NCBI RefSeq assembly: GCF_001429545.1
Contig: NZ_LMSP01000001.1
Coordinates: 539,189 to 603,188, forward strand
Origin: Paenibacillus sp. Soil787
GTDB taxonomy: Bacteria > Bacillota > Bacilli > Paenibacillales > NBRC-103111
Direction of reading: 5' to 3'
DNA: 64,000 nucleotides
Below, in pieces: positions 1 through 64,000 of this stretch (position 1 is the first letter of the stretch; every line of letters starts with the position of its first letter). Under the pieces are notes generated by a model. The model was not told the DNA's origin and did not search any database. It worked only from the letters and a program-made list of their open reading frames with translations. The translations under genes were made by a program, and so were the position numbers.

Positions 1-663
1 GCATGGCTCCTAAGCGAGAGGAAATGTGAGATAGATCTTCAAGGGGCTAGAGCATTAACGCTAAGAGTCAAAAATAAGCCTACCTACAACGAACAAAAAT
101 ATCCGCAAAAAACAAAACAAGGTCTTTTCTGGGGTGAGGCTTATGTGATCACAGCAGATGGCAGACTGAAAAATTTTTGCGATTTAGACGTAGTCTACGA
201 AAATATTGATCGTGGCTTCGGTATAGGTAAGGATTACGAGGGGGGACGGGTTACGATCGTAGGAAATGAATATCCGGCGGCCATACCTACAAGCCCAGTT
301 GACCATGACAAGTTTGGCACCCTAACTCTTGATTTATCAGGAATGAATGCTGTGCGTTTTGTAGGATTGATTGGAGCCGATGCCTTCCCTGGTGACGAAG
401 CCCAAAGACGTAAAACATATGCTGTAAGACCTAAAACTAAGGATAAAATTGGCCGCTATATCACCATCGTGGAACCTTTCGAGACGGAAAGCATGATTGT
501 ATCCGTGCAGGCTGCCGATGCAAATACGGTCGAAGTGATTCTTAAAGACGGCAGAACACAAATCATAAGTGTTAATCAAATAGAACATGACGAAATAACA
601 GTAAATATCATGGAATACAAAAATGGTATTCTCATTCATAATGAATTAGCGTGCGGTAGATAA
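1..663 (+). CDS. C-terminal part of a heparinase II/III-like polysaccharide lyase or carbohydrate-binding protein (5' truncated)
   Basis: The reading frame is open from base 1 and ends at the TAA at 661-663, so only the last 220 residues are visible. The segment is beta-rich, with a stretch reading YEGGRVTIVGNEYPAAIPTS followed by LDLSG and a GDEAQRRKTYAVR motif. I associate this layout with the C-terminal NPCBM-like sugar-binding part of heparinase II/III-family proteins of Paenibacillus, but this is from memory. No catalytic residues can be judged because the enzymatic part lies outside the window. It is followed after 48 bp by a GH28-like gene with its own ribosome binding site, so the two may form a pectin or uronic-acid polysaccharide operon. 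The coding call is firm; the family is uncertain. Confidence 0.55.
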   Translation, partial: AWLLSERKCEIDLQGARALTLRVKNKPTYNEQKYPQKTKQGLFWGEAYVITADGRLKNFCDLDVVYENIDRGFGIGKDYEGGRVTIVGNEYPAAIPTSPVDHDKFGTLTLDLSGMNAVRFVGLIGADAFPGDEAQRRKTYAVRPKTKDKIGRYITIVEPFETESMIVSVQAADANTVEVILKDGRTQIISVNQIEHDEITVNIMEYKNGILIHNELACGR

Positions 664-711
664 TCTGGTGGTGCATCTGGCAATCAACTTACGTATACTC
701 AGGAGGAAATT

Positions 712-2154
712 ATGACTAGCAGATTAATCGTTTATGAGGCGCCAAAAGGTGCAATTGGACGGAGTGACTTTTCTGTAAGTGTTCGAACACCTGGACAAGA
801 GTGGCAGCAGCTGTTCGTTTATGAAGTGAAGGTAGATATGCATAACGTTCGCTCAGCATCGATGGTTTATTTTGACATGGAAGGAACGGTTGAGGTTCAG
901 GTTACAGCGCTAAACCAAGCAGTAGACCAAGTAGCTATACGTCCGCTATCTTCACAGATATCATTTTCGAGCGACGAAAATAGGGTAGATTTTTCACTGG
1001 ATCGACCAAGTAAGCTGTCTATCGAAATCAACGGTGAGCGTTTCGGTAACCTTCATCTTTTTGCCAATCCGTTAGAAGAGAATGTTCCACAACAGGACGA
1101 TCCGAAAGTACTTGTGCTGAAGCCTGCCATACATCGTACCGAGGATATCTATCGCTTGGCCGCAGCTCCTGTTCTGCCAAGTGGTAAGACGCCGGAAGTC
1201 ATTTACTTTGCTCCAGGTATGCATTATTTGGAGGAAACCATCCTGCGAATACCGTCAAACACGACCGTTTATATTGCTGGAGGTGCAATCGTAGTAGGAT
1301 CGCTCGTTTGCGAGCATGTGGAGAATGTCCAGATTCGGGGCAGAGGGTTCCTCTATTTGTCTGACTTTCATCGTTTCTCTGCGTTTCGAGGCATCCGAAT
1401 CCAGTTTTCCACAAATATAACCATCGAAGGCATCATGACGTTAGATCCACCACATTATAGTATTTATATCGGGAAGTCGGAGCATATCTTCATACGAAAC
1501 TTCAAGTCGTTTAGTACACGCGGTTGGTCGGACGGCATCGATATGATGGCGAGCTCGAACATCGAGATTGATGATGTCTTTTTACGCACATCCGATGACT
1601 GCATTGCCTTTTATGGTACACGCTGGGACTATCAGGGAGATGCGAGAAATCTGACGGTGCGCAATTCGATATTTTGGGCGGATGTCGCCCATGCGTTGAT
1701 GATCGGAATTCACGGTGACCATCACCGGGATGGTGATACGATTGAAAATGTGTTGTTCGAAAATATCGATATCCTAGAGCACCATGAGCCGCAGGTTAAC
1801 TATTGGGGAGCGATGGCGATTAATGCCGGAGATAAGAATACGGTCCGTAATGTGACGTATGATAATATTCGGGTAGAAGAATTCGAACTTGGCCAATTGT
1901 TTGACATTCGTGTAGTTTGGAACAAGGATTATAACCCTGTTGCAGGTAAACGAATTGAAAACATTATGTTTAAGAACGTTTCGTATAACGGAAGGAACGC
2001 GAACCCGAATCGCATTTATGGCTATGATGCAGAACGGGCTGTGGAAGGTGTCCAATTCATCAATCTTCGGATCAATGGCCAATTGATTCTGAACCCTGAG
2101 CAGGGGAACATTGAGCTTAATGAGCATGCAAAGCGCGTTTCTTTTAGCGAGTAA
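712..2154 (+). CDS. GH28-like right-handed beta-helix glycoside hydrolase (polygalacturonase family)
   Basis: 480 residues, ATG preceded by AGGAGGAAATT. An N-terminal beta-sandwich-like part (about residues 1-150) precedes a parallel beta-helix with repeated short N/D/V-rich turns. The centre carries a DGIDMMAS segment followed by TSDDCIAFYG (about residues 273-300), matching the Asp and Asp-Asp acids of GH28, then ALMIGIHGD, the equivalent of the His-Gly block. No signal peptide is visible, so it probably acts in the cytoplasm on imported oligogalacturonide-type substrates. A sugar ABC transporter and its sensor pair follow at 2276-9022, which fits uptake and breakdown of plant cell wall fragments. 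Exact substrate cannot be read from sequence. Confidence 0.8.
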   Translation: MTSRLIVYEAPKGAIGRSDFSVSVRTPGQEWQQLFVYEVKVDMHNVRSASMVYFDMEGTVEVQVTALNQAVDQVAIRPLSSQISFSSDENRVDFSLDRPSKLSIEINGERFGNLHLFANPLEENVPQQDDPKVLVLKPAIHRTEDIYRLAAAPVLPSGKTPEVIYFAPGMHYLEETILRIPSNTTVYIAGGAIVVGSLVCEHVENVQIRGRGFLYLSDFHRFSAFRGIRIQFSTNITIEGIMTLDPPHYSIYIGKSEHIFIRNFKSFSTRGWSDGIDMMASSNIEIDDVFLRTSDDCIAFYGTRWDYQGDARNLTVRNSIFWADVAHALMIGIHGDHHRDGDTIENVLFENIDILEHHEPQVNYWGAMAINAGDKNTVRNVTYDNIRVEEFELGQLFDIRVVWNKDYNPVAGKRIENIMFKNVSYNGRNANPNRIYGYDAERAVEGVQFINLRINGQLILNPEQGNIELNEHAKRVSFSE

Positions 2155-2177
2155 TATTAGTAGTATTTGCATTAATT

Positions 2178-2210
2178 ATCCTTGTATCTTAGAGATGCGG
2201 GGATTTTTTT
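2178..2210 (+). terminator. Rho-independent terminator after the GH28-like gene
   Basis: ATCC (2178-2181) pairs with GGAT (2201-2204) around an inner TATCT/AGATG stem, followed by a run of seven T. It separates the hydrolase from the histidine kinase gene. Confidence 0.6.
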
Positions 2211-2275
2211 GTCGCAATTTGTGAATTTTGTTATGATAGGGATAGAAGTCCAGTGTTAAGGAATGAGGCGATCGT

Positions 2276-4069
2276 TTGAATTCTTTCTCCAAATTACGAT
2301 TTAGACAAAGCATCTTCGCCAAGTTTACATTTTCCTTTATTATCGTAGGGTTAATTCCTTTGCTCGCGCTCAGCTATATTTCATTGAATACGTTTAGCAA
2401 CTATTTGGAAAGATATGCCGTTACCAATTTTGAACAAATGCTGCTGTTCGCAAGTAAAAATGTGGATGACTTGTATACCCGGTATAATAATGAATCCAAG
2501 CTAATGTATTCTTATGGTACGAACAAAGGGCAAATACTTGGAGAGACTATTGCAGCACAAACCCTTGAGGGTGACTATCGCTTGACTCGGACAGTGGATG
2601 ATTTTCTGCAAACGGTGCTGTATACAGACCGGCATTTGCAAAGTGTATTCTTCGTATTCCCGAATGGCGCTTATCAAACGGTGACCAAACAGAATAGAAC
2701 TTTCGATTTTCGTTATCAATTCCCTGATCGAGAGTGGGGGGAAGTGCTCCAACAGAATCGCAATCTGCTGTCTTATTTCCCTACCCATCTTGATAACTAC
2801 TATCTCGGTTCCAATCAACAAGTGCTTACCTTTGGCCGAAACCTATTGAATGTGGTAAATGCTCCAGGTGTTGAAGGGGAAATTGTAGGTTCCTTATATA
2901 TGGATGTAAGCATGGGGGCATTCGATGAAATTTTCCAACAAATGATGTTGAACTCTAAAGATGTGGTCTATGTACTGGATCAAAATAACAGAATCCTATA
3001 TAGCAGTGATCGAGCATCTATAGGTCAAACCTATGTGCAGAAAGATTCAAACGAATATTATCGGATGCAGAAAGATAATGCCAATGTTGCCTGGAAAATT
3101 GTTGGCGAGCTATATAAAGATGAGCTGGTTATGAGAACCAGGAAAATCATTAATACAATCGCGATTGTCGTCGGTCTTTGTATCGTATCGCTTATCTTGG
3201 TAGCGATCTGGTTCTCTAGAAGATTCTCTAAGCCGATTCGCAGTATTACTAGAGAAATGGCTAAGGTAGAATCAGGAAATTTCGATACCCAAGTAACCGT
3301 GCAAACTGCGGATGAACTCGGGTTGTTATCTCGAGGTTTCAACAAAATGGTTGTGCGCTTGCAATCTTACATTGAGGAGGTTTATGTTGCTCAGATCAAA
3401 CAAAAGCATGCGGAGCTTAACGCTTTAAAGAATCAAATTAGGCCCCATTACTTGTATAATACCCTTGAGGTTATTCGAATGAGTGCGGTAGCTAACGATG
3501 ACAATGAAGTAGGAGATATGATTTTGTCGTTATCGCATCAATTGAAGTATGTGCTTGATTATGGCCAAGAAACAGTTGCCTTGCAAGAGGAGAAAACAAA
3601 CATCGAACAATATTTCCGGCTTATGGAGCTCCGTTATGGGGAGCATAAGCTATCTATGGATTTTCGTTTTGAAGGGGATGTGCTAAGTTGTTCTTTACCT
3701 AAGCTCTCGATCCAACCTATCGTTGAGAATGCGATTTATCATGGCATTATGCCGAAGTCGGGTAAAGGGACAATTCGAATCACAGCGGAGGAGCTTGCGG
3801 ATAATCTGCTTTGTGTGACGGTCGATGACGACGGTGTCGGCATGACGGAGGAAACGCTTCATCAGGTTCGTCAAAAGCTGGAAAGCAGCTATTCTCTAGA
3901 CTCTGGAGGAAGCAGCATTGGATTAAAGAATGTCCACGATCGTATTGTAACGCTCTACGGACCGGACTACGGCTTAGAGATCAATAGCACGAAACATATC
4001 GGAACCTCCGTAAGGATGGTCATTCCATTAGGAGAGGTGAATGCAAGTGCTGAACGCCATAATAGCTGA
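2276..4069 (+). CDS. YesM-type membrane sensor histidine kinase
   Basis: 597 residues with a TTG start 7 bp after GAGGCG; no in-frame ATG gives a better ribosome binding site. Transmembrane segments lie at about 12-35 and 291-313, enclosing an extracellular Cache-like sensor region. A HAMP linker (about 315-365) is followed by a His_kinase domain with phospho-acceptor His391 in RPHYLYNTLE, then a HATPase_c domain with PIVENAIYHG (N box), DDDGVGM (G1) and SIGLKNVHDRI (G2). The stop overlaps the start of the response regulator by 29 bp, so the two are translationally coupled. The pair probably senses an extracellular sugar or its binding protein and controls the adjacent transporter. Confidence 0.93.
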   Translation: MNSFSKLRFRQSIFAKFTFSFIIVGLIPLLALSYISLNTFSNYLERYAVTNFEQMLLFASKNVDDLYTRYNNESKLMYSYGTNKGQILGETIAAQTLEGDYRLTRTVDDFLQTVLYTDRHLQSVFFVFPNGAYQTVTKQNRTFDFRYQFPDREWGEVLQQNRNLLSYFPTHLDNYYLGSNQQVLTFGRNLLNVVNAPGVEGEIVGSLYMDVSMGAFDEIFQQMMLNSKDVVYVLDQNNRILYSSDRASIGQTYVQKDSNEYYRMQKDNANVAWKIVGELYKDELVMRTRKIINTIAIVVGLCIVSLILVAIWFSRRFSKPIRSITREMAKVESGNFDTQVTVQTADELGLLSRGFNKMVVRLQSYIEEVYVAQIKQKHAELNALKNQIRPHYLYNTLEVIRMSAVANDDNEVGDMILSLSHQLKYVLDYGQETVALQEEKTNIEQYFRLMELRYGEHKLSMDFRFEGDVLSCSLPKLSIQPIVENAIYHGIMPKSGKGTIRITAEELADNLLCVTVDDDGVGMTEETLHQVRQKLESSYSLDSGGSSIGLKNVHDRIVTLYGPDYGLEINSTKHIGTSVRMVIPLGEVNASAERHNS

Positions 4070-5642
4070 TGATGAGCCTATTATCATTAAAGGCTTGAGG
4101 AAACTAATCCCCTGGCAAGAGCTCGGCATTGAGATTGTTGGAGAAGCATGGACGGGAAAGGGGCTTATGGAGCTCATCGAGCAAGAAAATCCTGATTTGG
4201 TTATCACCGATATTAGTATGCCTGACGGCACAGGAATTGATGTGATTAAGGAAATTCAGAATCAAGGGCTTCATACGAAGGTCATCTTTATAAGTGCCTA
4301 TCAAGAATTCTCTTATGCGAAGGATGCGCTTGCGTACGGTGCGGTAGATTATTTAGTGAAGCCTATTGAAAAGAATCTATTACGTGAAGCCGTGCATAAA
4401 GCTATAGCTATGCTCCAGGAAGAACACAATGAACAGTCTTCTAAAGGAAAACTAGCCGTCTACGAGCAGAAGGACAAAAAAACACAGCTAGAGGAATTAT
4501 TCGATCGGTTAACAGAGGGCGATATTCGCATCGAGGAGGTGGAGCGAAAGCTACAATCCTTGGAAATCCTTTTTTCTTATGAAAAGTTCACGATTTTGGT
4601 CATTGAGCTTGAGCGGCTGCAGGCTGCGGATAACAGGTGGGAGGAGCATGAGAAGCGTCTATTGCTGTTTGCGATTACCAATATGGCAGATGAGCTTATC
4701 CGCGAGTATGGAATGGGTGTTGTGATTCGCAAGTCGGAAAATTTATGTGTGATTGTTAATCATTCAGCAGAACGGGACATCCTTCCCTTATGCGAAGATA
4801 TATTGGACAAGATTCGTTATTATTTGAAAATAGGCGTAACGGTTAGTATTGGAAAAACAGTTTCCAATTTTCGGGAGATCAAGAGCTCCTATACAGCAGC
4901 ACTTCACTCATTAAAAAGCAGTTATTTTACTGGCACAGGTAAAGTGATACCTTTGTGGTCCTTAACTAAGGAAATACATGCTTCGGAGCACCAATTAGGT
5001 CAATTAAGACAATCGATTATCCAAGCATTGCTTGCTAAAGAGAAGGATCAACTGTCACAAATAACCGAAGAACTGTTCAAGCAAGTGGAAGCTTCATCGC
5101 GTGGAAGTAAAGAAGCCGCGGTAATGAGCTGTTATTCGGTGCTTACCGAAGTAACCGAGGAGCTGGCCGGATTCGGAATCCCATCAAGTGCATCCTTGCA
5201 GGAACAGCAGGATTGGCTTCACAGGATGCATCAGTTTCATCGATTTGAAGAGTTAAAGGCCTTTGTGAATTTAAAAGTAACGAATATGCTCGAACAATTG
5301 CATTTGGCTAGCGGAGGTAAAGAAGCCCAGCAAATGAAATTTGTGAAAGAGTATATTGAACAGCATTACAGCGAAAACATTACGCTTGAGAGTATTGCTT
5401 CCATGATCTATATGAACTCTTATTATTTCAGCAGCTTCTTCAAAAAGCATACCAATGAAAATTTCAAACAGTATGTAACGGATGTACGAATGAAGCAAGC
5501 TGTCAAATTGCTGCTACAAACCGACAAGATGGTCTATGAAATCGCGGAATTAGTAGGATACAACAACACCAGGCAGTTTAGTGATATGTTTAAGAAACAC
5601 TTCGGTAAGCTTCCGCAAGAATACAAATCTCAGAAGCAATGA
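4041..5642 (+). CDS. YesN-type response regulator with AraC HTH output domain
   Basis: 533 residues. The N-terminal receiver domain has the acidic pair Asp10/Asp11, phospho-acceptor Asp57 in LVITDISMP and Lys in YLVKPI. A central region of about 290 residues, typical of YesN-like regulators, leads to two C-terminal AraC-type helix-turn-helix motifs (about 430-533), ending in YEIAELVGYNNTRQFSDMFKKHFG. It overlaps the kinase gene by 29 bp. Its likely target is the promoter of the binding-protein and permease genes immediately downstream. Confidence 0.93.
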   Translation: MQVLNAIIADDEPIIIKGLRKLIPWQELGIEIVGEAWTGKGLMELIEQENPDLVITDISMPDGTGIDVIKEIQNQGLHTKVIFISAYQEFSYAKDALAYGAVDYLVKPIEKNLLREAVHKAIAMLQEEHNEQSSKGKLAVYEQKDKKTQLEELFDRLTEGDIRIEEVERKLQSLEILFSYEKFTILVIELERLQAADNRWEEHEKRLLLFAITNMADELIREYGMGVVIRKSENLCVIVNHSAERDILPLCEDILDKIRYYLKIGVTVSIGKTVSNFREIKSSYTAALHSLKSSYFTGTGKVIPLWSLTKEIHASEHQLGQLRQSIIQALLAKEKDQLSQITEELFKQVEASSRGSKEAAVMSCYSVLTEVTEELAGFGIPSSASLQEQQDWLHRMHQFHRFEELKAFVNLKVTNMLEQLHLASGGKEAQQMKFVKEYIEQHYSENITLESIASMIYMNSYYFSSFFKKHTNENFKQYVTDVRMKQAVKLLLQTDKMVYEIAELVGYNNTRQFSDMFKKHFGKLPQEYKSQKQ

Positions 5643-5780
5643 ACGCAAGCTCTTTAACCTTTAACAGACACCTGGCACCATTGTATCAGGATTCGGTTAG
5701 AGGTTTTTATCTTTAAATGCTGCATATTAAGCTTAAAAAACTTCATTCTAAAGCAAAAATACATATGTTAATCTTAAGTC

Positions 5781-5795
5781 ATGAAAGCGGATGCT
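5781..5795 (+). promoter_or_regulatory. Candidate CcpA-binding cre site
   Basis: ATGAAAGCGGATGCT matches every fixed position of the cre consensus WTGNAANCGNWNNCW. It lies 76 bp before the binding-protein start in an otherwise unremarkable 229-bp gap (5643-5871), the expected place for catabolite control of sugar uptake. Seen by eye only; a chance match is possible. Confidence 0.55.
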
Positions 5796-5871
5796 AATGT
5801 GGACGGGCAATAATGAAGCGGCCAATATGCTTTCGTCTAAGGGATTGAATATATAGGGAGGTTTATCTAAG

Positions 5872-7209
5872 ATGGTAAATAAATTTGCAAAAGTATTAGC
5901 AGGCTCGACAGCTCTAGCCCTTGCATTAACGGGATGCGGAGGTAAAGCATCGAACACAGGTTCCAGCGCTTCTCCCGCAGCTTCAGCTAAAGTGAGCGAA
6001 GCACCTAAGAAAGACGTAACTTTCAGTATCATTTATGCACCAGGCGATCCAGCGACGAAAAAAGCGGTGGAAGATTCAATTGCCGCCTTCGGCAAGGCAT
6101 TTCCACATATCAAAATTAAAAATCTCACTGAGGTTACTTCTGCATCCTACCTCGACTTCTTAAAAACGAAAGATGCTGTTGGCGAATTCCCGGATTTGGT
6201 TGAGATGCGTGACACACAGCTATTCGCAGACAATGGCAAGCTTGCAGAATTGCCTAAGGAACTGCAAGGATTATTCGATTCCATTCCTCAAGTAAACGGT
6301 AAAGTCTATAATGCGCCTATCTCTTTGGAAGCGCCACATGGGATTATTTATAGCAAAAAGGCTTATGCAGATGCAGGCATAACAGAAGAGCCTAAGACTT
6401 ATGCTGACTTTCTTGCAGCACAAGAGAAGTTGAAGGCCAAAGGCATTTCGCCAATCGTAATGGGTGGTAAGGATATTTTCCACTGGGGCTTCTGGATTAA
6501 TAAATATTTGATGGATGAAGTTCTTGGTGATGACCCTAATTGGAATTCCAAGCGTTCTAAAGGCCAAGTAAGTTTCACGGACGCTGGACCAATGAAAGCA
6601 ATGACGCTTTTCACTGAGCTTTTCACCAAAGGATATGTTGATCCGGGCTTCATGAGTACAGCTGATAACCAAACGGCTTCGATGCTTGTAACAGGCAAAG
6701 CGGCTAGCTTGTTCTCCGGTCCTTGGATGTTCCCGCAAATTGCGCAAGCAGATCCTAAATTCGAATTTGGTTTCTATCCGGTTCCAGATCAAAAAGGCAG
6801 AATTATTGTGAACGGGTTGGCGAAACCTTCTGGTTGGTCGTTATCTGCTGCGGCAGCTAAAGATCCGGATAAAGTGGCAGCGATGAGTGAATTTATTAAG
6901 TTCTTCTTCAGCAAAGACAATTATGCAGCTTATCTGAAGGCAGCAAGCGCTATTCCTTCTACCAAAGAGAAAATCAGTTATGAAGCTAGTCCCCAGCTTA
7001 AAGAGGTTCTCGATTTGATGGCTGATCCGAAGACAATTAAATCCCTTCAAATCAATGCGTTCTGGGGTGAGAATCAAATGCCTCCAACATGGCGCAACTG
7101 GTTCTATAAGCTTGCTCAGGATTGGATAATTAAAAAGGACTTCAGCGTAGAACAAATGAAAAAAGCGGATGCAGAATGGGATGCTGCTGTTAAAGCAATG
7201 AAAAAATAA
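5872..7209 (+). CDS. Extracellular sugar-binding lipoprotein of an ABC transporter
   Basis: 445 residues; ATG preceded by GGGAGG. A hydrophobic signal ends in the lipobox ALTGC, so Cys22 should be lipidated and the protein anchored outside the membrane. A Ser/Ala-rich linker precedes a family 1 solute-binding fold with segments such as FPDLVEMRDTQLFADNGKL and PISLEAPHGIIYSKKAY. It is followed by a weak terminator/attenuator and two permease genes, the standard order of CUT1 sugar importers. No ATPase gene is present; such systems usually borrow a shared MsmX-like ATPase. Confidence 0.93.
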   Translation: MVNKFAKVLAGSTALALALTGCGGKASNTGSSASPAASAKVSEAPKKDVTFSIIYAPGDPATKKAVEDSIAAFGKAFPHIKIKNLTEVTSASYLDFLKTKDAVGEFPDLVEMRDTQLFADNGKLAELPKELQGLFDSIPQVNGKVYNAPISLEAPHGIIYSKKAYADAGITEEPKTYADFLAAQEKLKAKGISPIVMGGKDIFHWGFWINKYLMDEVLGDDPNWNSKRSKGQVSFTDAGPMKAMTLFTELFTKGYVDPGFMSTADNQTASMLVTGKAASLFSGPWMFPQIAQADPKFEFGFYPVPDQKGRIIVNGLAKPSGWSLSAAAAKDPDKVAAMSEFIKFFFSKDNYAAYLKAASAIPSTKEKISYEASPQLKEVLDLMADPKTIKSLQINAFWGENQMPPTWRNWFYKLAQDWIIKKDFSVEQMKKADAEWDAAVKAMKK

Positions 7210-7229
7210 TATTAGGCTACAAATGAAGG

Positions 7230-7254
7230 AACCTCTGCAGGCAGCGGAGGTTTT
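7230..7254 (+). terminator. Attenuating hairpin between binding protein and permeases
   Basis: AACCTCTGC (7230-7238) pairs with GCGGAGGTT (7244-7252), a 9-bp stem with a 5-base loop and a short T tract. It probably lets through only part of the transcripts, giving more binding protein than permease. Confidence 0.6.
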
Positions 7255-7284
7255 CCTTCTCTAAGTCGATTGGAGCGTGAGAGA

Positions 7285-8190
7285 ATGGCAACCACCATAC
7301 AACCAGAAAAGAAAAAGAGGTTGTGGATTTCCTATTCCGTACTATTTCTTTTACCAGCTTTTATTCTATATACCATGTTCGTAATTGTTCCTACCTTAGG
7401 CAGCGTGTATCTAAGTTTTACTTCATGGGATGGAATAAGTAATGATATCCGTTATATTGGCTTTGATAACTTTGTAGAAATGTGGCACAGTGACCGCGTG
7501 CATAACGCTCTCAAAAATACACTCATTCTTTCTATCGTTTTGGTTGTTTTCGAGAATGTAGTTGCTTTAGCCTTGGCCATGCTAGTTGATCAAGTAAAAT
7601 GGTTCCGAAACCTCTTTAGAAGCGTATTTTATTTGCCAGTTTTACTAAGCGGTATCGTATTGGGTTTCGTATGGACGATTATTTTGAACTATAACTTCGG
7701 TGTGCTTACGCAGATACTGGATAAGTTAAATTTATCTTCTCTAAAGCTTGATTGGCTTGGAAATCCAGATTATGCACTCATCGCGATCATCATCTTTACG
7801 GTTTGGAAGGCATCAGGCTACTATATGATTATTTATTTAGCCGGTCTTCAAGGGATCCCGCCTGAATTAACCGAAGCGGCAAGTATTGATGGGGCAAACC
7901 GCTGGCAGCAATTCAGACATATTACATTTCCTTTGCTTGCGGGTGCCTTTACGGTATGTATGATGCTGTCGATGATTGGATCTTTGAAAATATTCGATCA
8001 AATCGCCGTTATGACCGATGGCGGTCCTGGTTTCTCAACAGAAACATTGACTTATATCATCTATAAAGTAGGTTTTGGTGAGCTGAGACAAGGATATGGA
8101 ACGGCGCTTTCGCTTGTTTTATTCATACTGATTATGATTGTATCCATTATTCAAATTAAGGTTCTTCGCAAAAGGGAGGTTCAGATGTAA
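7285..8190 (+). CDS. Sugar ABC transporter permease, MalF/UgpA-like
   Basis: 301 residues from the ATG at 7285; an upstream in-frame TTG at 7270 lacks a good ribosome binding site. Six hydrophobic segments and the inner-membrane permease EAA loop (ELTEAASIDGANRWQQFRHITFPLL) identify a CUT1 permease. The next permease starts 2 bp after its stop. Together they should form the transmembrane channel fed by the binding protein at 5872. Confidence 0.92.
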   Translation: MATTIQPEKKKRLWISYSVLFLLPAFILYTMFVIVPTLGSVYLSFTSWDGISNDIRYIGFDNFVEMWHSDRVHNALKNTLILSIVLVVFENVVALALAMLVDQVKWFRNLFRSVFYLPVLLSGIVLGFVWTIILNYNFGVLTQILDKLNLSSLKLDWLGNPDYALIAIIIFTVWKASGYYMIIYLAGLQGIPPELTEAASIDGANRWQQFRHITFPLLAGAFTVCMMLSMIGSLKIFDQIAVMTDGGPGFSTETLTYIIYKVGFGELRQGYGTALSLVLFILIMIVSIIQIKVLRKREVQM

Positions 8191-8191
8191 C

Positions 8192-9022
8192 ATGCAAATA
8201 CAAAAGAAAGGATTGGATCTGCTCCTCTTTGTCATCACCTTAGTCATCGCCGTCATTTTCTTTTTCCCTATTTATTTCACTCTCATATCGGCATTTAAAA
8301 GCAACGGGGAAATATTGCGAGACGCGATCGCATTTCCAACGAGCTTGTATGTAGAAAGCTTTCAATTTTTGTTGACAAAGACAGATTTTCCTCGTGCGAT
8401 GTTGAATAGTATTTTCTTGACCTTGGTTTCGATTATATGCATGGTCGGTGTTATTCCGATGGCGGCTTATGCGATTGAGCGGACGAACAAAATGTGGACA
8501 TATCTTGTGTATGTTTACTTTTTAGCCGGAATGATGATTCCTTTTCAAGTGTATATGATTCCATTGTTCAAGGAAATGAAACTACTAGGCTTATATGGGA
8601 GTTTGGGATCCCCGGTTCTCATCTATATTTCCGGTTCGGTCGGTTTCGGATGCTTGCTGTATACGAGCTTCTTGAAGGGAGTTCCTCGCGAGATTGAGGA
8701 AGCGGCTGAGATTGATGGGTGTTCTAAATACGGTATATTTTGGCGTATTGTGTTTCCTCTCCTGGGACCGTGTACAGCAAGTATGGTAGTGCTTCAAGGC
8801 CTCGGAATTTGGAATGACTTCTTGATGCCTAGCCTTGTGCTTCCGTCTGATAAGCCAAAAACGATGATTGTAGAAATATTTGGTTTTGTAGGCGAGTATG
8901 CGTCTCGTTGGGATATGGTTTTTGCAGGTACGGCCATGTCTATTGTTCCCGTTCTTATCGCATTTATCGCGCTGCAAAAGTATTTCATCAAAGGAGTTGC
9001 AGCAGGAGCCACAAAGGGCTGA
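8192..9022 (+). CDS. Sugar ABC transporter permease, MalG/UgpE-like
   Basis: 276 residues. The ATG at 8192 (MQIQKKG) sits 11 bp after GGGAGGT, and the ATG/TAA overlap with the previous gene suggests coupling; the longer frame from 8138 would overlap the previous gene needlessly. Hydrophobic segments typical of a MalG-type permease flank an EAA loop (EIEEAAEIDGCSKYGIFWRI). The gene ends 7 bp before the tandem repeat array at 9030. Confidence 0.92.
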   Translation: MQIQKKGLDLLLFVITLVIAVIFFFPIYFTLISAFKSNGEILRDAIAFPTSLYVESFQFLLTKTDFPRAMLNSIFLTLVSIICMVGVIPMAAYAIERTNKMWTYLVYVYFLAGMMIPFQVYMIPLFKEMKLLGLYGSLGSPVLIYISGSVGFGCLLYTSFLKGVPREIEEAAEIDGCSKYGIFWRIVFPLLGPCTASMVVLQGLGIWNDFLMPSLVLPSDKPKTMIVEIFGFVGEYASRWDMVFAGTAMSIVPVLIAFIALQKYFIKGVAAGATKG

Positions 9023-9029
9023 GCTATAA

Positions 9030-9422
9030 TTGTGCGCAAGGTCGTCGGATCGGTCGCCACCGGGCGCTAGCGCACAAAAATTGTGCGCAAGGTCGTCGGA
9101 TCGGTCGCCACCGGGCGCTAGCGCACAAAAATTGTGCGCAAGGTCGTCAGATCGGTCGCCACCGGGCGCTAGCGCACAAAAATTGTGCGCAAGGTCGTCA
9201 GATCGGTCGCCACCGGGCGCTAGCGCACAAAAATTGTGCGCAAGGTCGCCACCGGGCGCTAGCGCACAAAAATTGTGCGCAAGGTCGTCAGATCGGTCGC
9301 CACCGGGCGCTAGCGCACAAAAATTGTGCGCAAGGTAGTCAGATCCGCCGCCACCGGGCGCTAGCGCACAAAAATTGTGCGCAATGTCGTCAGATCGGTC
9401 GCCACAGGGCGCTAGCGCACAA
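9030..9422. repeat. Eight-copy tandem array of a 51-bp palindrome-flanked repeat
   Basis: Unit starts lie at 9030, 9081, 9132, 9183, 9234, 9273, 9324 and 9375. Seven units are 51 bp; the fifth is 39 bp and lacks the 12-bp segment TCGTCAGATCGG or its equivalent. Each unit begins TTGTGCGC and ends GCGCACAA, so every unit can form a stem-loop, and neighbouring units can pair across the junction. Because 51 is divisible by 3 and the unit lacks stops in some frames, long artefact reading frames cross it. It directly follows the permease stop, so it would be the 3' untranslated region of that operon. Confidence 0.95.
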
Positions 9423-9498
9423 GGTAGTGCTTCTTCAAAAAATCCTATTATAATTTAACTTTAAGTGAATTATCCATTTATTAGGTCGTGAAGTACAC

Positions 9499-9542
9499 GC
9501 CGCATGCTCTGAAAATTCATTTCCGGAGCATGCGGCTATTTT
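9499..9542 (+). terminator. Strong terminator, possibly bidirectional
   Basis: GCCGCATGCTC (9499-9509) pairs perfectly with GAGCATGCGGC (9526-9536), followed by TATTTTTT. It ends the transporter operon after the repeat array and lies just past the stop of the convergent PspC gene. Confidence 0.85.
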
Positions 9543-9728
9543 TTATATCATTTTCGGGACAAGGATACAGCCGATGAAGTAAAGCAGTGTGATGGTCCCG
9601 AAGCTGCACAGAGCAGCCAAAACAAGGATTAGACGAATAATGGTTGAATTAACTCCGAGCCATTCAGCAAGTCCTCCGCAAAGGCCGGTTAATTTACTGT
9701 CTGTAGTGGATCTGAATAATTTGTTCAT
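9543..9728 (-). CDS. PspC-domain small membrane protein
   Basis: 61 residues; ATG preceded by GAGGAG at proper distance. It reads as a bare PspC domain: MNKLFRSTTDSKLTGLCGGL followed by AEWLGVNSTIIRLILVLAAL and a second hydrophobic segment ending VPKMI. PspC-type proteins act in envelope stress responses; small stand-alone versions are common in Bacillales. It stands alone between two strong terminator-like regions. Confidence 0.9.
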   Translation of the reverse strand: MNKLFRSTTDSKLTGLCGGLAEWLGVNSTIIRLILVLAALCSFGTITLLYFIGCILVPKMI

Positions 9729-10126
9729 ATAATAAGTCTCCTCTCAAATGTAAGCAATGTCTGCTTCGTTCTTATGTCTTTATTGTAGCTTCTTCGAACT
9801 TCAACGAAAACGGACCACCGACGGTTATGGAAGCTGTACTAAAGTCGGGGAAGCTACAGTACTTAAGGGGAGTTTGGGCTGAATGGAGTGATTATCAATC
9901 TCAGGATAGGGTAGTGGATTCGATTTAATAACAACACCTTAGTGTTAAGTAAATTTGTTAAACTTATTAAGTGTGAAATTTATTCAAAGGAAAAGTATCT
10001 GAAGATGGATAGGGAGGGAACTTCCTTATAAGTTTTACAATTTTATACCATACTAAATAGAAAGTCGCAATTTGCGACTTTCCTATGATTTAATCTATGA
10101 GAAACTTATAAATGGCTGTTCACGAA
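9729..10126. other. Gene-free 398-bp gap with a perfect palindrome
   Basis: No credible reading frame. The only clear structure is GAAAGTCGCAA (10060-10070), one T, then TTGCGACTTTC (10072-10082), a perfect 11-bp inverted repeat. It lies downstream of the TetR gene and may end its transcript, though no strong T run follows on the minus strand. The PspC promoter should lie at the left end. Confidence 0.5.
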
Positions 10127-10708
10127 TCACAAAATAGATAAAGCCACATTCACAACATCCTGCAGAGATTGGCGATCTGAAGCAGTTTTGCCCATTACAT
10201 AAAGGCCGTTGCGCGTATTAACCAAAAACCGTGAAAGCTCGCGCAGCGTATGGTGGAACTTCATTTTCCCATCTTTTTGCGCCTTCAACAGAAATTGATA
10301 AAATCGGGACTCCATATCGAGGTTATAAGCTTCAACCCTACTGGCGATACCGGGATCGATTGCTGCCAGTTCCATGGCCGTATTTGCTATAAAACATCCC
10401 CTTCGTTGCGTACCGTTACCCAAGGCACTGTCGATCACCTTTTCAAAGAAACGGGAAAGCACCTCTTTAGGAGAACCTTCTTCCTCTAAGATGGAAGAAA
10501 GTCTATATTTGGGAACTTGACGGAACCGATCCAGGCAGGTCAAGAAAAATTGATTTTTATCTCCGAACGTATCATACAGGCTCCCGCGGTGAACACCCGT
10601 CTGTTCCACGAGGTCTTGAATAGAAGTTCTTTCATAGCCTTGCTGCCAAAATAGTTCCATGGCTTTATCTAATGCGAGTTCTTGATCAAATTCTTTGGGT
10701 CTGGGCAT
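10127..10708 (-). CDS. TetR-family transcriptional repressor of the divergent efflux gene
   Basis: 193 residues. The N-terminal HTH reads ALDKAMELFWQQGYERTSIQ followed by DLVEQTGVHRGSLYDTFGDKNQF, a classic TetR_N helix-turn-helix (about residues 10-55). The C-terminal ligand/dimer domain resembles the TetR_C_6 type. It is transcribed away from the MFS transporter at 10891; the shared 182-bp intergenic region holds two near-identical inverted operator-like sites. The expected role is repression of itself and of the pump until a toxic ligand binds. Confidence 0.92.
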   Translation of the reverse strand: MPRPKEFDQELALDKAMELFWQQGYERTSIQDLVEQTGVHRGSLYDTFGDKNQFFLTCLDRFRQVPKYRLSSILEEEGSPKEVLSRFFEKVIDSALGNGTQRRGCFIANTAMELAAIDPGIASRVEAYNLDMESRFYQFLLKAQKDGKMKFHHTLRELSRFLVNTRNGLYVMGKTASDRQSLQDVVNVALSIL

Positions 10709-10738
10709 AAGATAACCTCCTTAAGGATAGTATAATTA

Positions 10739-10758
10739 TTTAAGAACGATTAGTCAAA
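10739..10758 (+). promoter_or_regulatory. TetR operator candidate, site 1 (repressor side)
   Basis: TTTAAGAACGATTAGTCAAA. Its reverse complement matches site 2 at 10838-10857 in 18 of 20 positions. It lies 31 bp upstream of the repressor start. Confidence 0.7.
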
Positions 10759-10837
10759 ATAAATAGCTAATATTCTTTGGGAATTGAATCGGTACGGGCC
10801 TAAAAAAAAGAATATATCCTCATATCCAAATATTATA

Positions 10838-10857
10838 TTTGACTGATCATTCTTAAA
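10838..10857 (+). promoter_or_regulatory. TetR operator candidate, site 2 (pump side)
   Basis: TTTGACTGATCATTCTTAAA, inverted copy of site 1, centred on TGATCA with partial dyad symmetry as usual for TetR operators. It lies 34 bp before the MFS start. Confidence 0.7.
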
Positions 10858-10890
10858 TGGCGTATAGTTGGGCTTAGAGGAGGGTAAACA

Positions 10891-12267
10891 ATGACGTTTA
10901 AGATAAAGAACATTTCTAACCATGTGAAAGATCAAGGTGTTATGAAAGAGGGTGTGGTTACCCTTCTACTCGGTATAACGATCGTACTCGTCATCATGAA
11001 TACGATGATGTTTAATTTGGCTTTACCTGCTGTTTCAAAAGATTTCCATCTGTCTGCTTCATCTACATCGTGGATTGTAACAGGTTACTCCATTGTTTTC
11101 GCGATGGCATCCATTACGTATAGCCGATTAGCTGATTTCATTCCAATCCGAAGGCTATTTATTATAGGAATTTTATTTCTCAGCCTAGCGGCAATCGCCG
11201 GATTGTTCAGCCACAATTTTATCATGCTGCTAATCGTCCGGATTCTGCAAGCAGCCGGGGCAGGTTCAATCCCTGCCTTGTCCCTAAACTTGATTTCCCG
11301 GTATGTTCCGGTTGAGCGGCGGGGTAAGGCGATGGCTATGATCATGTCTTCCATATCGCTAGGTCTTGGATTAGGCCCGGTTGTCGGTGGAGCCATTGTC
11401 GAATACTTAGGCTGGCATATTTTGTTCATCGTGACGGCTGTTACTTTGCTATTAGTGCCTTTCTTTGTAGTTCTCATTCCTAAAGAGGAGCCGCGTAAAG
11501 GGTCCTTTGATGCTCTAGGCGCACTATTTATTGGCGTTGGAACGACAGGACTCCTGCTTTTCTTAACCAACCATTCATGGTTCATGCTGATGATTGGGCT
11601 TATCGCGCTTGCTTTATTTATCGTCCGCATTCGTTCGGTTAAAGAGCCTTTCGTACTCCCATCGCTATTCAAAAATCGGTCTTTTCTCATTCTAGGAGCA
11701 GTAGGAATCGCGGCTTATCTCTCTAGTTTTGCAACACTATTCCTAATGCCGCAAATCCTTGTTAAACAGTATGGCCTAAGTGCTATTCAAGCTGGACTTG
11801 TGATTTTCCCAGGTTCGATATTAGCCGTATTCGTTTCCGGGCGGGTTGGGCGTATCATTGATGCGCGTGGAAACAACACGATTATCAGATTTCTTCCGTT
11901 GTTCCTTCTCGCATCTGTCATTTTGTTCGCCTTGTTCGAAGGAACTTCATTTGTTTCGATTATGTTGATTTACATGCTAATGAGTGTTAGTATCACGATT
12001 TTGAATAGCAGTGTATCCAATGAAATGTCTAGAATACTGCTGCCTTCGCAGATTGGCTCTGGACTCGGTCTGTTTCAGCTTCTTCAATTTTTTAGCGGAG
12101 CCTTCGGTGTCGCTATATCAGCCAGTGCTCTTGTTTGGCAGAAAAACATTCCTCCAGCGAATGCTTATAGCAATATCTACTGGGGACTGGCAGTGGTTGT
12201 CATTTTATCCATCGGTTGCGCGATCGGGTATCTCAGATTAACAGTAAGAAAACCCCAAATTGCATAA
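10891..12267 (+). CDS. MFS drug efflux transporter, DHA2-like
   Basis: 458 residues; ATG preceded by GGAGGG. Hydrophobic segments run throughout. The TM1 region NTMMFNLALPAVSKDFHLS and the loop RLADFIPIRRLF (MFS motif A variant) are typical of drug:H+ antiporters, as is the motif-C-like GLGLGPVVGGAIVEYLGW. The neighbouring divergent TetR repressor and paired operators support an inducible exporter of a toxic compound. A terminator follows at 12281. Confidence 0.9.
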   Translation: MTFKIKNISNHVKDQGVMKEGVVTLLLGITIVLVIMNTMMFNLALPAVSKDFHLSASSTSWIVTGYSIVFAMASITYSRLADFIPIRRLFIIGILFLSLAAIAGLFSHNFIMLLIVRILQAAGAGSIPALSLNLISRYVPVERRGKAMAMIMSSISLGLGLGPVVGGAIVEYLGWHILFIVTAVTLLLVPFFVVLIPKEEPRKGSFDALGALFIGVGTTGLLLFLTNHSWFMLMIGLIALALFIVRIRSVKEPFVLPSLFKNRSFLILGAVGIAAYLSSFATLFLMPQILVKQYGLSAIQAGLVIFPGSILAVFVSGRVGRIIDARGNNTIIRFLPLFLLASVILFALFEGTSFVSIMLIYMLMSVSITILNSSVSNEMSRILLPSQIGSGLGLFQLLQFFSGAFGVAISASALVWQKNIPPANAYSNIYWGLAVVVILSIGCAIGYLRLTVRKPQIA

Positions 12268-12280
12268 GAATTTATGGTGA

Positions 12281-12319
12281 AACCAGTCCAACACTTATTT
12301 CGTGTGACTGGTTTTTTGT
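12281..12319 (+). terminator. Terminator of the MFS gene
   Basis: AACCAGTC (12281-12288) pairs with GACTGGTT (12306-12313), with an inner ACAC/GTGT pairing and a TTTTTTG tail. Confidence 0.85.
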
Positions 12320-12431
12320 TATTCGGGTCGTAAAGTCTTTGATTTGGGGAGCTCGATTCACAGCAGGAGAAGGGAATAACCTCTGAATAAAGAAATAATC
12401 ATTAGCAGGTATTCTAAACTGGAGGCTGATC

Positions 12432-14669
12432 ATGGGAAAAACGTTATTTAAACGGCTGCTGCTTTCGTATATACCGATCTTTTTTATCGTTGTCACGTTT
12501 ACGTTTTTCGTATTTTTTCAACTGCTTAGCGAGCAAAGCCGGAAGGAAGCGCTGAACGCCAACAAAATGCTGTCCCTGCAGGCAATGCGCCTGATCGACA
12601 CCTCCCTGAAAGCGATTGACAATATGGTGATGACCGAATCGATTAACAATAAGCAATTGATTGATTTCTTTAATAATGACGCAAAAGATAACGTTTACAT
12701 CAACATAAGTGCGGTAAAAAAAATGCAGGATATGATCACTTCCTATCCCATTATCGATTCGATCTATTTGGTGCGCTTTGAAGATAATTTCGTTCTCAGT
12801 AACGCGACAAGCGATCAACTCAGCAATTATAAGGATGAGCCGTTCATTAAACGGGCCATGGTTCCGCAACTGTCCAAGCACTGGACGGGTGTTAGAGACT
12901 TTGAGCAGTTTGAGGTGAAAGGCAGCAAGCCTGTTGTCAGTCTGGTCCGAGGAGCGCCGTTCATAACGAGCGAGAAAGGAATGATCGTTGTCAACGTGGC
13001 GACCGATTCTCTGCAAAAAAATATCGCCGACTTGTACGATTCGAAAGCTAGCTTTATCGGGGTCCAGGACGCGACAGGCAACGAGTTGTTTAAGGATCCG
13101 AACTCTAAGGAACAAGCAAAGGTATTCTCCAATTACGTATCGAGCTATACGGGATGGTCCTTTCAAAGCGGACTTGTCAACGGTAAGGTATTTCATATCG
13201 TCTCCTCGCTGTATAACGTGTGGTTTATTATCGGGATCGCGATGATTGTGTTTGGATTCATATGGCTCGTTTATGTGACTAGACGCAATTCGAAACCGCT
13301 TGAGCAGATTGTAGCGCGTATTCGCGGTTACCGTCTTCCACTATCGGGTAGTGTGTCCAAGGAGGGCGGCGACGAGTTTTCGTTCATCGAATCGGCGCTC
13401 GTCAATATTATTGAGCAGTCCAATCAGTATCAGCAAAAGCACAAAGAAGACATGCATCTTCGAACAAGGTACTTGTTTCATCAGCTCATTGAAGGCGGTT
13501 CGGGCTTAACGATCGAGGAATGGATGGAAGAAACGAGCAGTCTGCAGCTTCCGCGCCCTTCCGATGGACAAGTGGTACTTGTGATCGAAATGGATAAATA
13601 TAATGACTTTTGCCGTCAATACTCACGCATAGATCAGAATCTGCTTAAATTTGCGCTTCGCAGTGTCATACAAGAGCTTGCCCCCAAGCATGAGCTCGAG
13701 CTGTGGGCAGAGTGGACTTCCGCGTCACATCTCAGCGTCATGGTGTTCGTCGACAGCGAGGAGGAGGCTAGCGAGCATTCTGCGATTCTCGAGCTTTTTG
13801 AGAGCGTTCGTGTTTGGACGCAGGATAACCTGAAGTTTACGGTAACGATCGGTATCGGCGAGCAGGTTGTACAACTTTCCGATGTTGCAAATTCGTACAA
13901 AGAGGCGCTTACAGCGCTGAAACACAAAATTGTGCTCGGGGAAAACCGGCTCATTACAAGCAAGGACATCGCAAATCACGGTCAAGATGAGGTGTTCTCG
14001 CATCTGAACGCGATTCGATCCATTGTTCATTCGTTCAGATTGCTTGAAGAAGAATGGAGGACGAAGTACGACGAGCTGTTTGGCGAAATGAAACTGGGGC
14101 TGCTGACGAAGGACGAAATTACGAATCTGATGAATTATCTTATTTACTATTTGGGCCGGGAAATGACGGGAATGACGAAAGAGTTTCAAGAAATATGGGT
14201 ACGGGACGGTTTGCCGAAGCTTAGTGAAACGATTGATAATTGCCATTCTCTCGATCAAATGCGGGAGGAGACTTTAGCCGTGCTGAATAGTCTGGGCACC
14301 GTTTTGCAGGAAGCGCAGGAGCAGCGTCTGCATGCTGCTACGATTCGCGATATGCGGAAATTCATCGAAGAGCAATACGCTAATCCGAATATGTCGCTTG
14401 AATATCTCAGTTCAAACTTCAACATCAATGCCAAATATGTAAGTAAACTGTTTAAGGAAGAGACCGGACAGAAGTTCGTCGACTTCCTGATCGATATCCG
14501 CATGCAGGTTGCACAAAGTCTCCTTGCGGAATCGCATGCTTCCATGCAGGAGGTAGCCGAGCAGGTCGGTTATACGAGTGCAATTTCATTTAGTCGCGCG
14601 TTCAAGAAAGTGGTCGGGTGCTCCCCTAGCGAATTCCGCGAGGAAGCGGCACGCAGGCAGACTGGGTGA
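12432..14669 (+). CDS. Membrane-bound AraC-family regulator (Cache-like sensor fused to HTH)
   Basis: 745 residues; ATG preceded by GGAGGCTGATC. Transmembrane segments at about 10-33 and 262-283 bracket an extracellular sensor domain. A short HAMP-like stretch and a cytoplasmic region related to the middle part of YesN-like regulators follow, then two AraC helix-turn-helix motifs (about 640-745) ending VAEQVGYTSAISFSRAFKKV. There is no kinase or receiver domain, so it appears to couple outside sensing directly to DNA binding. Its likely target is the transporter operon starting at 14892. Confidence 0.9.
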   Translation: MGKTLFKRLLLSYIPIFFIVVTFTFFVFFQLLSEQSRKEALNANKMLSLQAMRLIDTSLKAIDNMVMTESINNKQLIDFFNNDAKDNVYINISAVKKMQDMITSYPIIDSIYLVRFEDNFVLSNATSDQLSNYKDEPFIKRAMVPQLSKHWTGVRDFEQFEVKGSKPVVSLVRGAPFITSEKGMIVVNVATDSLQKNIADLYDSKASFIGVQDATGNELFKDPNSKEQAKVFSNYVSSYTGWSFQSGLVNGKVFHIVSSLYNVWFIIGIAMIVFGFIWLVYVTRRNSKPLEQIVARIRGYRLPLSGSVSKEGGDEFSFIESALVNIIEQSNQYQQKHKEDMHLRTRYLFHQLIEGGSGLTIEEWMEETSSLQLPRPSDGQVVLVIEMDKYNDFCRQYSRIDQNLLKFALRSVIQELAPKHELELWAEWTSASHLSVMVFVDSEEEASEHSAILELFESVRVWTQDNLKFTVTIGIGEQVVQLSDVANSYKEALTALKHKIVLGENRLITSKDIANHGQDEVFSHLNAIRSIVHSFRLLEEEWRTKYDELFGEMKLGLLTKDEITNLMNYLIYYLGREMTGMTKEFQEIWVRDGLPKLSETIDNCHSLDQMREETLAVLNSLGTVLQEAQEQRLHAATIRDMRKFIEEQYANPNMSLEYLSSNFNINAKYVSKLFKEETGQKFVDFLIDIRMQVAQSLLAESHASMQEVAEQVGYTSAISFSRAFKKVVGCSPSEFREEAARRQTG

Positions 14670-14739
14670 AATTGGTTAAGCGGTAGAAAAGAGTTTGCAG
14701 AGCTTGTTCACCTATCAGTTTCATAATGGTTTTCAAGCA

Positions 14740-14766
14740 GCAGCTCCGGCTAATAACCGGAGCTGC
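14740..14766 (+). terminator. Hairpin after the regulator gene, possible terminator
   Basis: GCAGCTCCGG (14740-14749) pairs with CCGGAGCTGC (14757-14766), a perfect 10-bp stem with a 7-base loop; the T tract behind it is weak. Confidence 0.55.
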
Positions 14767-14851
14767 GCGTATTTATAGCCTATGCGAAAATGGTTAGGGC
14801 CACGATTCTTGTTTCTTGCAGCAGCCTGTATGCGCAATCTAGTATTAGGTT

Positions 14852-14866
14852 ATGCAAGCGCAATCA
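14852..14866 (+). promoter_or_regulatory. Candidate CcpA-binding cre site of the second sugar locus
   Basis: ATGCAAGCGCAATCA fits WTGNAANCGNWNNCW at all fixed positions and lies 25 bp before the first permease start, where binding would block transcription. Confidence 0.55.
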
Positions 14867-14891
14867 GTACAGATGAAAGGAGAAGGAGCAT

Positions 14892-15887
14892 ATGTCAATC
14901 ATTCAAAAGGAAATAAGGACGACCGTACCTCCAAAGATTCGAAAGCAGCATAAAACGGCAATGCCCGGCAGCAAGTCATCTTTTAACATGGTTAGGAAAA
15001 AGATGAAGCGTCACTGGCAGTTATATGTAGTAGTATTGCTGCCGCTGCTTTACTTGGTCATTTTTAAGTACATTCCGATGGCTGGTGTCGTCATTGCTTT
15101 CAAAGACTACAACGTCATCAAAGGCATTTGGGGAAGCCCCTGGGTCGGGTTGAAATATTTTGAACAATTTTTTGAATCGCCGAATTTTTGGTTGTATATG
15201 AAGAACACACTTGGCATCAGTATGTACGGTTTGCTTGTCGGCTTTCCGGCCCCAATCCTCCTGGCGCTGGCTTTGAATGAAATACGCAACGGATTTTTCA
15301 AAAAGAGTGTGCAGATGGTCACTTACGCGCCTTACTTTATTTCGACGGTTATCATGGTGTCCATTCTCATCGTAACACTGTCGCCGAACGTCGGAATCAT
15401 CAGTAAGTTTCTGCAACTGCTCGGCGTGGAAAACACAAACTTCATGGGCATCCCCAGCTTGTTCAAATCGATCTATGTCTGGTCGGATGTTTGGCAGTAT
15501 ACCGGTTACGGAGCCATCATTTATATAGCGGCTCTGTCAGGCGTTAACCCTGAACTGTATGAATCGGCTAAAGTGGATGGGGCGTCCAGACCGCAGAAGA
15601 TCATCCATATCGATATCCCAAGTCTTATCCCGGTTTCCGTCATCCTGCTTATATTGAATTTAGGCAACATTATGAAGCTTGGCTTCGAAAAAATATATTT
15701 GATGCAAAATCCACTCAACGTCAGCACTTCGGAAGTCATTTCGACCTATGTGTACAAGGTGGGGCTGCTTAGCTCCAGCTTCAGCTTCTCAGCAGCAATC
15801 GGCTTCTTCAATTCAGTTATCAACCTGATTCTTCTCGTTGGTGTCAACTATATAGCCAAGAAGCTGTCCAATTCGAGCTTGTGGTAA
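14892..15887 (+). CDS. LplB/YteP-type ABC transporter permease
   Basis: 331 residues; ATG preceded by AAAGGAGAAGGAG. A basic N-terminus of about 40 residues precedes hydrophobic segments, with the signature YIPMAGVVIAFKDYNVIKGI and an EAA loop (ELYESAKVDGASRPQKIIHIDIPSL). This subfamily imports complex or uronic oligosaccharides together with a YtcP-type partner and a large YtcQ-type lipoprotein, both present downstream. No ATPase gene is nearby. Confidence 0.93.
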   Translation: MSIIQKEIRTTVPPKIRKQHKTAMPGSKSSFNMVRKKMKRHWQLYVVVLLPLLYLVIFKYIPMAGVVIAFKDYNVIKGIWGSPWVGLKYFEQFFESPNFWLYMKNTLGISMYGLLVGFPAPILLALALNEIRNGFFKKSVQMVTYAPYFISTVIMVSILIVTLSPNVGIISKFLQLLGVENTNFMGIPSLFKSIYVWSDVWQYTGYGAIIYIAALSGVNPELYESAKVDGASRPQKIIHIDIPSLIPVSVILLILNLGNIMKLGFEKIYLMQNPLNVSTSEVISTYVYKVGLLSSSFSFSAAIGFFNSVINLILLVGVNYIAKKLSNSSLW

Positions 15888-15958
15888 CAGACGGAGCCGC
15901 AAGCACCCGATGTTGCGCACAATTTCGGAGCGTCAGTCTGCAGTAAGGAGGATCATTT

Positions 15959-16858
15959 ATGTTAAAAACGACAACGATTCGGGAATCAAAGGGCGACCGG
16001 TTGTTTCTGCTCGGCATCTACATGCTATTAACAGTGGTGCTGATCGTCGTCCTGTTCCCGCTCATTTTCATCATCAGCTCATCGTTTAGCTCACCGCAAG
16101 CGGTCGTATCCGGTAAGGTATGGTTGTTTCCAGTCGAGTTTACGCTTGAGGGCTATAAAGCGGTGTTCCGGAATCCGCAAATCGTATCCGGTTACATGAA
16201 TTCGCTTATTTATGCAGTCGCTGGTACGGCCGTCAACGTTGCATTGACCGTAATGCTTGCTTATCCGCTAGCCCGAAAAACGTTCTATGGCCGCAATTTT
16301 ATTATGGTACTCCTAGTCATCACGATGATGTTCGACGGAGGGCTTATCCCGTTCTATCTGGTCGTGAAAAACCTGCATTTGCTCGATTCTCGCTGGGCGA
16401 TGATCTTGCCGGGAGCGATGGCGGTGTTTCAGGTTATTGTCGCCCGCACCTTTTTCCAGACAACGATTCCCGATGAGATCGCCGAAGCTGCTGAACTCGA
16501 CGGGTGCAGCGACATCCGGTTCATTACCAGTATCGTGCTTCCGCTCTCCAAACCGATTCTGGCTGTCCTAACGCTGATGTATGCAGTCGGCCATTGGAAC
16601 GCTTACTTCGATGCCTTGATTTTCCTGAAATCGCCGAATTTATTCCCTTTGCAAATCGTGCTGCGCAACATTCTGATTCTGAACACGATCGATCCGACTA
16701 TGGTGTCCAAAGTCGATCAAATGTTGGCTCAGCAGGGGCTGAAGGACTTGCTCAAGTATTCGCTTATCGTTGTTGCGAGTGCCCCCGTACTGATCATATA
16801 TCCGTTCGTGCAGAAGCATTTTGTGAAGGGCGTCATGATTGGTTCATTGAAAGGATAA
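15959..16858 (+). CDS. YtcP-type ABC transporter permease
   Basis: 299 residues; ATG preceded by AAGGAGG. Typical features are SSSFSSPQAVVSGKVWLFPV near the N-terminus, an EAA loop (EIAEAAELDGCSDIRFITSIVLPL) and the C-terminal FVQKHFVKGVMIGSLKG. It is the second membrane subunit of the transporter whose first subunit starts at 14892. Confidence 0.93.
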   Translation: MLKTTTIRESKGDRLFLLGIYMLLTVVLIVVLFPLIFIISSSFSSPQAVVSGKVWLFPVEFTLEGYKAVFRNPQIVSGYMNSLIYAVAGTAVNVALTVMLAYPLARKTFYGRNFIMVLLVITMMFDGGLIPFYLVVKNLHLLDSRWAMILPGAMAVFQVIVARTFFQTTIPDEIAEAAELDGCSDIRFITSIVLPLSKPILAVLTLMYAVGHWNAYFDALIFLKSPNLFPLQIVLRNILILNTIDPTMVSKVDQMLAQQGLKDLLKYSLIVVASAPVLIIYPFVQKHFVKGVMIGSLKG

Positions 16859-16978
16859 CGACTTGGCGGCCAAACAGCCCATTTCACATGAAAGGTGGTG
16901 GTGAGTTCGTCGTGCAGCTTAGATTACTTCCTTTGGGTTCAAATGGCAGGGTTCGATAAAATGGGAGGAGTCATTTAT

Positions 16979-18673
16979 ATGAAAAAATGGAATAAAGCTT
17001 ACACGGGTACGATGGGGGTAGCTCTGAGCTTTTCGCTCGTTTTGAGCGCTTGCAGCACAGAATCCGATAAGCCTGCAGCAAACACACCTTCAACCAGCGC
17101 GCCCGTCGCGACCGATGTGTTCTCACCAGTAGGACAATACCCGATCGTAAAGAAACCGATGACGATTAAAATGTTTGCACCTCAGCTCGCCAGCATCGAG
17201 AACATGGAGACCAATACATTTACGAAATACGTTCAGGACAAGACGAACATTCAAATTAAATGGGATCTCGTACCTGACAAAGCGCTTAACGACCGCAAAC
17301 AACTCATGCTGGCAAGCGGAGATTATCCGGAAGTGATTCTACATGGGTCCTTGACCAAAGATGAGCAGATGAAGTACGGCAAGCAGGGCGTGTTTATTCC
17401 GCTGAACGATTTGATTGATAAATACGCGCCGAACTTCAAGAAAGCGATGGCCGATCTGCCTTATCTGAAGAGCTCCATCACGGCACCGGATGGCAACATT
17501 TATGCGCTTCCGCAAATAAACGAGTGCTATCACTGCAACTACGCACAGAAGCTTTGGATTAACCAATCATGGCTCAATAAGCTCGGGCTGAAAATGCCGA
17601 CAACGACGGATGAGTTTTACGAAGTGCTTAAAGCATTTAAGGAAAAAGATCCGAACGGCAACGGTAAAAAAGACGAAATTCCGCTTACGGGTTCAGACGA
17701 CATGTGGGCAGGCAATATCTCCTCCTTTTTGATGAATTCGTTCATTATCGACGACCAAGTAGACAAAGACAGCGGCACGTTCCTCCAGTTGAAGGACGGC
17801 AAAGTGGACTTGTCCGCCAATAAGGCAGAATGGAAGCAGGGACTGCTGTACCTGAACAAGTTATATAAGGAAGGACTAATCGATCCAGCGTCATTTACGC
17901 AAAATTCCGACGCGATTCAGCAGCTCGGCAACCGCCAGGACGCAAATGTGATGGGAGGCATTACTACAGCTTTGATCAGTTACGCGCACTCGCCGGACGA
18001 AAAGCACCCGCGCCATAAAGAGTATGTAACCGTCCCTCCGCTCAAAGGGCCGAACGGTGTGCAGCAAGCAGGGTATTTTGCGGGAGTGGGCAGCTCGCAG
18101 ATGGCGATTACGAATAAAGCGACGAAAGAACAACAAATTGCCGCAATCCGTTTGGCCGATTATTTGTACACGGAAGAAGCGATCGTGCTTGAAGAGCACG
18201 GTCCGGAAGGTCAAGGGTGGCGCAAAGCGAAGGACGGAGAGCAGGATATGAACGGCAAGCCGGCGAAATATGCGATTATTCCGAATGCTGATACCAAAAC
18301 GACGCACAATGATGGTTGGGAACAGATTGGTCCGTCTCTCCGCACATTCCAATACCGCGATTCGTGGGCAGCCCTTCAAGATCCGCTTGCTGAAGGCGCA
18401 TACGAAGTTCGACTGAAGCGTGAGTCGGCGAAATATGAACCTTTCCAATCGAAGCAAATGTACCCGTCCAGCGTGTTCATCGCACTGGAAGATGCGGAAG
18501 TGGCAGCCCAATTGAAAACGACAATTCGCGATTACATTAAGTCCAACATGGCGCAGTTCATTACGGGCAGTAAAGACATCGAGAAAGATTGGGATAGCTA
18601 TGTAAAAGGTTTTGACGGCCTGCAGCTAGGCAAGTATATCGATATTTATCAAAAGGCGATTGCCAAAAAGTAA
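16979..18673 (+). CDS. YtcQ/LipO-type extracellular solute-binding lipoprotein
   Basis: 564 residues from the ATG at 16979, placed behind GGGAGGAG; the frame extends further 5' but without a signal or ribosome binding site. The signal peptide ends in the lipobox VLSAC, so the mature protein is lipid-anchored. The body is the large family 1 binding fold used with LplB/YtcP permeases, with a calcium-like DPNGNGKKDEIPLTG loop. The stop overlaps an ATG of the next frame (TAATG at 18671-18675). Confidence 0.92.
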   Translation: MKKWNKAYTGTMGVALSFSLVLSACSTESDKPAANTPSTSAPVATDVFSPVGQYPIVKKPMTIKMFAPQLASIENMETNTFTKYVQDKTNIQIKWDLVPDKALNDRKQLMLASGDYPEVILHGSLTKDEQMKYGKQGVFIPLNDLIDKYAPNFKKAMADLPYLKSSITAPDGNIYALPQINECYHCNYAQKLWINQSWLNKLGLKMPTTTDEFYEVLKAFKEKDPNGNGKKDEIPLTGSDDMWAGNISSFLMNSFIIDDQVDKDSGTFLQLKDGKVDLSANKAEWKQGLLYLNKLYKEGLIDPASFTQNSDAIQQLGNRQDANVMGGITTALISYAHSPDEKHPRHKEYVTVPPLKGPNGVQQAGYFAGVGSSQMAITNKATKEQQIAAIRLADYLYTEEAIVLEEHGPEGQGWRKAKDGEQDMNGKPAKYAIIPNADTKTTHNDGWEQIGPSLRTFQYRDSWAALQDPLAEGAYEVRLKRESAKYEPFQSKQMYPSSVFIALEDAEVAAQLKTTIRDYIKSNMAQFITGSKDIEKDWDSYVKGFDGLQLGKYIDIYQKAIAKK

Positions 18674-18744
18674 TGCAAAATATGTTCCGCCTTCGGATCT
18701 GTTATGATTTCAAAGAAATAAAAGAAAGCGAGTGTGGCTCATTC

Positions 18745-19980
18745 ATGGATACTGACGTTTTAGCGAAACCGACCCTGCAGCAGTTGGCCTGGCAGGACTT
18801 GGAGCTGGGCATGTTTTGTCATTTTGGCATGAACACCTTTTGCGATCAGGAATGGGGAGAGGGAACGGACTCACCGCTGAAATTCAATCCAGCGCAGCTG
18901 GATGCGCGCCAGTGGGTAAGGACGGCCAAACAGGCCGGGTTTAAATATTTTGTTTTGACTGCGAAGCATCATGACGGGTTCTGCTTATGGCCAACGAAGA
19001 CGACCGATTATTCGGTCAAGTCGAGCCCATGGAAAGACGGACAAGGGGACGTTGTCCGCGAAGTGTCCGATGCCTGCCGGGAGGAAGGCTTGCATTTCGG
19101 TTTGTACTTGTCGCCTTGGGACCGGCATGAGCCATGCTATTCGGACAAAGCGGCATACGACGATTTCTATGCGGAACAACTGACGGAGCTATTGACACAT
19201 TACGGCCCGCTCGTCGAGGTATGGTTTGATGGGGCAGGCTCTCAGGGACGAGAGTACGATTGGAAGAGAATTATCGGACTTGTTAACCAGTACCAACCGG
19301 ATGCGATGGTATTCAATATGGGACAGCCGACGATTCGCTGGGTTGGAAACGAAGACGGCGTCGCCCCATACCCATGCTGGAATACGGCGGAGAGCGCTAG
19401 AGAGAGCATGTTCACAAGCGATATGCTTACATGGATGGAAGGAACTACGTCTTGGGTGCCGGCCGAGTGCGACGTGCCGATCCGCAAACGTCATTGGTTT
19501 TGGCATCCGGATGACGAGAGCAGCCTCCATAGTTTGGAACACTTGATGGATCTTTACTACCGCTCTGTGGGGCATGGCGCGACAATGCTGTTAAACGTGG
19601 CTCCCGATGACCGCGGTTTACTGCCGGATGTGGACGTGCAGCGAGTAATCGAACTGGGCGACGAAATCCGTCGCCGGTTTGATGCTCCGCTAGCTGTCAC
19701 AACAGGAGAAGGCATGGAAGCAACACTTCATTTGGATGGCGAGCAATCCGTCGACCATGTTATATTGATGGAAGACATCGCATACGGCGAACGGGTACGG
19801 GAATATGTGCTCGAAGCGAAGTATAAGGGCGAGTGGGTGGAGCTTGTAAATGGCAGCGCCATCGGTCACAAAAAAATCGACAAATTTGCAGCGGTAAAGA
19901 CAAGTGAACTGAGAGTCCGGTTTACCGCGTGCGCAGCGACGCCGATTACACGCAGATTTGCCGCTTACTCGATAGGCTGA
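18745..19980 (+). CDS. GH29 alpha-L-fucosidase, cytoplasmic
   Basis: 411 residues from the ATG at 18745. The family homology begins just after it (QLAWQDLELGMFCHFGMNTF). An alternative ATG at 18673 overlaps the previous stop and could be used by coupling, but adds 24 residues of unlikely sequence. GH29 hallmarks are FVLTAKHHDGFCLWPTKTTD and the nucleophile Asp in VEVWFDGAG (about residue 161). A short C-terminal beta-sandwich follows. No signal peptide is present, so it probably removes fucose from oligosaccharides imported by the preceding transporter. Confidence 0.9.
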   Translation: MDTDVLAKPTLQQLAWQDLELGMFCHFGMNTFCDQEWGEGTDSPLKFNPAQLDARQWVRTAKQAGFKYFVLTAKHHDGFCLWPTKTTDYSVKSSPWKDGQGDVVREVSDACREEGLHFGLYLSPWDRHEPCYSDKAAYDDFYAEQLTELLTHYGPLVEVWFDGAGSQGREYDWKRIIGLVNQYQPDAMVFNMGQPTIRWVGNEDGVAPYPCWNTAESARESMFTSDMLTWMEGTTSWVPAECDVPIRKRHWFWHPDDESSLHSLEHLMDLYYRSVGHGATMLLNVAPDDRGLLPDVDVQRVIELGDEIRRRFDAPLAVTTGEGMEATLHLDGEQSVDHVILMEDIAYGERVREYVLEAKYKGEWVELVNGSAIGHKKIDKFAAVKTSELRVRFTACAATPITRRFAAYSIG

Positions 19981-20018
19981 CTCAAGGTGTTAATTGATGA
20001 ATACTTGGAGGTATGAAG

Positions 20019-20891
20019 GTGAAAATCGGGCTTAGTTCTTATAGTTTGCTGCCAGCGTTGAAGTCGGGAAAAATGACCATTCTGGATGTTGTTCAATGGG
20101 TGAAAGACAACGGCGGCGAGCATCTGGAGCTCGTTCCGTATGGCTATACGCTTGTGGATAACCTAGAGCTGGCGGATGCACTCAGGGAAAAGGCGGGATC
20201 GCTCGGCATTGACTTGTCGAATTATTCCATTCCAGCTAACTTCGTGCAGGCGACGGAGGAAGAGTTCGAAGCGGAGATGGAGCGCGTCAAGCAGCACGTT
20301 GATCTCGTGCATCGATTGGGCATGAGGCATATGCGCCATGACGTTACCGCATTTACACTGCCACTGGAGAAAATGACAATCGGATACTTTGAAACCAGTT
20401 TACCGCTCATCGTTCACGGAAGCCAAATTATTGCCGACTATGCGGCAAACTTCGGCATTACGACAACGATTGAAAATCACGGTTTCTCCGTGCAGGCGAG
20501 TGACCGGGTGCAGCGTGTGCTGGCCGGAGTGAACCGCCCCAATTTTAAAACGACATTGGATGTAGGTAATTTTATGTGCGTGGACGAAGCGCCGCTTGTC
20601 GGCGTGCGCAAAAATCTGCCTTATGCTTCTTTAATTCATTTTAAAGACTTTTATTTCAGACCGTACTATCAAGACCCGGGAGAAGGCAATTGGTTCCGGA
20701 CTACAAACGGTAATTACTTAAGGGGCGCGATCGTCGGCCATGGGGACATTGAGATCAGAGAAATCATAAAGCTGATCAAAAACTCGGGCTATGACGGCTA
20801 TGTAACCGTAGAATTTGAAGGGATGGAAGACTGCGAAATCGGTTCGCGGATTGGTATGAATAACTTAAGGAAATTGTGGAATGAAATTTAG
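20019..20891 (+). CDS. Xylose isomerase-like TIM-barrel sugar isomerase/epimerase
   Basis: 290 residues. I chose GTG at 20019 because GGAGG (20007-20011) lies 7 bp before it; the ATG at 20013 would be only 1 bp from the same site. The protein is a sugar phosphate isomerase/epimerase-type barrel: ENHGFSVQASDRVQRVLAGV, TTLDVGNFM, HFKDFYF and a terminal YVTVEFEGMED carry the metal-binding Glu, Asp, His and Glu positions of the AP-endonuclease-2 fold. It closes the fucosidase operon and is followed by a terminator. The substrate is unknown, plausibly a product of the imported glycan. Confidence 0.85.
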   Translation: MKIGLSSYSLLPALKSGKMTILDVVQWVKDNGGEHLELVPYGYTLVDNLELADALREKAGSLGIDLSNYSIPANFVQATEEEFEAEMERVKQHVDLVHRLGMRHMRHDVTAFTLPLEKMTIGYFETSLPLIVHGSQIIADYAANFGITTTIENHGFSVQASDRVQRVLAGVNRPNFKTTLDVGNFMCVDEAPLVGVRKNLPYASLIHFKDFYFRPYYQDPGEGNWFRTTNGNYLRGAIVGHGDIEIREIIKLIKNSGYDGYVTVEFEGMEDCEIGSRIGMNNLRKLWNEI

Positions 20892-20903
20892 GTGAAAGAC
20901 AAA

Positions 20904-20936
20904 GGCAGCCGTCCAAAATGGATTGGCTGCTTTTTT
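20904..20936 (+). terminator. Terminator of the fucosidase operon
   Basis: GGCAGCC...GGCTGC stem with inner TCCA/TGGA pairing, followed by TTTTTT at 20931. Confidence 0.9.
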
Positions 20937-21000
20937 CTCAATATGCCAGAAAGTATAAAATCAGGGTTGTCTTTTTGAAGAATTGATATAAATGGATGCG

Positions 21001-21114
21001 CGAGACAGTTTGCCGAGAAGTCGATTTCCGGCTTCTCGGACTAAGTGGGCGAGCATCGGCTCGCAGAGCACTCGCTGTAAGCGCGTTTTTCGCGCTTATT
21101 TGTTCGAGTGTTGC
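21001..21114. repeat. Hairpin-rich repeat element, diverged relative of the 47.5-kb array
   Basis: Three stems in about 100 bp: CCGAGAAG...CTTCTCGG (21013-21039), GCGAGC-ATCG-GCTCGC (21049-21064), and AAGCGCG-TTTTT-CGCGCTT (21079-21097) enclosed by CACTCG/CGAGTG (21069-21074, 21105-21110). The GAGAAGTCGA hairpin and the AAGCGCG/CGCGCTTATT hairpin are also the core of the 154-bp units at 47521-48072. It fills most of the 309-bp gap before the kinase gene at 21201. Confidence 0.75.
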
Positions 21115-21200
21115 AAGCTAAATTCAAAGTTTCACTTTACAATATTTGGTTTTTCTCCTAAGGTAGAAAATAATTCAAAACATTTCAAGGGGGAAGAAGC

Positions 21201-21698
21201 ATGGACGAAACATTACCGTTGTTTATAGTATCAGGTGCAAGTGGTTCTGGGAAGACAACTGTTATTAAGGAGCTCAGAGGATTATTGCCAGATGTTGATA
21301 TTTTCGACATTGATTCCATTCATCCATTTGTTGGAGACGATTGGAGCAAAATTCAAAATATTTGGCTTCGTGTTGCTAGAAATATCGCCGAAAGCGGGCG
21401 AATATCAATAATATGTGGAACCATGATGCCGTGGGATGTTGAAAAGTGTGAGGATTATCCATACTTCAAGCATATTTACTATTTGAACTTACATTGTGAC
21501 GATGAAACCCGTGAATTACGATTACGTGCAAGGAACTGGTCAGAGGAAATGATTCAAGATCATAAATCCTTTGCCAAGTGGTTGCTTGAAAATGCTGACA
21601 AAGCATACACACCACCAATGCCGACTGTCGATACTAAAACGGATGTACATGAAGTGGCTCTTCGAATAAGTGAATGGGTAAATGGATATAAAACTTAG
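21201..21698 (+). CDS. P-loop nucleotide kinase-like protein
   Basis: 165 residues; ATG preceded by AAGGGGGAAG. Walker A is GASGSGKTT (about residues 12-20), followed by VDIFDIDSIHPF and a Walker B-like YYLNLHCDDE with a LRLRARNW lid-type Arg segment. This is the small adenylate/shikimate kinase-like fold. The phosphate acceptor cannot be told from sequence. It is a single gene with its own terminator. Confidence 0.8.
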   Translation: MDETLPLFIVSGASGSGKTTVIKELRGLLPDVDIFDIDSIHPFVGDDWSKIQNIWLRVARNIAESGRISIICGTMMPWDVEKCEDYPYFKHIYYLNLHCDDETRELRLRARNWSEEMIQDHKSFAKWLLENADKAYTPPMPTVDTKTDVHEVALRISEWVNGYKT

Positions 21699-21728
21699 AC
21701 CCGCAGCCGTTGCTTTGGGTCTCTTTTT
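21698..21728 (+). terminator. Terminator of the kinase-like gene
   Basis: GACCC (21698-21702) pairs with GGGTC (21717-21721), followed by TCTTTTTG; it overlaps the stop codon. Confidence 0.6.
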
Positions 21729-21862
21729 GCTGTTGGCCAAAACGGGGCAATATAGTACGAATGGACAGATTAACGTAGCTAACTATTACTAACATGTCTT
21801 AAATTGGAATAAGATGGAATACTATATTTAATTCACTTTTAGCGATTCGGAGGTTTTTCTAT

Positions 21863-23431
21863 ATGGTACATATTGTCCTGTTGGTCATACTGATGGCTAT
21901 CATTATTTTGCCACCACTCATTTTTTTTGGTTATATGTATGCTTTATCCAAAAAACCAAAGCATTCCATCATCCGCTCCCACCCGTTCCTTGGTTGGCTG
22001 CGATACTTGCTTGAAAAGCTCGGGCCCGAGTTCCGCCAATACTGGTTTGACAATGATACGGAAGGGAAGCCTTTCTCGCGAGCCGATTTTGTCGGTATTG
22101 TGTATGCGGCGAAATACCGAACGGATCTCATCTCATTCGGCGGCAGGCGCGATTATGAGAAGCCCGGTTTCTATTTGTCCAATTCCATGTTTCCGAATCT
22201 GACTAGTGAGCTTAGGGTGGATAATAAAGGGATGGTACTCGGAAAAAAATATGTAATTAGCGACGAGGGGCTTTTTACTCGGAAGGAAAAATTCGTTGAA
22301 GAACAAGTAAGACCTTGGTTGCTGGATGATGACGATGTCATAGTGGTAGGTGAAAACCGCAAAAACCCTTGGCGGCTCAAAGGAATGTTCGGCGCTTCAG
22401 CCACTTCCTACGGAGCAGTCGGCGAGCATTATATTCAGTCCACAGGTAGCGGAGCAAGGATGGCGAGCGGCTCATGGATCAATACCGGTGAAGGCGGAGT
22501 TGCTGATGTACATCTAGCCACGGGGGTCGATATCATTTCACAGATCGGGCCTGGGATGTTTGGCTTCCGAGATGATAGCGGCCGCTTCTCCATAGAGGAA
22601 TACAAGCACAAAGCTAAGGTCCCAAGTATCAAGGCTTTTGAATTGAAGTTTCATCAGGGCGCCAAAATACGTGGCGGGCACCTCGAAGGCTCAAAGGTAA
22701 CTGAGAAAGTCGCGGCAGCTCGTTTGGTGCCTGTTGGGAAGACGGTGAATTCGCCGAATCGGTTTGAATTTCTAACCAATCCGGAGGAAGCGCTCCGTTT
22801 CATAAGCACTCTTCAAGAAGAAGGAGGTAAGCCGGTGGGCATTAAAATCGTCGTAGGTGATCCGAAGCGTCTAGAGCCGTTTTTCCGTTCTATGGTAGAG
22901 TTGGATATCTATCCGGATTTCATTACAGTAGACGGTTCCGAGGGGGGTTCTGGAGCGACTTTTAAGGCGATGGCGGATGGCATGGGATTGCCGCTCTTTG
23001 CCGCGTTACTCATCCTCGACGATTTAGCTAGAAAATTCGGCGTGCGCGACCGTTTCAAAATTTTCGCTTCCGGTAAACTCATAACGCCTGATAAAGTTGC
23101 AATCGCCCTAGCATTGGGTGCCGACTGTGTTAACTCCGCTCGCGGCTTTATGATGGCTAATGGCTGCATCATGGCGATGCAGTGCCACACCGGTAAGTGC
23201 CCAACCGGCATTACAACTACGGATTCCAAATATCAGGCTGCGCTGGCTCCAGAGGAAAAGCAATGGCGAGTAATGAACTACATTCTTCAACTGAGGGAAG
23301 GCTTATTCTCACTGGCTGCAGCCTGTGGCTTGGAGAGTCCACGTGGATTTAGGCGAGAACATGTTGTGTTTACGAACGAAAGTGGTCAATGCATACGAAT
23401 CGTTGATTTGTTTCCTTATCCAGAATCCTGA
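21863..23431 (+). CDS. FMN-binding glutamate synthase-domain membrane protein (YerD-like)
   Basis: 522 residues; ATG preceded by CGGAGG. One N-terminal transmembrane segment (about 4-27) is followed by a complete glutamate synthase central/FMN-binding barrel: SATSYGAVGEHYIQSTGSGA, GFRDDSGRFSIEEYKHKAKV, IKAFELKFHQGAKIRGGHL, the FMN loop TVDGSEGGSGATF and the Cys-rich MQCHTGKCPTGITTTD. The amidotransferase and GXGXG domains of true GltB are absent. This matches the stand-alone GltB-like family that includes B. subtilis YerD; the physiological reaction is not established. Confidence 0.9.
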   Translation: MVHIVLLVILMAIIILPPLIFFGYMYALSKKPKHSIIRSHPFLGWLRYLLEKLGPEFRQYWFDNDTEGKPFSRADFVGIVYAAKYRTDLISFGGRRDYEKPGFYLSNSMFPNLTSELRVDNKGMVLGKKYVISDEGLFTRKEKFVEEQVRPWLLDDDDVIVVGENRKNPWRLKGMFGASATSYGAVGEHYIQSTGSGARMASGSWINTGEGGVADVHLATGVDIISQIGPGMFGFRDDSGRFSIEEYKHKAKVPSIKAFELKFHQGAKIRGGHLEGSKVTEKVAAARLVPVGKTVNSPNRFEFLTNPEEALRFISTLQEEGGKPVGIKIVVGDPKRLEPFFRSMVELDIYPDFITVDGSEGGSGATFKAMADGMGLPLFAALLILDDLARKFGVRDRFKIFASGKLITPDKVAIALALGADCVNSARGFMMANGCIMAMQCHTGKCPTGITTTDSKYQAALAPEEKQWRVMNYILQLREGLFSLAAACGLESPRGFRREHVVFTNESGQCIRIVDLFPYPES

Positions 23432-23502
23432 TAATATAAATAGCATACGAAGCAGTTACCACTTCCGAAGTTTAGAAAACGAATTTACTAATAAATATAG
23501 AC

Positions 23503-23537
23503 AAATAAAGCAGACGCCGAGGCGATCTGCTTTATTT
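23503..23537 (+). terminator. Terminator of the glutamate synthase-like gene
   Basis: AAATAAAGCAGA (23503-23514) pairs perfectly with TCTGCTTTATTT (23526-23537). Confidence 0.75.
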
Positions 23538-23946
23538 ATTGAGGTAATTGGCAGACTCGTTCTCCGGGGGACACTCATTGTCATGCACGGATTGACACTT
23601 CACTCGCCATGCAGTCTCGATGGGTTTCCGTACGTACGCACACTGATTAATTTTGACCAGTCTTACGTCCGTGCGGCGGCGGAGCATCTGTTTATGACGA
23701 ATGTTCTGGAGCCATTCGAGAAGCTTGGCAACTATGTGATCCTTTTAAACGAAGAGGAGAAATCCGAGTTCGAATCGATCTATTTTATCTTATATTGAAC
23801 GTCACTTGACTCAAACGATTCGGCTCGAACATCTCGAGAAAGAATTGCAGGCTGCTCGCCGGAGCAATATCGGCGGCAGCTGCGGCCTTCCTTACCACAT
23901 TAGCAAAAGTATGTTTGCGGGATCGACAAATAACGGCACTCTTTAA
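23535..23946 (+). pseudogene. Remnant of an AraC-family regulator
   Basis: The frame ending at 23798 reads GTLIVMHGLTLHSPCSLDG, then FPYVRTLINFD and LFMTNVLEPFEKLGNY, which resembles the cupin sensor part of AraC regulators. It has no credible start and is followed by a frameshift: the next frame continues YIERHLTQTIRLEHLEKELQ and a garbled LPYHISK helix-turn-helix start, stopping at 23946 before the recognition helices. Large deletions and frameshifts make it non-functional. The decay is shared with the next two gene remnants. Confidence 0.65.
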
Positions 23947-23971
23947 AGAGGGTGTCGTTATTTCCTTTTTT
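23934..23971 (+). terminator. Terminator-like hairpin after the AraC remnant
   Basis: CGGCACTCTTTAAAGAGGGTGTCG folds on itself (23934-23957), followed by a T-rich stretch ending TTTTTT. Confidence 0.65.
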
Positions 23972-24099
23972 CAAAAAATCGACAGTACGGGGGAAGCTAC
24001 AGTTAACTTAAAAGTAACTTAGTTTAAACTTTTTCACTCCTTCTCAAGTCAGGAATCATTATCTATAATTGAAAATAATAACCCAAGCTATATTATACG

Positions 24100-24258
24100 A
24101 TGAAATACGAAAGCATGGAAGAACGGACAAGACAGTGGGAAACTTTCGCGCAGGACAAGGAATGGAACGAAGTGAAACAAAAATCCGAGCAGAATGGAAA
24201 AATTGTTGAACACGTCGAGCAGATTTTTATGAAACGAGCGGAATATTTTAAAGTATAA
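24100..24258 (+). pseudogene. C-terminal fragment of a NIPSNAP-family protein
   Basis: A 52-codon frame reads MEERTRQWETFAQDKEWNEV followed by KQKSEQNGKIVEHVEQIFMK. This matches, from memory, only the last half of the small NIPSNAP/dimeric alpha-beta-barrel proteins, whose N-terminal half is missing. There is no ribosome binding site before the first ATG. I read it as a deletion remnant. Confidence 0.55.
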
Positions 24259-24292
24259 ATAAATTGTTGTGGAAGCAGGAGGAGTTACACGC

Positions 24293-24619
24293 ATGAGATA
24301 TCGTAGACTTGGCAAGAATGGTCCAGAAATTTCAGTTATTGGCTTCGGCTCCTGGGCAATCGGGGGTGGAGGCTGGGCCAGCGCTTGGGGCAACCCAATG
24401 CGGTCTGGTTTGGGACGAAAACAATAACATTTCCAAGAACGGAACCTACGGCTCCATCCTTCGTGAAGCGGAAGCATCGCTGCGTCGCCTTGGTACCGAT
24501 TATATTGATTTGTATCAAATGCATTGGCCGGATACGGTCACATCTTAAGTGTACTGCCGGCCGTCGAGCTGACTTTGGATGAAGCTACACTTGCTGAAAT
24601 TCGCAAAATAGCTGAATAA
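24293..24619 (+). pseudogene. Aldo/keto reductase remnant
   Basis: A good ribosome binding site (GGAGG) and start give MRYRRLGKNGPEISVIGFGS followed by WAIGGGGW, the start of an NADP-dependent aldo/keto reductase, which soon runs into a frameshift and stop. The neighbouring frame continues with REAEASLRRLGTDYIDLYQM and HWPD, a central part of the same family, and a third segment ends VELTLDEATLAEIRKIAE, its C-terminus. About two thirds of the roughly 320 residues are deleted. Confidence 0.8.
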
Positions 24620-24659
24620 AGTGCAATTGCACTTCATGACGATGAGAGGGAGAGTTTAT

Positions 24660-25421
24660 ATGAATATTGATTTGAGAGGTCAAACAGCGCTTATCACCGG
24701 TGCTTCGGGACAGCTTGGCCGTGTCATGGCCCGAACACTGGCCCTGTGTGGAGCGGATATTGTTATTCACTACAATCAGAATGAATCTAAGGCGGCAGAG
24801 TTACAGGCTGAGATCGAAGGTATCGGGCGCCGTACTGTTACTGTTCAAGCCGATGTGACCAAAGCGGATGAGGTCATCGCGATGAAGGATCGCGCGCTGG
24901 AACTTACAGGGGCAGTAGATATTGTAGTTGCCAATGCCGTTATTCAGTACAAATGGACATCGGTACTCGATCAGCCAATGGAAGACTACATCAGCCAGTT
25001 TGAATCGTGCGTTTTACAAAGTGTACTGCTCGCAAAGGCATTCATACCGGACATGGTGAAACGCAAAAAGGGCAGGGTTATCGGTATTAATACGGAATGC
25101 TCCATGCAAAACTTCCCTTCCCAATCCGCCTACGTGAGCGGCAAACGAGGGATGGACGGATTGTATCGGGTACTGGCAAAGGAAGTCGGCGAACATCAGG
25201 TGACTGTTAACCAAGTGGCGCCAGGTTGGACGATCAGCGATAAGGATCGGGAAAACCTTACGGAACGCCAAGAGTCGTATGAGAGCCATGTACCGATGAA
25301 ACGTCGCGGCACCGATCAGGAAATTGCCAATGCGGTAGCGTTTCTGGCTTCTGATTTGGCGAGTTTTATTACGGGAGCATTTATTCCCGTAAATGGCGGA
25401 AACGTAATGCCGACGATATAA
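24660..25421 (+). CDS. SDR-family oxidoreductase
   Basis: 253 residues from the ATG at 24660 (GAGGGAGAG upstream). The cofactor loop TGASGQLG, the catalytic Ser/Tyr/Lys series (TECS...YVSGK) and the C-terminal ASFITGAFIPVNGGN identify a classical short-chain dehydrogenase/reductase. It is the only intact gene of what seems to have been an oxidoreductase cluster with the decayed aldo/keto reductase and NIPSNAP genes directly upstream, so its pathway partners may be lost. Confidence 0.9.
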   Translation: MNIDLRGQTALITGASGQLGRVMARTLALCGADIVIHYNQNESKAAELQAEIEGIGRRTVTVQADVTKADEVIAMKDRALELTGAVDIVVANAVIQYKWTSVLDQPMEDYISQFESCVLQSVLLAKAFIPDMVKRKKGRVIGINTECSMQNFPSQSAYVSGKRGMDGLYRVLAKEVGEHQVTVNQVAPGWTISDKDRENLTERQESYESHVPMKRRGTDQEIANAVAFLASDLASFITGAFIPVNGGNVMPTI

Positions 25422-25510
25422 AGGCATGATCCGATATGCGGGTACAGATGAAGAAGTCCGCTTTTTAGCGATTAACGTCTAAAATGGACAATGAATTGGG
25501 GCATTCAATT

Positions 25511-25960
25511 ATGAAAGAAGCCAATGTCAGGGAAATTAGGGTAACTGATTATCACGATATTTATTTGTTGAATCAAGAATTTAACCCAAATCTGAATGTA
25601 TTCTCTAAAGAGAAAGTAATAGAGAAGATTGAAATCATTACAAAGAAAACTAAAGATATCATCTTTGTTTACGAACAAAACAAAGAAGTAATTGGATATA
25701 TTCATGGAAGCCCGTATGAATTACTTTTTTCCGAATCTTTAGTAAACGTCTTGGGATTTGTTGTTAAAAAAAATGATAGAAATCAAGGTAAGGGCAGCAT
25801 GTTGATTGAGCGTCTTGAACAGTGGGGAAAGGACAATGGATTTTCTGGGATGAAACTGTTATCCCACCCAAGTCGAATACATGCTCACGGGTTCTACGAA
25901 CGACGCGGCTATATGTTTACAAAGGACCAAAAAAATTTTATAAAAAAATTTGATGATTAA
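25511..25960 (+). CDS. GNAT-family N-acetyltransferase
   Basis: 149 residues from the ATG at 25511, which has GGGG 9 bp upstream; an ATG at 25484 is also possible. The fold is GNAT: VREIRVTDYHDIYLLNQEF start, VLGFVVKKNDRNQGKGSMLI (acetyl-CoA loop, motif A, with the R/Q-x-x-G-x-G pattern) and HGFYERRGYMF (motif B). The substrate is unknown. A+T content is clearly higher than in the preceding gene, hinting at separate origin. Confidence 0.85.
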   Translation: MKEANVREIRVTDYHDIYLLNQEFNPNLNVFSKEKVIEKIEIITKKTKDIIFVYEQNKEVIGYIHGSPYELLFSESLVNVLGFVVKKNDRNQGKGSMLIERLEQWGKDNGFSGMKLLSHPSRIHAHGFYERRGYMFTKDQKNFIKKFDD

Positions 25961-26077
25961 ACTTTCGGAAAACATTTGTTCAATCGACAACAATGCGAGG
26001 CTGCCTGCACGATCGGCAAGGCTGTACATGGAAATATAGAATTACTATAACAATAATTCCTTCGATGGGAGAAGTAT

Positions 26078-26548
26078 ATGGGCTATGTAGAAGACTTAAG
26101 AAAAATAGTAGGCCATATTCCACTGATTCTTGTTGGTTCGGTGGTTATTATTACTAATGATGAAAATAAAATTTTACTGCAAAAACGGATGCATCATCCA
26201 GTAGGTCGTTATGGTTTACCGGGCGGATTAATGGAGTTGGGGGAGTCTACCATAGAGACTGCTCAGAGAGAAGTGTATGAGGAAACAGGACTCGCGGTTA
26301 GAAATCTTAATTTAATTGATGTTTTTTCGGGCAAAGAAAATTTTATCAAAGCTCCCAATGGTGATGAATTTTATGTTGTTGTTACAGCTTATTGGACAAA
26401 GGAGTTTAGTGGTATTTTAAGAATTAATGATGAAGAATCCATGAGTTTGGAGTTTATTAATATTGATGAACTGCCAGAGAACATACCAAGAAGTCACAAA
26501 GAAATAATAAACAGGTACAAAACTTTGATAACGGGAAACGATAGCTAA
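26078..26548 (+). CDS. NUDIX hydrolase
   Basis: 156 residues; ATG behind GGGAGAAG. The Nudix box GGLMELGESTIETAQREVYE followed by ETGL is complete (G-x5-E-x7-REVYEE-x-G), so it should cleave a nucleoside diphosphate linked to another group using Mg2+. It begins MGYVEDLRKIVGHIPLILVG, the usual start of a Bacillales subgroup. The substrate is not predictable. Confidence 0.92.
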   Translation: MGYVEDLRKIVGHIPLILVGSVVIITNDENKILLQKRMHHPVGRYGLPGGLMELGESTIETAQREVYEETGLAVRNLNLIDVFSGKENFIKAPNGDEFYVVVTAYWTKEFSGILRINDEESMSLEFINIDELPENIPRSHKEIINRYKTLITGNDS

Positions 26549-26600
26549 TGATTTATAAGAGTGAAGTGAACCTCTTTCATTAATCTTGAGGAGAGAAAAA

Positions 26601-27269
26601 ATGATAAATAAATTCGTTTCAATGCTTATGGGACTTTTATTTTATCGGTCTTCTCTACTAAAGTTTTCACCTCATGAAGTCGTGGAATACGACAAAATCT
26701 ACTCGGATGCCATTAGGGAAAATTCTGAAATTATTTATTCATGCAGTTATCCGAAATATCGTTTTATCCAATACATTTCCTCTTCCAAGCCAGTAATCAT
26801 GCACGGATCAAACAAGGAGGGAATTCTAGAATTCGAAACCAGAAGACAGACACTTTATAATGGACAATACGTTGAGGCGGTATTTGCAACGAAAGATGGA
26901 ACTTGGTCTTTATTTTATGCTGTATTTGATCGGCACAAGTTAGTTGATAATTTTAGAAACGCCTGTTTTAAAATACGCAAAAACAATAATAAATACTATT
27001 TTTTCTCGTTGACTCAGAACACTATGAATAAAAACCCTTGGACGAACGGTATTGTATATTTTCTACCCCAAGAATCTTTTGAAAGTACAAATAGTTCAAT
27101 TGTTTCATTTGATGAGTGGATAAGCAGAACACCAGTAAAACCAATTACAAAAATTACAGTGGAGCCTCAAGATTTTTACTTTATAGATAAAGTTTCATGG
27201 CATAAGGCAAATGAATCACTTTTTACATCATGGTTTCTTTACAAGTTAAGAATAAAGATGATGAATTGA
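26601..27269 (+). CDS. Hypothetical protein with HGS motif
   Basis: 222 residues from the ATG behind GAGGAG; I do not assign a named family. The notable core is PVIMHGSNKEGILEFETRRQ, then YVEAVFATKDGTWSLFYAVF. A His-Gly-Ser at the end of a strand, followed about 35 residues later by an FAT...FYA helix, resembles the pattern of ADP-ribosyltransferase-like folds, but this is only a guess. The low G+C content sets it apart from the sugar loci. The gene lies between a NUDIX hydrolase and a toxin-antitoxin-like pair. Confidence 0.65.
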   Translation: MINKFVSMLMGLLFYRSSLLKFSPHEVVEYDKIYSDAIRENSEIIYSCSYPKYRFIQYISSSKPVIMHGSNKEGILEFETRRQTLYNGQYVEAVFATKDGTWSLFYAVFDRHKLVDNFRNACFKIRKNNNKYYFFSLTQNTMNKNPWTNGIVYFLPQESFESTNSSIVSFDEWISRTPVKPITKITVEPQDFYFIDKVSWHKANESLFTSWFLYKLRIKMMN

Positions 27270-27376
27270 TAGATCTTATAGCGAATTTTAGAGTGATCTT
27301 AGAGCTATCCGTACCCCCTGAAATCGACAGAATTCGACGAATCGTTATAAAAGCTATGCATAAGGAGTGAATCACG

Positions 27377-27679
27377 ATGGCGAATAATTACAAACGCTTC
27401 ATTCAAAATCAATTCGAAAAAGCGAAGTCTAGCGCTTCCGAATTCATTTCTTCAAGAAGTGAAGAACAAGAAGAAGGCACTATAGAACTCAATCCGCAAT
27501 ATTATGACCAGCTGAAAGCAATCGCCGATATGCAGCATACGACCGTGCAAGAGATCGTCAATGGAATCATTGTCAAACACTTGGCAGGCGCCCCATACAA
27601 ATCAACGCCCATCTCAGTGGATCAAAAGGAAGATAACCCGCTTCTGTATTTGGATGGTATTTGCAAACTAGAGGATTAA
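27377..27679 (+). CDS. Ribbon-helix-helix antitoxin-like protein
   Basis: 100 residues; ATG preceded by AAGGAGTG. Residues about 33-72 (GTIELNPQYYDQLKAIADMQ, then HTTVQEIVNGIIVKHLA) have the strand-helix-helix spacing of an RHH DNA-binding domain, flanked by charged, probably disordered tails. The PIN-domain gene follows 13 bp later with its own ribosome binding site, the gene order of VapBC-type modules. It may bind its own promoter and the PIN protein. The family assignment is by pattern only. Confidence 0.6.
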   Translation: MANNYKRFIQNQFEKAKSSASEFISSRSEEQEEGTIELNPQYYDQLKAIADMQHTTVQEIVNGIIVKHLAGAPYKSTPISVDQKEDNPLLYLDGICKLED

Positions 27680-27692
27680 GGAGTGCTGACAT

Positions 27693-28151
27693 ATGGATAA
27701 CCACTTGAACGTTCAGGATGCAATTTTTCTGGATGAAACAGCTTTAGCCGCTCTAATGAACCCTGAAGACCCCCACTATGCGAAAGCCCGTTCCCTGTTT
27801 CTGGATTTGCATGATCTTGAACGTAATTACATAACGACAAACTCCATTATATTTGATCTTCACGAATGGCTTCGCAATGAATACAGCTATCAGCAGGCGG
27901 AATATTTTCTAAATGCAATTGATAAAGCAGTGAGTAAAAGCAAGCTGGCGCTCGTCTCCAGCGGCCCCGAATTAGAGGGGGAATCGCGCAGACTGCTTAT
28001 GGACAGGCCTGAACTCCGTTTCTCGCTAGGCGAAGCATTCACTGCTGTGACCATGTCCTATTATCAGGTAAAACGCATCTTTACTTTCAATCGCAATTTC
28101 ATGATGCTTGCCAATTTGGATAAGGATATTCGAATCATTCCATCCAATTAG
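27693..28151 (+). CDS. PIN-domain protein, VapC-like
   Basis: 152 residues; ATG preceded by AAGGAGTG. The chain follows a PIN fold: IFLDETAL (Asp14), a helix with Glu58 in FDLHEWLRN, FSLGEAFTAVTM (Glu114 where PIN proteins usually have Asp) and IFTFNRNF (Asn133 replacing the usual Asp of TxDxHF). Three of four acidic positions are kept, so RNase activity is possible but not certain. The partner RHH gene lies just upstream; a terminator follows at 28195. Confidence 0.75.
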   Translation: MDNHLNVQDAIFLDETALAALMNPEDPHYAKARSLFLDLHDLERNYITTNSIIFDLHEWLRNEYSYQQAEYFLNAIDKAVSKSKLALVSSGPELEGESRRLLMDRPELRFSLGEAFTAVTMSYYQVKRIFTFNRNFMMLANLDKDIRIIPSN

Positions 28152-28194
28152 CACCTGAGGGGCTTGCATCGCGAGGGAATCTTTAACAGACTAA

Positions 28195-28236
28195 GGAGTT
28201 TTGCCAGCATAATTGGCAGAACTCCATTTTGTTTTT
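28195..28236 (+). terminator. Terminator of the RHH/PIN pair
   Basis: GGAGTT-TTGCCA...TGGCAG-AACTCC stem (28195-28225) followed by a T-rich tail. Confidence 0.85.
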
Positions 28237-28243
28237 ATACAGA

Positions 28244-28774
28244 TTAGCTATGTGTCCCTTTTCCCGAGATCAGCTTGCGGCAATTGCGGGACTCGCACTG
28301 GCAATGAAAACTTCTGTACAGCTTATCTTCTGTAGATTCGTAATCCATCGTAATAAGATCACCTGGTCTAATGTCTTTACTCGCCCAAAATACTTGCTCT
28401 TCCATATCAACTGTTGTATTGGGGTCACAGCGATGTAATATTTTACCCATAAAGTAAGGGTCTTCAATATACAAGCCCTGCTTTTTTTGTAAAGTATAGA
28501 GGGTTTGATAATCCAGGAGGGTACCGTGAAAACGGAAAAGAAGTTCTCCTTTGCGAAAAAACATTTTTGCCATCACGCCTTCTCCATACTTTTGATCATA
28601 GGAGATAGCAAATTTATCTTTGGTAGGTTCGTTCGGATGATGGTCGAAATGGTTCGGGTAAAACCGGTCTTTATTCTCTAATAACGGTTTGACATTCAAT
28701 GCGCTCAGGTGAGAAAAATTGATTAATGCTAGCAGTGACTTGATCCTCTGAAAAATCTTTGCAGCTAAATACAT
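28244..28774 (-). CDS. SET-domain protein (lysine methyltransferase-like)
   Basis: 176 residues from the ATG at 28774, which has GGGAGGG 9 bp upstream but lies 104 bp inside the preceding gene; a later TTG start near 28700 would avoid the overlap. The SET fold shows GEGVMAKMFFRKGELLFRFH (SAM-binding start), ILHRCDPNTTVD (equivalent of NHSCxPN), DIRPGDLITMDYES and a post-SET-like Cys cluster HCQCESRNC that may bind zinc. SET proteins methylate protein lysines; bacterial targets are mostly unknown. It is coupled to an AdoMet decarboxylase-like gene. Confidence 0.85.
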   Translation of the reverse strand: MYLAAKIFQRIKSLLALINFSHLSALNVKPLLENKDRFYPNHFDHHPNEPTKDKFAISYDQKYGEGVMAKMFFRKGELLFRFHGTLLDYQTLYTLQKKQGLYIEDPYFMGKILHRCDPNTTVDMEEQVFWASKDIRPGDLITMDYESTEDKLYRSFHCQCESRNCRKLISGKGTHS

Positions 28775-29045
28775 CCAAATAACCCTCCCGATGTATATCG
28801 TTGGTGTGTATAGTGATGCTGCTTGTATAAATTAACTGAACGCCTGATATTCCAATTTCGTCGCCCTCGCCGAAACGGAAGCATTGACATTCGCCAAAAG
28901 CTATCATATCGATTTCTTGCACCAACTCAGAAATAAATGTTTGAATCGCTTCTATGCTTAAAATACGTTCATTGCAGTTCTCTAGGTGGAACAAAGCGTG
29001 CTTGCCGTAACAAAGTTTCCCGTCATGAAGAATTCTTTTATACAT
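28671..29045 (-). CDS. S-adenosylmethionine decarboxylase-like protein
   Basis: 124 residues from the ATG at 29045, behind AAGGAGC. The sequence follows prokaryotic AdoMetDC (SpeH): GKHALFHLENC start, then LIYTSSITIHT and GYLDVFSC. The spacing of Ser75, His80 and Cys95 equals that of the pyruvoyl serine, His and Cys of the Thermotoga enzyme (63, 68, 83), but the Glu before the processed Ser is Thr74. It could be an active decarboxylase for spermidine synthesis or a variant with another role. No spermidine synthase is adjacent; the SET gene overlaps its 3' end. Confidence 0.75.
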   Translation of the reverse strand: MYKRILHDGKLCYGKHALFHLENCNERILSIEAIQTFISELVQEIDMIAFGECQCFRFGEGDEIGISGVQLIYTSSITIHTNDIHREGYLDVFSCKDFSEDQVTASINQFFSPERIECQTVIRE

Positions 29046-29276
29046 GTGGAAGCTCCTTTTCTTATTATGTTGATATATCATATTGCGGAGTCCCCGTAAG
29101 CGTTATTAAGAATGCTAAATATCCACATCGTATTGAAAAGAATATCCGTGCAAAAAATGTGTAGCCATAAGAAAATTAATTTAACTTTAATCCGAGCTTA
29201 ATTTAGCTATGTTATTTTAGGGATTAGGAGTAGGTTCATCTATGAGTTTATATAAGAAAATGAGGAGGGCTACAAC

Positions 29277-30953
29277 ATGAAGAAACTAGGTCTAATCGCA
29301 TCTATGGTCAGCCTGATCTCTCTTTGGAACGTAACGGAAGCTTCCGCCAGTAGTTTTGCCGATGTCTCTAGTTCAAGTCCCTATCTATCCTATATCAATG
29401 ATCTTGGACGGCTAGGTGTCACGGACGGTGTTGCGCCGGGGCAGTTCGGTCCGTCTAAGACGCTGACTCGCGCACAGTTCGCTAAATTTATAGCAGTTGC
29501 TTTTCAGTTGAAGGATGACGGTTCGTCAATACCTTTTCAAGATATTCAAAGTCATTGGGCTGCTCCGTATGTACGTGCGGCTTATCAAGCAGGGATCATT
29601 GAGGGTACGAGCGCTAGCACCTTCACACCCGAACAGCCGGTGAAACGAGAAGAAGCCGCCACAATGATATGGCGGTTAGCCCAAAGTAAAGGCATTGCTG
29701 CACCCGCTGCTCTCAAGTTTCAAGACTCCCCCGATGCATGGGCGGTCCCTGCGATTAGCGGTGTACTGTCTAAAGGCTGGTATGCTATTGATGCACGTAA
29801 ATCAGGGGAAAGTTGGTCTTACCGTCCGCGCGACAACATGACAAGACAGGAAATGGCTGCTTTGCTAGCCCAATCTATGAAGGATGTGCCGGGTAGCACT
29901 TGGACGTCAACTGCTTCAGATACGGGGACGACACAGGAGGCTGCTTTGCCATCATGGCAGCAAACACTCAAGGACAATTTGCTAAAACAAGAAACTGATT
30001 TTCAAATTAAATTAAACGATCCGAACGAATTCCAACAAATTAAAAGTTATGTCAATGCACTGCTAGCGGATAATGACTATTTGCATTACATTTATCATGG
30101 CATGAATTATGAATATGACGGTGTAGCGACGGTTACGTTCAAAGTCTCCTATTTGGAGTCTAAAGCGCAAACTGATTATGTTTCCGAACAGGCTAAGACT
30201 ATAGTAGCTTCAATCACCCATGCCGGGATGAACGATTTCGAGAAAGAGAAGGCTGTGCATGATTACGTGATCTCCCATCTGGCTTATGATCAAACTTTGG
30301 TCGAACATACAGCATACGGCGGATTAAGTAAAGGCACAACCGTCTGTCAAGGATATGCATTGCTTACATATCGGTTGCTTACTGAGGCTGGCATCTCGAA
30401 TAAAATTGTGGAAGGCGATGCCGGAGGCCAACTGCATACATGGAATTTGGTCAAGCTTGGCGGTAATTGGTACCATCTGGATACGACATGGGATGATCCT
30501 GTTCCTGATGTGAAAGGTAGATTGATGTATCATTACTTTAATTTGACAGATGCTCAAATAAAGCACGATCATACATGGACGGGGACTTACCCGGCTGCGT
30601 CTCAAGATTTTATTCAAGCGCTGGGACAAGAAGTACAGTCGGGCACTATGAATGCAGCCGCTTCTCAAGCATTGCTGACTTCTACAGGACTCTCCGGAGA
30701 GACGGCTGAGAACACGGCTGATTCCATATCCGCGGTTCAGGCCTTACTTCAAAGAGGGATTTCAGCTGGGCAGAGCCAGATCATTTTTCGTTATAAAAGC
30801 TCTTTAGGGAGTGCGCAATCCGTTATGAAAACTGCGCTAACCAATAATATAATTATGAATAACAACGTTGGAAGAGTGACCTACGAATTTGGTGCTGACA
30901 CAAGGTTAACGGGCTATACCTCACTAACAGTAAATATCACTTATGGATCATAG
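29277..30953 (+). CDS. Secreted SLH-domain protein with transglutaminase-like domain
   Basis: 558 residues; ATG preceded by GAGGAGG. A signal peptide (cleavage near EASAS) is followed by three S-layer homology repeats (about 25-75, 85-140, 145-200) that anchor proteins to cell wall polysaccharide. A transglutaminase/protease-like domain follows with Cys in TVCQGYALL (about 354), His in LHTWNLVKLGGNWYHLD (about 386) and Asp in LDTTWDDP (about 401), the complete triad. Its role is probably in surface protein processing or cross-linking. It stands as a single gene. Confidence 0.9.
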   Translation: MKKLGLIASMVSLISLWNVTEASASSFADVSSSSPYLSYINDLGRLGVTDGVAPGQFGPSKTLTRAQFAKFIAVAFQLKDDGSSIPFQDIQSHWAAPYVRAAYQAGIIEGTSASTFTPEQPVKREEAATMIWRLAQSKGIAAPAALKFQDSPDAWAVPAISGVLSKGWYAIDARKSGESWSYRPRDNMTRQEMAALLAQSMKDVPGSTWTSTASDTGTTQEAALPSWQQTLKDNLLKQETDFQIKLNDPNEFQQIKSYVNALLADNDYLHYIYHGMNYEYDGVATVTFKVSYLESKAQTDYVSEQAKTIVASITHAGMNDFEKEKAVHDYVISHLAYDQTLVEHTAYGGLSKGTTVCQGYALLTYRLLTEAGISNKIVEGDAGGQLHTWNLVKLGGNWYHLDTTWDDPVPDVKGRLMYHYFNLTDAQIKHDHTWTGTYPAASQDFIQALGQEVQSGTMNAAASQALLTSTGLSGETAENTADSISAVQALLQRGISAGQSQIIFRYKSSLGSAQSVMKTALTNNIIMNNNVGRVTYEFGADTRLTGYTSLTVNITYGS

Positions 30954-31006
30954 AATGAGATTTCTCAAATACAATATAAAGCAAATATTACATGGGTAGG
31001 TTGACT

Positions 31007-31849
31007 ATGAAACTTTCTCGGTGCTCAATAATTAGTATGCTTATTATCCTTTCGTTAACGGGGTGTGAGCAAGCTGCTACTTCCAGCGTTCCTGGTGCCC
31101 TTTCTTCAGTAAATCCCACGGCTTCGCCCGATCCTACTGTTACACCTAAACTTGGCATAGTTCCTACGAACAATACATCAGCCTCTAGCCCGATTAAGGA
31201 GTCGGTTGGATTTGAGACAGGTTCCCCAAAGGAAGAACCCGTAGTATCAGATGCGAAGAAGCAGACGAAGAAGTCAGCCTTAAAGCCCATTTATTCGGTT
31301 GGAAAAGGTCAAGTAGCAATAACCATTGATGACGGTCCGACGAAATATACGGAGGAGCTGCTCAAAGTTCTAAAGGAACAAAACACACATGTCACTTTTT
31401 TCTTCATTGGACAAAATGCGGCTGCTTTTCCGCAGTCTGTGACAGAGGCTGTCTATGAGGGTCATGAGGTTGGTTATCATTCGGACACGCATCCTCACAT
31501 GTCGCAAATGACCTATGACGCACAGGGAAATGAGTTTAATAGCGGTCTAAATAAAATTATAAAGCTCGATAAGCACCCGGTCACATTATTTCGTCCGCCC
31601 TACGGTGCCTATAACAACGATACCAAGCTCGTAACGGAAGAACACCACATGCAAATGGTGCTGTGGAATGAAGATCCCAAAGATTGGGCAACAACGGACC
31701 CTTCCAAAGTCGTTAAAAGTGTGTTAGCTCAAGTTCAATCTGGCAGCATTATCGTTATGCATGATCATCCTTCTACCATAGCGGCTTTGCCGGACATTAT
31801 TAAAGGCATAAGAAAGAAGGGGTATACATTAGTAACGGTGCCTCATTGA
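31007..31849 (+). CDS. Polysaccharide deacetylase lipoprotein (NodB domain)
   Basis: 280 residues from the ATG at 31007; an in-frame ATG at 30992 has no ribosome binding site. The signal ends in the lipobox SLTGC. A low-complexity Ser/Thr/Pro linker of about 80 residues spans to the NodB domain: AITIDDGPTKYTEE (catalytic Asp pair), HSDTHPHMS (metal-binding His pair), FRPPYGAYN and IIVMHDHPS. It probably deacetylates peptidoglycan or another surface N-acetylglucosamine polymer. Confidence 0.92.
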   Translation: MKLSRCSIISMLIILSLTGCEQAATSSVPGALSSVNPTASPDPTVTPKLGIVPTNNTSASSPIKESVGFETGSPKEEPVVSDAKKQTKKSALKPIYSVGKGQVAITIDDGPTKYTEELLKVLKEQNTHVTFFFIGQNAAAFPQSVTEAVYEGHEVGYHSDTHPHMSQMTYDAQGNEFNSGLNKIIKLDKHPVTLFRPPYGAYNNDTKLVTEEHHMQMVLWNEDPKDWATTDPSKVVKSVLAQVQSGSIIVMHDHPSTIAALPDIIKGIRKKGYTLVTVPH

Positions 31850-31885
31850 GATGGAAACTGCTCAATTAAAATAATTTCTATAATT

Positions 31886-33289
31886 CTACTCCATCGCAGA
31901 TTGAATCTTGAATCTCTTTCTAGGAAATAGCAGCAAAATAGTTGTTCCTTTGTTCCTTTCCGTTTCAGCCAAAACGATGGAGCCGCCGTGCTTATGCATG
32001 ACGCCGTAGCAATAGCTAAGACCAAGGCCAAACCGTTCCGGACTCCGCTTCGTCGTGAAGAACGGATCAAATATTTTCCCGATATTTCCCTCAGCGATAC
32101 CGGAGCCGTTGTCTTTGACGGTGATCGTCAATTTGTTCTTGACAACATTCGTTGAAATTTCCAAAGTTCCTTCACCCGGCCGCATCGCATCGACTGCATT
32201 TAAACACAAGTTGTTCAATACTTCCTTTACATGCTCGATATCGCACATCAATTTTCCGTTCGCTTCACAACTCCATACGATGGTCATGTTTTTCGCTTCG
32301 ACGATGGGCGATAACGTTTGAACGGCATAGTCAATAATAGTCCGGAGCGGATAAGGGCTCTCGAGCAGAACGATGTCGTTTGTCTTCTCCTTGATCCGAT
32401 TGATCATGTACAACATATGTCTGGTCAAATGGTCGATGACCGTCAACTGTTCGATCGCCGTTTCGGGCTTCCCGTTTAGAATATGGGTTTTCGTCCGTTC
32501 ATTCAAGTAGTTGATTTTGGACAACTCGTTTTTTATCGAGTGGTTTAATATGGATGTGCCTAATGTGAGCGCTCTCATTGAGTAATCGTATTTTTCTTGC
32601 TCAAAATGCACTTTGATTCCCCAAATGCCGTATTTCACGCCAAAAACTATAAAAAAAACCACCATCAACAGGATAAGCAAATAATTGAAATGCCATAAAC
32701 CGTTGCTTTCAAAAACAAGTCCGTCGCTCTCGAACGACAGCCGAGATGTGCCGAGAAAATCCATCGAATACGACCAAACCATAAGCATGATCGTTACGCT
32801 TGCCGTTCGTACACGGCTCCTTCGGATCAGAATATTTCGTTCCTTCCAACTCCCGAGAATAAATAAAAGACAGCTGGCCAGCATATACACCCCGGCTATA
32901 AACCGGATTGAATCCATTTCGATAATATGCGGCGGTTTAGTGGCGAGATGGCGGATCAACGCAAGGATAGGCGGAATCGCCAGCAGCGCAATAACGGTCT
33001 TATTTCGCCTGAACGTCCGATTGAAAAAATAAATGGAACTGGAGAGGAATGCCCAGTCCACAAAATAGCTGTACAAATACGCTGCCATCAGACTGATTAC
33101 GTTCAGTGACTGATGGACCTGGGGTGAAAGGGCAAAGTGTTTAACAAGGAAAGGAATTACGATCAGACTCAGAGAAACCGCAAAACTGCCGCATCCCCCA
33201 ATGATCAAACAAATCCCCATGGCTAGCGGGAATCCGGATTTACCGTTGCGGATCAGGATCGTAGCGATCGTCCATACAGATAGGAACAT
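31886..33289 (-). CDS. Membrane histidine kinase, paralogue 1
   Basis: 467 residues from the ATG at 33289. The N-terminal half is a multi-pass membrane domain without a large extracellular loop. The kinase core has ILNHSIKNELSKINYLNERT (phospho-acceptor His about 250), NLCLNAVDAM (N box), VKDNGSGI (G1), FDPFFTTKRSPERFGLGLSY (F/G2 boxes). It is a close paralogue of the kinase at 34011. GGAGG lies 23 bp before the ATG but 8 bp before an in-frame ATC (33304) and 11 bp before ATT (33301), so translation may start there. Its cognate regulator is probably the LuxR-type protein at 35530. Confidence 0.88.
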   Translation of the reverse strand: MFLSVWTIATILIRNGKSGFPLAMGICLIIGGCGSFAVSLSLIVIPFLVKHFALSPQVHQSLNVISLMAAYLYSYFVDWAFLSSSIYFFNRTFRRNKTVIALLAIPPILALIRHLATKPPHIIEMDSIRFIAGVYMLASCLLFILGSWKERNILIRRSRVRTASVTIMLMVWSYSMDFLGTSRLSFESDGLVFESNGLWHFNYLLILLMVVFFIVFGVKYGIWGIKVHFEQEKYDYSMRALTLGTSILNHSIKNELSKINYLNERTKTHILNGKPETAIEQLTVIDHLTRHMLYMINRIKEKTNDIVLLESPYPLRTIIDYAVQTLSPIVEAKNMTIVWSCEANGKLMCDIEHVKEVLNNLCLNAVDAMRPGEGTLEISTNVVKNKLTITVKDNGSGIAEGNIGKIFDPFFTTKRSPERFGLGLSYCYGVMHKHGGSIVLAETERNKGTTILLLFPRKRFKIQSAME

Positions 33290-33397
33290 AAGGATGTAAA
33301 TGATGGTGACCCCCTCCGAAACTATTTGATGGGCAAGAAAGAAACGTCCTCCTTATTATACATATTCCGGCATTGAATTAGGTTTAATTTGGAGACA

Positions 33398-33425
33398 AAA
33401 AAAACCCCGAAAGGTTTTTTTTGTT
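33398..33425 (-). terminator. Terminator after the small secreted protein gene
   Basis: An AAAACC...GGTTTT stem flanked by A and T runs, just downstream of the minus-strand gene ending at 33430. Confidence 0.75.
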
Positions 33426-33429
33426 ATCT

Positions 33430-33906
33430 TCATGAATACCATTGAACAGACGGCAAATGGATTAGCGTATAGCCCCCGGGGATTGTTGTTCTCCCTAGTA
33501 ATTTGTTCGTAGCCGTATCGTATTCGTCGACGTAAACGTTGAAGACTTTCTTTCTGTACGTTACGACCGGCGTCCATACGGGTCCTACGTTCGCATAATA
33601 GGAGTGACTGTAGTAGTATATGGAAGGTGACTGAGGTTGCCCTAATTGTTTTCTGAAATTATAAAGCTGATCGCTTACCGATGCGTCTACGAAGTCCGTA
33701 TAGGAATATACTGTGCAATACTGGCTATTGGGATTTTGCAACGCATAGGTGGATAGACAGCTACCATCAACGGTTTCGGAGGATACGTACGGACTAAGGG
33801 AATATTTGTAATAAGTCGTTGCGGCGTGCGCCTTATTTCCTTCCCCTACAGCAAGAGTTGCAAAAATCATAACAAAACTCAGAATCATGAATAACGTTTT
33901 TCTCAT
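33430..33906 (-). CDS. Small secreted protein of unknown function
   Basis: 158 residues. A clear signal peptide (MRKTLFMILSFVMIFATLAV) ends at a KAHA-ATT cleavage site. The mature part of about 130 residues is rich in Tyr and Ser and has two Cys (GSCLST and QYCTVY) that could form one disulfide. I do not recognise the family. It lies between two paralogous histidine kinase genes on the same strand and shares an upstream 19-bp motif with the 38-residue exported peptide at 36444, so it may belong to the same signalling circuit. Confidence 0.8.
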   Translation of the reverse strand: MRKTLFMILSFVMIFATLAVGEGNKAHAATTYYKYSLSPYVSSETVDGSCLSTYALQNPNSQYCTVYSYTDFVDASVSDQLYNFRKQLGQPQSPSIYYYSHSYYANVGPVWTPVVTYRKKVFNVYVDEYDTATNKLLGRTTIPGGYTLIHLPSVQWYS

Positions 33907-33986
33907 TTTCTTTTAACACTCCTCTTCTCGATTAAATAAATTTCGTTCGACAAATATGAGTATAGTCGATACTTTAAGATCAGGGG

Positions 33987-34006
33987 AGTATGATTTTTTT
34001 CACCCC
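33987..34006 (-). promoter_or_regulatory. Shared upstream motif, copy 1
   Basis: The minus strand reads GGGGTGAAAAAAATCATACT, 81 bp before the small secreted protein start. The string GGGTGAAAAAAATCAT-N-CT, including the run of exactly seven A, recurs at 36287-36305 upstream of the 38-residue peptide gene. GGGG here also pairs with CCCC on its other side. Confidence 0.55.
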
Positions 34007-34010
34007 AGCG

Positions 34011-35414
34011 TCAGCTGAGTATTTGCCTCGCCTTAAACATTTTGCCCGGAAAGCATAACAAGAAGGTGGTGCCTTTGTTATATTCCGTCTCAGACAAATG
34101 AATGGAACCGCCATGTTTGTGCATGACGTTGTAACAATAACTAAGACCGAGCCCAAATCGGTCCGGATTCCGCTTCGTCGTAAAGAAGGGATTGAATATA
34201 TTCTCGATATTGTCAGCGGAAATACCGGTGCCGTTATCTTTTATGGCAATCGTCAATTTTTTCATGATGACATTGGTTGAAATTTCCAAAATCCCTTTGT
34301 CTGGCTGCATCGCATCCACCGCGTTTAAACACAGGTTGTTCAATACTTCCTTCATATGTTCGATGTCGCATACCAATTGTCCGTCCGCTTCGCAGCTCCA
34401 AACGATGGTCATGTTCTTAGCTTCGACGACAGGGGTTAACGATTGAACGGTATAGTCGATCATTGTTCTGAGCGGATAAGGGCGTTCCACCAACACAATA
34501 TCGTTCGCCTTCTCCTTGATTCGATGGATCATATTCAGCACATGGCTCGTCACTTGATCGACGATTTCAAGCTGTTCGACCGCCGTTTCATGTAATCCTT
34601 TTTCCAGATAAGCTTTCGTTCGTTCATTCAAATAGTTGATTTTGGACAGCTCGTTTTTGATCGAGTGGTTTAATATGGAAGTGCCTAACGTGAGCGCTCT
34701 CATCGAGTAATCGTATTTTTCTCGCTCAAACCGAATTTTGATACCCCAAATACCATATTTCACGCCAAACACGATGAAACTGACCAACATCAACAGGATG
34801 AGCAAATAATTGAACTGCCATAGATCGTTGCTTTCGATAATCAGGCCGGTACTCTCAAAAGATAGCCGCGATGCGCCGATAAAATCCATAGAATAGGACC
34901 AAACGAGGGCCATGATTGTTACGCTAGCCGTTCGCACGCGGCTCTTCCGGATAAGTGCATTTCGTTCTTTCCAACACCCGATAACGAATAAAAGACAAGC
35001 GGCCAACATATACATGCCGGCTTTATACCGGATAGACTCGATATCTATAATATGAGGTGGTCTCGTGGCGAGATGGGAGATCAGCAAAAGAATAGGCGGA
35101 ATCGCCAGCAGGACAATGATTGTTTTTCTCCATTTGAACGTCCAGTTGCAAAAATAAATGGAGGCGACGAGTGTTGCCCAGTGAAAAAAGTACCAGTACA
35201 AATAAGCTCCAACGATCGTTACAGCAATCAACGTCTGCTTGACCAGAAGCTGGAGAACATGATGCTTTTCCAGGAAGGGAATAACGATAAGGTTCATGGA
35301 CACTGCAAAACTGCTGCTGCCCCCAATGATAAAAGCGATTCCCATGGCCAATGAAAATCCGGATTTGCCGCTTCGAATCAGTAAAGTCGCAATCGTCCAT
35401 AAGGAAATGCACAT
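34011..35414 (-). CDS. Membrane histidine kinase, paralogue 2
   Basis: 467 residues from the ATG at 35414, the same length as paralogue 1 and similar throughout, including the H box ILNHSIKNELSKINYLNERT, VKDNGTGI-like IKDNGTGI and FFTTKRNPDRFGLGLSYCY. The membrane domain is the more diverged half. As in paralogue 1, the strong GGGGAGG is 8 bp before an in-frame ATC (35429), 11 bp before ATT (35426) and too far from the ATG; residues IIYILM are conserved between the two before the ATG. A longer frame from 35537 would run far into the divergent regulator's promoter. Confidence 0.88.
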   Translation of the reverse strand: MCISLWTIATLLIRSGKSGFSLAMGIAFIIGGSSSFAVSMNLIVIPFLEKHHVLQLLVKQTLIAVTIVGAYLYWYFFHWATLVASIYFCNWTFKWRKTIIVLLAIPPILLLISHLATRPPHIIDIESIRYKAGMYMLAACLLFVIGCWKERNALIRKSRVRTASVTIMALVWSYSMDFIGASRLSFESTGLIIESNDLWQFNYLLILLMLVSFIVFGVKYGIWGIKIRFEREKYDYSMRALTLGTSILNHSIKNELSKINYLNERTKAYLEKGLHETAVEQLEIVDQVTSHVLNMIHRIKEKANDIVLVERPYPLRTMIDYTVQSLTPVVEAKNMTIVWSCEADGQLVCDIEHMKEVLNNLCLNAVDAMQPDKGILEISTNVIMKKLTIAIKDNGTGISADNIENIFNPFFTTKRNPDRFGLGLSYCYNVMHKHGGSIHLSETEYNKGTTFLLCFPGKMFKARQILS

Positions 35415-35529
35415 AAGAATATAAATGATATGGAATACCTCCCCAAAAATTAATCTTTTATTCAAAAAAAGAAACCCATATAATGAAGATATTAATGGAA
35501 AAACGGATTTAGTAAAAGAGGGTATGTTC

Positions 35530-36126
35530 GTGCACAAAATAAAAGTTTTGCTAGTGGAGGACGACGCATTTTGGAAGAAGCGATTGTCGGAAGACTTGGG
35601 AGCCGAAGCGGATATCGAGGTGGTAGGAATTGTCTCCTCCCGAGAGGAAGCAATCGCTTTTTTTCAGCAGAGTGAGGCGAATGTCGTCTTGCTCGATATC
35701 AATTTGACGGATAACAATCTCGACGGTTTGGATGTGGCCCGGGATATATACCGCCTGTCGACGCCGCAACGTCTGATCCGGATTGTCATGCTGACTTCCT
35801 TGGACGAAGAGGATGTCATTCTCCGTTCATTTCAGAATGGCGCTGTAAATTTTATTACGAAATCCAGCTGCCAGGACATCCTGGGAGCGATTAGGGACGC
35901 TTACGCCGGTAGGTCGTCCATACATCCGGATTCGGCGCCAGTCCTTGTTCGGGAAATGCAGCTAAACGTCCTTACACCGATGGAAAGAGAGGTTTATAAA
36001 CTGAGAGCGAAGGGTTTGAGCAAGACGCAAATTTCCGAAAAGCTGTTCAAATCGGTCAACACGATCAAAACGCAGTTGAAAAGCATTAAAAACAAGTTGT
36101 GGAGTGAAGACCATCAAGACAAATGA
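35530..36126 (+). CDS. LuxR/NarL-type response regulator
   Basis: 198 residues. I chose GTG at 35530 because GAGGG (35518-35522) is 7 bp upstream; the ATG at 35524 would be 1 bp from it. The receiver domain has the Glu-Asp-Asp pocket in LLVEDDAFW, phospho-acceptor Asp56 in VVLLDINLTD and Lys in NFITKSS. The output domain (about 138-195) is a GerE-like helix-turn-helix, LTPMEREVYKLRAKGLSKTQ then ISEKLFKSVNTIKTQLKSI. It is divergent from the kinase pair and directly upstream of the peptide/RiPP genes. A TATAAT (35479-35484) may be its -10 box. Confidence 0.9.
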   Translation: MHKIKVLLVEDDAFWKKRLSEDLGAEADIEVVGIVSSREEAIAFFQQSEANVVLLDINLTDNNLDGLDVARDIYRLSTPQRLIRIVMLTSLDEEDVILRSFQNGAVNFITKSSCQDILGAIRDAYAGRSSIHPDSAPVLVREMQLNVLTPMEREVYKLRAKGLSKTQISEKLFKSVNTIKTQLKSIKNKLWSEDHQDK

Positions 36127-36143
36127 AGAATGAAAATTAAGAT

Positions 36144-36170
36144 CCCCGTAAATGGGTTTTTTTTATTTTT
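36144..36170 (+). terminator. Weak terminator after the response regulator
   Basis: A short CCC/GGG hairpin followed by TTTTTTTTATTTTT. Confidence 0.45.
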
Positions 36171-36286
36171 CAAAACGATTCCAAGGCTTTTGCCGGAGAC
36201 TTCGTTTCATCAAAGGAGACAATTCTTCTGCTTCAGATGTTGCACGAAATGAAATACGCTCCGACATTGCAGAGATACTCAGGGGA

Positions 36287-36305
36287 GGGTGAAAAAAATC
36301 ATCCT
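36287..36305 (+). promoter_or_regulatory. Shared upstream motif, copy 2
   Basis: GGGTGAAAAAAATCATCCT, 139 bp before the 38-residue peptide start; same string as in copy 1 at 33987-34006. It is the only notable structure in the 317-bp gap 36127-36443 apart from a terminator. Candidate site for the adjacent response regulator. Confidence 0.55.
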
Positions 36306-36443
36306 TCTCAGCATGCAGAACATAAATCATAATGAAGGCTAAGCAAATATAATCGGTTTATATATCATTCGATAGATGGCCGATGACAAACAAATTGTTA
36401 AGATGATTCATGAGGTCAGAATTTTTCCAAAGGAGGATGTTTT

Positions 36444-36560
36444 ATGATGAGAAAGGTTGCGTTTTGTCTGTTGATAGCTGCCACTTTACTTGTTTCCGGT
36501 CTTTACGGTTCCAGCGATCACGCCATGGCCAAAGTTAATGAGTACGAAGGGCAGCATTGA
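36444..36560 (+). CDS. 38-residue exported peptide, candidate pheromone
   Basis: Too short for usual gene calling, but AAAGGAGGATG precedes the ATG at ideal distance. The peptide MMRKVAFCLLIAATLLVSGL continues YGSSDHAMA and ends KVNEYEGQH. It has a basic start, a hydrophobic core and an A-M-A signal peptidase I site, so the predicted mature product is the nonapeptide KVNEYEGQH. This is the architecture of small signalling peptides such as Phr factors. It lies between the LuxR-type regulator and the M50/MccB-like genes. The family and function are not known to me. Confidence 0.65.
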   Translation: MMRKVAFCLLIAATLLVSGLYGSSDHAMAKVNEYEGQH

Positions 36561-36590
36561 ATGTATCCGAAGGGGTGATAACAGAAGCAA

Positions 36591-37853
36591 ATGAAAATGA
36601 AGGTGGGAAAACACAGTATCATCGAGATGCACGAGCTCGTTTTTCATAAAGAAAATGAAGCCGAAGTGGTCATTGGCCGTACGGAAACTAATACGTTCAT
36701 CTTGCTGCCTGCAATTGGGCACGAAACCATTGAATTAATACAGCGAGGATTAACAATCGGAGAAACTGAACACAACTTGTATCAAAAATACATTGAGCCT
36801 TTCGACGTTTCCGCTTTTGTCGAAGAGTTAATAGAAGATCATAAACTCGTGTACCGCTTAGATGGCAATATCGTAAATAGCCGTGTGCAGATCCAAGAAC
36901 ATTTCACTTGGCTTCATGCCAAAACCGGCCGTTTTTTCTTCAATCCGATCTCTTATTTCATGTATTTCGCCATACTTCTATCCGCTGCGGGCATCGTATT
37001 CCTTCATCCCGCATACATCCCGAGTTATAAAGACTTCCTACTTACTCCTTCTACACCATTGAACATAACATTTTCCCTTGCAGCAGCTTGGTTTCTTCTC
37101 TTTCTTCATGAATTTGCACATTTGATATCCGCTCGTTCTTTGGGAGTCAATTGCAGAATCGGACTTGGCCACAGGTTGATATTTCCGGTCGCTGAAACTG
37201 ATATGTCCGGCATTGTCGTTGTTCCGCGAAATCAAAGATACAGCGCCTTTATAGCCGGAATGTGCTGGGATATTGTTTTTTTATCAGCAGGCGTATGGCT
37301 TGAGTGGCTTCATGATCTGCAAATGATCGTTATGAATGAGAATGTCCTGTACACGATCCGTTTGATCAACTGTAATTTAACTGCGCTTATCCTATTCCAG
37401 TTTCTATTTTTTATGAAAACCGATTTATATTATGTGTTCACGAATTATTTCCGCTGCCCGAATCTGCTGGAGCATACATTTTTATACTTCAAATGCCGCT
37501 TTAATTCAAATCCCCAATTGACCGAACAATGGGATGAAGTCTCAGTCATGGAAAAGAAAATCATCTATGGATTTGCCTGGTTCTATATGGTCGGGGGTTT
37601 GGTAACGGTAACAATATGGATCCTCGTTCAACTTCCGAATCTATACAGGTTCATAAGCGCTTCGATTGCACAAATGTCCAAAATGCCTCTTCTATCGTGG
37701 AGCTTCGCAGCCGGCATACTGCTGATCGGTTTATGTTTGCTTCCAAGCGCAGTTCTCACCTGGTCATGGATCAAATCGATTAGAAGCAGGTTCATGAAAA
37801 ATGGCTTGAAAGGAGGTGAGCAAATTGAAAAAAATTACAATCAAACCCGTTAA
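36591..37853 (+). CDS. M50-type membrane metallopeptidase with PqqD-like N-terminal domain
   Basis: 420 residues; the ribosome binding site before ATG 36591 is weak. Residues about 20-90 form a PqqD/RRE-like winged-helix region that may bind a peptide. The rest is a multi-pass membrane protein with the zinc motif HEFAH (residues 173-177) and a later MKTDLYYVFTNYF segment that often carries the third ligand in YydH-type M50 proteins. Such proteins occur in RiPP loci. The last 29 bp overlap the first precursor peptide gene, which argues for one unit with the MccB-like enzyme. Its role could be cleavage, export or immunity. Confidence 0.8.
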   Translation: MKMKVGKHSIIEMHELVFHKENEAEVVIGRTETNTFILLPAIGHETIELIQRGLTIGETEHNLYQKYIEPFDVSAFVEELIEDHKLVYRLDGNIVNSRVQIQEHFTWLHAKTGRFFFNPISYFMYFAILLSAAGIVFLHPAYIPSYKDFLLTPSTPLNITFSLAAAWFLLFLHEFAHLISARSLGVNCRIGLGHRLIFPVAETDMSGIVVVPRNQRYSAFIAGMCWDIVFLSAGVWLEWLHDLQMIVMNENVLYTIRLINCNLTALILFQFLFFMKTDLYYVFTNYFRCPNLLEHTFLYFKCRFNSNPQLTEQWDEVSVMEKKIIYGFAWFYMVGGLVTVTIWILVQLPNLYRFISASIAQMSKMPLLSWSFAAGILLIGLCLLPSAVLTWSWIKSIRSRFMKNGLKGGEQIEKNYNQTR

Positions 37854-37887
37854 AACAGTTAAAACGACAGGTCTCACTCTGAACTAA
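37825..37887 (+). CDS. Candidate microcin C-like precursor peptide 1
   Basis: A 20-codon gene with a TTG start 8 bp behind AAAGGAGG. The product is MKKITIKPVKTVKTTGLTLN. The C-terminal Asn is the hallmark of microcin C-type precursors, whose last residue is linked to a nucleotide by an MccB enzyme, encoded just downstream. A second copy at 39190 is identical in 17 of 20 residues although the genes differ by silent changes in eight shared codons, strong evidence that the peptide is translated and selected. It overlaps the 3' end of the M50 gene. Confidence 0.8.
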   Translation: MKKITIKPVKTVKTTGLTLN

Positions 37888-37921
37888 TCCCTATCGCACA
37901 AAGAACAGCAGGTAATAGGCA

Positions 37922-37981
37922 GGGGAGCCTTGGCAATCTATGGCTACCCGCTTATTACGTCCCTGTAAGAAATATCAGGGA
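37922..37981 (+). promoter_or_regulatory. Two hairpins between precursor 1 and the MccB-like gene
   Basis: GGGGAGCC (37922-37929) pairs with GGCTACCC (37942-37949) with one mismatch; TCCCTG (37960-37965) pairs with CAGGGA (37976-37981). Without a T run they look like attenuation or mRNA-processing structures that would make more precursor than enzyme, as a hairpin between mccA and mccB does in E. coli. Confidence 0.5.
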
Positions 37982-37997
37982 AATCGGAGGGAAGAAC

Positions 37998-39188
37998 GTG
38001 ACTTTGAATATGACCTTGAAGCCGATGGTGAAAAAAACGGTATTTATCAGGGAACAGGAAAAAGGGTTGATTCGCGTCGGCGAACTTTTTCCTGATCGTG
38101 CTGTTGAAATAGAAGATGAGGACGGGTTCATTCAGCAGCTTATTGGGCGGATGGATGGAACCCAAACAATCAATCAGATTTTGGCCGAACTCCAGAGCCT
38201 CGATACAACGGTTACAGCAGAAGAGCTTTCTGAGATAATTAGCGCGCTTGATGCTATCGGTTTGCTCGATAACCAGGCGTCAGCCGCATACGGCAGCTTT
38301 TCATCTACGGAGCTGGAGAGGTATAAAGCGAATTTGAACTATTTTACTTCCGCTTCCAGACTAGCAAACAGTCCTTGGGAGATGCAGCGAGGGCTCAAAC
38401 ATGCGAAAATAACCGTTATCGGCGTCGGAACCCTCGGCTCGGGCGTGCTGTTTAACCTTGCAGGTCTAGGCGTCGAAAACGTTCGAATTGTCGATTTTGA
38501 TAACGTTGAATTGAGCAACTTGAACCGACAGCTGTTATTTAAAGAAGAGGATATCGGCAGACGAAAGATTGATGCGGCGAAGGATTTTATCCGCAGATTT
38601 CATTCCCGGATGGAACTGGAATGTATTCCGGGCGAAATAAGATCAACCGAAGATGCGGAAAATGCCATCGCTGATAGCGACTTCGTGGTGCTTTCCGCAG
38701 ATCAGCCTCATTTTTTGTTGGAACGTTGGGTAAATCAGGCTTGCGTAAAGCACGGCATTCCTTTTATCGGTGGTGGGGTGAATGCTGTAGAAGGGCAGCT
38801 ATATACCGTCGTCCCTGGAAAAACAGGCTGCCTGGATTGCAATTATCTTTTACACAGCCGGCAGGATGAGGACTATCTCCCATTCATCCAGAGTTATGTC
38901 TCCTCCGGCTTTAAAATGCCCAGCACAGCAATAGCGCCTAATTACATGCTTTTAACCGGGATGGTGTGCGGGGAAGTGGTGCGCATGATCACAAGGGCGA
39001 ATGCTGCGCAATCGGAAGGAAAAGTGGTTTCCATTCATTTCGAGACCTTTCAAACGCAAATCAAGATGGACTTCTCCAGCCCATCCCCGGATTGCCCTAC
39101 ATGCGGTCATGGCAAGGGTAAGGAACCTATTTTCCGGTTTTTTCGTGACTTGGAAGAATCAACCCAAAAATGCAGAGGAGGTTATTAG
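37998..39188 (+). CDS. MccB-like ThiF/E1-family adenylating enzyme with N-terminal peptide-clamp-like domain
   Basis: 396 residues; GTG start 6 bp behind GGAGGG. Residues 1-95 resemble a PqqD/RRE-like domain; MccB also has an N-terminal peptide clamp. The E1 core follows: nucleotide loop GVGTLG (142-147), Asp166/Asp168, SNLNRQLLF (173-181) with the catalytic Arg, Lys190, and a zinc site from Cys278/Cys281 (GCLDC) and Cys366/Cys369 (CPTC). No ubiquitin-like or ThiS partner is nearby. Flanking Asn-ending peptides point to nucleotidyl transfer onto a peptide C-terminus. Confidence 0.85.
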   Translation: MTLNMTLKPMVKKTVFIREQEKGLIRVGELFPDRAVEIEDEDGFIQQLIGRMDGTQTINQILAELQSLDTTVTAEELSEIISALDAIGLLDNQASAAYGSFSSTELERYKANLNYFTSASRLANSPWEMQRGLKHAKITVIGVGTLGSGVLFNLAGLGVENVRIVDFDNVELSNLNRQLLFKEEDIGRRKIDAAKDFIRRFHSRMELECIPGEIRSTEDAENAIADSDFVVLSADQPHFLLERWVNQACVKHGIPFIGGGVNAVEGQLYTVVPGKTGCLDCNYLLHSRQDEDYLPFIQSYVSSGFKMPSTAIAPNYMLLTGMVCGEVVRMITRANAAQSEGKVVSIHFETFQTQIKMDFSSPSPDCPTCGHGKGKEPIFRFFRDLEESTQKCRGGY

Positions 39189-39189
39189 C

Positions 39190-39252
39190 TTGAAAAAAAT
39201 CAAAATCAAACCGGTTAAAACGGTGAAAACAACAGGATTGGCAACTAATTAA
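39190..39252 (+). CDS. Candidate microcin C-like precursor peptide 2
   Basis: A 20-codon gene with a TTG start behind GAGGAGG, 1 bp after the stop of the MccB-like gene. The product is MKKIKIKPVKTVKTTGLATN. It differs from precursor 1 at residues 5, 18 and 19 and keeps the final Asn. It is followed by a terminator at 39349. Two precursors flanking one enzyme suggest a two-product system or a duplicated substrate. Confidence 0.8.
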   Translation: MKKIKIKPVKTVKTTGLATN

Positions 39253-39348
39253 AAGATTATTGTCGTTTGGGCAAGGGAAATGGTATTTTTGAGGGGTTCG
39301 GCTCGAACCATTGTTGTTGATGTGACTATTGATAGCGGGAAATCAAAA

Positions 39349-39381
39349 AAGAACCTGAGTATTTTATCAGGTTCTTTTATA
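39349..39381 (+). terminator. Terminator of the RiPP locus
   Basis: AAGAACCTGA (39349-39358) pairs perfectly with TCAGGTTCTT (39367-39376), followed by a T-rich tail. Confidence 0.9.
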
Positions 39382-39531
39382 TTGCATATAAACAGACACG
39401 ATGATATAATCTGATTACGACTTTGACAATTTACATCGGCATAATTATTGCATCTTACACTTTGAATATACCATGCCGGTAAGCTCTTGTCAATTGTTTT
39501 TTCTCAATTTAATGGTGAGGAGAGATGTTGA

Positions 39532-42126
<2,595 letters not shown>

Positions 42127-42469
42127 TGGCTGAATACGTCAAGTAAGAGCCTCTGTCATAATGGACGGTAATTAAATGCAACCTGTCATGGATAAAATGG
42201 CGGTTACCCTGTTCGTCCTTCCTTTTATCTACCCATCTTAGGCTTTAAGAACTTATTTATTTGATGATCGAAAAAACACATAATATAATGTGTAACAATA
42301 TATGAGAAGACAAATGTCGGGTGACAAGAACATTATCTCATCCCCGACGGATCGTAGGAAAGTGGAGACTTTTACGATTAAGCTAAACGGGTAATTTAGT
42401 TTAGAAAAGTATTTTTACAAGGCCATCCGTCTCTATCTTTCTACCTCTTTTATGAAAAAATCGACTGAT
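42127..42469. other. Gene-free 343-bp convergent gap
   Basis: It lies between the 3' ends of the rph gene and the acetyltransferase fusion gene. I find no coding frame, no convincing T-tailed hairpin and no repeat. Confidence 0.4.
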
Positions 42470-44152
42470 CTACTTCCACGTAGGCTGAAGCTGAATAGCT
42501 GGATCTGGTCGATGCACGCCCTTTGGCTTGTAGCCAAGCAGCGAGCTGTAGCCGCATAGATCGGCCAGCAGCCAAATAATGCTCAGCCACATTTCCGTTC
42601 CTTGCAGGCCCGGATGGAACGAGCGCTCCAGCTCGAAACTGAAGCCTTCGCCATCAACCCATTGATCAAGCGCCCGATTTAGCTGCTCCTTTGCCCATTG
42701 CACGGCTTCGTATCTGCGGTAATCGGTTTGCTTTGCGCATAGCCACAGAGGGTGAATCACATCAAGGACATTGCAAGCGTTCCCCAAATCATGTCGGAAA
42801 AATTTGCGGTTGCGGCTGTGCGCCAAAATCGTATCGATGGCCGCTTCAGGGTAGGGAAGCGGCAGCCCAAACTGGGCGAACGTTCCACGGGTCAGCCGGT
42901 AGAAGCCGTTCACTGGCTGCAGCCATTGCTCTTCAGGAGTTGGCAGTCCCCACATGCCGCTAAACGGGTCCGCTTGGGCATACAGCCAACCGAACAAATC
43001 ATGAGGCAGCTTGCCGCCGCAATGCTTCTGATTTAAGTAAACCCCAGTCCCGAAGCAGTCAATCCAATCGCCGGCCGACCAGGCATTAGTTTTCCAAGGT
43101 AGCGACTCCAACTTGCTATAAAGTGGACCACCTTTCAGCTCCTCCACGGCACGAATAGGATAGGGCAACGTTGCATCCAGCAGTTCCAAAGCGTAGCCAA
43201 CGGCCAAAAGGTGATAACGGGACAAATGATCCGTCAACCGTGAAGGATCATTGTCAGCCATTGGAGGATTCCAAGGATCAGGTAATAGACCGCTTACTGG
43301 ATCTTGGAAGCCGCGCAGCTTGGTGATAAGTTCTTCTTTGCTCAAACCGGGTGGCAGCGAGTCGAACAAGGCAGCGATTTCGATAGCGTCGCACCATGCG
43401 CGGACTGTTTTTTTGGTACTGGGCACAGACTTATCCAAGTAGATTTGTCCATCCTCTGTTTGTACGTAGTAATAGGCGAGCATCTCCTGATGCTGCGCTT
43501 TCACTTTCGCCCCAAAAGCAGTCAAAGCGCTCTCCAGATCTGAAGAAGGCGCAGCGGACGTACGGGTTCCCTCTAAGCGGTTGCGGATGACTTTGGCGGG
43601 ATTGCCAGCGGCAATGGCATAAGCCGGAACATCCTTGGTGACGATCGCCCCAGCCGCAACAATGCTGTGGGCGCCAATTGTGACGCCATCCAGCACGACT
43701 GCATTCGCGCCGATCCATACATCATCCTCGATGATGATCCCCTCCGTGGTTGAAGGTTGCTGATAGATGGGTCGCGTCGTATCTTCATAACCGTGATTGA
43801 AACCGAAGATGGATACGTGTGACGCAATGCGGACCCCGTCACCGATCTGAACACGGCCGGCAACGATCGCATAGGCATTGACTGTGCTGTTGCTGCCGAT
43901 CTGAATAAGTTCCCCGCGAACCGTTGCGCCTCCCGCGATGTAGCTTTTCTCTCCGATGGCAAATCGCTCAGGAAAGAAATGAGCTTTCCGAGAAACATAG
44001 CTGCTCGTTCCAAACTCCGCGTCGTACCTGCTTGCAAGAAATTGCTGCCATTCTTTTTGCCTCTGGCGCTGATCTTCCGTAGTCCGTATCCAGGGCATAT
44101 AATCAAGTTCCTCATCCTGCCAAAGCTGCGAACTTTCTAGTGTTTTATCCAT
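42470..44152 (-). CDS. Fusion of a left-handed beta-helix acetyltransferase with an alpha/alpha-barrel-like domain
   Basis: 560 residues; ATG behind GGAGGAG. Residues about 60-205 are hexapeptide repeats ([20 protein letters not shown], then [20 protein letters not shown] and [11 protein letters not shown]), a CysE/LacA/maltose-acetyltransferase fold with the catalytic His in FGFNHGY. Residues about 210-560 form a helical Trp/Leu-rich domain ([53 protein letters not shown]) resembling alpha/alpha toroid carbohydrate-active proteins. The fusion suggests O-acetylation of a bound glycan. It is divergent from an AraC regulator at 44293. Confidence 0.75.
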
Positions 44153-44292
44153 AAAGTCTCCTCCTAAGGATGTTCTTTTCTTAATGTATCAGATTTAATA
44201 AATCAAATAGAATAGCGAAAACAGTTATTTTCATTTGTAAAAAACGCTCCTTCCTATGCTACAATCGAGTAAAGTTAATTGGGGAGTGAGTG

Positions 44293-45135
44293 ATGGAACT
44301 AATGGAAGGGATAGCAGTAAACAATCTGGCACTGCGTGTGTTATGGGTGTTCGATAAACATACAATGCCTGGTTGGACGGATATTCGGCAAACAACGGAT
44401 GTGCATACCTTTTATTGGATTGCGGGTGGAGAGGGGACTTTTACAGATGAAGAAGGGGAGTCCTATCGGGTTCGAAAAGGGCATCTGGCCTACCTGAAAC
44501 CAGGCTTTCGCCTCAACATGAAAACGGATGCGGAGAATCCTGTAAGGATACTCATGGTACTAACGGATATTGGCTATCTGCCGTATAGACGGAGAGCGTG
44601 GGGGAGCGTAGAGCCGCTTTCTATGCTGCCTTTTCCATTCTTGAGAACGTTCACAAGCGAGCAGACGAAGAATGTAAATGAAATTTTTCAAAGTCTGATC
44701 GAAGGCTGGATACCTGGTGATCAGGGAGGAACGCTGCTGGATCAGCTGAAGCTGCTCGAGCTCATACAGTTCCTTCATGAGATCAAGGAAGAGGAGATGG
44801 AAGATCGCCCAGCCAAAGAAGCTTTTGCACACATGAAAAATTATCTGGAGACCCATTATTCAGCCAATATCAAGCTAAGTGAGCTTGCCGATCGATTCGG
44901 AATTTCTGAATCCTATTCGCGTAAGATGTTCCTGAAGCAGCTTCAGCAAACACCGAAGCAGTATCTTCAGTCGATTCGGGTCGGACATGCAAAACAACTG
45001 CTGGTGTTTACGGATATGTCGATGAGGGATATTGCGATGGCTTGTGGCTACGGAGATGAGTTTCATTTTAGCAAAATGTTTAAGTCGAAGACGGGGAATG
45101 CCCCGTCGGTGTATAGAGATTCAGGGAAACGCTAG
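44293..45135 (+). CDS. AraC-family transcriptional regulator
   Basis: 280 residues from the ATG at 44293, 6 bp after GGGGAG; a GTG just 3 bp earlier is less likely. The N-terminal cupin domain (THTFYWIAGGEGTFTDEEGE-type strand pattern) senses a sugar-like ligand and the C-terminal pair of HTH motifs ends DIAMACGYGDEFHFSKMFKS. It is transcribed away from the acetyltransferase fusion, whose gene it probably controls. Confidence 0.92.
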   Translation: MELMEGIAVNNLALRVLWVFDKHTMPGWTDIRQTTDVHTFYWIAGGEGTFTDEEGESYRVRKGHLAYLKPGFRLNMKTDAENPVRILMVLTDIGYLPYRRRAWGSVEPLSMLPFPFLRTFTSEQTKNVNEIFQSLIEGWIPGDQGGTLLDQLKLLELIQFLHEIKEEEMEDRPAKEAFAHMKNYLETHYSANIKLSELADRFGISESYSRKMFLKQLQQTPKQYLQSIRVGHAKQLLVFTDMSMRDIAMACGYGDEFHFSKMFKSKTGNAPSVYRDSGKR

Positions 45136-45268
45136 AGTTGTTGAGTTGGTGAATATCTGTCAATTTTTGAAAACGGTATACAATGCAGGGATATGATACG
45201 TTTATCTCAAGACTTATAATTCGTTTTTCTCAATCGAACAAGTAATTGGACACCTTATTGTCAGAAAA

Positions 45269-46309
45269 TTAATATTGAAGGTATTTGAGTTTATAATCTT
45301 CCAATATACTTTTTTCAATTGATCCATGTAATTTTGTCATCTCTTTCATAATGAGCTGATAGGTCTCATTTTTAATAATATGTTCAGGTTGGTCTAGATC
45401 CAAAGAGTTTATATAAGTAATCCGATTACCAGTAGGTGGGTGAGTAGCATCTAAAAATGAGTTATCTAAAAGCTCTGTTCTTTTTATCCTTTCTAGTTCT
45501 TTTCCAGGTATCGTTAAGACTTGCTCAACAAAATCTTCAAAAAAATGACCCTCTCTCTTTGTGTTAATAACTTTAAGTATAGTGAATTCAAATAAATTTT
45601 GGAGATGCAGCTTATTTAGCAGCGAAAGGATTGCTGCTTTTCCTGCTGTTTTGGCCGCAAATTGATCTGCCAAATATTCAGCACGTTGAGAGTCACGCCA
45701 ATTGAGATGGCAAAGTAAGTACAAGAGTAAATACAAAATCTTTGATACTAGAAGCAGAATTATATTGGCAAAAATCATAAAAAATGCACCAGAACGGTAT
45801 TGTGTATCAAAAATCTTGTCCGGATTTGTGATTTGAAACCAAGAAGATAATGTGTTAATTGCCGAACCAACCCATAAGCCTCTATTGAGATCACCAGTTA
45901 TTCCATGAGCGATTTCATGGGAGATGAGAGCAACAAGTTCATCTTTATTTAAAACGAACAGCAAGGGTAACCCTAAACGAAGTATTTTCTTCTGTTTCCA
46001 ACCAATTTGAGTAAATGAGGCATTAAATTTCTCATCAATAATAATTCCATAAACCTTATCAGCATTTAATACGGATGAGATTTCATCAGTCATCTTGTAC
46101 AAGTTTGGATAATGCTCTCTAGCGAGAGGAGGATGAGGAAGCTTATTTGGTTTCGGACGGGTAATCCAAGCTATCACCATTAGATATATGCCTAATAGGA
46201 TAAAGAGTACATTCGAAAAATCACTTTTAATTAAATAAAGTCCTAATAGGAAGAAGCATAAACTAACTAAATGGATAAATGAAGAAGCAAGTAAAGTCAA
46301 CAATTTCAA
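45269..46309 (-). CDS. M48-family membrane zinc metallopeptidase
   Basis: 346 residues with a TTG start at 46309. Two N-terminal hydrophobic segments precede the zinc motif HEIAH in LVALISHEIAHGITGDL, two more hydrophobic segments, and the third ligand Glu in QRAEYLADQFAAK; DATHPPTGNRI near the end is also typical of HtpX-like M48 proteins. The start lacks a near ribosome binding site; a 9-codon mini-frame (46335-46306) ends at a TGA overlapping the TTG, so coupling is possible. Low G+C content compared with neighbours suggests separate origin. Confidence 0.88.
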   Translation of the reverse strand: MKLLTLLASSFIHLVSLCFFLLGLYLIKSDFSNVLFILLGIYLMVIAWITRPKPNKLPHPPLAREHYPNLYKMTDEISSVLNADKVYGIIIDEKFNASFTQIGWKQKKILRLGLPLLFVLNKDELVALISHEIAHGITGDLNRGLWVGSAINTLSSWFQITNPDKIFDTQYRSGAFFMIFANIILLLVSKILYLLLYLLCHLNWRDSQRAEYLADQFAAKTAGKAAILSLLNKLHLQNLFEFTILKVINTKREGHFFEDFVEQVLTIPGKELERIKRTELLDNSFLDATHPPTGNRITYINSLDLDQPEHIIKNETYQLIMKEMTKLHGSIEKSILEDYKLKYLQY

Positions 46310-46514
46310 GCTAGAGAATGTAGAGTTGATTTCATAAAATTCTAGATATTCCTCCTAGTTCTTAGATACTGACATAATAACATGAAATAAATGGAAAGTA
46401 TTGAGGTTTAGCAAAATTGAAAAAATACTAAACTAGTTATTTTATCCAATTGCAGGTGTATCATTGAGGATGACGAATAGATAACCTAAATACGAAGTTA
46501 GGTGGTGTGAAATC

Positions 46515-47387
46515 ATGAAAGTTCTTGTTACCGGTGCTGCCGGCAATGGTGGTCAAGCTGTCTGCAGAGCATTAATTCAAGCCGGTTTTTCGGTTAGGAT
46601 GGCAGATGTTATCCCTCCAAGTGTGGACGATTTGAAAGAAATCGAATTCGTTAGGTGTGACACGAGAAGCCCGGGTGATGTACGTGCAGCGGTAAATGGC
46701 ATGGATGCGGTTGTTCATCTAGCAGCATGGCATTGTGCACATAACCCACCCGTTAGCGATGAAACGATTTTTGCTGTAAATGTGGATGGGACATTCCATG
46801 TTCTGGAAGCATGCAGACAAGCTGGGATTCAATCTATTGTATATGCTTCTTCCATGGCATATGGATGGTGGTCGGTCTATGGCGTAAGTAAAGTAATTGG
46901 GGAAGATCTGTGTAAGACTTATCATGAAATGACCGGTGCATCAATAGCTATGCTTCGTTACCATGAGTTCATACCTCGCCCCTACTTAGAATTCGGAGCA
47001 CGTTTGCTTCGTAATGGAGTGGATAGAAGGGATGTTGCTGAAGCTACAGTTGCTTCTGTCAAGGCGGTTTTGGAGAAAAAAGTGGGGCTTTTTCGTACAA
47101 TTGTTCATACGAATCATGGCATGCCGATAGATGTAGTCCAAGACTTCAAAAATTATGGACCAGAGTGGTGTGAGAAACAGGTTCCAGGCGCAATTGATTT
47201 GCTAAATAAATACGAAATCGAATTGCCCGAGCAAGTGGAACAACATGACCTTTCTGAAGCTGAAAAGGCAATTGGATGGAAACCTCGTTATGGCTTCCTT
47301 GATTTTTTAAAAGACTTAAAAGCACGTGATGAGAAGGGGATCGATGTAACACACTTGAAGGTGCCTTCTGAAATCCCAGCAATGTGA
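46515..47387 (+). CDS. NAD-dependent epimerase/dehydratase (extended SDR)
   Basis: 290 residues; ATG after GGTGGTG. The nucleotide-binding start MKVLVTGAAGNGGQAVCRAL, the VHLAAW motif, catalytic YGVSK and the downstream HEFIPRPYLEFGARLL segment place it among NAD-dependent sugar epimerase/dehydratase-like proteins. The chain is a little shorter than GalE-type enzymes. No partner genes are near; a terminator follows. Confidence 0.9.
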   Translation: MKVLVTGAAGNGGQAVCRALIQAGFSVRMADVIPPSVDDLKEIEFVRCDTRSPGDVRAAVNGMDAVVHLAAWHCAHNPPVSDETIFAVNVDGTFHVLEACRQAGIQSIVYASSMAYGWWSVYGVSKVIGEDLCKTYHEMTGASIAMLRYHEFIPRPYLEFGARLLRNGVDRRDVAEATVASVKAVLEKKVGLFRTIVHTNHGMPIDVVQDFKNYGPEWCEKQVPGAIDLLNKYEIELPEQVEQHDLSEAEKAIGWKPRYGFLDFLKDLKARDEKGIDVTHLKVPSEIPAM

Positions 47388-47447
47388 TAGTCGTTCAAAG
47401 AAGCTGTACCGTTGGTTAGGTGTCGAATGACGGATGCACAACCACTT

Positions 47448-47488
47448 AAAAGGCTTATGCTTGTATCTTGTATGCGTAAGCCTTTTTT
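47448..47488 (+). terminator. Terminator of the epimerase gene
   Basis: AAGGCTTA (47450-47457) pairs with TAAGCCTT (47477-47484), followed by TTTTTT. Confidence 0.85.
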
Positions 47489-47520
47489 GTGCTAATTTTC
47501 GTTATTTCGATATTCGACTG

Positions 47521-48072
47521 GCTTTCAGCGAGAGCTTCGCAAGCGGAAGCTCGCCGGTAGAGCGTGAGAAGTCGAAAATCGACTTCTCAGCAGTCAGTCC
47601 CGCGCCTCCGCGCTAGGTAAGCGCGGAAACCGCGCTTATTCGTGCGCCACCGAACCAATAGGCGCGAAAACCGCGCTTTCAGCGAGAGCTCCGCGAGCCG
47701 AAGCTCGTCGGTAGAGCCTGAGAAGTCGACAATCGACTTCTCAGCAGGCAGTCCCGCGCGTCCGCCCTGTGAAAGCGCGGAAACCGCGCTTATTCGAGCG
47801 CCACCGAACAAATAGGCGCGAAAAGCGCGCTTTCAGCGAGAGCTTCGCAAGCGGAAGCTCGCCGGTAGAGCCTGAGAAGTCGAAAGTCGACTTCTCAGGA
47901 GTCAGTCCAGCGCGTCCGCCCTGTGTAAGCGCGGAAACCGCGCTTATTCGAGCGCCACCGAACCAATAGGCGCGAAAAGCGCGCTTTCAGCGAGAGCTCC
48001 GCGAGCGGAAGCTCGCCGGTAGAGCGTGAGAAGTCGAAAATCGACTTCTCAGCAGTCAGTCCCGCGCCTCCG
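47521..48072. repeat. 154-bp tandem repeat array with conserved hairpins (3.6 copies)
   Basis: Units begin with GCTTTCAGCGAGAGC at 47521, 47675, 47829 and 47983; the first three are exactly 154 bp and the last is cut at about 48072. Each contains GAGCTTC...GAAGCTC, a perfect GAGAAGTCGA-AAA-TCGACTTCTC hairpin, AAGCGCGG-AAA-CCGCGCTT and GCGCG-AAAA-CGCGC. Differences between copies mostly fall in loops. It occupies most of the 803-bp gap between the epimerase and YebC-family genes, along with the epimerase terminator. Short open frames inside are artefacts. Confidence 0.95.
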
Positions 48073-48190
48073 TGGTATGTTTTCAACAACGAAAAACATG
48101 AGTACGTGAATAATGATGCAAATTTTTTTCCATTTAGAATGAAAATGGGTTATTATAATAATGAAATAATAATAGAAAGTGGGATCAATC

Positions 48191-48901
48191 GTGGGCCGAA
48201 AGTGGAATAACATTAAAGAGAAGAAAGCCTCTAAAGATGCAAATACAAGTCGAATTTATGCTAAGTTCGGCCTTGAAATTTATGTAGCAGCTCGGAAGGG
48301 TGAACCGGACCCTGAAGCGAATCGTGCTCTGAAAGTTGTACTCGAACGGGCAAAAACCTATAATGTGCCGAAAGCAATTATTGACCGCGCCATCGATAAA
48401 GCAAAAGGCAGCTCAGATGAAATTTATGAGGAGCTTCGTTATGAGGGCTTTGGACCAAACGGTGCGATGGTCATTGTGGACGCTCTCACGAATAATGTGA
48501 ACCGTACTGCTTCAAGCGTACGTGCAGCATTTAGTAAAAATGGCGGTAATATGGGTGTAAACGGCTCAGTCGCTTACATGTTCGATGCTACGGCTGTCAT
48601 CGGTATTGAAGGCAAGAGCATTGATGACATCATGGAAATTTTGCTGGAAGCGGATGTAGACGTTCGTGACATTACTGAAGAGGATGACATCGTGATGGTT
48701 TACGCTGATCCGGAGCAGTTCCATGCTGTTCAAGAATCATTCAAAAAGGCTGGAATCACGGAGTTTGCCATTGCTGAACTGACGATGTTAGCTCAAAACA
48801 ACGTCACCTTATCGGAAGAAGGTCAAGCTCAATTCGATAAATTGATTGATGCTTTGGAAGATTTAGAGGACGTGCAACAGGTGTATCATAACGTGGAATA
48901 A
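48191..48901 (+). CDS. YebC/PmpR-family protein, YeeN type
   Basis: 236 residues. The GTG at 48191 is the start because family members begin [20 protein letters not shown]; the frame extends to an upstream GTG at 48179 without homology. It is a full-length YebC/TACO1-family protein ([28 protein letters not shown]). Members have been described as transcription regulators and, more recently, as factors that help ribosomes translate difficult proline-rich stretches. It is a single gene between a repeat array and a terminator. Confidence 0.92.
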
Positions 48902-48939
48902 CCAAAAAGAAAATTGGTCTCATAGAACAACGAAAAAAG

Positions 48940-48975
48940 CTGGTTCCTGTACGTAACAGGAACCAGTCTTTTTTT
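48940..48975 (+). terminator. Terminator of the YebC-family gene
   Basis: CTGGTTCCTGT (48940-48950) pairs perfectly with ACAGGAACCAG (48956-48966), followed by TCTTTTTTT. The rest of the gap to 49222 holds a possible -10 box TATAAT (49175-49180) and nothing else I can identify. Confidence 0.9.
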
Positions 48976-49222
48976 GAATGCTACCATAGTTAACGAGAAT
49001 TTGATCGAGTTTTTTAAATAGAAAGTTCTTGTTAATGACAGCCATTTCAATATGGATCCATCTACGAGATCTGTCTGCCTTATTAAGGGACCTATGTTGA
49101 AGTTGGTAAGCAGAGGAAGCATCATACTCCTAACAATTGATGATCTTCCAAAGACCAATTACATCATTTAATTGTATAATGCAAGTATATAGTTTCGTCA
49201 TACAAACAGGAGGGGAATCGTC

Positions 49223-49678
49223 ATTAAGGCAAATGAAATCATGGTTCGTCAAGTCTACAAAGTAAAAGAAGGCGATACTGTACGCGACGTGATTGAGAAA
49301 TTTATTAAACACAGAATCAGTGGGCTTCCCGTTGTTAACGATCGGAATGAAGTGGTCGCTTACCTTAGTGATGGAGATATTATGCGCTATATCGGAAAGC
49401 ATGAGGACCAGGTCTTTGGTACTTATTTCTACACAGCAGTCATCAAGGGAGATAAAGAAGAGTTTCATGAAAGAGTTCGCAGCTTGCTTCCTTTGAATGT
49501 CATGAAAATCGCCCAAAAGAAGGTGATTGCCGTAGACTCCGATGAGGATATTGAGCAAATTGCTGCCATATTGGGTAAAAAGCGAATAAAAAAACTGCCG
49601 GTTCTTAAGCAAGGCGTACTTGTCGGAATAATCAGCAGGGGCGATGTTATTCGGCATTCCTTCCAATCCATTTTATAA
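49223..49678 (+). CDS. CBS-pair domain protein, probable ATT start
   Basis: 151 residues if translation starts at ATT 49223, or 145 from the first ATG at 49241. AGGAGGGG (49208-49215) is 7 bp before the ATT and 25 bp before the ATG, and the ATT start yields (M)KANEIMVRQVYKVKEGDTV, the usual beginning of CBS-pair proteins. Two CBS motifs follow: VIEKFIKHRISGLPVVNDRN and IAAILGKKRIKKLPVLKQGV, with IISRGDVIR at the end. CBS pairs bind adenine nucleotides and regulate partners; no partner is obvious here. Confidence 0.88.
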   Translation: MKANEIMVRQVYKVKEGDTVRDVIEKFIKHRISGLPVVNDRNEVVAYLSDGDIMRYIGKHEDQVFGTYFYTAVIKGDKEEFHERVRSLLPLNVMKIAQKKVIAVDSDEDIEQIAAILGKKRIKKLPVLKQGVLVGIISRGDVIRHSFQSIL

Positions 49679-49773
49679 GGGCACTAACGAAAGAAGAAAA
49701 AATACAGCAATGAGAAAAAAATCCCTCAGCAGGTGGGGTGATCATAGGCAAGATAGAGGGTGTATACAAAGAA

Positions 49774-49807
49774 CAAGGAGCAGACTGCAGCTGCTCCTTG
49801 TTTTTAA
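49774..49807. terminator. Terminator, probably shared by convergent genes
   Basis: CAAGGAGCA (49774-49782) pairs with TGCTCCTTG (49792-49800), followed by TTTTTAATT on the plus strand; it lies directly past the minus-strand SDR stop. Confidence 0.8.
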
Positions 49808-49811
49808 TTGA

Positions 49812-50552
49812 TTATAACGTTTGTCCACTATCCACAGTAATGATCTGACCTGTCATTGCTTCTTGTTCCAAGGCTGCACAGATAAATTGAGCAATATCTT
49901 CAGGTGTTGAAATGCGCTGCAGCAGAAGGTTAGGAGCTAACCTCTTCATATGTTCTTCCCTTCCAGCCCACCATCTTGTCGCGACGGCTCCCGGTGCAAC
50001 GCAGTTGACTCTAATATCTGGAGCTAAGGCTCGTGCTAACGATTTCGTAAGACCGTGAATTGCCGCTTTGGATACGACGTATGGAAGAGAGGAGCCTAAT
50101 CCTGTTTGTCCCGCTATACTGCCGAGATTGACGATCGCTCCTTGTTTATTCATTTTCATATAAGGGGCAACAGCTCGTGCGCAGTTAAACATCCCTTTAA
50201 CGTTAACACCATAAAGTTCGTCCCATACTTCTTCCGTTACTGCTTCTAGATCATCAAAGGGGATATGTCGTGTAATGCTGGCATTATTCACAAGCAAATC
50301 AATCGTTCCGAATTGTTGTACCAAGGTATCAACCATTTCCCTGACTTCCTTGTCTTGAGAGACATCGGCTTGCACGGCAATTGCTCGTCCGCCATTTAAA
50401 TTAATGATTTGTGCTGTTTCTTCCGCATCGGCTTTAGAACGCGAATAGTTCACACCGACGATTGCCCCTCGCTCAGCAAGTGCCAGGCAAGTAGCCCTTC
50501 CGATCCCTGTACCTCCTCCAGTAACTAATGCCACTTTGTCTTTTAAATCCAT
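49812..50552 (-). CDS. SDR-family oxidoreductase (FabG-like)
   Basis: 246 residues from the ATG at 50552, 9 bp behind AAAAGGAG; an in-frame ATG further upstream would place the ribosome binding site inside the coding region. It has TGGGTGIGR (cofactor loop), NNAS, the catalytic Tyr/Lys in LPYVVSKAAIHGLTKSLARA and GQIITVDSGQTL at the end. It is divergent from a LysR-type regulator at 50677, the usual arrangement for an oxidoreductase induced by its substrate. Confidence 0.92.
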   Translation of the reverse strand: MDLKDKVALVTGGGTGIGRATCLALAERGAIVGVNYSRSKADAEETAQIINLNGGRAIAVQADVSQDKEVREMVDTLVQQFGTIDLLVNNASITRHIPFDDLEAVTEEVWDELYGVNVKGMFNCARAVAPYMKMNKQGAIVNLGSIAGQTGLGSSLPYVVSKAAIHGLTKSLARALAPDIRVNCVAPGAVATRWWAGREEHMKRLAPNLLLQRISTPEDIAQFICAALEQEAMTGQIITVDSGQTL

Positions 50553-50676
50553 ATTAGTCATCTCCTTTTGCTGCACTATGATATTAATGATTGTATATTG
50601 CTAGTTTATATTTGTATAATTGAATTAATTGATTGATATGTTCAAAAAAAATGAACTCGGAGCTAGAGGTATTACG

Positions 50677-51570
50677 ATGGATCTCAAAACATTAAAAACG
50701 TTTCAAATGATTGTAAAGTACGGTAGTTTTAACCGTGCAGCTGATGAAATGAATTATGTGCAATCCACCGTTACGATGCAAATTCAAAAGCTTGAATCCG
50801 ACTTGGGCGTTCAGCTTATAGAACGGGCAAAAAAAATCCGCTTAACCGAAGCCGGGAGACTGTTCTACGAACAGAGCTTGCAAATTGTAAAAAATATAGA
50901 GCAATTAGAAACGAACTTGTCGGATTTGAAATTAGGCGAAAGCGGGAATATCCGTTTAGGGGTGACGGAGCCAACTGCCAGTTATCGGCTACCTGCAATC
51001 TTAGAGAGGTTTTTAACACAATTTCCGAAAATTCGTATCTCTGTGGAATTTGCGAACACGCCAACGTTGAGCGAGCGGCTTCTCAAAGGGGATATTGACT
51101 TGGCTCTTTGTTCGGCACCGGATCTGGGATCCGAGCTCATCTTTGAACCCTTATTTAAGGAAGAGTTTGTGGTCTTGCTGCCTGAGAACCATCCACTTGC
51201 CCAAAAAGCGGTTATTGCGCCGGAGGATATTCCGGGACATCGCCTGCTCATCACGTCAGCAACTTGTCCTTACCGCAGAAAACTTGAGATGGTATTGCAG
51301 GAATCGAGGAACATTCCAATAGATACTATGGAGATTGGCAGTATGACAGCTTTGAAATATTACGTCGAAAGCGGACTTGGTATTGCCCTTGTGCCAGAGA
51401 TTATTTTGAAACCAGTTCCTGCAGGTACCACGATTCGACCTATGAGCGGCAACCTTATAGACATGACTTTCGGCATTCTCTCCAAGCCATCGGAATATCC
51501 GTTGAAACTGGCAAGCTCAAAGCTTTACCAATTTCTGAAGCAAGAACTTCTTGAACAATTCCCTGATTGA
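50677..51570 (+). CDS. LysR-family transcriptional regulator
   Basis: 297 residues from the ATG at 50677 (AGAGG upstream); an earlier in-frame ATG at 50629 lacks family homology. The N-terminal winged HTH reads LKTLKTFQMIVKYGSFNRAA, then EMNYVQSTVTMQIQKLESDLG. The C-terminal effector domain is the periplasmic-binding-protein-like fold (NIRLGVTEPTASYRLPAILE). Shared 124-bp promoter region with the divergent SDR gene contains A/T-rich dyads that may hold its operator. Confidence 0.92.
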   Translation: MDLKTLKTFQMIVKYGSFNRAADEMNYVQSTVTMQIQKLESDLGVQLIERAKKIRLTEAGRLFYEQSLQIVKNIEQLETNLSDLKLGESGNIRLGVTEPTASYRLPAILERFLTQFPKIRISVEFANTPTLSERLLKGDIDLALCSAPDLGSELIFEPLFKEEFVVLLPENHPLAQKAVIAPEDIPGHRLLITSATCPYRRKLEMVLQESRNIPIDTMEIGSMTALKYYVESGLGIALVPEIILKPVPAGTTIRPMSGNLIDMTFGILSKPSEYPLKLASSKLYQFLKQELLEQFPD

Positions 51571-51583
51571 CTCAAAAACTCAG

Positions 51584-51611
51584 ACCCTCAGCCCGTTGCT
51601 GTGGGTTTTTT
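51584..51611 (+). terminator. Terminator of the LysR gene
   Basis: ACCC (51584-51587) and GGGT (51603-51606) close a loop containing an AGCC/TGCT-like inner stem; TTTTTT follows. Confidence 0.55.
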
Positions 51612-51733
51612 GCTAGCAAATTACAAAGACCGTTAATTATCGTTATATTTCTGAAAATAATCGTGTAGAGATCTCTTTGATTTCATTCCTATAATGGACA
51701 TGAATGTAATTATATTGTAGAAGGAGAGATTTT

Positions 51734-54700
51734 ATGCGAGAAAGGATTGCGAAATGGGTTGCATTATTCATGCTTTTGTTTATGACGGTCCCAACCAATG
51801 CGGGTATTGGCGTCCAAACAGCGTATGCGGAAAGTCAAACCTATGAAGCGGAAGCCGCGGTTAATGTTTTAAGCGGTAACGCATCCGTAGCTGAATGCAC
51901 CGTATGCTCGGGCGGAAAGAAGGTAGGCGGGCTCTATCAAGGAAGCTCGCTGCAATTCAATGGAATTACCGTGAGCGAAGCTGGAAGCTATAAGGTGTCA
52001 GTTTCTTACATATCCGGCGATCCTCGTTCCGTGAACATCCGTGTAAATGGGGGGATTGCGGGAAATTTCGATTTTCCCAAAACGGCTGACTGGAGCACGG
52101 TTGGCACTTTTGATGTCACGCTTCAATTAAATGCCGGTACGAATGGTATCGTGTTCGACGACGGTAACTGGTATTCGCCGGACATTGACAAGATCGTTGT
52201 AGCGCCCACTACAATTCCCGGTGGAGGAGGCGGAAGCGAACCGCAGCAGCCGACATACGTCCAATATTACGAGGCGGAGTCTGCTGAAAATATGCTTGCT
52301 GGCAAAGCTTCCGTGTCCAATTGCGGCACGTGTTCAGGAGGTAAGAAAGTCGGCAATCTGTATCAAGGAAGCTCGTTACAATTCAATCAAATCCAAGTGA
52401 ATGCACCCGGTATCTACACGGTGAAACTGTACTATATTTCCGGCGATCCCAGGTCTGTTCAAGTCAGTGCGAACGGAGGGGCGTCCGAGCTCTTTGATCT
52501 GCCGAAAACGACGGATTGGAATACGGTCGGCACATTTGACGTTGATCTTTCTTTAACGGCGGGCAGCAATACGATCATCTTGTCTGACGGAAATGCTTAC
52601 TCCCCTGATATCGACAAGATTGCAGTAACGCCCAAAATTGTTACGTATGAAGCGGAGTCTTCTACTAACACACTGACCGGCAAGGCAAGCATTTCGAGTT
52701 GCAGCAGCTGTTCTGCTGGCAAAAAAGTCGGCAATTTATATCAAGGCAGCTCCCTGCGATTTAATGATGTCGAGGTGGGATCAACCGGGAATTATCAAGT
52801 AACGGTTTCTTATATATCCGGCGATCCTCGTTCTGTACAAGTCAGTATAAACGGCGGAGCCGCTGAAACGTATGATTTTCCGAAAACACCTGACTGGAAC
52901 ACGGTGAGTACGTACGTAATTCCTTTAGCTTTAGTGGCTGGCAGCAATACGATCCAGTTTGCTGACGGCAACGGCTACTCCCCGGATTTGGATAAAATCG
53001 TGGTCGGTCCCAAGATTGAACCGGTTCCTGGCGAAGATGATAACGTCGGCGGAAGTCTTGGCGATCCTGGCGAGTCGAAACAGTACGGTTCCATCACCGT
53101 AACGCATTATACGTATGGCGCGACTTTTTCGAACGGTGAGACGACCATTTCGTATCATACAGACAGCGGTCTGGCGGATTATTCCTGGAAGGATGCCAAA
53201 ATTGTAAAAGGCGTATACGGCAGCTTACAATTAGGCGAACTAGTCACCAGCAAGAGTTATACCCATCATACCTTATCGGATGCTGCGATCGTCCCGGTTC
53301 ATGACGGTTTCGGTACTGGGCTTCGGTTTACTGTCATCAACGAATCGCCTGGTAAACCTGCGCTTCATCAAATCTATACCGTGTATGAAGGAAAGAGCTT
53401 CTTCCTGACTCAATTAAAAGCGGTGAATGCTTCATCTATGACCACAAATAATATTGCTCCTGTCGTCGTGAGCAATAGCGGCGGTGTGGATATTGGAAGC
53501 TATGCGGATAACAGAGCGCTATTTGTCCCATTTGATAATGATAATTGGATTCGGTATAAGGCCCAAACGATCAACACTTCGAACACGGGTTATGAAGTAA
53601 CGGCTATTTATGATAACGCGAATCGGAATGGTATCGTGATCGGCTCCGTCACTCACGATACGTGGAAGACGGGTATTACATGGAACGGTTTTAATAACAA
53701 ATTGAATAACCTGACGGTGTATGGCGGAGCATCCTCCAACATAACGCACGACGCTGTGCCTCATGGAAGCATTTCTGGTACTGAATTAACATCACCAACC
53801 GTGTTTGTCGGCTATTTTGCCGATTACCGTTCAGGTCTTGAGGAATATGGACGTGCGAACGCCGTGTTCACTCCGCCATTAAGCTTCCATGGCTCTGTTG
53901 CCCAAGAAGTTCCGGTGGGCTGGAACAGTTGGGGGGCCTTCGGCAGCAATCTCACCTACCAAGATGTCATAGATACGTCGAATTACTTCAATACACACCT
54001 TAAAAACAATTCTTTTAACAACAAAGGTGCACTCTACATTAACTTGGACTCCTATTGGGATAATTTAACGGATACCCAGCTGCAAAATGCGGTGGCAACC
54101 ATCCGTCAAAATGGTCAGCAAGCCGGTATTTATTGGGGACCCTTCGTTTACTGGGGCAATAATATGAGTCAAACTGTCGAGGGTACGAACAATCAATATA
54201 CGTACGAAGACATTGTATTGAAGGATAGCACTGGGAAAATCTTGCCTACTTTGGACGGCGCCTATGCGCTTGATCCGACTCATCCGGGCACGAAGGCACG
54301 AATGGATTATTATTTGGGCAAATTTAAGGCTTTAGGTTTCACTTATATCAAATTGGACTTTTTAACGCACGGTTCTTTGGAAGGGAAGCATGCTGACCCA
54401 ACCGTGACTACTGGTATTCAAGCTTATAACCAAGGGATGGCCTACGTGAACAGTGTCATTGACGGCAGCATGTTCATTAGCGAATCGATTGCGCCGTTAT
54501 TCCCCAGTCAATATGCACACAGCCGTCGAATCTCTTGCGATGTGTATGGCAAAATCAGTGAAACGGAATATGAGCTGAACGCGCTCACCTATGGTTGGTG
54601 GCAGAATGGTACGATTTACCCGTACACGGACCCAGATCATATGGCGTTGTCGAGGGCAAGTTCCTTGGACGAAGCGCGCAGCAGAGTAAATTCTGCCGTT

Positions 54701-55858
54701 ATTTCCGGCACAGTATTCTTGGATTCCGATGACGTTCGTAATGAGAGCGCTCAAGCCTACATGAACGAATTGTTGACGAACAAGGCAATTAACCGAGTTG
54801 CTTTACTAGGTAAAGCTTTTGAAGCGGTCGAAGGGAACTCTGGAGCAAATGCGGCCGATACGTTCGTACTGAACGACAATGGTACGTATTATGTGGCTGT
54901 CTTCAATTACAACGGTGCTTCCTCTTCGACGAAGTCCATCGATCTGGCCCGTGCGGGATTGAATGGCATCAGTAACTATCTACGAACGGATTTATGGGCA
55001 GGAACCGAGGATAAGGTGAGCGGTAAGATGATCGTAACCCTGAAGCCGGCCGAGTCTAAATTGTTTAAGCTTCAGCTTGATTCAATTGCCCCTGCCACGA
55101 GTGTCGTCTTCGATGGGATCAGCGGCTCCGGAACCTTTACCAACAAAGACATTACTATGACATTTAACGCAGCGGATCAGCCAGGAGGCACCGGATTACT
55201 GTTGACTGAATATCAGCTGAACGGTGGAAATTGGGTAACGGTTAACGGACCTGTAACGCTATCCGAGGAAGGTGTATACAGCATTCATTATCGTTCGAAG
55301 GACCGATACGGTAATGTGGAGGAAGCTAAGCAAGCGACTGTCGGCATTGATCGCACAGCACCCGTTGTCCGAATAACCGATCCATTAACCATCTGGCAAA
55401 CAGATTCGTTGAGCTTGCCTGTTCAGATCACGGATGCGTTAAGCGGTGTAAGCAATAGCTCCGTTCAATTGGATAAGAAAATTGTGGGCAATCCAATCAA
55501 AGCTGCTCCTGCAGCTTTAGCCGTTGGAAACCATGTGATCGAGATCACCGGGGCGGATATGGCCGGCAATGTAACGGCGAATACGTATACGCTACAGGTA
55601 CAGATCGATGCCAATCATTTCATGGATCTCATCAACATCGGTGTTGCGAACGGTTCGATAACGATTTCAGACAAAGGCAAGGAGTTGCTTACCAAAGTGG
55701 AAGCGATTATTCGTAGCAACAATAAAGAAGTGACTGTCCGCCAATTAAAGGCGCTGCGCATCTTTGTGGAAGCTTTAACCGACAAAAAGATCACCAAAGA
55801 ATTCTCAGTGATCCTCATCGCCGACATCGATTACTTGATCAAAAATGCCAGTAAATAG
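51734..55858 (+). CDS. Secreted multidomain alpha-galactosidase-like enzyme (GH27/GH36) with three CBM repeats
   Basis: 1374 residues; ATG behind AAGGAGAG. A signal peptide ends near residue 32. Three CBM6/35-like repeats follow (about 34-155, 175-299, 302-425), each with YEAE at the start, a CxxC(S)GGKKVG(N/G)LYQGSSL core and YSPDIDKI at the end; the repeated Cys pairs could form disulfides. The catalytic part (about 450-1112) shows VPVGWNSWGAF (726), YINLDSYWD (769), the nucleophile in YIKLDFL (about 870) and RISCDV (about 932). Ig-like segments and a helical C-terminal domain (about 1290-1374) complete it. There is no SLH domain or sortase motif, so it is probably released. Confidence 0.88.
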   Translation: MRERIAKWVALFMLLFMTVPTNAGIGVQTAYAESQTYEAEAAVNVLSGNASVAECTVCSGGKKVGGLYQGSSLQFNGITVSEAGSYKVSVSYISGDPRSVNIRVNGGIAGNFDFPKTADWSTVGTFDVTLQLNAGTNGIVFDDGNWYSPDIDKIVVAPTTIPGGGGGSEPQQPTYVQYYEAESAENMLAGKASVSNCGTCSGGKKVGNLYQGSSLQFNQIQVNAPGIYTVKLYYISGDPRSVQVSANGGASELFDLPKTTDWNTVGTFDVDLSLTAGSNTIILSDGNAYSPDIDKIAVTPKIVTYEAESSTNTLTGKASISSCSSCSAGKKVGNLYQGSSLRFNDVEVGSTGNYQVTVSYISGDPRSVQVSINGGAAETYDFPKTPDWNTVSTYVIPLALVAGSNTIQFADGNGYSPDLDKIVVGPKIEPVPGEDDNVGGSLGDPGESKQYGSITVTHYTYGATFSNGETTISYHTDSGLADYSWKDAKIVKGVYGSLQLGELVTSKSYTHHTLSDAAIVPVHDGFGTGLRFTVINESPGKPALHQIYTVYEGKSFFLTQLKAVNASSMTTNNIAPVVVSNSGGVDIGSYADNRALFVPFDNDNWIRYKAQTINTSNTGYEVTAIYDNANRNGIVIGSVTHDTWKTGITWNGFNNKLNNLTVYGGASSNITHDAVPHGSISGTELTSPTVFVGYFADYRSGLEEYGRANAVFTPPLSFHGSVAQEVPVGWNSWGAFGSNLTYQDVIDTSNYFNTHLKNNSFNNKGALYINLDSYWDNLTDTQLQNAVATIRQNGQQAGIYWGPFVYWGNNMSQTVEGTNNQYTYEDIVLKDSTGKILPTLDGAYALDPTHPGTKARMDYYLGKFKALGFTYIKLDFLTHGSLEGKHADPTVTTGIQAYNQGMAYVNSVIDGSMFISESIAPLFPSQYAHSRRISCDVYGKISETEYELNALTYGWWQNGTIYPYTDPDHMALSRASSLDEARSRVNSAVISGTVFLDSDDVRNESAQAYMNELLTNKAINRVALLGKAFEAVEGNSGANAADTFVLNDNGTYYVAVFNYNGASSSTKSIDLARAGLNGISNYLRTDLWAGTEDKVSGKMIVTLKPAESKLFKLQLDSIAPATSVVFDGISGSGTFTNKDITMTFNAADQPGGTGLLLTEYQLNGGNWVTVNGPVTLSEEGVYSIHYRSKDRYGNVEEAKQATVGIDRTAPVVRITDPLTIWQTDSLSLPVQITDALSGVSNSSVQLDKKIVGNPIKAAPAALAVGNHVIEITGADMAGNVTANTYTLQVQIDANHFMDLINIGVANGSITISDKGKELLTKVEAIIRSNNKEVTVRQLKALRIFVEALTDKKITKEFSVILIADIDYLIKNASK

Positions 55859-55930
55859 CTGTAAGGATAAGAGGCTGTCCCAAAAGGGTTATAGACCCTG
55901 AGGGATATCTATCTAGAAGATGTATCCATG

Positions 55931-55962
55931 AGGACTTCCGCCAATAGGGGAGGTCCTTTTTG
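55931..55962 (+). terminator. Terminator of the alpha-galactosidase-like gene
   Basis: AGGACTTCC (55931-55939) pairs with GGGGAGGTCCT with one bulge, followed by TTTTT. Confidence 0.8.
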
Positions 55963-55980
55963 GTTAGAGTTGTTCTTAAC

Positions 55981-56162
55981 GGAACGACAAGCCTCTAAAG
56001 TGGATGAAATGCGCTGAAAATTGAATTAGCGGAACGAGAGGGCTTTATTTGATGAAATTTGTGCTATTCGAAGCTAAAAACAATGGAATAGCGTCGCTAC
56101 GTTCCTCGTTTCTTGAATTAGAGCATATTTCACGTAAATAGAGTCTCTACGTTCCCTTTAGT
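55981..56162. repeat. Intergenic repeat with GGAACG/CGTTCC motifs
   Basis: Four related motifs: AACGGAACGACAAGCCTCT (near 55978) and AGCGGAACGAGAGGGCTTT (near 56028) in direct orientation, then AATAGCGTCGCTACGTTCC (near 56086) and AATAGAGTCTCTACGTTCC (near 56137) as the opposite arm. The inverted pairs could fold into a long cruciform or RNA stem. No coding frame is present. Confidence 0.7.
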
Positions 56163-56300
56163 GGAAGCCTGCCCTGATGGTTGCAATGTATCCATGAAAA
56201 AGCTGCCCCTCTAAGTGTCACTCTTTATTTACAATTTTTGGAGGTTAGGGGTAGGCGACGAACACCTTCGTGAAGATAGATAGGCTATCGCGGTTAGCCA

Positions 56301-56490
56301 ATGTTGTAGTTTGTACAAAAATCCACGCGTCATAGGCTATTTTGCAAGCTGATGTTGTAGTTTGTACAACAATTCGAACCCATTTGTTGCGAAATGGCCT
56401 GTATATGGTCCAAATTGTTGTACGTTATGCAACATCAAGGGGAATGAGGCGGATATTGGCTGAAATTGTTGCATTTTTTACAACATCGTT
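56301..56490. repeat. Four-copy GTTGT/ACAAC palindromic motif
   Basis: ATGTTGTAGTTTGTACAA occurs at 56301 and 56352; its inverted counterparts, AATTGTTGTACGTTATGCAA and AATTGTTGCATTTTTTACAA, start near 56413 and 56463, each ending CATC. Spacing is 50-61 bp. Each motif is an imperfect palindrome. Together with the repeat at 55981 it explains most of the 731-bp gene-free gap 55859-56589. Confidence 0.75.
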
Positions 56491-56589
56491 CAACCGCGCA
56501 TAAGCGTTACTTCTCTTGGGCGCAGCCTGATCTGCATTGACCTAAGCCTCACCCAATTACGGCGCAAGCCGTATATTTTCTAATCATGC

Positions 56590-58344
56590 CTATGAACGAA
56601 TACCATGCAGCGGAATACGAATTTGCGCCTTCGTTCCGATGCCGAATTTACTATAAAGCGTAACACCGTATTCGTCGCCAAAGGCTAATTTGATCCGCTG
56701 GTCCACATTGGAGATCCCATACCCCGAGACGTTGTCCGTTTTATTCAGAGCACGTTCCAGTGTTTCAGTCCGCATGCCCATCCCGTCGTCGATCACTTCC
56801 AGATAAATATCACGAGCATCCTTGTACACCTTGACGATGATATTAATTCCCACTTCATCGTCCCAAACCGCATGATTGATGGCGTTTTCGACAAATGGCT
56901 GTAATGCCAGCTTGACCGTCTGATAAACAAGTACGGAATCGTCAATCGCATAATGGAGTCGAAGCAGTCCCTCGAACCGGTGCTGCTGGATGGCGATGTA
57001 ATACTTGGTGAGTTTGATTTCTTCACTAATGGGCAGTATCATTTTTCCTTTATTTAAGGAAATTCGATAAAACTTGGCAAGGTGCGAAACCATTTCGCTA
57101 ATGGTGTTATCTCTGTGCTTAACGGCTAATGCGGAGATGGACGCCAACGTATTATATAAAAAATGCGGATTGATTTGGGCTTGCAGCATGTTCATTTCCG
57201 CTTCTTTCTTCGATATTTCCTTCTTATAGACCTCGTTGATCAGTTCTTTCAGGCGGCCTGTCATTTTTTTGAAGGCAAAGGATAACTGGCCAATTTCGTC
57301 ATGCCCCATAAACGTCATGTTAACATTGAAATCTTCCCGTTCTATCCGCCGAATGACTTGAAGCAGTGATTCGATCCGTTTGGTGAAGAACCGTGCGGTT
57401 ATATAAATCAAAACAACGGAGATCGCTATGCTGCTCAAAGCCATGATTAGAATTCTCTTCGAGGCGATTTGAGCGTTCGTAATGAAGCTCTTATAGGGGA
57501 TGACGGAAATCGTTTTCCAGCCATTCTTGATTGTGTTGTAAACGACCAGCGATTTCTCACCATTGTACATGCTGTCGAAGCTTCCAGAACTTTTCTCGCC
57601 GAAAGTACCGGGGATAAAGGTGCCGATATTTTGGTTCAGGAGCGCTTTGTTGCGATTAGATAAGATATTGCCGTACTCGTTAACGATATAAATATCTTTT
57701 TGTTTATCTTCCTTTTCCATGAGCCGATAAATGTCGGCTTCGGCGATATCGAACGTAAGAATACCGTAAGGAAAGTTAAGGCTGTTGTTATTGAGCAAAC
57801 GCGCCAGCTTGAATACAGGTTCGGTGACAGCCGTAGTTGCGGATACGCTATAAGTCACATTACCGTAAGAATGAGCAATCGACTCGTACCAATTGGTTGA
57901 TTTTGCCGCATCATCAATTCGCTTAATATATACGCTGTCCGCAGGAAATGTCGTATTGCTCGTGTAGATGGATACCGCGCGAATGTCGGGATTCGTGGCC
58001 AGTACATTATTAATCACATTATTGAAATAAATGTACGAATCCAAGTACTCTGTACTGTTCTCGGTGTAATCTTTGGTCAGCAGCAGGCGCAGCGTATTAT
58101 CCAAATAAATGGATGCGGATATTTTCGAATAGGAATCTAGCTTCGTTTCCAAGTTGGCGTTAATTTGTTCTGTCGTTGCAATCATATTGGTATAGATTTG
58201 CGTCGTTAGCTCCCTTGTGGTCGTGTCGTATGAATATTTGACGAAAAATAACAACGGTAAGATCGAAACGATGCAAAAGACGGCGAACAGCTTGCTGCGC
58301 AAACTGAGATTAAGAAACGTTTTGACTACAAACCGGAGTGGCAT
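56590..58344 (-). CDS. YesM-type membrane sensor histidine kinase
   Basis: 584 residues from the ATG at 58344 (AAGGA 9 bp upstream); an ATG at 58365 overlapping the regulator stop as ATGA is a real alternative. TM1 lies near residues 10-35, then an extracellular Cache-like sensor region, a second TM, HAMP, and the kinase core with His in NPHFLYNTLASISAL, FVENAINHAVW, IDDGMGM and YGISNVDQRI. It is encoded just after its response regulator. The pair faces the divergent transporter operon at 60130, its likely target. Confidence 0.93.
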   Translation of the reverse strand: MPLRFVVKTFLNLSLRSKLFAVFCIVSILPLLFFVKYSYDTTTRELTTQIYTNMIATTEQINANLETKLDSYSKISASIYLDNTLRLLLTKDYTENSTEYLDSYIYFNNVINNVLATNPDIRAVSIYTSNTTFPADSVYIKRIDDAAKSTNWYESIAHSYGNVTYSVSATTAVTEPVFKLARLLNNNSLNFPYGILTFDIAEADIYRLMEKEDKQKDIYIVNEYGNILSNRNKALLNQNIGTFIPGTFGEKSSGSFDSMYNGEKSLVVYNTIKNGWKTISVIPYKSFITNAQIASKRILIMALSSIAISVVLIYITARFFTKRIESLLQVIRRIEREDFNVNMTFMGHDEIGQLSFAFKKMTGRLKELINEVYKKEISKKEAEMNMLQAQINPHFLYNTLASISALAVKHRDNTISEMVSHLAKFYRISLNKGKMILPISEEIKLTKYYIAIQQHRFEGLLRLHYAIDDSVLVYQTVKLALQPFVENAINHAVWDDEVGINIIVKVYKDARDIYLEVIDDGMGMRTETLERALNKTDNVSGYGISNVDQRIKLAFGDEYGVTLYSKFGIGTKAQIRIPLHGIRS

Positions 58345-58361
58345 GGGTAATCGTCCTTGTA

Positions 58362-59900
58362 TCATAAAAGTTTTTTCCGGTATTCGTTGGGTGTCGTTCC
58401 TTTGAATTTCTGAAACACAGAGCAAAAATAAGAGACGTTTTCGTAGCCAACGGATGCAGCGATCTCATGGATTTTTTTGGATTTGTCTTTGAGCAGTTCA
58501 GCAGCATGATGAATCCGCACACGTGTCAAATATTCTAATATCGTTTCTCCGGTTTTGTCCTTAAATATGGTTCGCACGTAATTGGGTGACAGATACACCT
58601 GTTTAGCGATATCCTCGATGGTCAACTGTCTGCTGAAGCTGCGGTCGATGAGACTAGCGATTTGATGAATGATATGAAGATTCTTGTCCTTGTCCTTTTC
58701 CTTCATAAGGGAGAGGATGGAACGGCAGACATCCAGGATGTGATCTTCGATTTCGTTTATGGTTGAATAATTGGCTATACGCTTCCAATCGTCGACATAC
58801 ATAGAATTGACGGAGTCACCCCCGATTAAATGGGCAAAATGCTGCTCTATCGCCGTAATAAGGCGCAAAGAGCTTGAGCATACCAGATCCCTGTCGACCT
58901 TCGAGGTGCGCATAGCGTCAAAAAAGTCTTGAATCACGGTGATAGCCGTGGATTCCTGCAAGTGGGAAATGGCATGACAAAGGGAGGCAATTGCCGGTTC
59001 AGGGTTCACCTCTTTGTACACTGGCTCAACGGCTTGATCTGCCTTAGTACACGATCCCAAGCCGAAATAAAATTTGCTTTCATTCGCTCGTTTGGCGCCT
59101 GCGCATAAATCGTATAGGCTTTCGAGGCCCATGCCAATGTCGGATACACCGATTGAAATGATGGCGGCGTTTCTGTTGTTGACATACTGAATTAGCTGCT
59201 CCGATGCATGGCTAAGCTCAATTGACGGAGTATCAAGCTTGTGACAGAGAAGTACGAAGGTTCCTTCTTTGATCTGACATAGAAAGGAACGGGGTATTTC
59301 CGTCTGCGCGAAATTTCGGATAGTTATCACGAGCTCCACACCATAATGGCTGACAGGGTCAACCGATATATATAATATTTGATAAAAACCGCTCGCAGGC
59401 ATCATGGATGGAAGCAGTAACAATTTCTCAATCCATTGTGATCTAACCAGGGGACTGCTTTCCAGGATCAGCTCCCTCAAATAGGATTCCTTTAGTACTT
59501 CCGAGGTTTGGGAGGAAATCCGGAATTCCTCGCACTTTTGTTTGACTTTCTCCATTAAATGCTGGAGCTCTCCCATGTCGAGGGGCTTTAATAAATAGCC
59601 GATAGCTTCCACGGATAATGCCGCTTTAATATATTGAAACTCATCGTGGCCACTTAGGAATGCGATCTGAACATTGCGATTGATCTGTTTGGCCCGTCTG
59701 CTGAATTCTAGTCCGTCCATAATCGGCATACGAACGTCCGTTAATATGATATCAGGACGAAGCTCCTCCATGCGCTGAAGCGCTTCTCTGCCGTTCTTCG
59801 CCGTTCCAGCGACACGAATGCCCATGTCTCCCCAACGAACGTAGTCGGCCAGCATCTCGAGCTCCATTTTTTCATCGTCTACAAGCAGTATGCTGTACAT
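58362..59900 (-). CDS. YesN-type response regulator with AraC HTH output domain
   Basis: 512 residues from the ATG at 59900, behind AAAGGTGG; the frame continues to a GTG at 59915 that sits on the ribosome binding site. The receiver domain has LLVDDEK, phospho-acceptor Asp55 in IILTDVRMP and Lys in YLLKPL. The C-terminal AraC pair (about 410-512) ends HEIAASVGYENVSYFCSVFQ and KFKGTTPNEYRKK. Its stop and the kinase start lie within 20 bp. Confidence 0.93.
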   Translation of the reverse strand: MYSILLVDDEKMELEMLADYVRWGDMGIRVAGTAKNGREALQRMEELRPDIILTDVRMPIMDGLEFSRRAKQINRNVQIAFLSGHDEFQYIKAALSVEAIGYLLKPLDMGELQHLMEKVKQKCEEFRISSQTSEVLKESYLRELILESSPLVRSQWIEKLLLLPSMMPASGFYQILYISVDPVSHYGVELVITIRNFAQTEIPRSFLCQIKEGTFVLLCHKLDTPSIELSHASEQLIQYVNNRNAAIISIGVSDIGMGLESLYDLCAGAKRANESKFYFGLGSCTKADQAVEPVYKEVNPEPAIASLCHAISHLQESTAITVIQDFFDAMRTSKVDRDLVCSSSLRLITAIEQHFAHLIGGDSVNSMYVDDWKRIANYSTINEIEDHILDVCRSILSLMKEKDKDKNLHIIHQIASLIDRSFSRQLTIEDIAKQVYLSPNYVRTIFKDKTGETILEYLTRVRIHHAAELLKDKSKKIHEIAASVGYENVSYFCSVFQKFKGTTPNEYRKKLL

Positions 59901-60129
59901 CGAAAGCGCTACCACCTTTCTAAACGCTTGATATTACCGATTTTATTGTAAAACGTATAGCTCAAATAAACAATGACCTCGCAAAAGGATCGTTCATTTG
60001 GAATACGTTTCTGAAGATGCTTGTATAGAATTGTTTTGTGCTCATTCTTATAATGAGAATATACAAAATGATTATGGTTGTGACGGAGCGGCACAAGCCG
60101 CCGCAGCCTGGAAAAGGCGGGTTATACAT

Positions 60130-61053
60130 ATGGAAGCGCGACTCAGAAGGATGAAAGGACAAAAATATTTATACTTAATGATCCTGCCCGCCTTCATCTC
60201 TACCATCTTATTTTCCTATGGTCCGATGTTCGGCTTGTACATGGCGTTCATCAATTACTCGCCCGGGGGAGGTTCCTTTTTCCACCAGTTTTTTACGAGT
60301 AAGTTTGTCGGCTTCGAGTGGTTTCGGTACTTCTTTACAAGCGGTGATTTTTATATCATCATGCGCAATACGATTGCGCAAAGCTTCTTATCGCTGTTAG
60401 TTGGATTTCCGGCCCCGATTTTGCTAGCCCTAATGATCAATGAGGTGAAGACCGGCTTATTCAAAAAAGTGGTACAAACGGTATCGTACTTGCCTCACTT
60501 TATATCTTGGGTCATAGCAGCAAACATCATCATAACATTGCTTTCTTCGCAGGGGCTGATTAATAAGCTGTTGATGCTCATGCACATCACGGAGCAACCG
60601 GTGCAATTTTTCCAAAACGGCCATTATTTCTGGGGGATCATTGCGGTATCCAATATGTGGAAAGATATGGGATTTAACGCCATCATGTATTTGGCTGCAA
60701 TTTCCGCGATTAATCCCGAACTATATGAAGCAGCAAGAGTTGACGGCGCCAGCCGCATGCGCCAAATGGTTCACGTCACACTTCCGTCATTACGTCCTAC
60801 GATCGTCATTCTGGCGATTTTGTCAATCGGAGGTATCTTGAACGCGGGGTTCGATCAGCAGTATTTGTTGCAAAACAACACCATCTTGAAATATTCAGAC
60901 GTAATCGATACCTATACGTACAGATACGGACTGCAGAACGGCATGTTCTCTTATGGCGCTGCGGTAGGGTTGTTCAAATCGGTCATTGCCTTTATTCTAG
61001 TCGTTAGCGTGAATACGCTGTCTAAGCGAATGAATCAACAATCTTTATTCTAA
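60130..61053 (+). CDS. LplB-type ABC transporter permease
   Basis: 307 residues from the ATG at 60130, after AAGGCGGG; the open frame reaches back to 59998 without homology. It has the LplB/YteP hydrophobic pattern, PAFISTILFSYGPMFGLYMA near the start and the EAA loop ELYEAARVDGASRMRQMVHV. A TATAAT (60049-60054) inside the dyad ATTCT-TATAATG-AGAAT may be the promoter with an overlapping operator. Partner genes follow at 61085 and 62098. Confidence 0.92.
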   Translation: MEARLRRMKGQKYLYLMILPAFISTILFSYGPMFGLYMAFINYSPGGGSFFHQFFTSKFVGFEWFRYFFTSGDFYIIMRNTIAQSFLSLLVGFPAPILLALMINEVKTGLFKKVVQTVSYLPHFISWVIAANIIITLLSSQGLINKLLMLMHITEQPVQFFQNGHYFWGIIAVSNMWKDMGFNAIMYLAAISAINPELYEAARVDGASRMRQMVHVTLPSLRPTIVILAILSIGGILNAGFDQQYLLQNNTILKYSDVIDTYTYRYGLQNGMFSYGAAVGLFKSVIAFILVVSVNTLSKRMNQQSLF

Positions 61054-61084
61054 ATAAGAAAAAGATAGGAAAGGGTGGGTCTGA

Positions 61085-61975
61085 GTGAGAACAAGATCGA
61101 GTGGCGATATCGTCTTCGCCTGGTTCGTTTATGTGTTTCTCTTTCTGGTGTTTATCGTAACGTTCTACCCCTTCTGGAACATTCTTGTGCTGTCTCTAAA
61201 CAGTGCGGAGGATACGATCCGGGGCGGCGTTTATTTCTGGCCGAGGGTGTTTTCCTTAACAAGCTATACGCAGATTTTAGGCGATCAGGAAATTATTAAT
61301 GGGGTTAAAGTGACGTTAGCACGCACACTGATCGGCACGCCTCTCGCTGTTCTGGTCATCTGTCTGCTTTCTTACCCGCTCAGCAAGCGCGATTTGGTCG
61401 GCGGGAAGTTCATCACACTGTTCTTCATATTCACGATGTATTTCGGCGGCGGCTTAATCCCCTACTATATGATCTTAAAGAGCCTGCACCTTATTGATAC
61501 CTTCTGGGTGTACATTGCGCCAGGTCTTATGAATGTGTTTTATATGATATTGGTACGTACATTTATTCAGCAGCTTCCAGGGGAATTAGATGAATCAGCG
61601 AAGATGGACGGCGCGAACGATCTGCAGATTTTCATCAAGATCGTGTTGCCGCTGACGACTCCGGTACTTGCTACGATAGGATTGTTTACGGCGATCGGCC
61701 ATTGGAATTCTTGGTTCGATTCCTATGTATTCACCTATAAGCCTGAATTGAAGACGTTGCAGGCTGTTCTCGTCAAAATTTTGAATCAGTATCAGACGTC
61801 TTCCATGGTGTCGGATGCGCAGCAGATGGCGGATTCAGCTAAACGCCTCGCGGTATCGTCGGATTCGATCCGCATGGCGGCAACGATCGTTGCAACGCTG
61901 CCCATTGTCATTGTGTATCCGTTCTTGCAAAAGTATTTTGTCAAAGGCATGACGGTTGGAGCAGTTAAAGCCTAG
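61085..61975 (+). CDS. YtcP-type ABC transporter permease
   Basis: 296 residues with a GTG start after GGGTGGG. Typical YtcP features are FYPFWNILVLSLNSAEDTIR, the EAA-type loop ELDESAKMDGANDLQIFIKI and the C-terminal FLQKYFVKGMTVGAVKA. It pairs with the LplB-type subunit encoded 31 bp upstream. Confidence 0.92.
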   Translation: MRTRSSGDIVFAWFVYVFLFLVFIVTFYPFWNILVLSLNSAEDTIRGGVYFWPRVFSLTSYTQILGDQEIINGVKVTLARTLIGTPLAVLVICLLSYPLSKRDLVGGKFITLFFIFTMYFGGGLIPYYMILKSLHLIDTFWVYIAPGLMNVFYMILVRTFIQQLPGELDESAKMDGANDLQIFIKIVLPLTTPVLATIGLFTAIGHWNSWFDSYVFTYKPELKTLQAVLVKILNQYQTSSMVSDAQQMADSAKRLAVSSDSIRMAATIVATLPIVIVYPFLQKYFVKGMTVGAVKA

Positions 61976-62097
61976 TCCAGCTTTCTCATTCCTGAAAGGC
62001 GGTGGTTGGGAGCGCAGTCCGTAGTGGATAGGGCGATATCCTAGTAAGTAATGTAATCTTTGTTTCTAATACAATTAGTCAAGGGGGATTTTATTCC

Positions 62098-63717
62098 ATG
62101 TTCAAGACCAGGAAAACGTTCAACGTGCTGCTTTCAACGGTTCTTATCGGTTCCGTCATCGCCGGTTGCTCTACCAAAGAAAATACGGCTACGCCAAGCG
62201 ATAAGCCAGCAGCCACAAGCGATAACAAAGCAAACGAGCTGACACCGATTAAAATGACTTTCTTTGATAAAAATACAGGCGACGCCTTCACGAACGAGGT
62301 TGCCAAAGAAATTACGAAACGGACGGGCGTAACGATCGAAATTCAGCAGCCAACGGGCAATCCTTCCGAAAAGCTGAATCTGATGCTCGCCAGCAGCGAT
62401 CTGCCGGATCTTGTACTAATGGACCGCGGAGGAGATATCGTTAGTAAGTACATCGCCGCAGGGGCGATTATTCCGCTGGATGATCTGATTGCGAAATATG
62501 GTCCCAACGTGCAGAAAATGTATGGGGACACTTTGAAAAAGACACGGTTTACCGACGGAAAAAACTACTATCTTTCTAACTGGTACGGCCCGGAGAATGA
62601 GCCTGTATTCGGCATAAATATGCGCAAGGATTGGCTTAAACAGATTGCTCCGGACAAAGCTGAAGGTGGAAAGCCGTTCACGGCAGATGAATTCGAGGCG
62701 CTGCTGAAGGATTTTAAAACAAAGCTTGGCAAAGTGGACGGCAAAGACGTATTCCCGATGAGCTTCAACGGTGAAAATATGGGCGCTGTGCTCGGAACGT
62801 TTAAAGGCATGTGGGGGATGAAGACATACTACGAAGATAATGGAACACTGAAGTACGATGTGAAGGACCCGAAATATAAGGACATGCTGATGTACTTGAA
62901 TAAGCTGTACCGAGAGGGCTTAATTGATCCGGAATGGCCTGTCAATAAGAAACAAACGTGGGAGCAAAAAATTTCTAGCGGACTCGTATTTGCATCACCA
63001 GGCGCATATTGGGATTTTGGTACGCCTAACGGTGTGCTTAAGAAAGCAGGCGGACCTGAAAAGCAGCTTTATCCGTATAAGCTTGTGGGACCTGGCGTTG
63101 ACCCGGCAAAAACGACCTTAGGGCCAAAAAGCTCGCTCGGTTGGGATGCGATTGCGATCACAAAGACGAATAAAAATCCAGAAAGAACGATGAAACTCAT
63201 TGACTTCCTAGCTAGCGAAGAAGGCCAATACCTTCTCATGTGGGGGATAGAGGGTGTGCACTGGGATATGAAGGACGGCAAGCATACGCCGCGTCCGGAA
63301 GTTCTTCAAGGCTTTAAAGACGATTGGGATAACTTCGCAAAGAAAACAGGTATTCGCAAATGGACTTGGTTCGTGAAGAACGGTAAAGGCTCCGACGGTA
63401 CGCCGTATGATTTGCCGGGCCGTTACCAGCGTGGCGAGATCGACCAGATGGCACTGAAGAACTTGTCCGATACGGTGTGGGAAACGTCGGCTTATGATAA
63501 TCTCGGCCCTGCCGGCGGCACCCCGGATGCGCTCGTCAGCCAGAAGATTTCAGATATTATGAGCCAAACGATTACGAAAGTCATCATCTCCAAGACCGAT
63601 ACGGATGCAGCCGCTCTGTTCGATAAAATGCTTACCGATATGAAGGCAGCAGGCGATGAGAAAGTGGAGAAAATCATAAATGACAACTACAAGAAACGCT
63701 TGGATCTTTGGAAATAA
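62098..63717 (+). CDS. YtcQ/LipO-type solute-binding lipoprotein
   Basis: 539 residues; ATG preceded by AAGGGGG. The signal peptide ends in the lipobox VIAGC, followed by a Thr/Ser/Ala linker. The body is the large family 1 binding protein used with LplB/YtcP permeases (LPDLVLMDRGGDIVSKYIAA, YLNKLYREGLIDPEW). With the two-component pair it forms a complete oligosaccharide uptake system lacking only an ATPase; the next gene may be the matching hydrolase. Confidence 0.93.
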   Translation: MFKTRKTFNVLLSTVLIGSVIAGCSTKENTATPSDKPAATSDNKANELTPIKMTFFDKNTGDAFTNEVAKEITKRTGVTIEIQQPTGNPSEKLNLMLASSDLPDLVLMDRGGDIVSKYIAAGAIIPLDDLIAKYGPNVQKMYGDTLKKTRFTDGKNYYLSNWYGPENEPVFGINMRKDWLKQIAPDKAEGGKPFTADEFEALLKDFKTKLGKVDGKDVFPMSFNGENMGAVLGTFKGMWGMKTYYEDNGTLKYDVKDPKYKDMLMYLNKLYREGLIDPEWPVNKKQTWEQKISSGLVFASPGAYWDFGTPNGVLKKAGGPEKQLYPYKLVGPGVDPAKTTLGPKSSLGWDAIAITKTNKNPERTMKLIDFLASEEGQYLLMWGIEGVHWDMKDGKHTPRPEVLQGFKDDWDNFAKKTGIRKWTWFVKNGKGSDGTPYDLPGRYQRGEIDQMALKNLSDTVWETSAYDNLGPAGGTPDALVSQKISDIMSQTITKVIISKTDTDAAALFDKMLTDMKAAGDEKVEKIINDNYKKRLDLWK

Positions 63718-63733
63718 GAGAGGATGCAGATTA

Positions 63734-63766
63734 GGAAGCCGTGGGACTGTTCCGGCTTCCTTCTTC
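63734..63766 (+). terminator. Terminator or attenuator after the binding protein gene
   Basis: GGAAGCCG (63734-63741) pairs with CGGCTTCC (63753-63760), followed by TTCTTC; the weak T tract may allow read-through into the next gene. Confidence 0.7.
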
Positions 63767-63802
63767 ATTTAAATGTCTATAGGCATGAAGGAGTGGATAA
63801 AG

Positions 63803-64000
63803 ATGATATCCAGTACGGTGAGCTTTCAAGCGTTGAACGGGCAAGTGGTTGTAGAGAATAGGTTATGCCGAATTATCGTCGATCTGGCAAGCGGATTAAC
63901 CGAATATGAATGGGATTCCGGAAGCCGCTTGAGCGGCGCTTATAGCGCAGCGCGGATCGGAGTAGTCGAAGGAGGCAAATACGTTTCTTCGACCGAATAT
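63803..64000 (+). CDS. N-terminus of a truncated gene, probably a glycoside hydrolase
   Basis: 66 codons are visible before the window ends; ATG preceded by GAAGGAG. The sequence (FQALNGQVVVENRLCRIIVD, then LASGLTEYEWDSG) is a beta-strand pattern like the N-terminal beta-sandwich of alpha-galactosidase-type (GH36/GH31) enzymes, and its position after a sugar-binding lipoprotein supports that. The family cannot be fixed from this fragment. Confidence 0.5.
   Translation, partial: MISSTVSFQALNGQVVVENRLCRIIVDLASGLTEYEWDSGSRLSGAYSAARIGVVEGGKYVSSTEY

What the first reader, a model, noticed from the sequence alone, without database searches (positions are those of the whole stretch)
36444..39252. 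Candidate microcin C-like (peptidyl-nucleotide) RiPP locus with two Asn-ending precursors
Seen: an E1/ThiF-family enzyme with an N-terminal peptide-binding-like domain and an intact nucleotide and zinc site (37998-39188), flanked by two 20-codon genes whose products both end in Asn, plus hairpins between precursor 1 and the enzyme. Known: microcin C is made by MccB, a ThiF homologue that attaches a nucleotide to the C-terminal Asn of a short precursor; the E. coli precursor is MRTGNAN and Bacillus homologues also end in Asn. Inferred: this locus makes a related peptidyl-nucleotide. Unusual here are two precursors on either side of the enzyme, a PqqD-like/M50 membrane protein in place of the usual MFS exporter, and no recognisable immunity gene such as MccE or MccF.
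Basis: partly seen in the sequence, partly recalled or inferred. Interest (0 to 1): 0.95.

Follow-up and report, generated by a model that had tools for sequence, protein, structure and literature searches.

The report
ThiF–M50 peptide locus ending in asparagine
This stretch looks like a small factory for a short modified bacterial peptide: an activating enzyme and a membrane protease, each with a peptide-gripping domain, beside two tiny peptides that end in asparagine; it resembles but does not group with the microcin C antibiotics, and what it makes is still unknown.

Summary
Observation confirmed. Two 20-codon TTG-start genes (37825-37887, 39190-39252) flank a 396-aa RRE-ThiF (E1) enzyme (37998-39188), with a strong hairpin between precursor 1 and the enzyme; base changes concentrate at third codon positions, as in translated genes. 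Interpretation partly supported. In the enzyme's own clade (7 E1s, support 100/99) the 11 precursors I recognised all end in Asn. But the E1 does not group with MccB (AU p 0.00014 and 0.023), and its sister subclade lies beside precursors ending in A, T, V, C or Y (0 of 12 Asn). The M50 protein is not an odd stand-in for an exporter: the pair recurs in Bacilli and Actinobacteria (36 of 46 E1 loci scanned for both), and the protease carries its own N-terminal RRE (VIA Z 10.3 to lasso leader-binding proteins). Best reading: the E1 adenylates the C-terminal Asn, an Asn-dependent closure follows (imide or ring, about -18 Da), and the RRE-M50 protease removes the leader at the membrane. A peptidyl-nucleotide stays a strong rival (0.29). 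I found no description of this ThiF/RRE-M50 family in the searched library, which lacks most subscription papers. New variant of a known kind (ThiF-like RiPPs).

The parts
36591..37853 (+). RRE-M50 membrane metalloprotease (420 aa): N-terminal RRE (about residues 9-92), membrane helices, HEFAH 173-177, Asp278 in MKTDLYY; predicted leader peptidase/releasing protein
   Evidence: Fold: RREs of lasso B1 proteins, Z 10.3, rmsd 2.0 over 79 residues. H173, E174, H177, D278 invariant in 6 of 6 aligned rows including three actinobacterial ones. Pfam M50 18.3 bits, below its cut-off 27.2.
37825..37887 (+). precursor 1, LKKITIKPVKTVKTTGLTLN; overlaps the 3' end of the M50 gene
   Evidence: TTG after aaaggaggtg; counterparts in G028, G561, Cohnella sp. 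CFH 77786 and P. flagellatus, all ending in Asn.
37888..37997 (+). hairpin(s) between precursor 1 and E1, possible mRNA stabiliser/attenuator
   Evidence: -39.8 kcal/mol, z -3.47. Minimum-energy folds of eight other such gaps, without shuffle control: stem-loops in seven, not in G028 (23 nt).
37998..39188 (+). RRE-ThiF-like E1 adenylyltransferase (396 aa); predicted to adenylate the precursor C-terminus
   Evidence: Pfam ThiF 7.3e-53; PDB sequence hits PaaA 1.4e-31 over residues 6-354, MccB 1.3e-30 over 102-371; Foldseek top MccB 3h9g 1.5e-20, TMq 0.67; catalytic-type and zinc-type residues.
39190..39252 (+). precursor 2, LKKIKIKPVKTVKTTGLATN
   Evidence: TTG after gaggagg; a second precursor sits in the same place in G028 and G561.
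36444..36560 (+). 38-aa signal-peptide-like ORF ending KVNEYEGQH; possible accessory or pheromone-like peptide, uncertain
   Evidence: 72.5% identical ORF at the same place in G028 with the same last nine residues; no convincing match in the other loci held at that time.
35425..36126 (+). LuxR-type response regulator, candidate regulator (context)
   Evidence: Pfam Response_reg 6.4e-15, GerE 2e-07. The G016 relative (52%) lies near a ThiF-M50 locus, but a closer relative (56%) in G678 does not.
34011..35537 (-). membrane sensor histidine kinase, candidate sensor (context)
   Evidence: Pfam HATPase_c 1.8e-21; best match in 13 other same-genus genomes is a G016 kinase about 3.5 kb from a ThiF-M50 E1.

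Best explanation
The locus is a compact RiPP pathway. The RRE of the E1 grips the Lys/Val-rich first half of the 20-mers (KKIxIKPVxxVK), threads the C-terminus into the E1 active site and adenylates the C-terminal Asn20 carboxylate with ATP. The Asn makes an intramolecular closure possible (C-terminal succinimide/imide, or a small ring with upstream residues of TTGLxxN), giving a product lighter by about one water. The RRE of the M50 membrane protease then grips the same leader and cuts it near the TTG motif in or at the membrane, releasing a short modified C-terminal peptide, perhaps a signal read by the kinase/regulator next door. Shown by computation: gene content, coding constraint on the precursors, RRE and E1 folds, active-site residues, Asn conservation, recurrent pairing with RRE-M50. 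Inferred: adenylation of Asn, the closure, the shared leader binding, the cleavage site, export and signalling.
For: ATP-type and zinc-type residues intact, with the spacing R-13-K-45-D reported for EnfB Arg167/Lys180/Asp225 (PMC12250964 section 17); fold MccB/PaaA. Asn is the one C-terminal residue common to all 11 recognised precursors of the 7-E1 clade although the core varies: TTGLTLN, TTGLATN, TTGLTTN, TTGLCLN, TTGLAFN, TTGLTVN, LTGRNLN, WGIRIAN, WGMRVAN; the more basal G565 precursor also ends in Asn. RRE-M50 in 36 of 46 E1 loci scanned for both (about a dozen of these are near-duplicates), and in 3 of 3 actinobacterial loci. M50 RRE. EnfB, IndF and GrcB close rings through an acyl-adenylate (PMC12150305, parts 1-2 of 3; PMC12250964 sections 14 and 17); the M50 protease EpeP is thought to cleave and export an epipeptide (PMC10885120, passages).
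Against: No product is known. The sister subclade has no Asn (0 of 12 recognised precursors), so chemistry common to both cannot need Asn; either the Asn group has its own chemistry or Asn serves another role. Two of 7 Asn-clade E1s (L196, L197) have no M50 in the 7.2 kb fetched. No precursor was recognised in a number of loci, among them L109-L111 of the sister subclade. Precursors were chosen by me among several short ORFs per locus, by nearness and leader-like sequence. The E1 model has mean pLDDT 61 only. Kinases like the three tested lie near only some loci.
Confidence: 0.47

Rival explanations
1. Microcin C-like: the E1 forms the Asn succinimide and lets it attack a second NTP, giving a peptidyl-nucleotide (N-P bond); the M50 protein trims and releases it.
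For: C-terminal Asn in 11 of 11 recognised precursors, which PMC6495379 (passages) reports for all the McC-like precursors it found, with long precursors (17-56 aa) in one MccB clade; TG then Asn recalls MccA MRTGNAN, where Thr3 and Asn7 matter (PMC12250964 section 4), though the Asn is three places after the Gly there and four here; best fold match is MccB; a validated McC-like cluster in H. minutum has two long precursors and a non-MFS exporter (PMC7157772 passages).
Against: E1 outside the MccB clade: AU p 0.00014 with 4 window-clade rows, 0.023 with 7 rows, both tests set after the tree was seen; sister enzymes beside non-Asn precursors; no MFS, GNAT, S66/S51-type peptidase or HIT gene by Pfam among the 12 window proteins scanned between 29.3 and 46.3 kb.
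Confidence: 0.29
2. C-terminal activation followed by attack of an outside amine or by amidation, so the product is a C-terminally capped linear peptide.
For: EnfB can amidate its activated C-terminus (PMC12250964 section 17); would fit the many different C-terminal residues of the wider ThiF-M50 family.
Against: Does not explain the strict Asn in this clade.
Confidence: 0.1
3. Scaffold-type (pearlin-like) pathway: the M50 acts as a carboxypeptidase and releases only the modified C-terminal residue(s).
For: M50 proteases TglG and TmoG cut modified residues from the C-terminus of scaffold peptides (PMC10885120 passages).
Against: No LanB/PEARL-type hit by Pfam among the 12 window proteins scanned; core residues before Asn differ between clades, which fits a peptide product better.
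Confidence: 0.05
4. A housekeeping sulfur-carrier E1 (MoeB/ThiF) with chance small ORFs.
For: Pfam ThiF; NCBIfam TIGR02356 at 2.1e-36, 125 bits.
Against: RRE, precursor conservation, pairing with RRE-M50; MoeB-type rows sit on a long separate branch; none of the 25 listed NCBIfam models reaches its cut-off.
Confidence: 0.02

Closest known systems
Microcin C / MccB (E. coli; B. amyloliquefaciens type)
   Same: RRE-E1 fold, ATP-type and zinc-type residues, short precursor ending in Asn next to the E1
   Different: Separate E1 clade; 20-mers with a Lys/Val leader; RRE-M50 partner; no MccC/D/E/F-like gene found near; sister enzymes beside non-Asn precursors
Enterofaecin-type (EnfB, WWIII/WWIVI precursors) and IndF (NWYFI)
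   Same: Precursors near 20 aa with a basic leader (the WWIII-ending Niallia precursor MKKVTVRRATKVEATTWWIII against LKKITIKPVKTVKTTGLTLN); RRE-E1
   Different: No Trp and no hydrophobic C-terminus in the window precursors; ABC transporters or M16 peptidase described there, M50 here; the WWIII-type E1 (L019) is in another clade
Pantocin A / PaaA
   Same: Best PDB sequence match, RRE-E1 architecture
   Different: Pantocin A's core comes from Glu residues (recalled); window precursors hold no Glu; the pantocin-annotated row L146 lacks the zinc-type cysteines present here
EpeP (epipeptide) and TglG/TmoG (pearlin) M50 proteases
   Same: Membrane M50 protease in a RiPP cluster
   Different: Here the protease has an N-terminal RRE domain and pairs with a ThiF-like E1; whether EpeP or TglG carry an RRE I did not test

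Membership tests
Microcin C-like peptidyl-nucleotides (MccB family) | precursor ends in Asn | tested here: met
   window 2 of 2; clade 11 of 11 recognised
Microcin C-like peptidyl-nucleotides (MccB family) | E1 in the MccB clade | tested here: not met
   trees; AU p 0.00014 and 0.023; long branches, post-hoc test
Microcin C-like peptidyl-nucleotides (MccB family) | nucleotide joined by N-P bond | not testable with these tools
   needs an enzyme assay or mass spectrometry
Microcin C-like peptidyl-nucleotides (MccB family) | MFS exporter and MccE/MccF/HIT-type immunity gene next to mccB (usual, not universal: H. minutum has an ABC exporter) | tested here: not met
   12 window proteins between 29.3 and 46.3 kb scanned by Pfam, none of these types; the rest of the genome was not searched for them
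RRE-dependent ThiF-like (TLAT) RiPPs | ThiF/E1 catalytic domain with ATP-type and zinc-type residues | tested here: met
RRE-dependent ThiF-like (TLAT) RiPPs | N-terminal RRE on the E1 | tested here: met
   phmmer aligns residues 6-354 with PaaA 5-367; three strands + three helices in residues 17-86 of the model; Pfam PaaA-like_N 20.3 bits, below its cut-off 27; the domain was not folded or searched alone
RRE-dependent ThiF-like (TLAT) RiPPs | short precursor gene with ribosome site beside the E1, under coding constraint | tested here: met
Pantocin A (PaaA) | Glu residues in the precursor core (recalled) | tested here: not met
   no Glu in either precursor
Enterofaecin / Ind type | Trp-bearing hydrophobic C-terminus (WWIII, NWYFI) | tested here: not met
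   window precursors hold no Trp
GRC type (GrcB) | Glu and C-terminal Cys for a thiolactone | tested here: not met
   no Glu and no Cys in the window precursors
M50 (site-2-protease-like) peptidases | HExxH in a membrane helix plus distal Asp | tested here: met
   HEFAH 173-177 inside helix 155-183 of the model; D278 invariant in 6 of 6 rows; that D278 is the third zinc ligand is inferred
M50 (site-2-protease-like) peptidases | Pfam gathering score | tested here: not met
   PF02163 18.3 bits against 27.2

The most novel reading that the evidence does not exclude
A RiPP class defined by two enzymes that read one leader through two separate RREs, one on a C-terminal-activating E1 and one on an intramembrane M50 protease. 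In the Asn-ending branch it makes a C-terminally Asn-derived product (succinimide, ring or peptidyl-nucleotide, the last evolved apart from MccB) that serves as a secreted signal sensed by the neighbouring membrane kinase.
Probability: 0.25. Interest if true: 0.8.

Novelty: new variant of a known kind. Interest (0 to 1): 0.57.

Why it matters
ThiF-like RiPP enzymes give very different products from one acyl-adenylate, and what decides the outcome is open. This family offers natural pairs of close enzymes beside Asn and non-Asn substrates, so the role of the last residue can be tested directly. It also brings a protease with its own RRE: a simple two-enzyme system (about 3 kb) for testing how one leader is handed from modification to cleavage.

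Tried and rejected
Microcin C membership was tested by trees and AU tests and not met; the second test (7 rows) is weaker (p 0.023), both were set after seeing the tree and long branches are in play, so this lowers rather than kills the claim. Sulfur-transfer E1 was rejected. A genome-contig scan with A1 gave 6 loci; both its patterns fell in the first 60 residues. Plasmid tblastn gave 378 records, all under 60% identity, the best listed being 32% over 93% of the query (H1) and 35% over 71% (H11) (30 and 60 rows shown). PDB sequence search with the M50 alignment gave nothing. PHROGs gave only families of unknown function for the E1 and none for the M50. The VIA-align list for the M50 model shows no M50 protease for the membrane part, which is barely tested there. 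The precursor of L178 (620-aa E1, taken by length and neighbours as the B. amyloliquefaciens MccB type) was looked for and not identified. PMC13381572 (outline and passages) was checked as a possible description of this family and dropped: ThiF and M50 occur 0 times in it. The Regni 2009 and Dong 2019 MccB papers are not held, so MccB contacts of Asn7 could not be compared. Figure S1 of the IndF paper, said to show further uncharacterised ThiF clusters, is in a supplement that I could not see; this family may be there. The kinase/regulator link is suggestive only: all 14 same-genus genomes searched hold weaker kinase homologues, the regulator's best relative among the five other genomes searched is in G678 on a contig without its E1 loci, and kinase homologues were sought only with three kinases.

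It shows two long precursors and a non-MFS exporter in a validated McC-like cluster, which weakens two of my arguments against microcin C; I raised that rival from 0.27 to 0.29 and lowered the best reading from 0.48 to 0.47.

Rows left out: tree 1 (57 rows) left out L108 (E1 frame interrupted), six near-identical g60 rows (L096, L097, L098, L100, L101, L103), L185 and L147; tree 2 (50 rows) further left out L183, L186, L180, L023, L142, L184, L182, L145, L124, L015, L111, L095 and the MoeB row, and added L195-L200. Of the 46 loci scanned for both genes, about a dozen are near-duplicates, and the yardstick loci L021, L140-L147 and L178-L186 were scanned for the E1 only. No precursor was recognised in L013, L016, L026, L108-L111, L118 and L122, nor in some yardstick loci.
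Full report
What is there. The E1 gene (37998-39188, GTG, 396 aa), the two 20-codon genes (37825-37887 and 39190-39252, both TTG after strong ribosome-site sequences) and the M50-like gene (36591-37853) are in the sequence as described. Precursor 1 overlaps the end of the M50 gene; precursor 2 starts right after the E1 stop. The stretch between precursor 1 and the E1 folds at -39.8 kcal/mol, z -3.47. Minimum-energy folds of eight other such gaps, without shuffle control, show stem-loops in Cohnella, P. flagellatus, L099, L102, L104, L107 and L114; the G028 gap (23 nt) is too short for one. The two precursors differ at 15 bases, 10 of them third positions (p 0.0085); the pair in G028 shows 12 of 17 (p 0.0019). 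This is what protein-level constraint on translated genes gives.

The enzyme. Pfam gives ThiF at 7.3e-53 and a sub-threshold PaaA-like N-terminal domain. The closest PDB sequences are PaaA (1.4e-31, residues 6-354) and MccB (1.3e-30, residues 102-371). The AlphaFold model is modest (mean pLDDT 61, six rows), but Foldseek ranks MccB first (3h9g, 1.5e-20, TMq 0.67), then PaaA (8.1e-18), ahead of MoeB and ThiF. R177, K190 and D235 have the spacing of EnfB Arg167, Lys180 and Asp225, reported to serve ATP and Mg (PMC12250964 section 17; the equivalence is inferred), and four zinc-type cysteines are kept; the pantocin-annotated row L146 lacks the cysteines.

The M50 partner. The model (pLDDT 71) has an N-terminal domain that matches lasso leader-binding B1 proteins (6jx3 and 5v1u: Z 10.3, rmsd 2.0 and 1.9 over 79 and 78 residues), so the protease very likely has its own RRE. 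The H-E-H motif and a distal Asp are kept in 6 of 6 rows, actinobacterial ones included. Of 46 loci with the E1 that I scanned for both genes, 36 hold this M50 protein, close to the E1 in all but two (L023, L118); 15 of 15 loci fetched for the M50 alone had no E1 hit. About a dozen of the 36 are near-duplicates of one genus. In a class sample 29 of 398 genomes had the E1 at E <= 1e-35 and 35 of 398 the M50 at 1e-20, own genome included, few candidates scored per genome. Three actinobacterial loci (Sphaerisporangium, two Nonomuraea) show the pair too. The 'unusual' M50 is thus this family's frequent partner.

The Asn end. Nine carry TG with the Asn four places after the G; the other two read WGIRIAN and WGMRVAN and have no M50 in the 7.2 kb fetched. 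The more basal G565 locus has a candidate ending CTTMVTRN between E1 and M50, with a weaker ribosome site. The sister subclade (9 rows) has 12 recognised precursors, none ending in Asn (endings AVAA, LLNAT, PPSLY, TSV, AAV, CVAC, CVDC); for its rows L109 and L110 none was recognised. In the next clade out the endings are mixed (HAS, HHA, HHN, STI and others). So Asn is kept in one branch and absent in its sister. The precursors were picked by me among several short ORFs per locus, by nearness, ribosome site and leader-like sequence, not blindly.

Is it microcin C? The MccB group (E. coli MccB with MRTGNAN beside it; L179 with MHRIMKN; the 620-aa L178) stands apart (support 98/93, 98/91). Forcing the window clade together with it is rejected at p 0.00014 (4 window-clade rows) and 0.023 (7 rows); both tests were set after seeing the tree, and long branches are in play. 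PMC6495379 (passages) says all its McC-like precursors carry the C-terminal Asn needed for the N-P bond, and knows precursors of 17-56 aa, so a 20-mer is no obstacle. PMC7157772 (passages) describes a McC-like cluster with two long precursors, two MccB enzymes shown to add 329 Da, and an ABC-type exporter, so two precursors and a missing MFS pump do not speak against microcin C. MccB goes through a C-terminal succinimide (PMC12250964 section 4); any enzyme that adenylates a C-terminal Asn could reach that stage (inference), which is why I keep the nucleotide product as a strong rival.

How it most likely works. By analogy with EnfB, IndF and GrcB, which adenylate a carboxylate and let an internal nucleophile attack (PMC12150305, parts 1-2 of 3; PMC12250964 sections 14 and 17), the E1 should adenylate Asn20; the Asn side chain or a nearby group then closes. 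The RRE-M50 should bind the same leader and cut it in or at the membrane; an M50 protease is thought to do cleavage and export for epipeptides, and M50 carboxypeptidases act on pearlin scaffolds (PMC10885120, passages). Adenylation, closure, cut site and export are inferred. No published description of this ThiF/RRE-M50 family turned up in my ten paper searches, and 'M50' occurs 0 times in RRE-Finder (PMC7470986), the ThiF review (PMC12250964) and the 2025 RRE survey (PMC12710340). Most subscription papers are not held and no supplement was seen, among them Figure S1 of the IndF paper.

Regulation and setting. A membrane histidine kinase and a LuxR-type regulator lie just upstream. The kinase's best match in 13 other genomes of the genus is one in G016 about 3.5 kb from a ThiF-M50 E1 of another subclade, with a regulator relative between; but the regulator's closest relative among five other genomes is in G678, on a contig without its E1 loci. 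G561 has a GHKL-type kinase with seven hydrophobic segments right after precursor 2, and the WWIII-type Niallia locus a kinase/regulator-like pair, judged by eye. The stretches of G028, P. flagellatus and Cohnella show no match to these kinases. Pfam on 12 window proteins from 29.3 to 46.3 kb shows no MFS, GNAT, MccF-type or HIT gene; a GNAT-like ORF by eye lies 11 kb upstream at 25484-25960. This leans slightly towards a signal, without proof.

Noticed in passing
36444-36560 (+): 38-aa ORF with a signal-peptide-like start and the end KVNEYEGQH, after a strong ribosome-site sequence; 72.5% identical in G028 at the same place with the same last nine residues, no convincing match in the other loci then held. 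Could be a secreted pheromone-like peptide.
   Followed up: partly
39532-42126 (+): Next gene downstream scores above cut-off both as rifamycin-inactivating phosphotransferase (NF041857, 1483 bits) and as a PEP-synthase-type model (NF004879, 1740 bits).
   Followed up: no
39343-39460 (-): Rfam RF02449 (ncr1015 sRNA, 107.8 bits) lies in the gap before that gene, on the other strand, with a sigma-70-type promoter match (11 of 12) at 39493-39465 on the same strand.
   Followed up: no
31886-33289 and 34011-35537 (-): Two membrane histidine kinases about 72% identical, perhaps a recent duplication, with a 158-aa protein of no Pfam family between them at 33430-33906.
   Followed up: partly
L106 (G254): Two ThiF-like E1 genes in tandem, one preceded by five similar precursors ending in Val, the other by one precursor ending in Tyr.
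   Followed up: no
L107 (G280): ThiF-M50 locus with two precursors ending CVAC and CVDC, a possible thiolactone or disulfide variant.
   Followed up: no
L197 (G678): Second Asn-type E1 of this genome: precursor VKKVQIKAVETIIWGMRVAN, no M50 in the stretch, an MFS gene upstream; the P. flagellatus locus L012 also has an MFS gene next to the E1, on the other strand.
   Followed up: partly
L195 (G561) about 6200-7269: A PqqD-like small protein and another gene downstream suggest a lasso-type cluster near the ThiF-M50 locus (by eye only).
   Followed up: no
L199 (G622) 2812-2871 and 2901-2966, in the orientation of the E1: Two copies of MKINVKKVEVLVPLINHHN in another ThiF-M50 group end in Asn, while the related L114/L115 precursor ends in NHHA.
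   Followed up: no
L125-L127, L135, L138, L139: RRE-M50-like proteins without a ThiF sit just before a 700-756-aa gene of unknown kind in several Bacilli genomes: perhaps another system that uses the same protease type.
   Followed up: no
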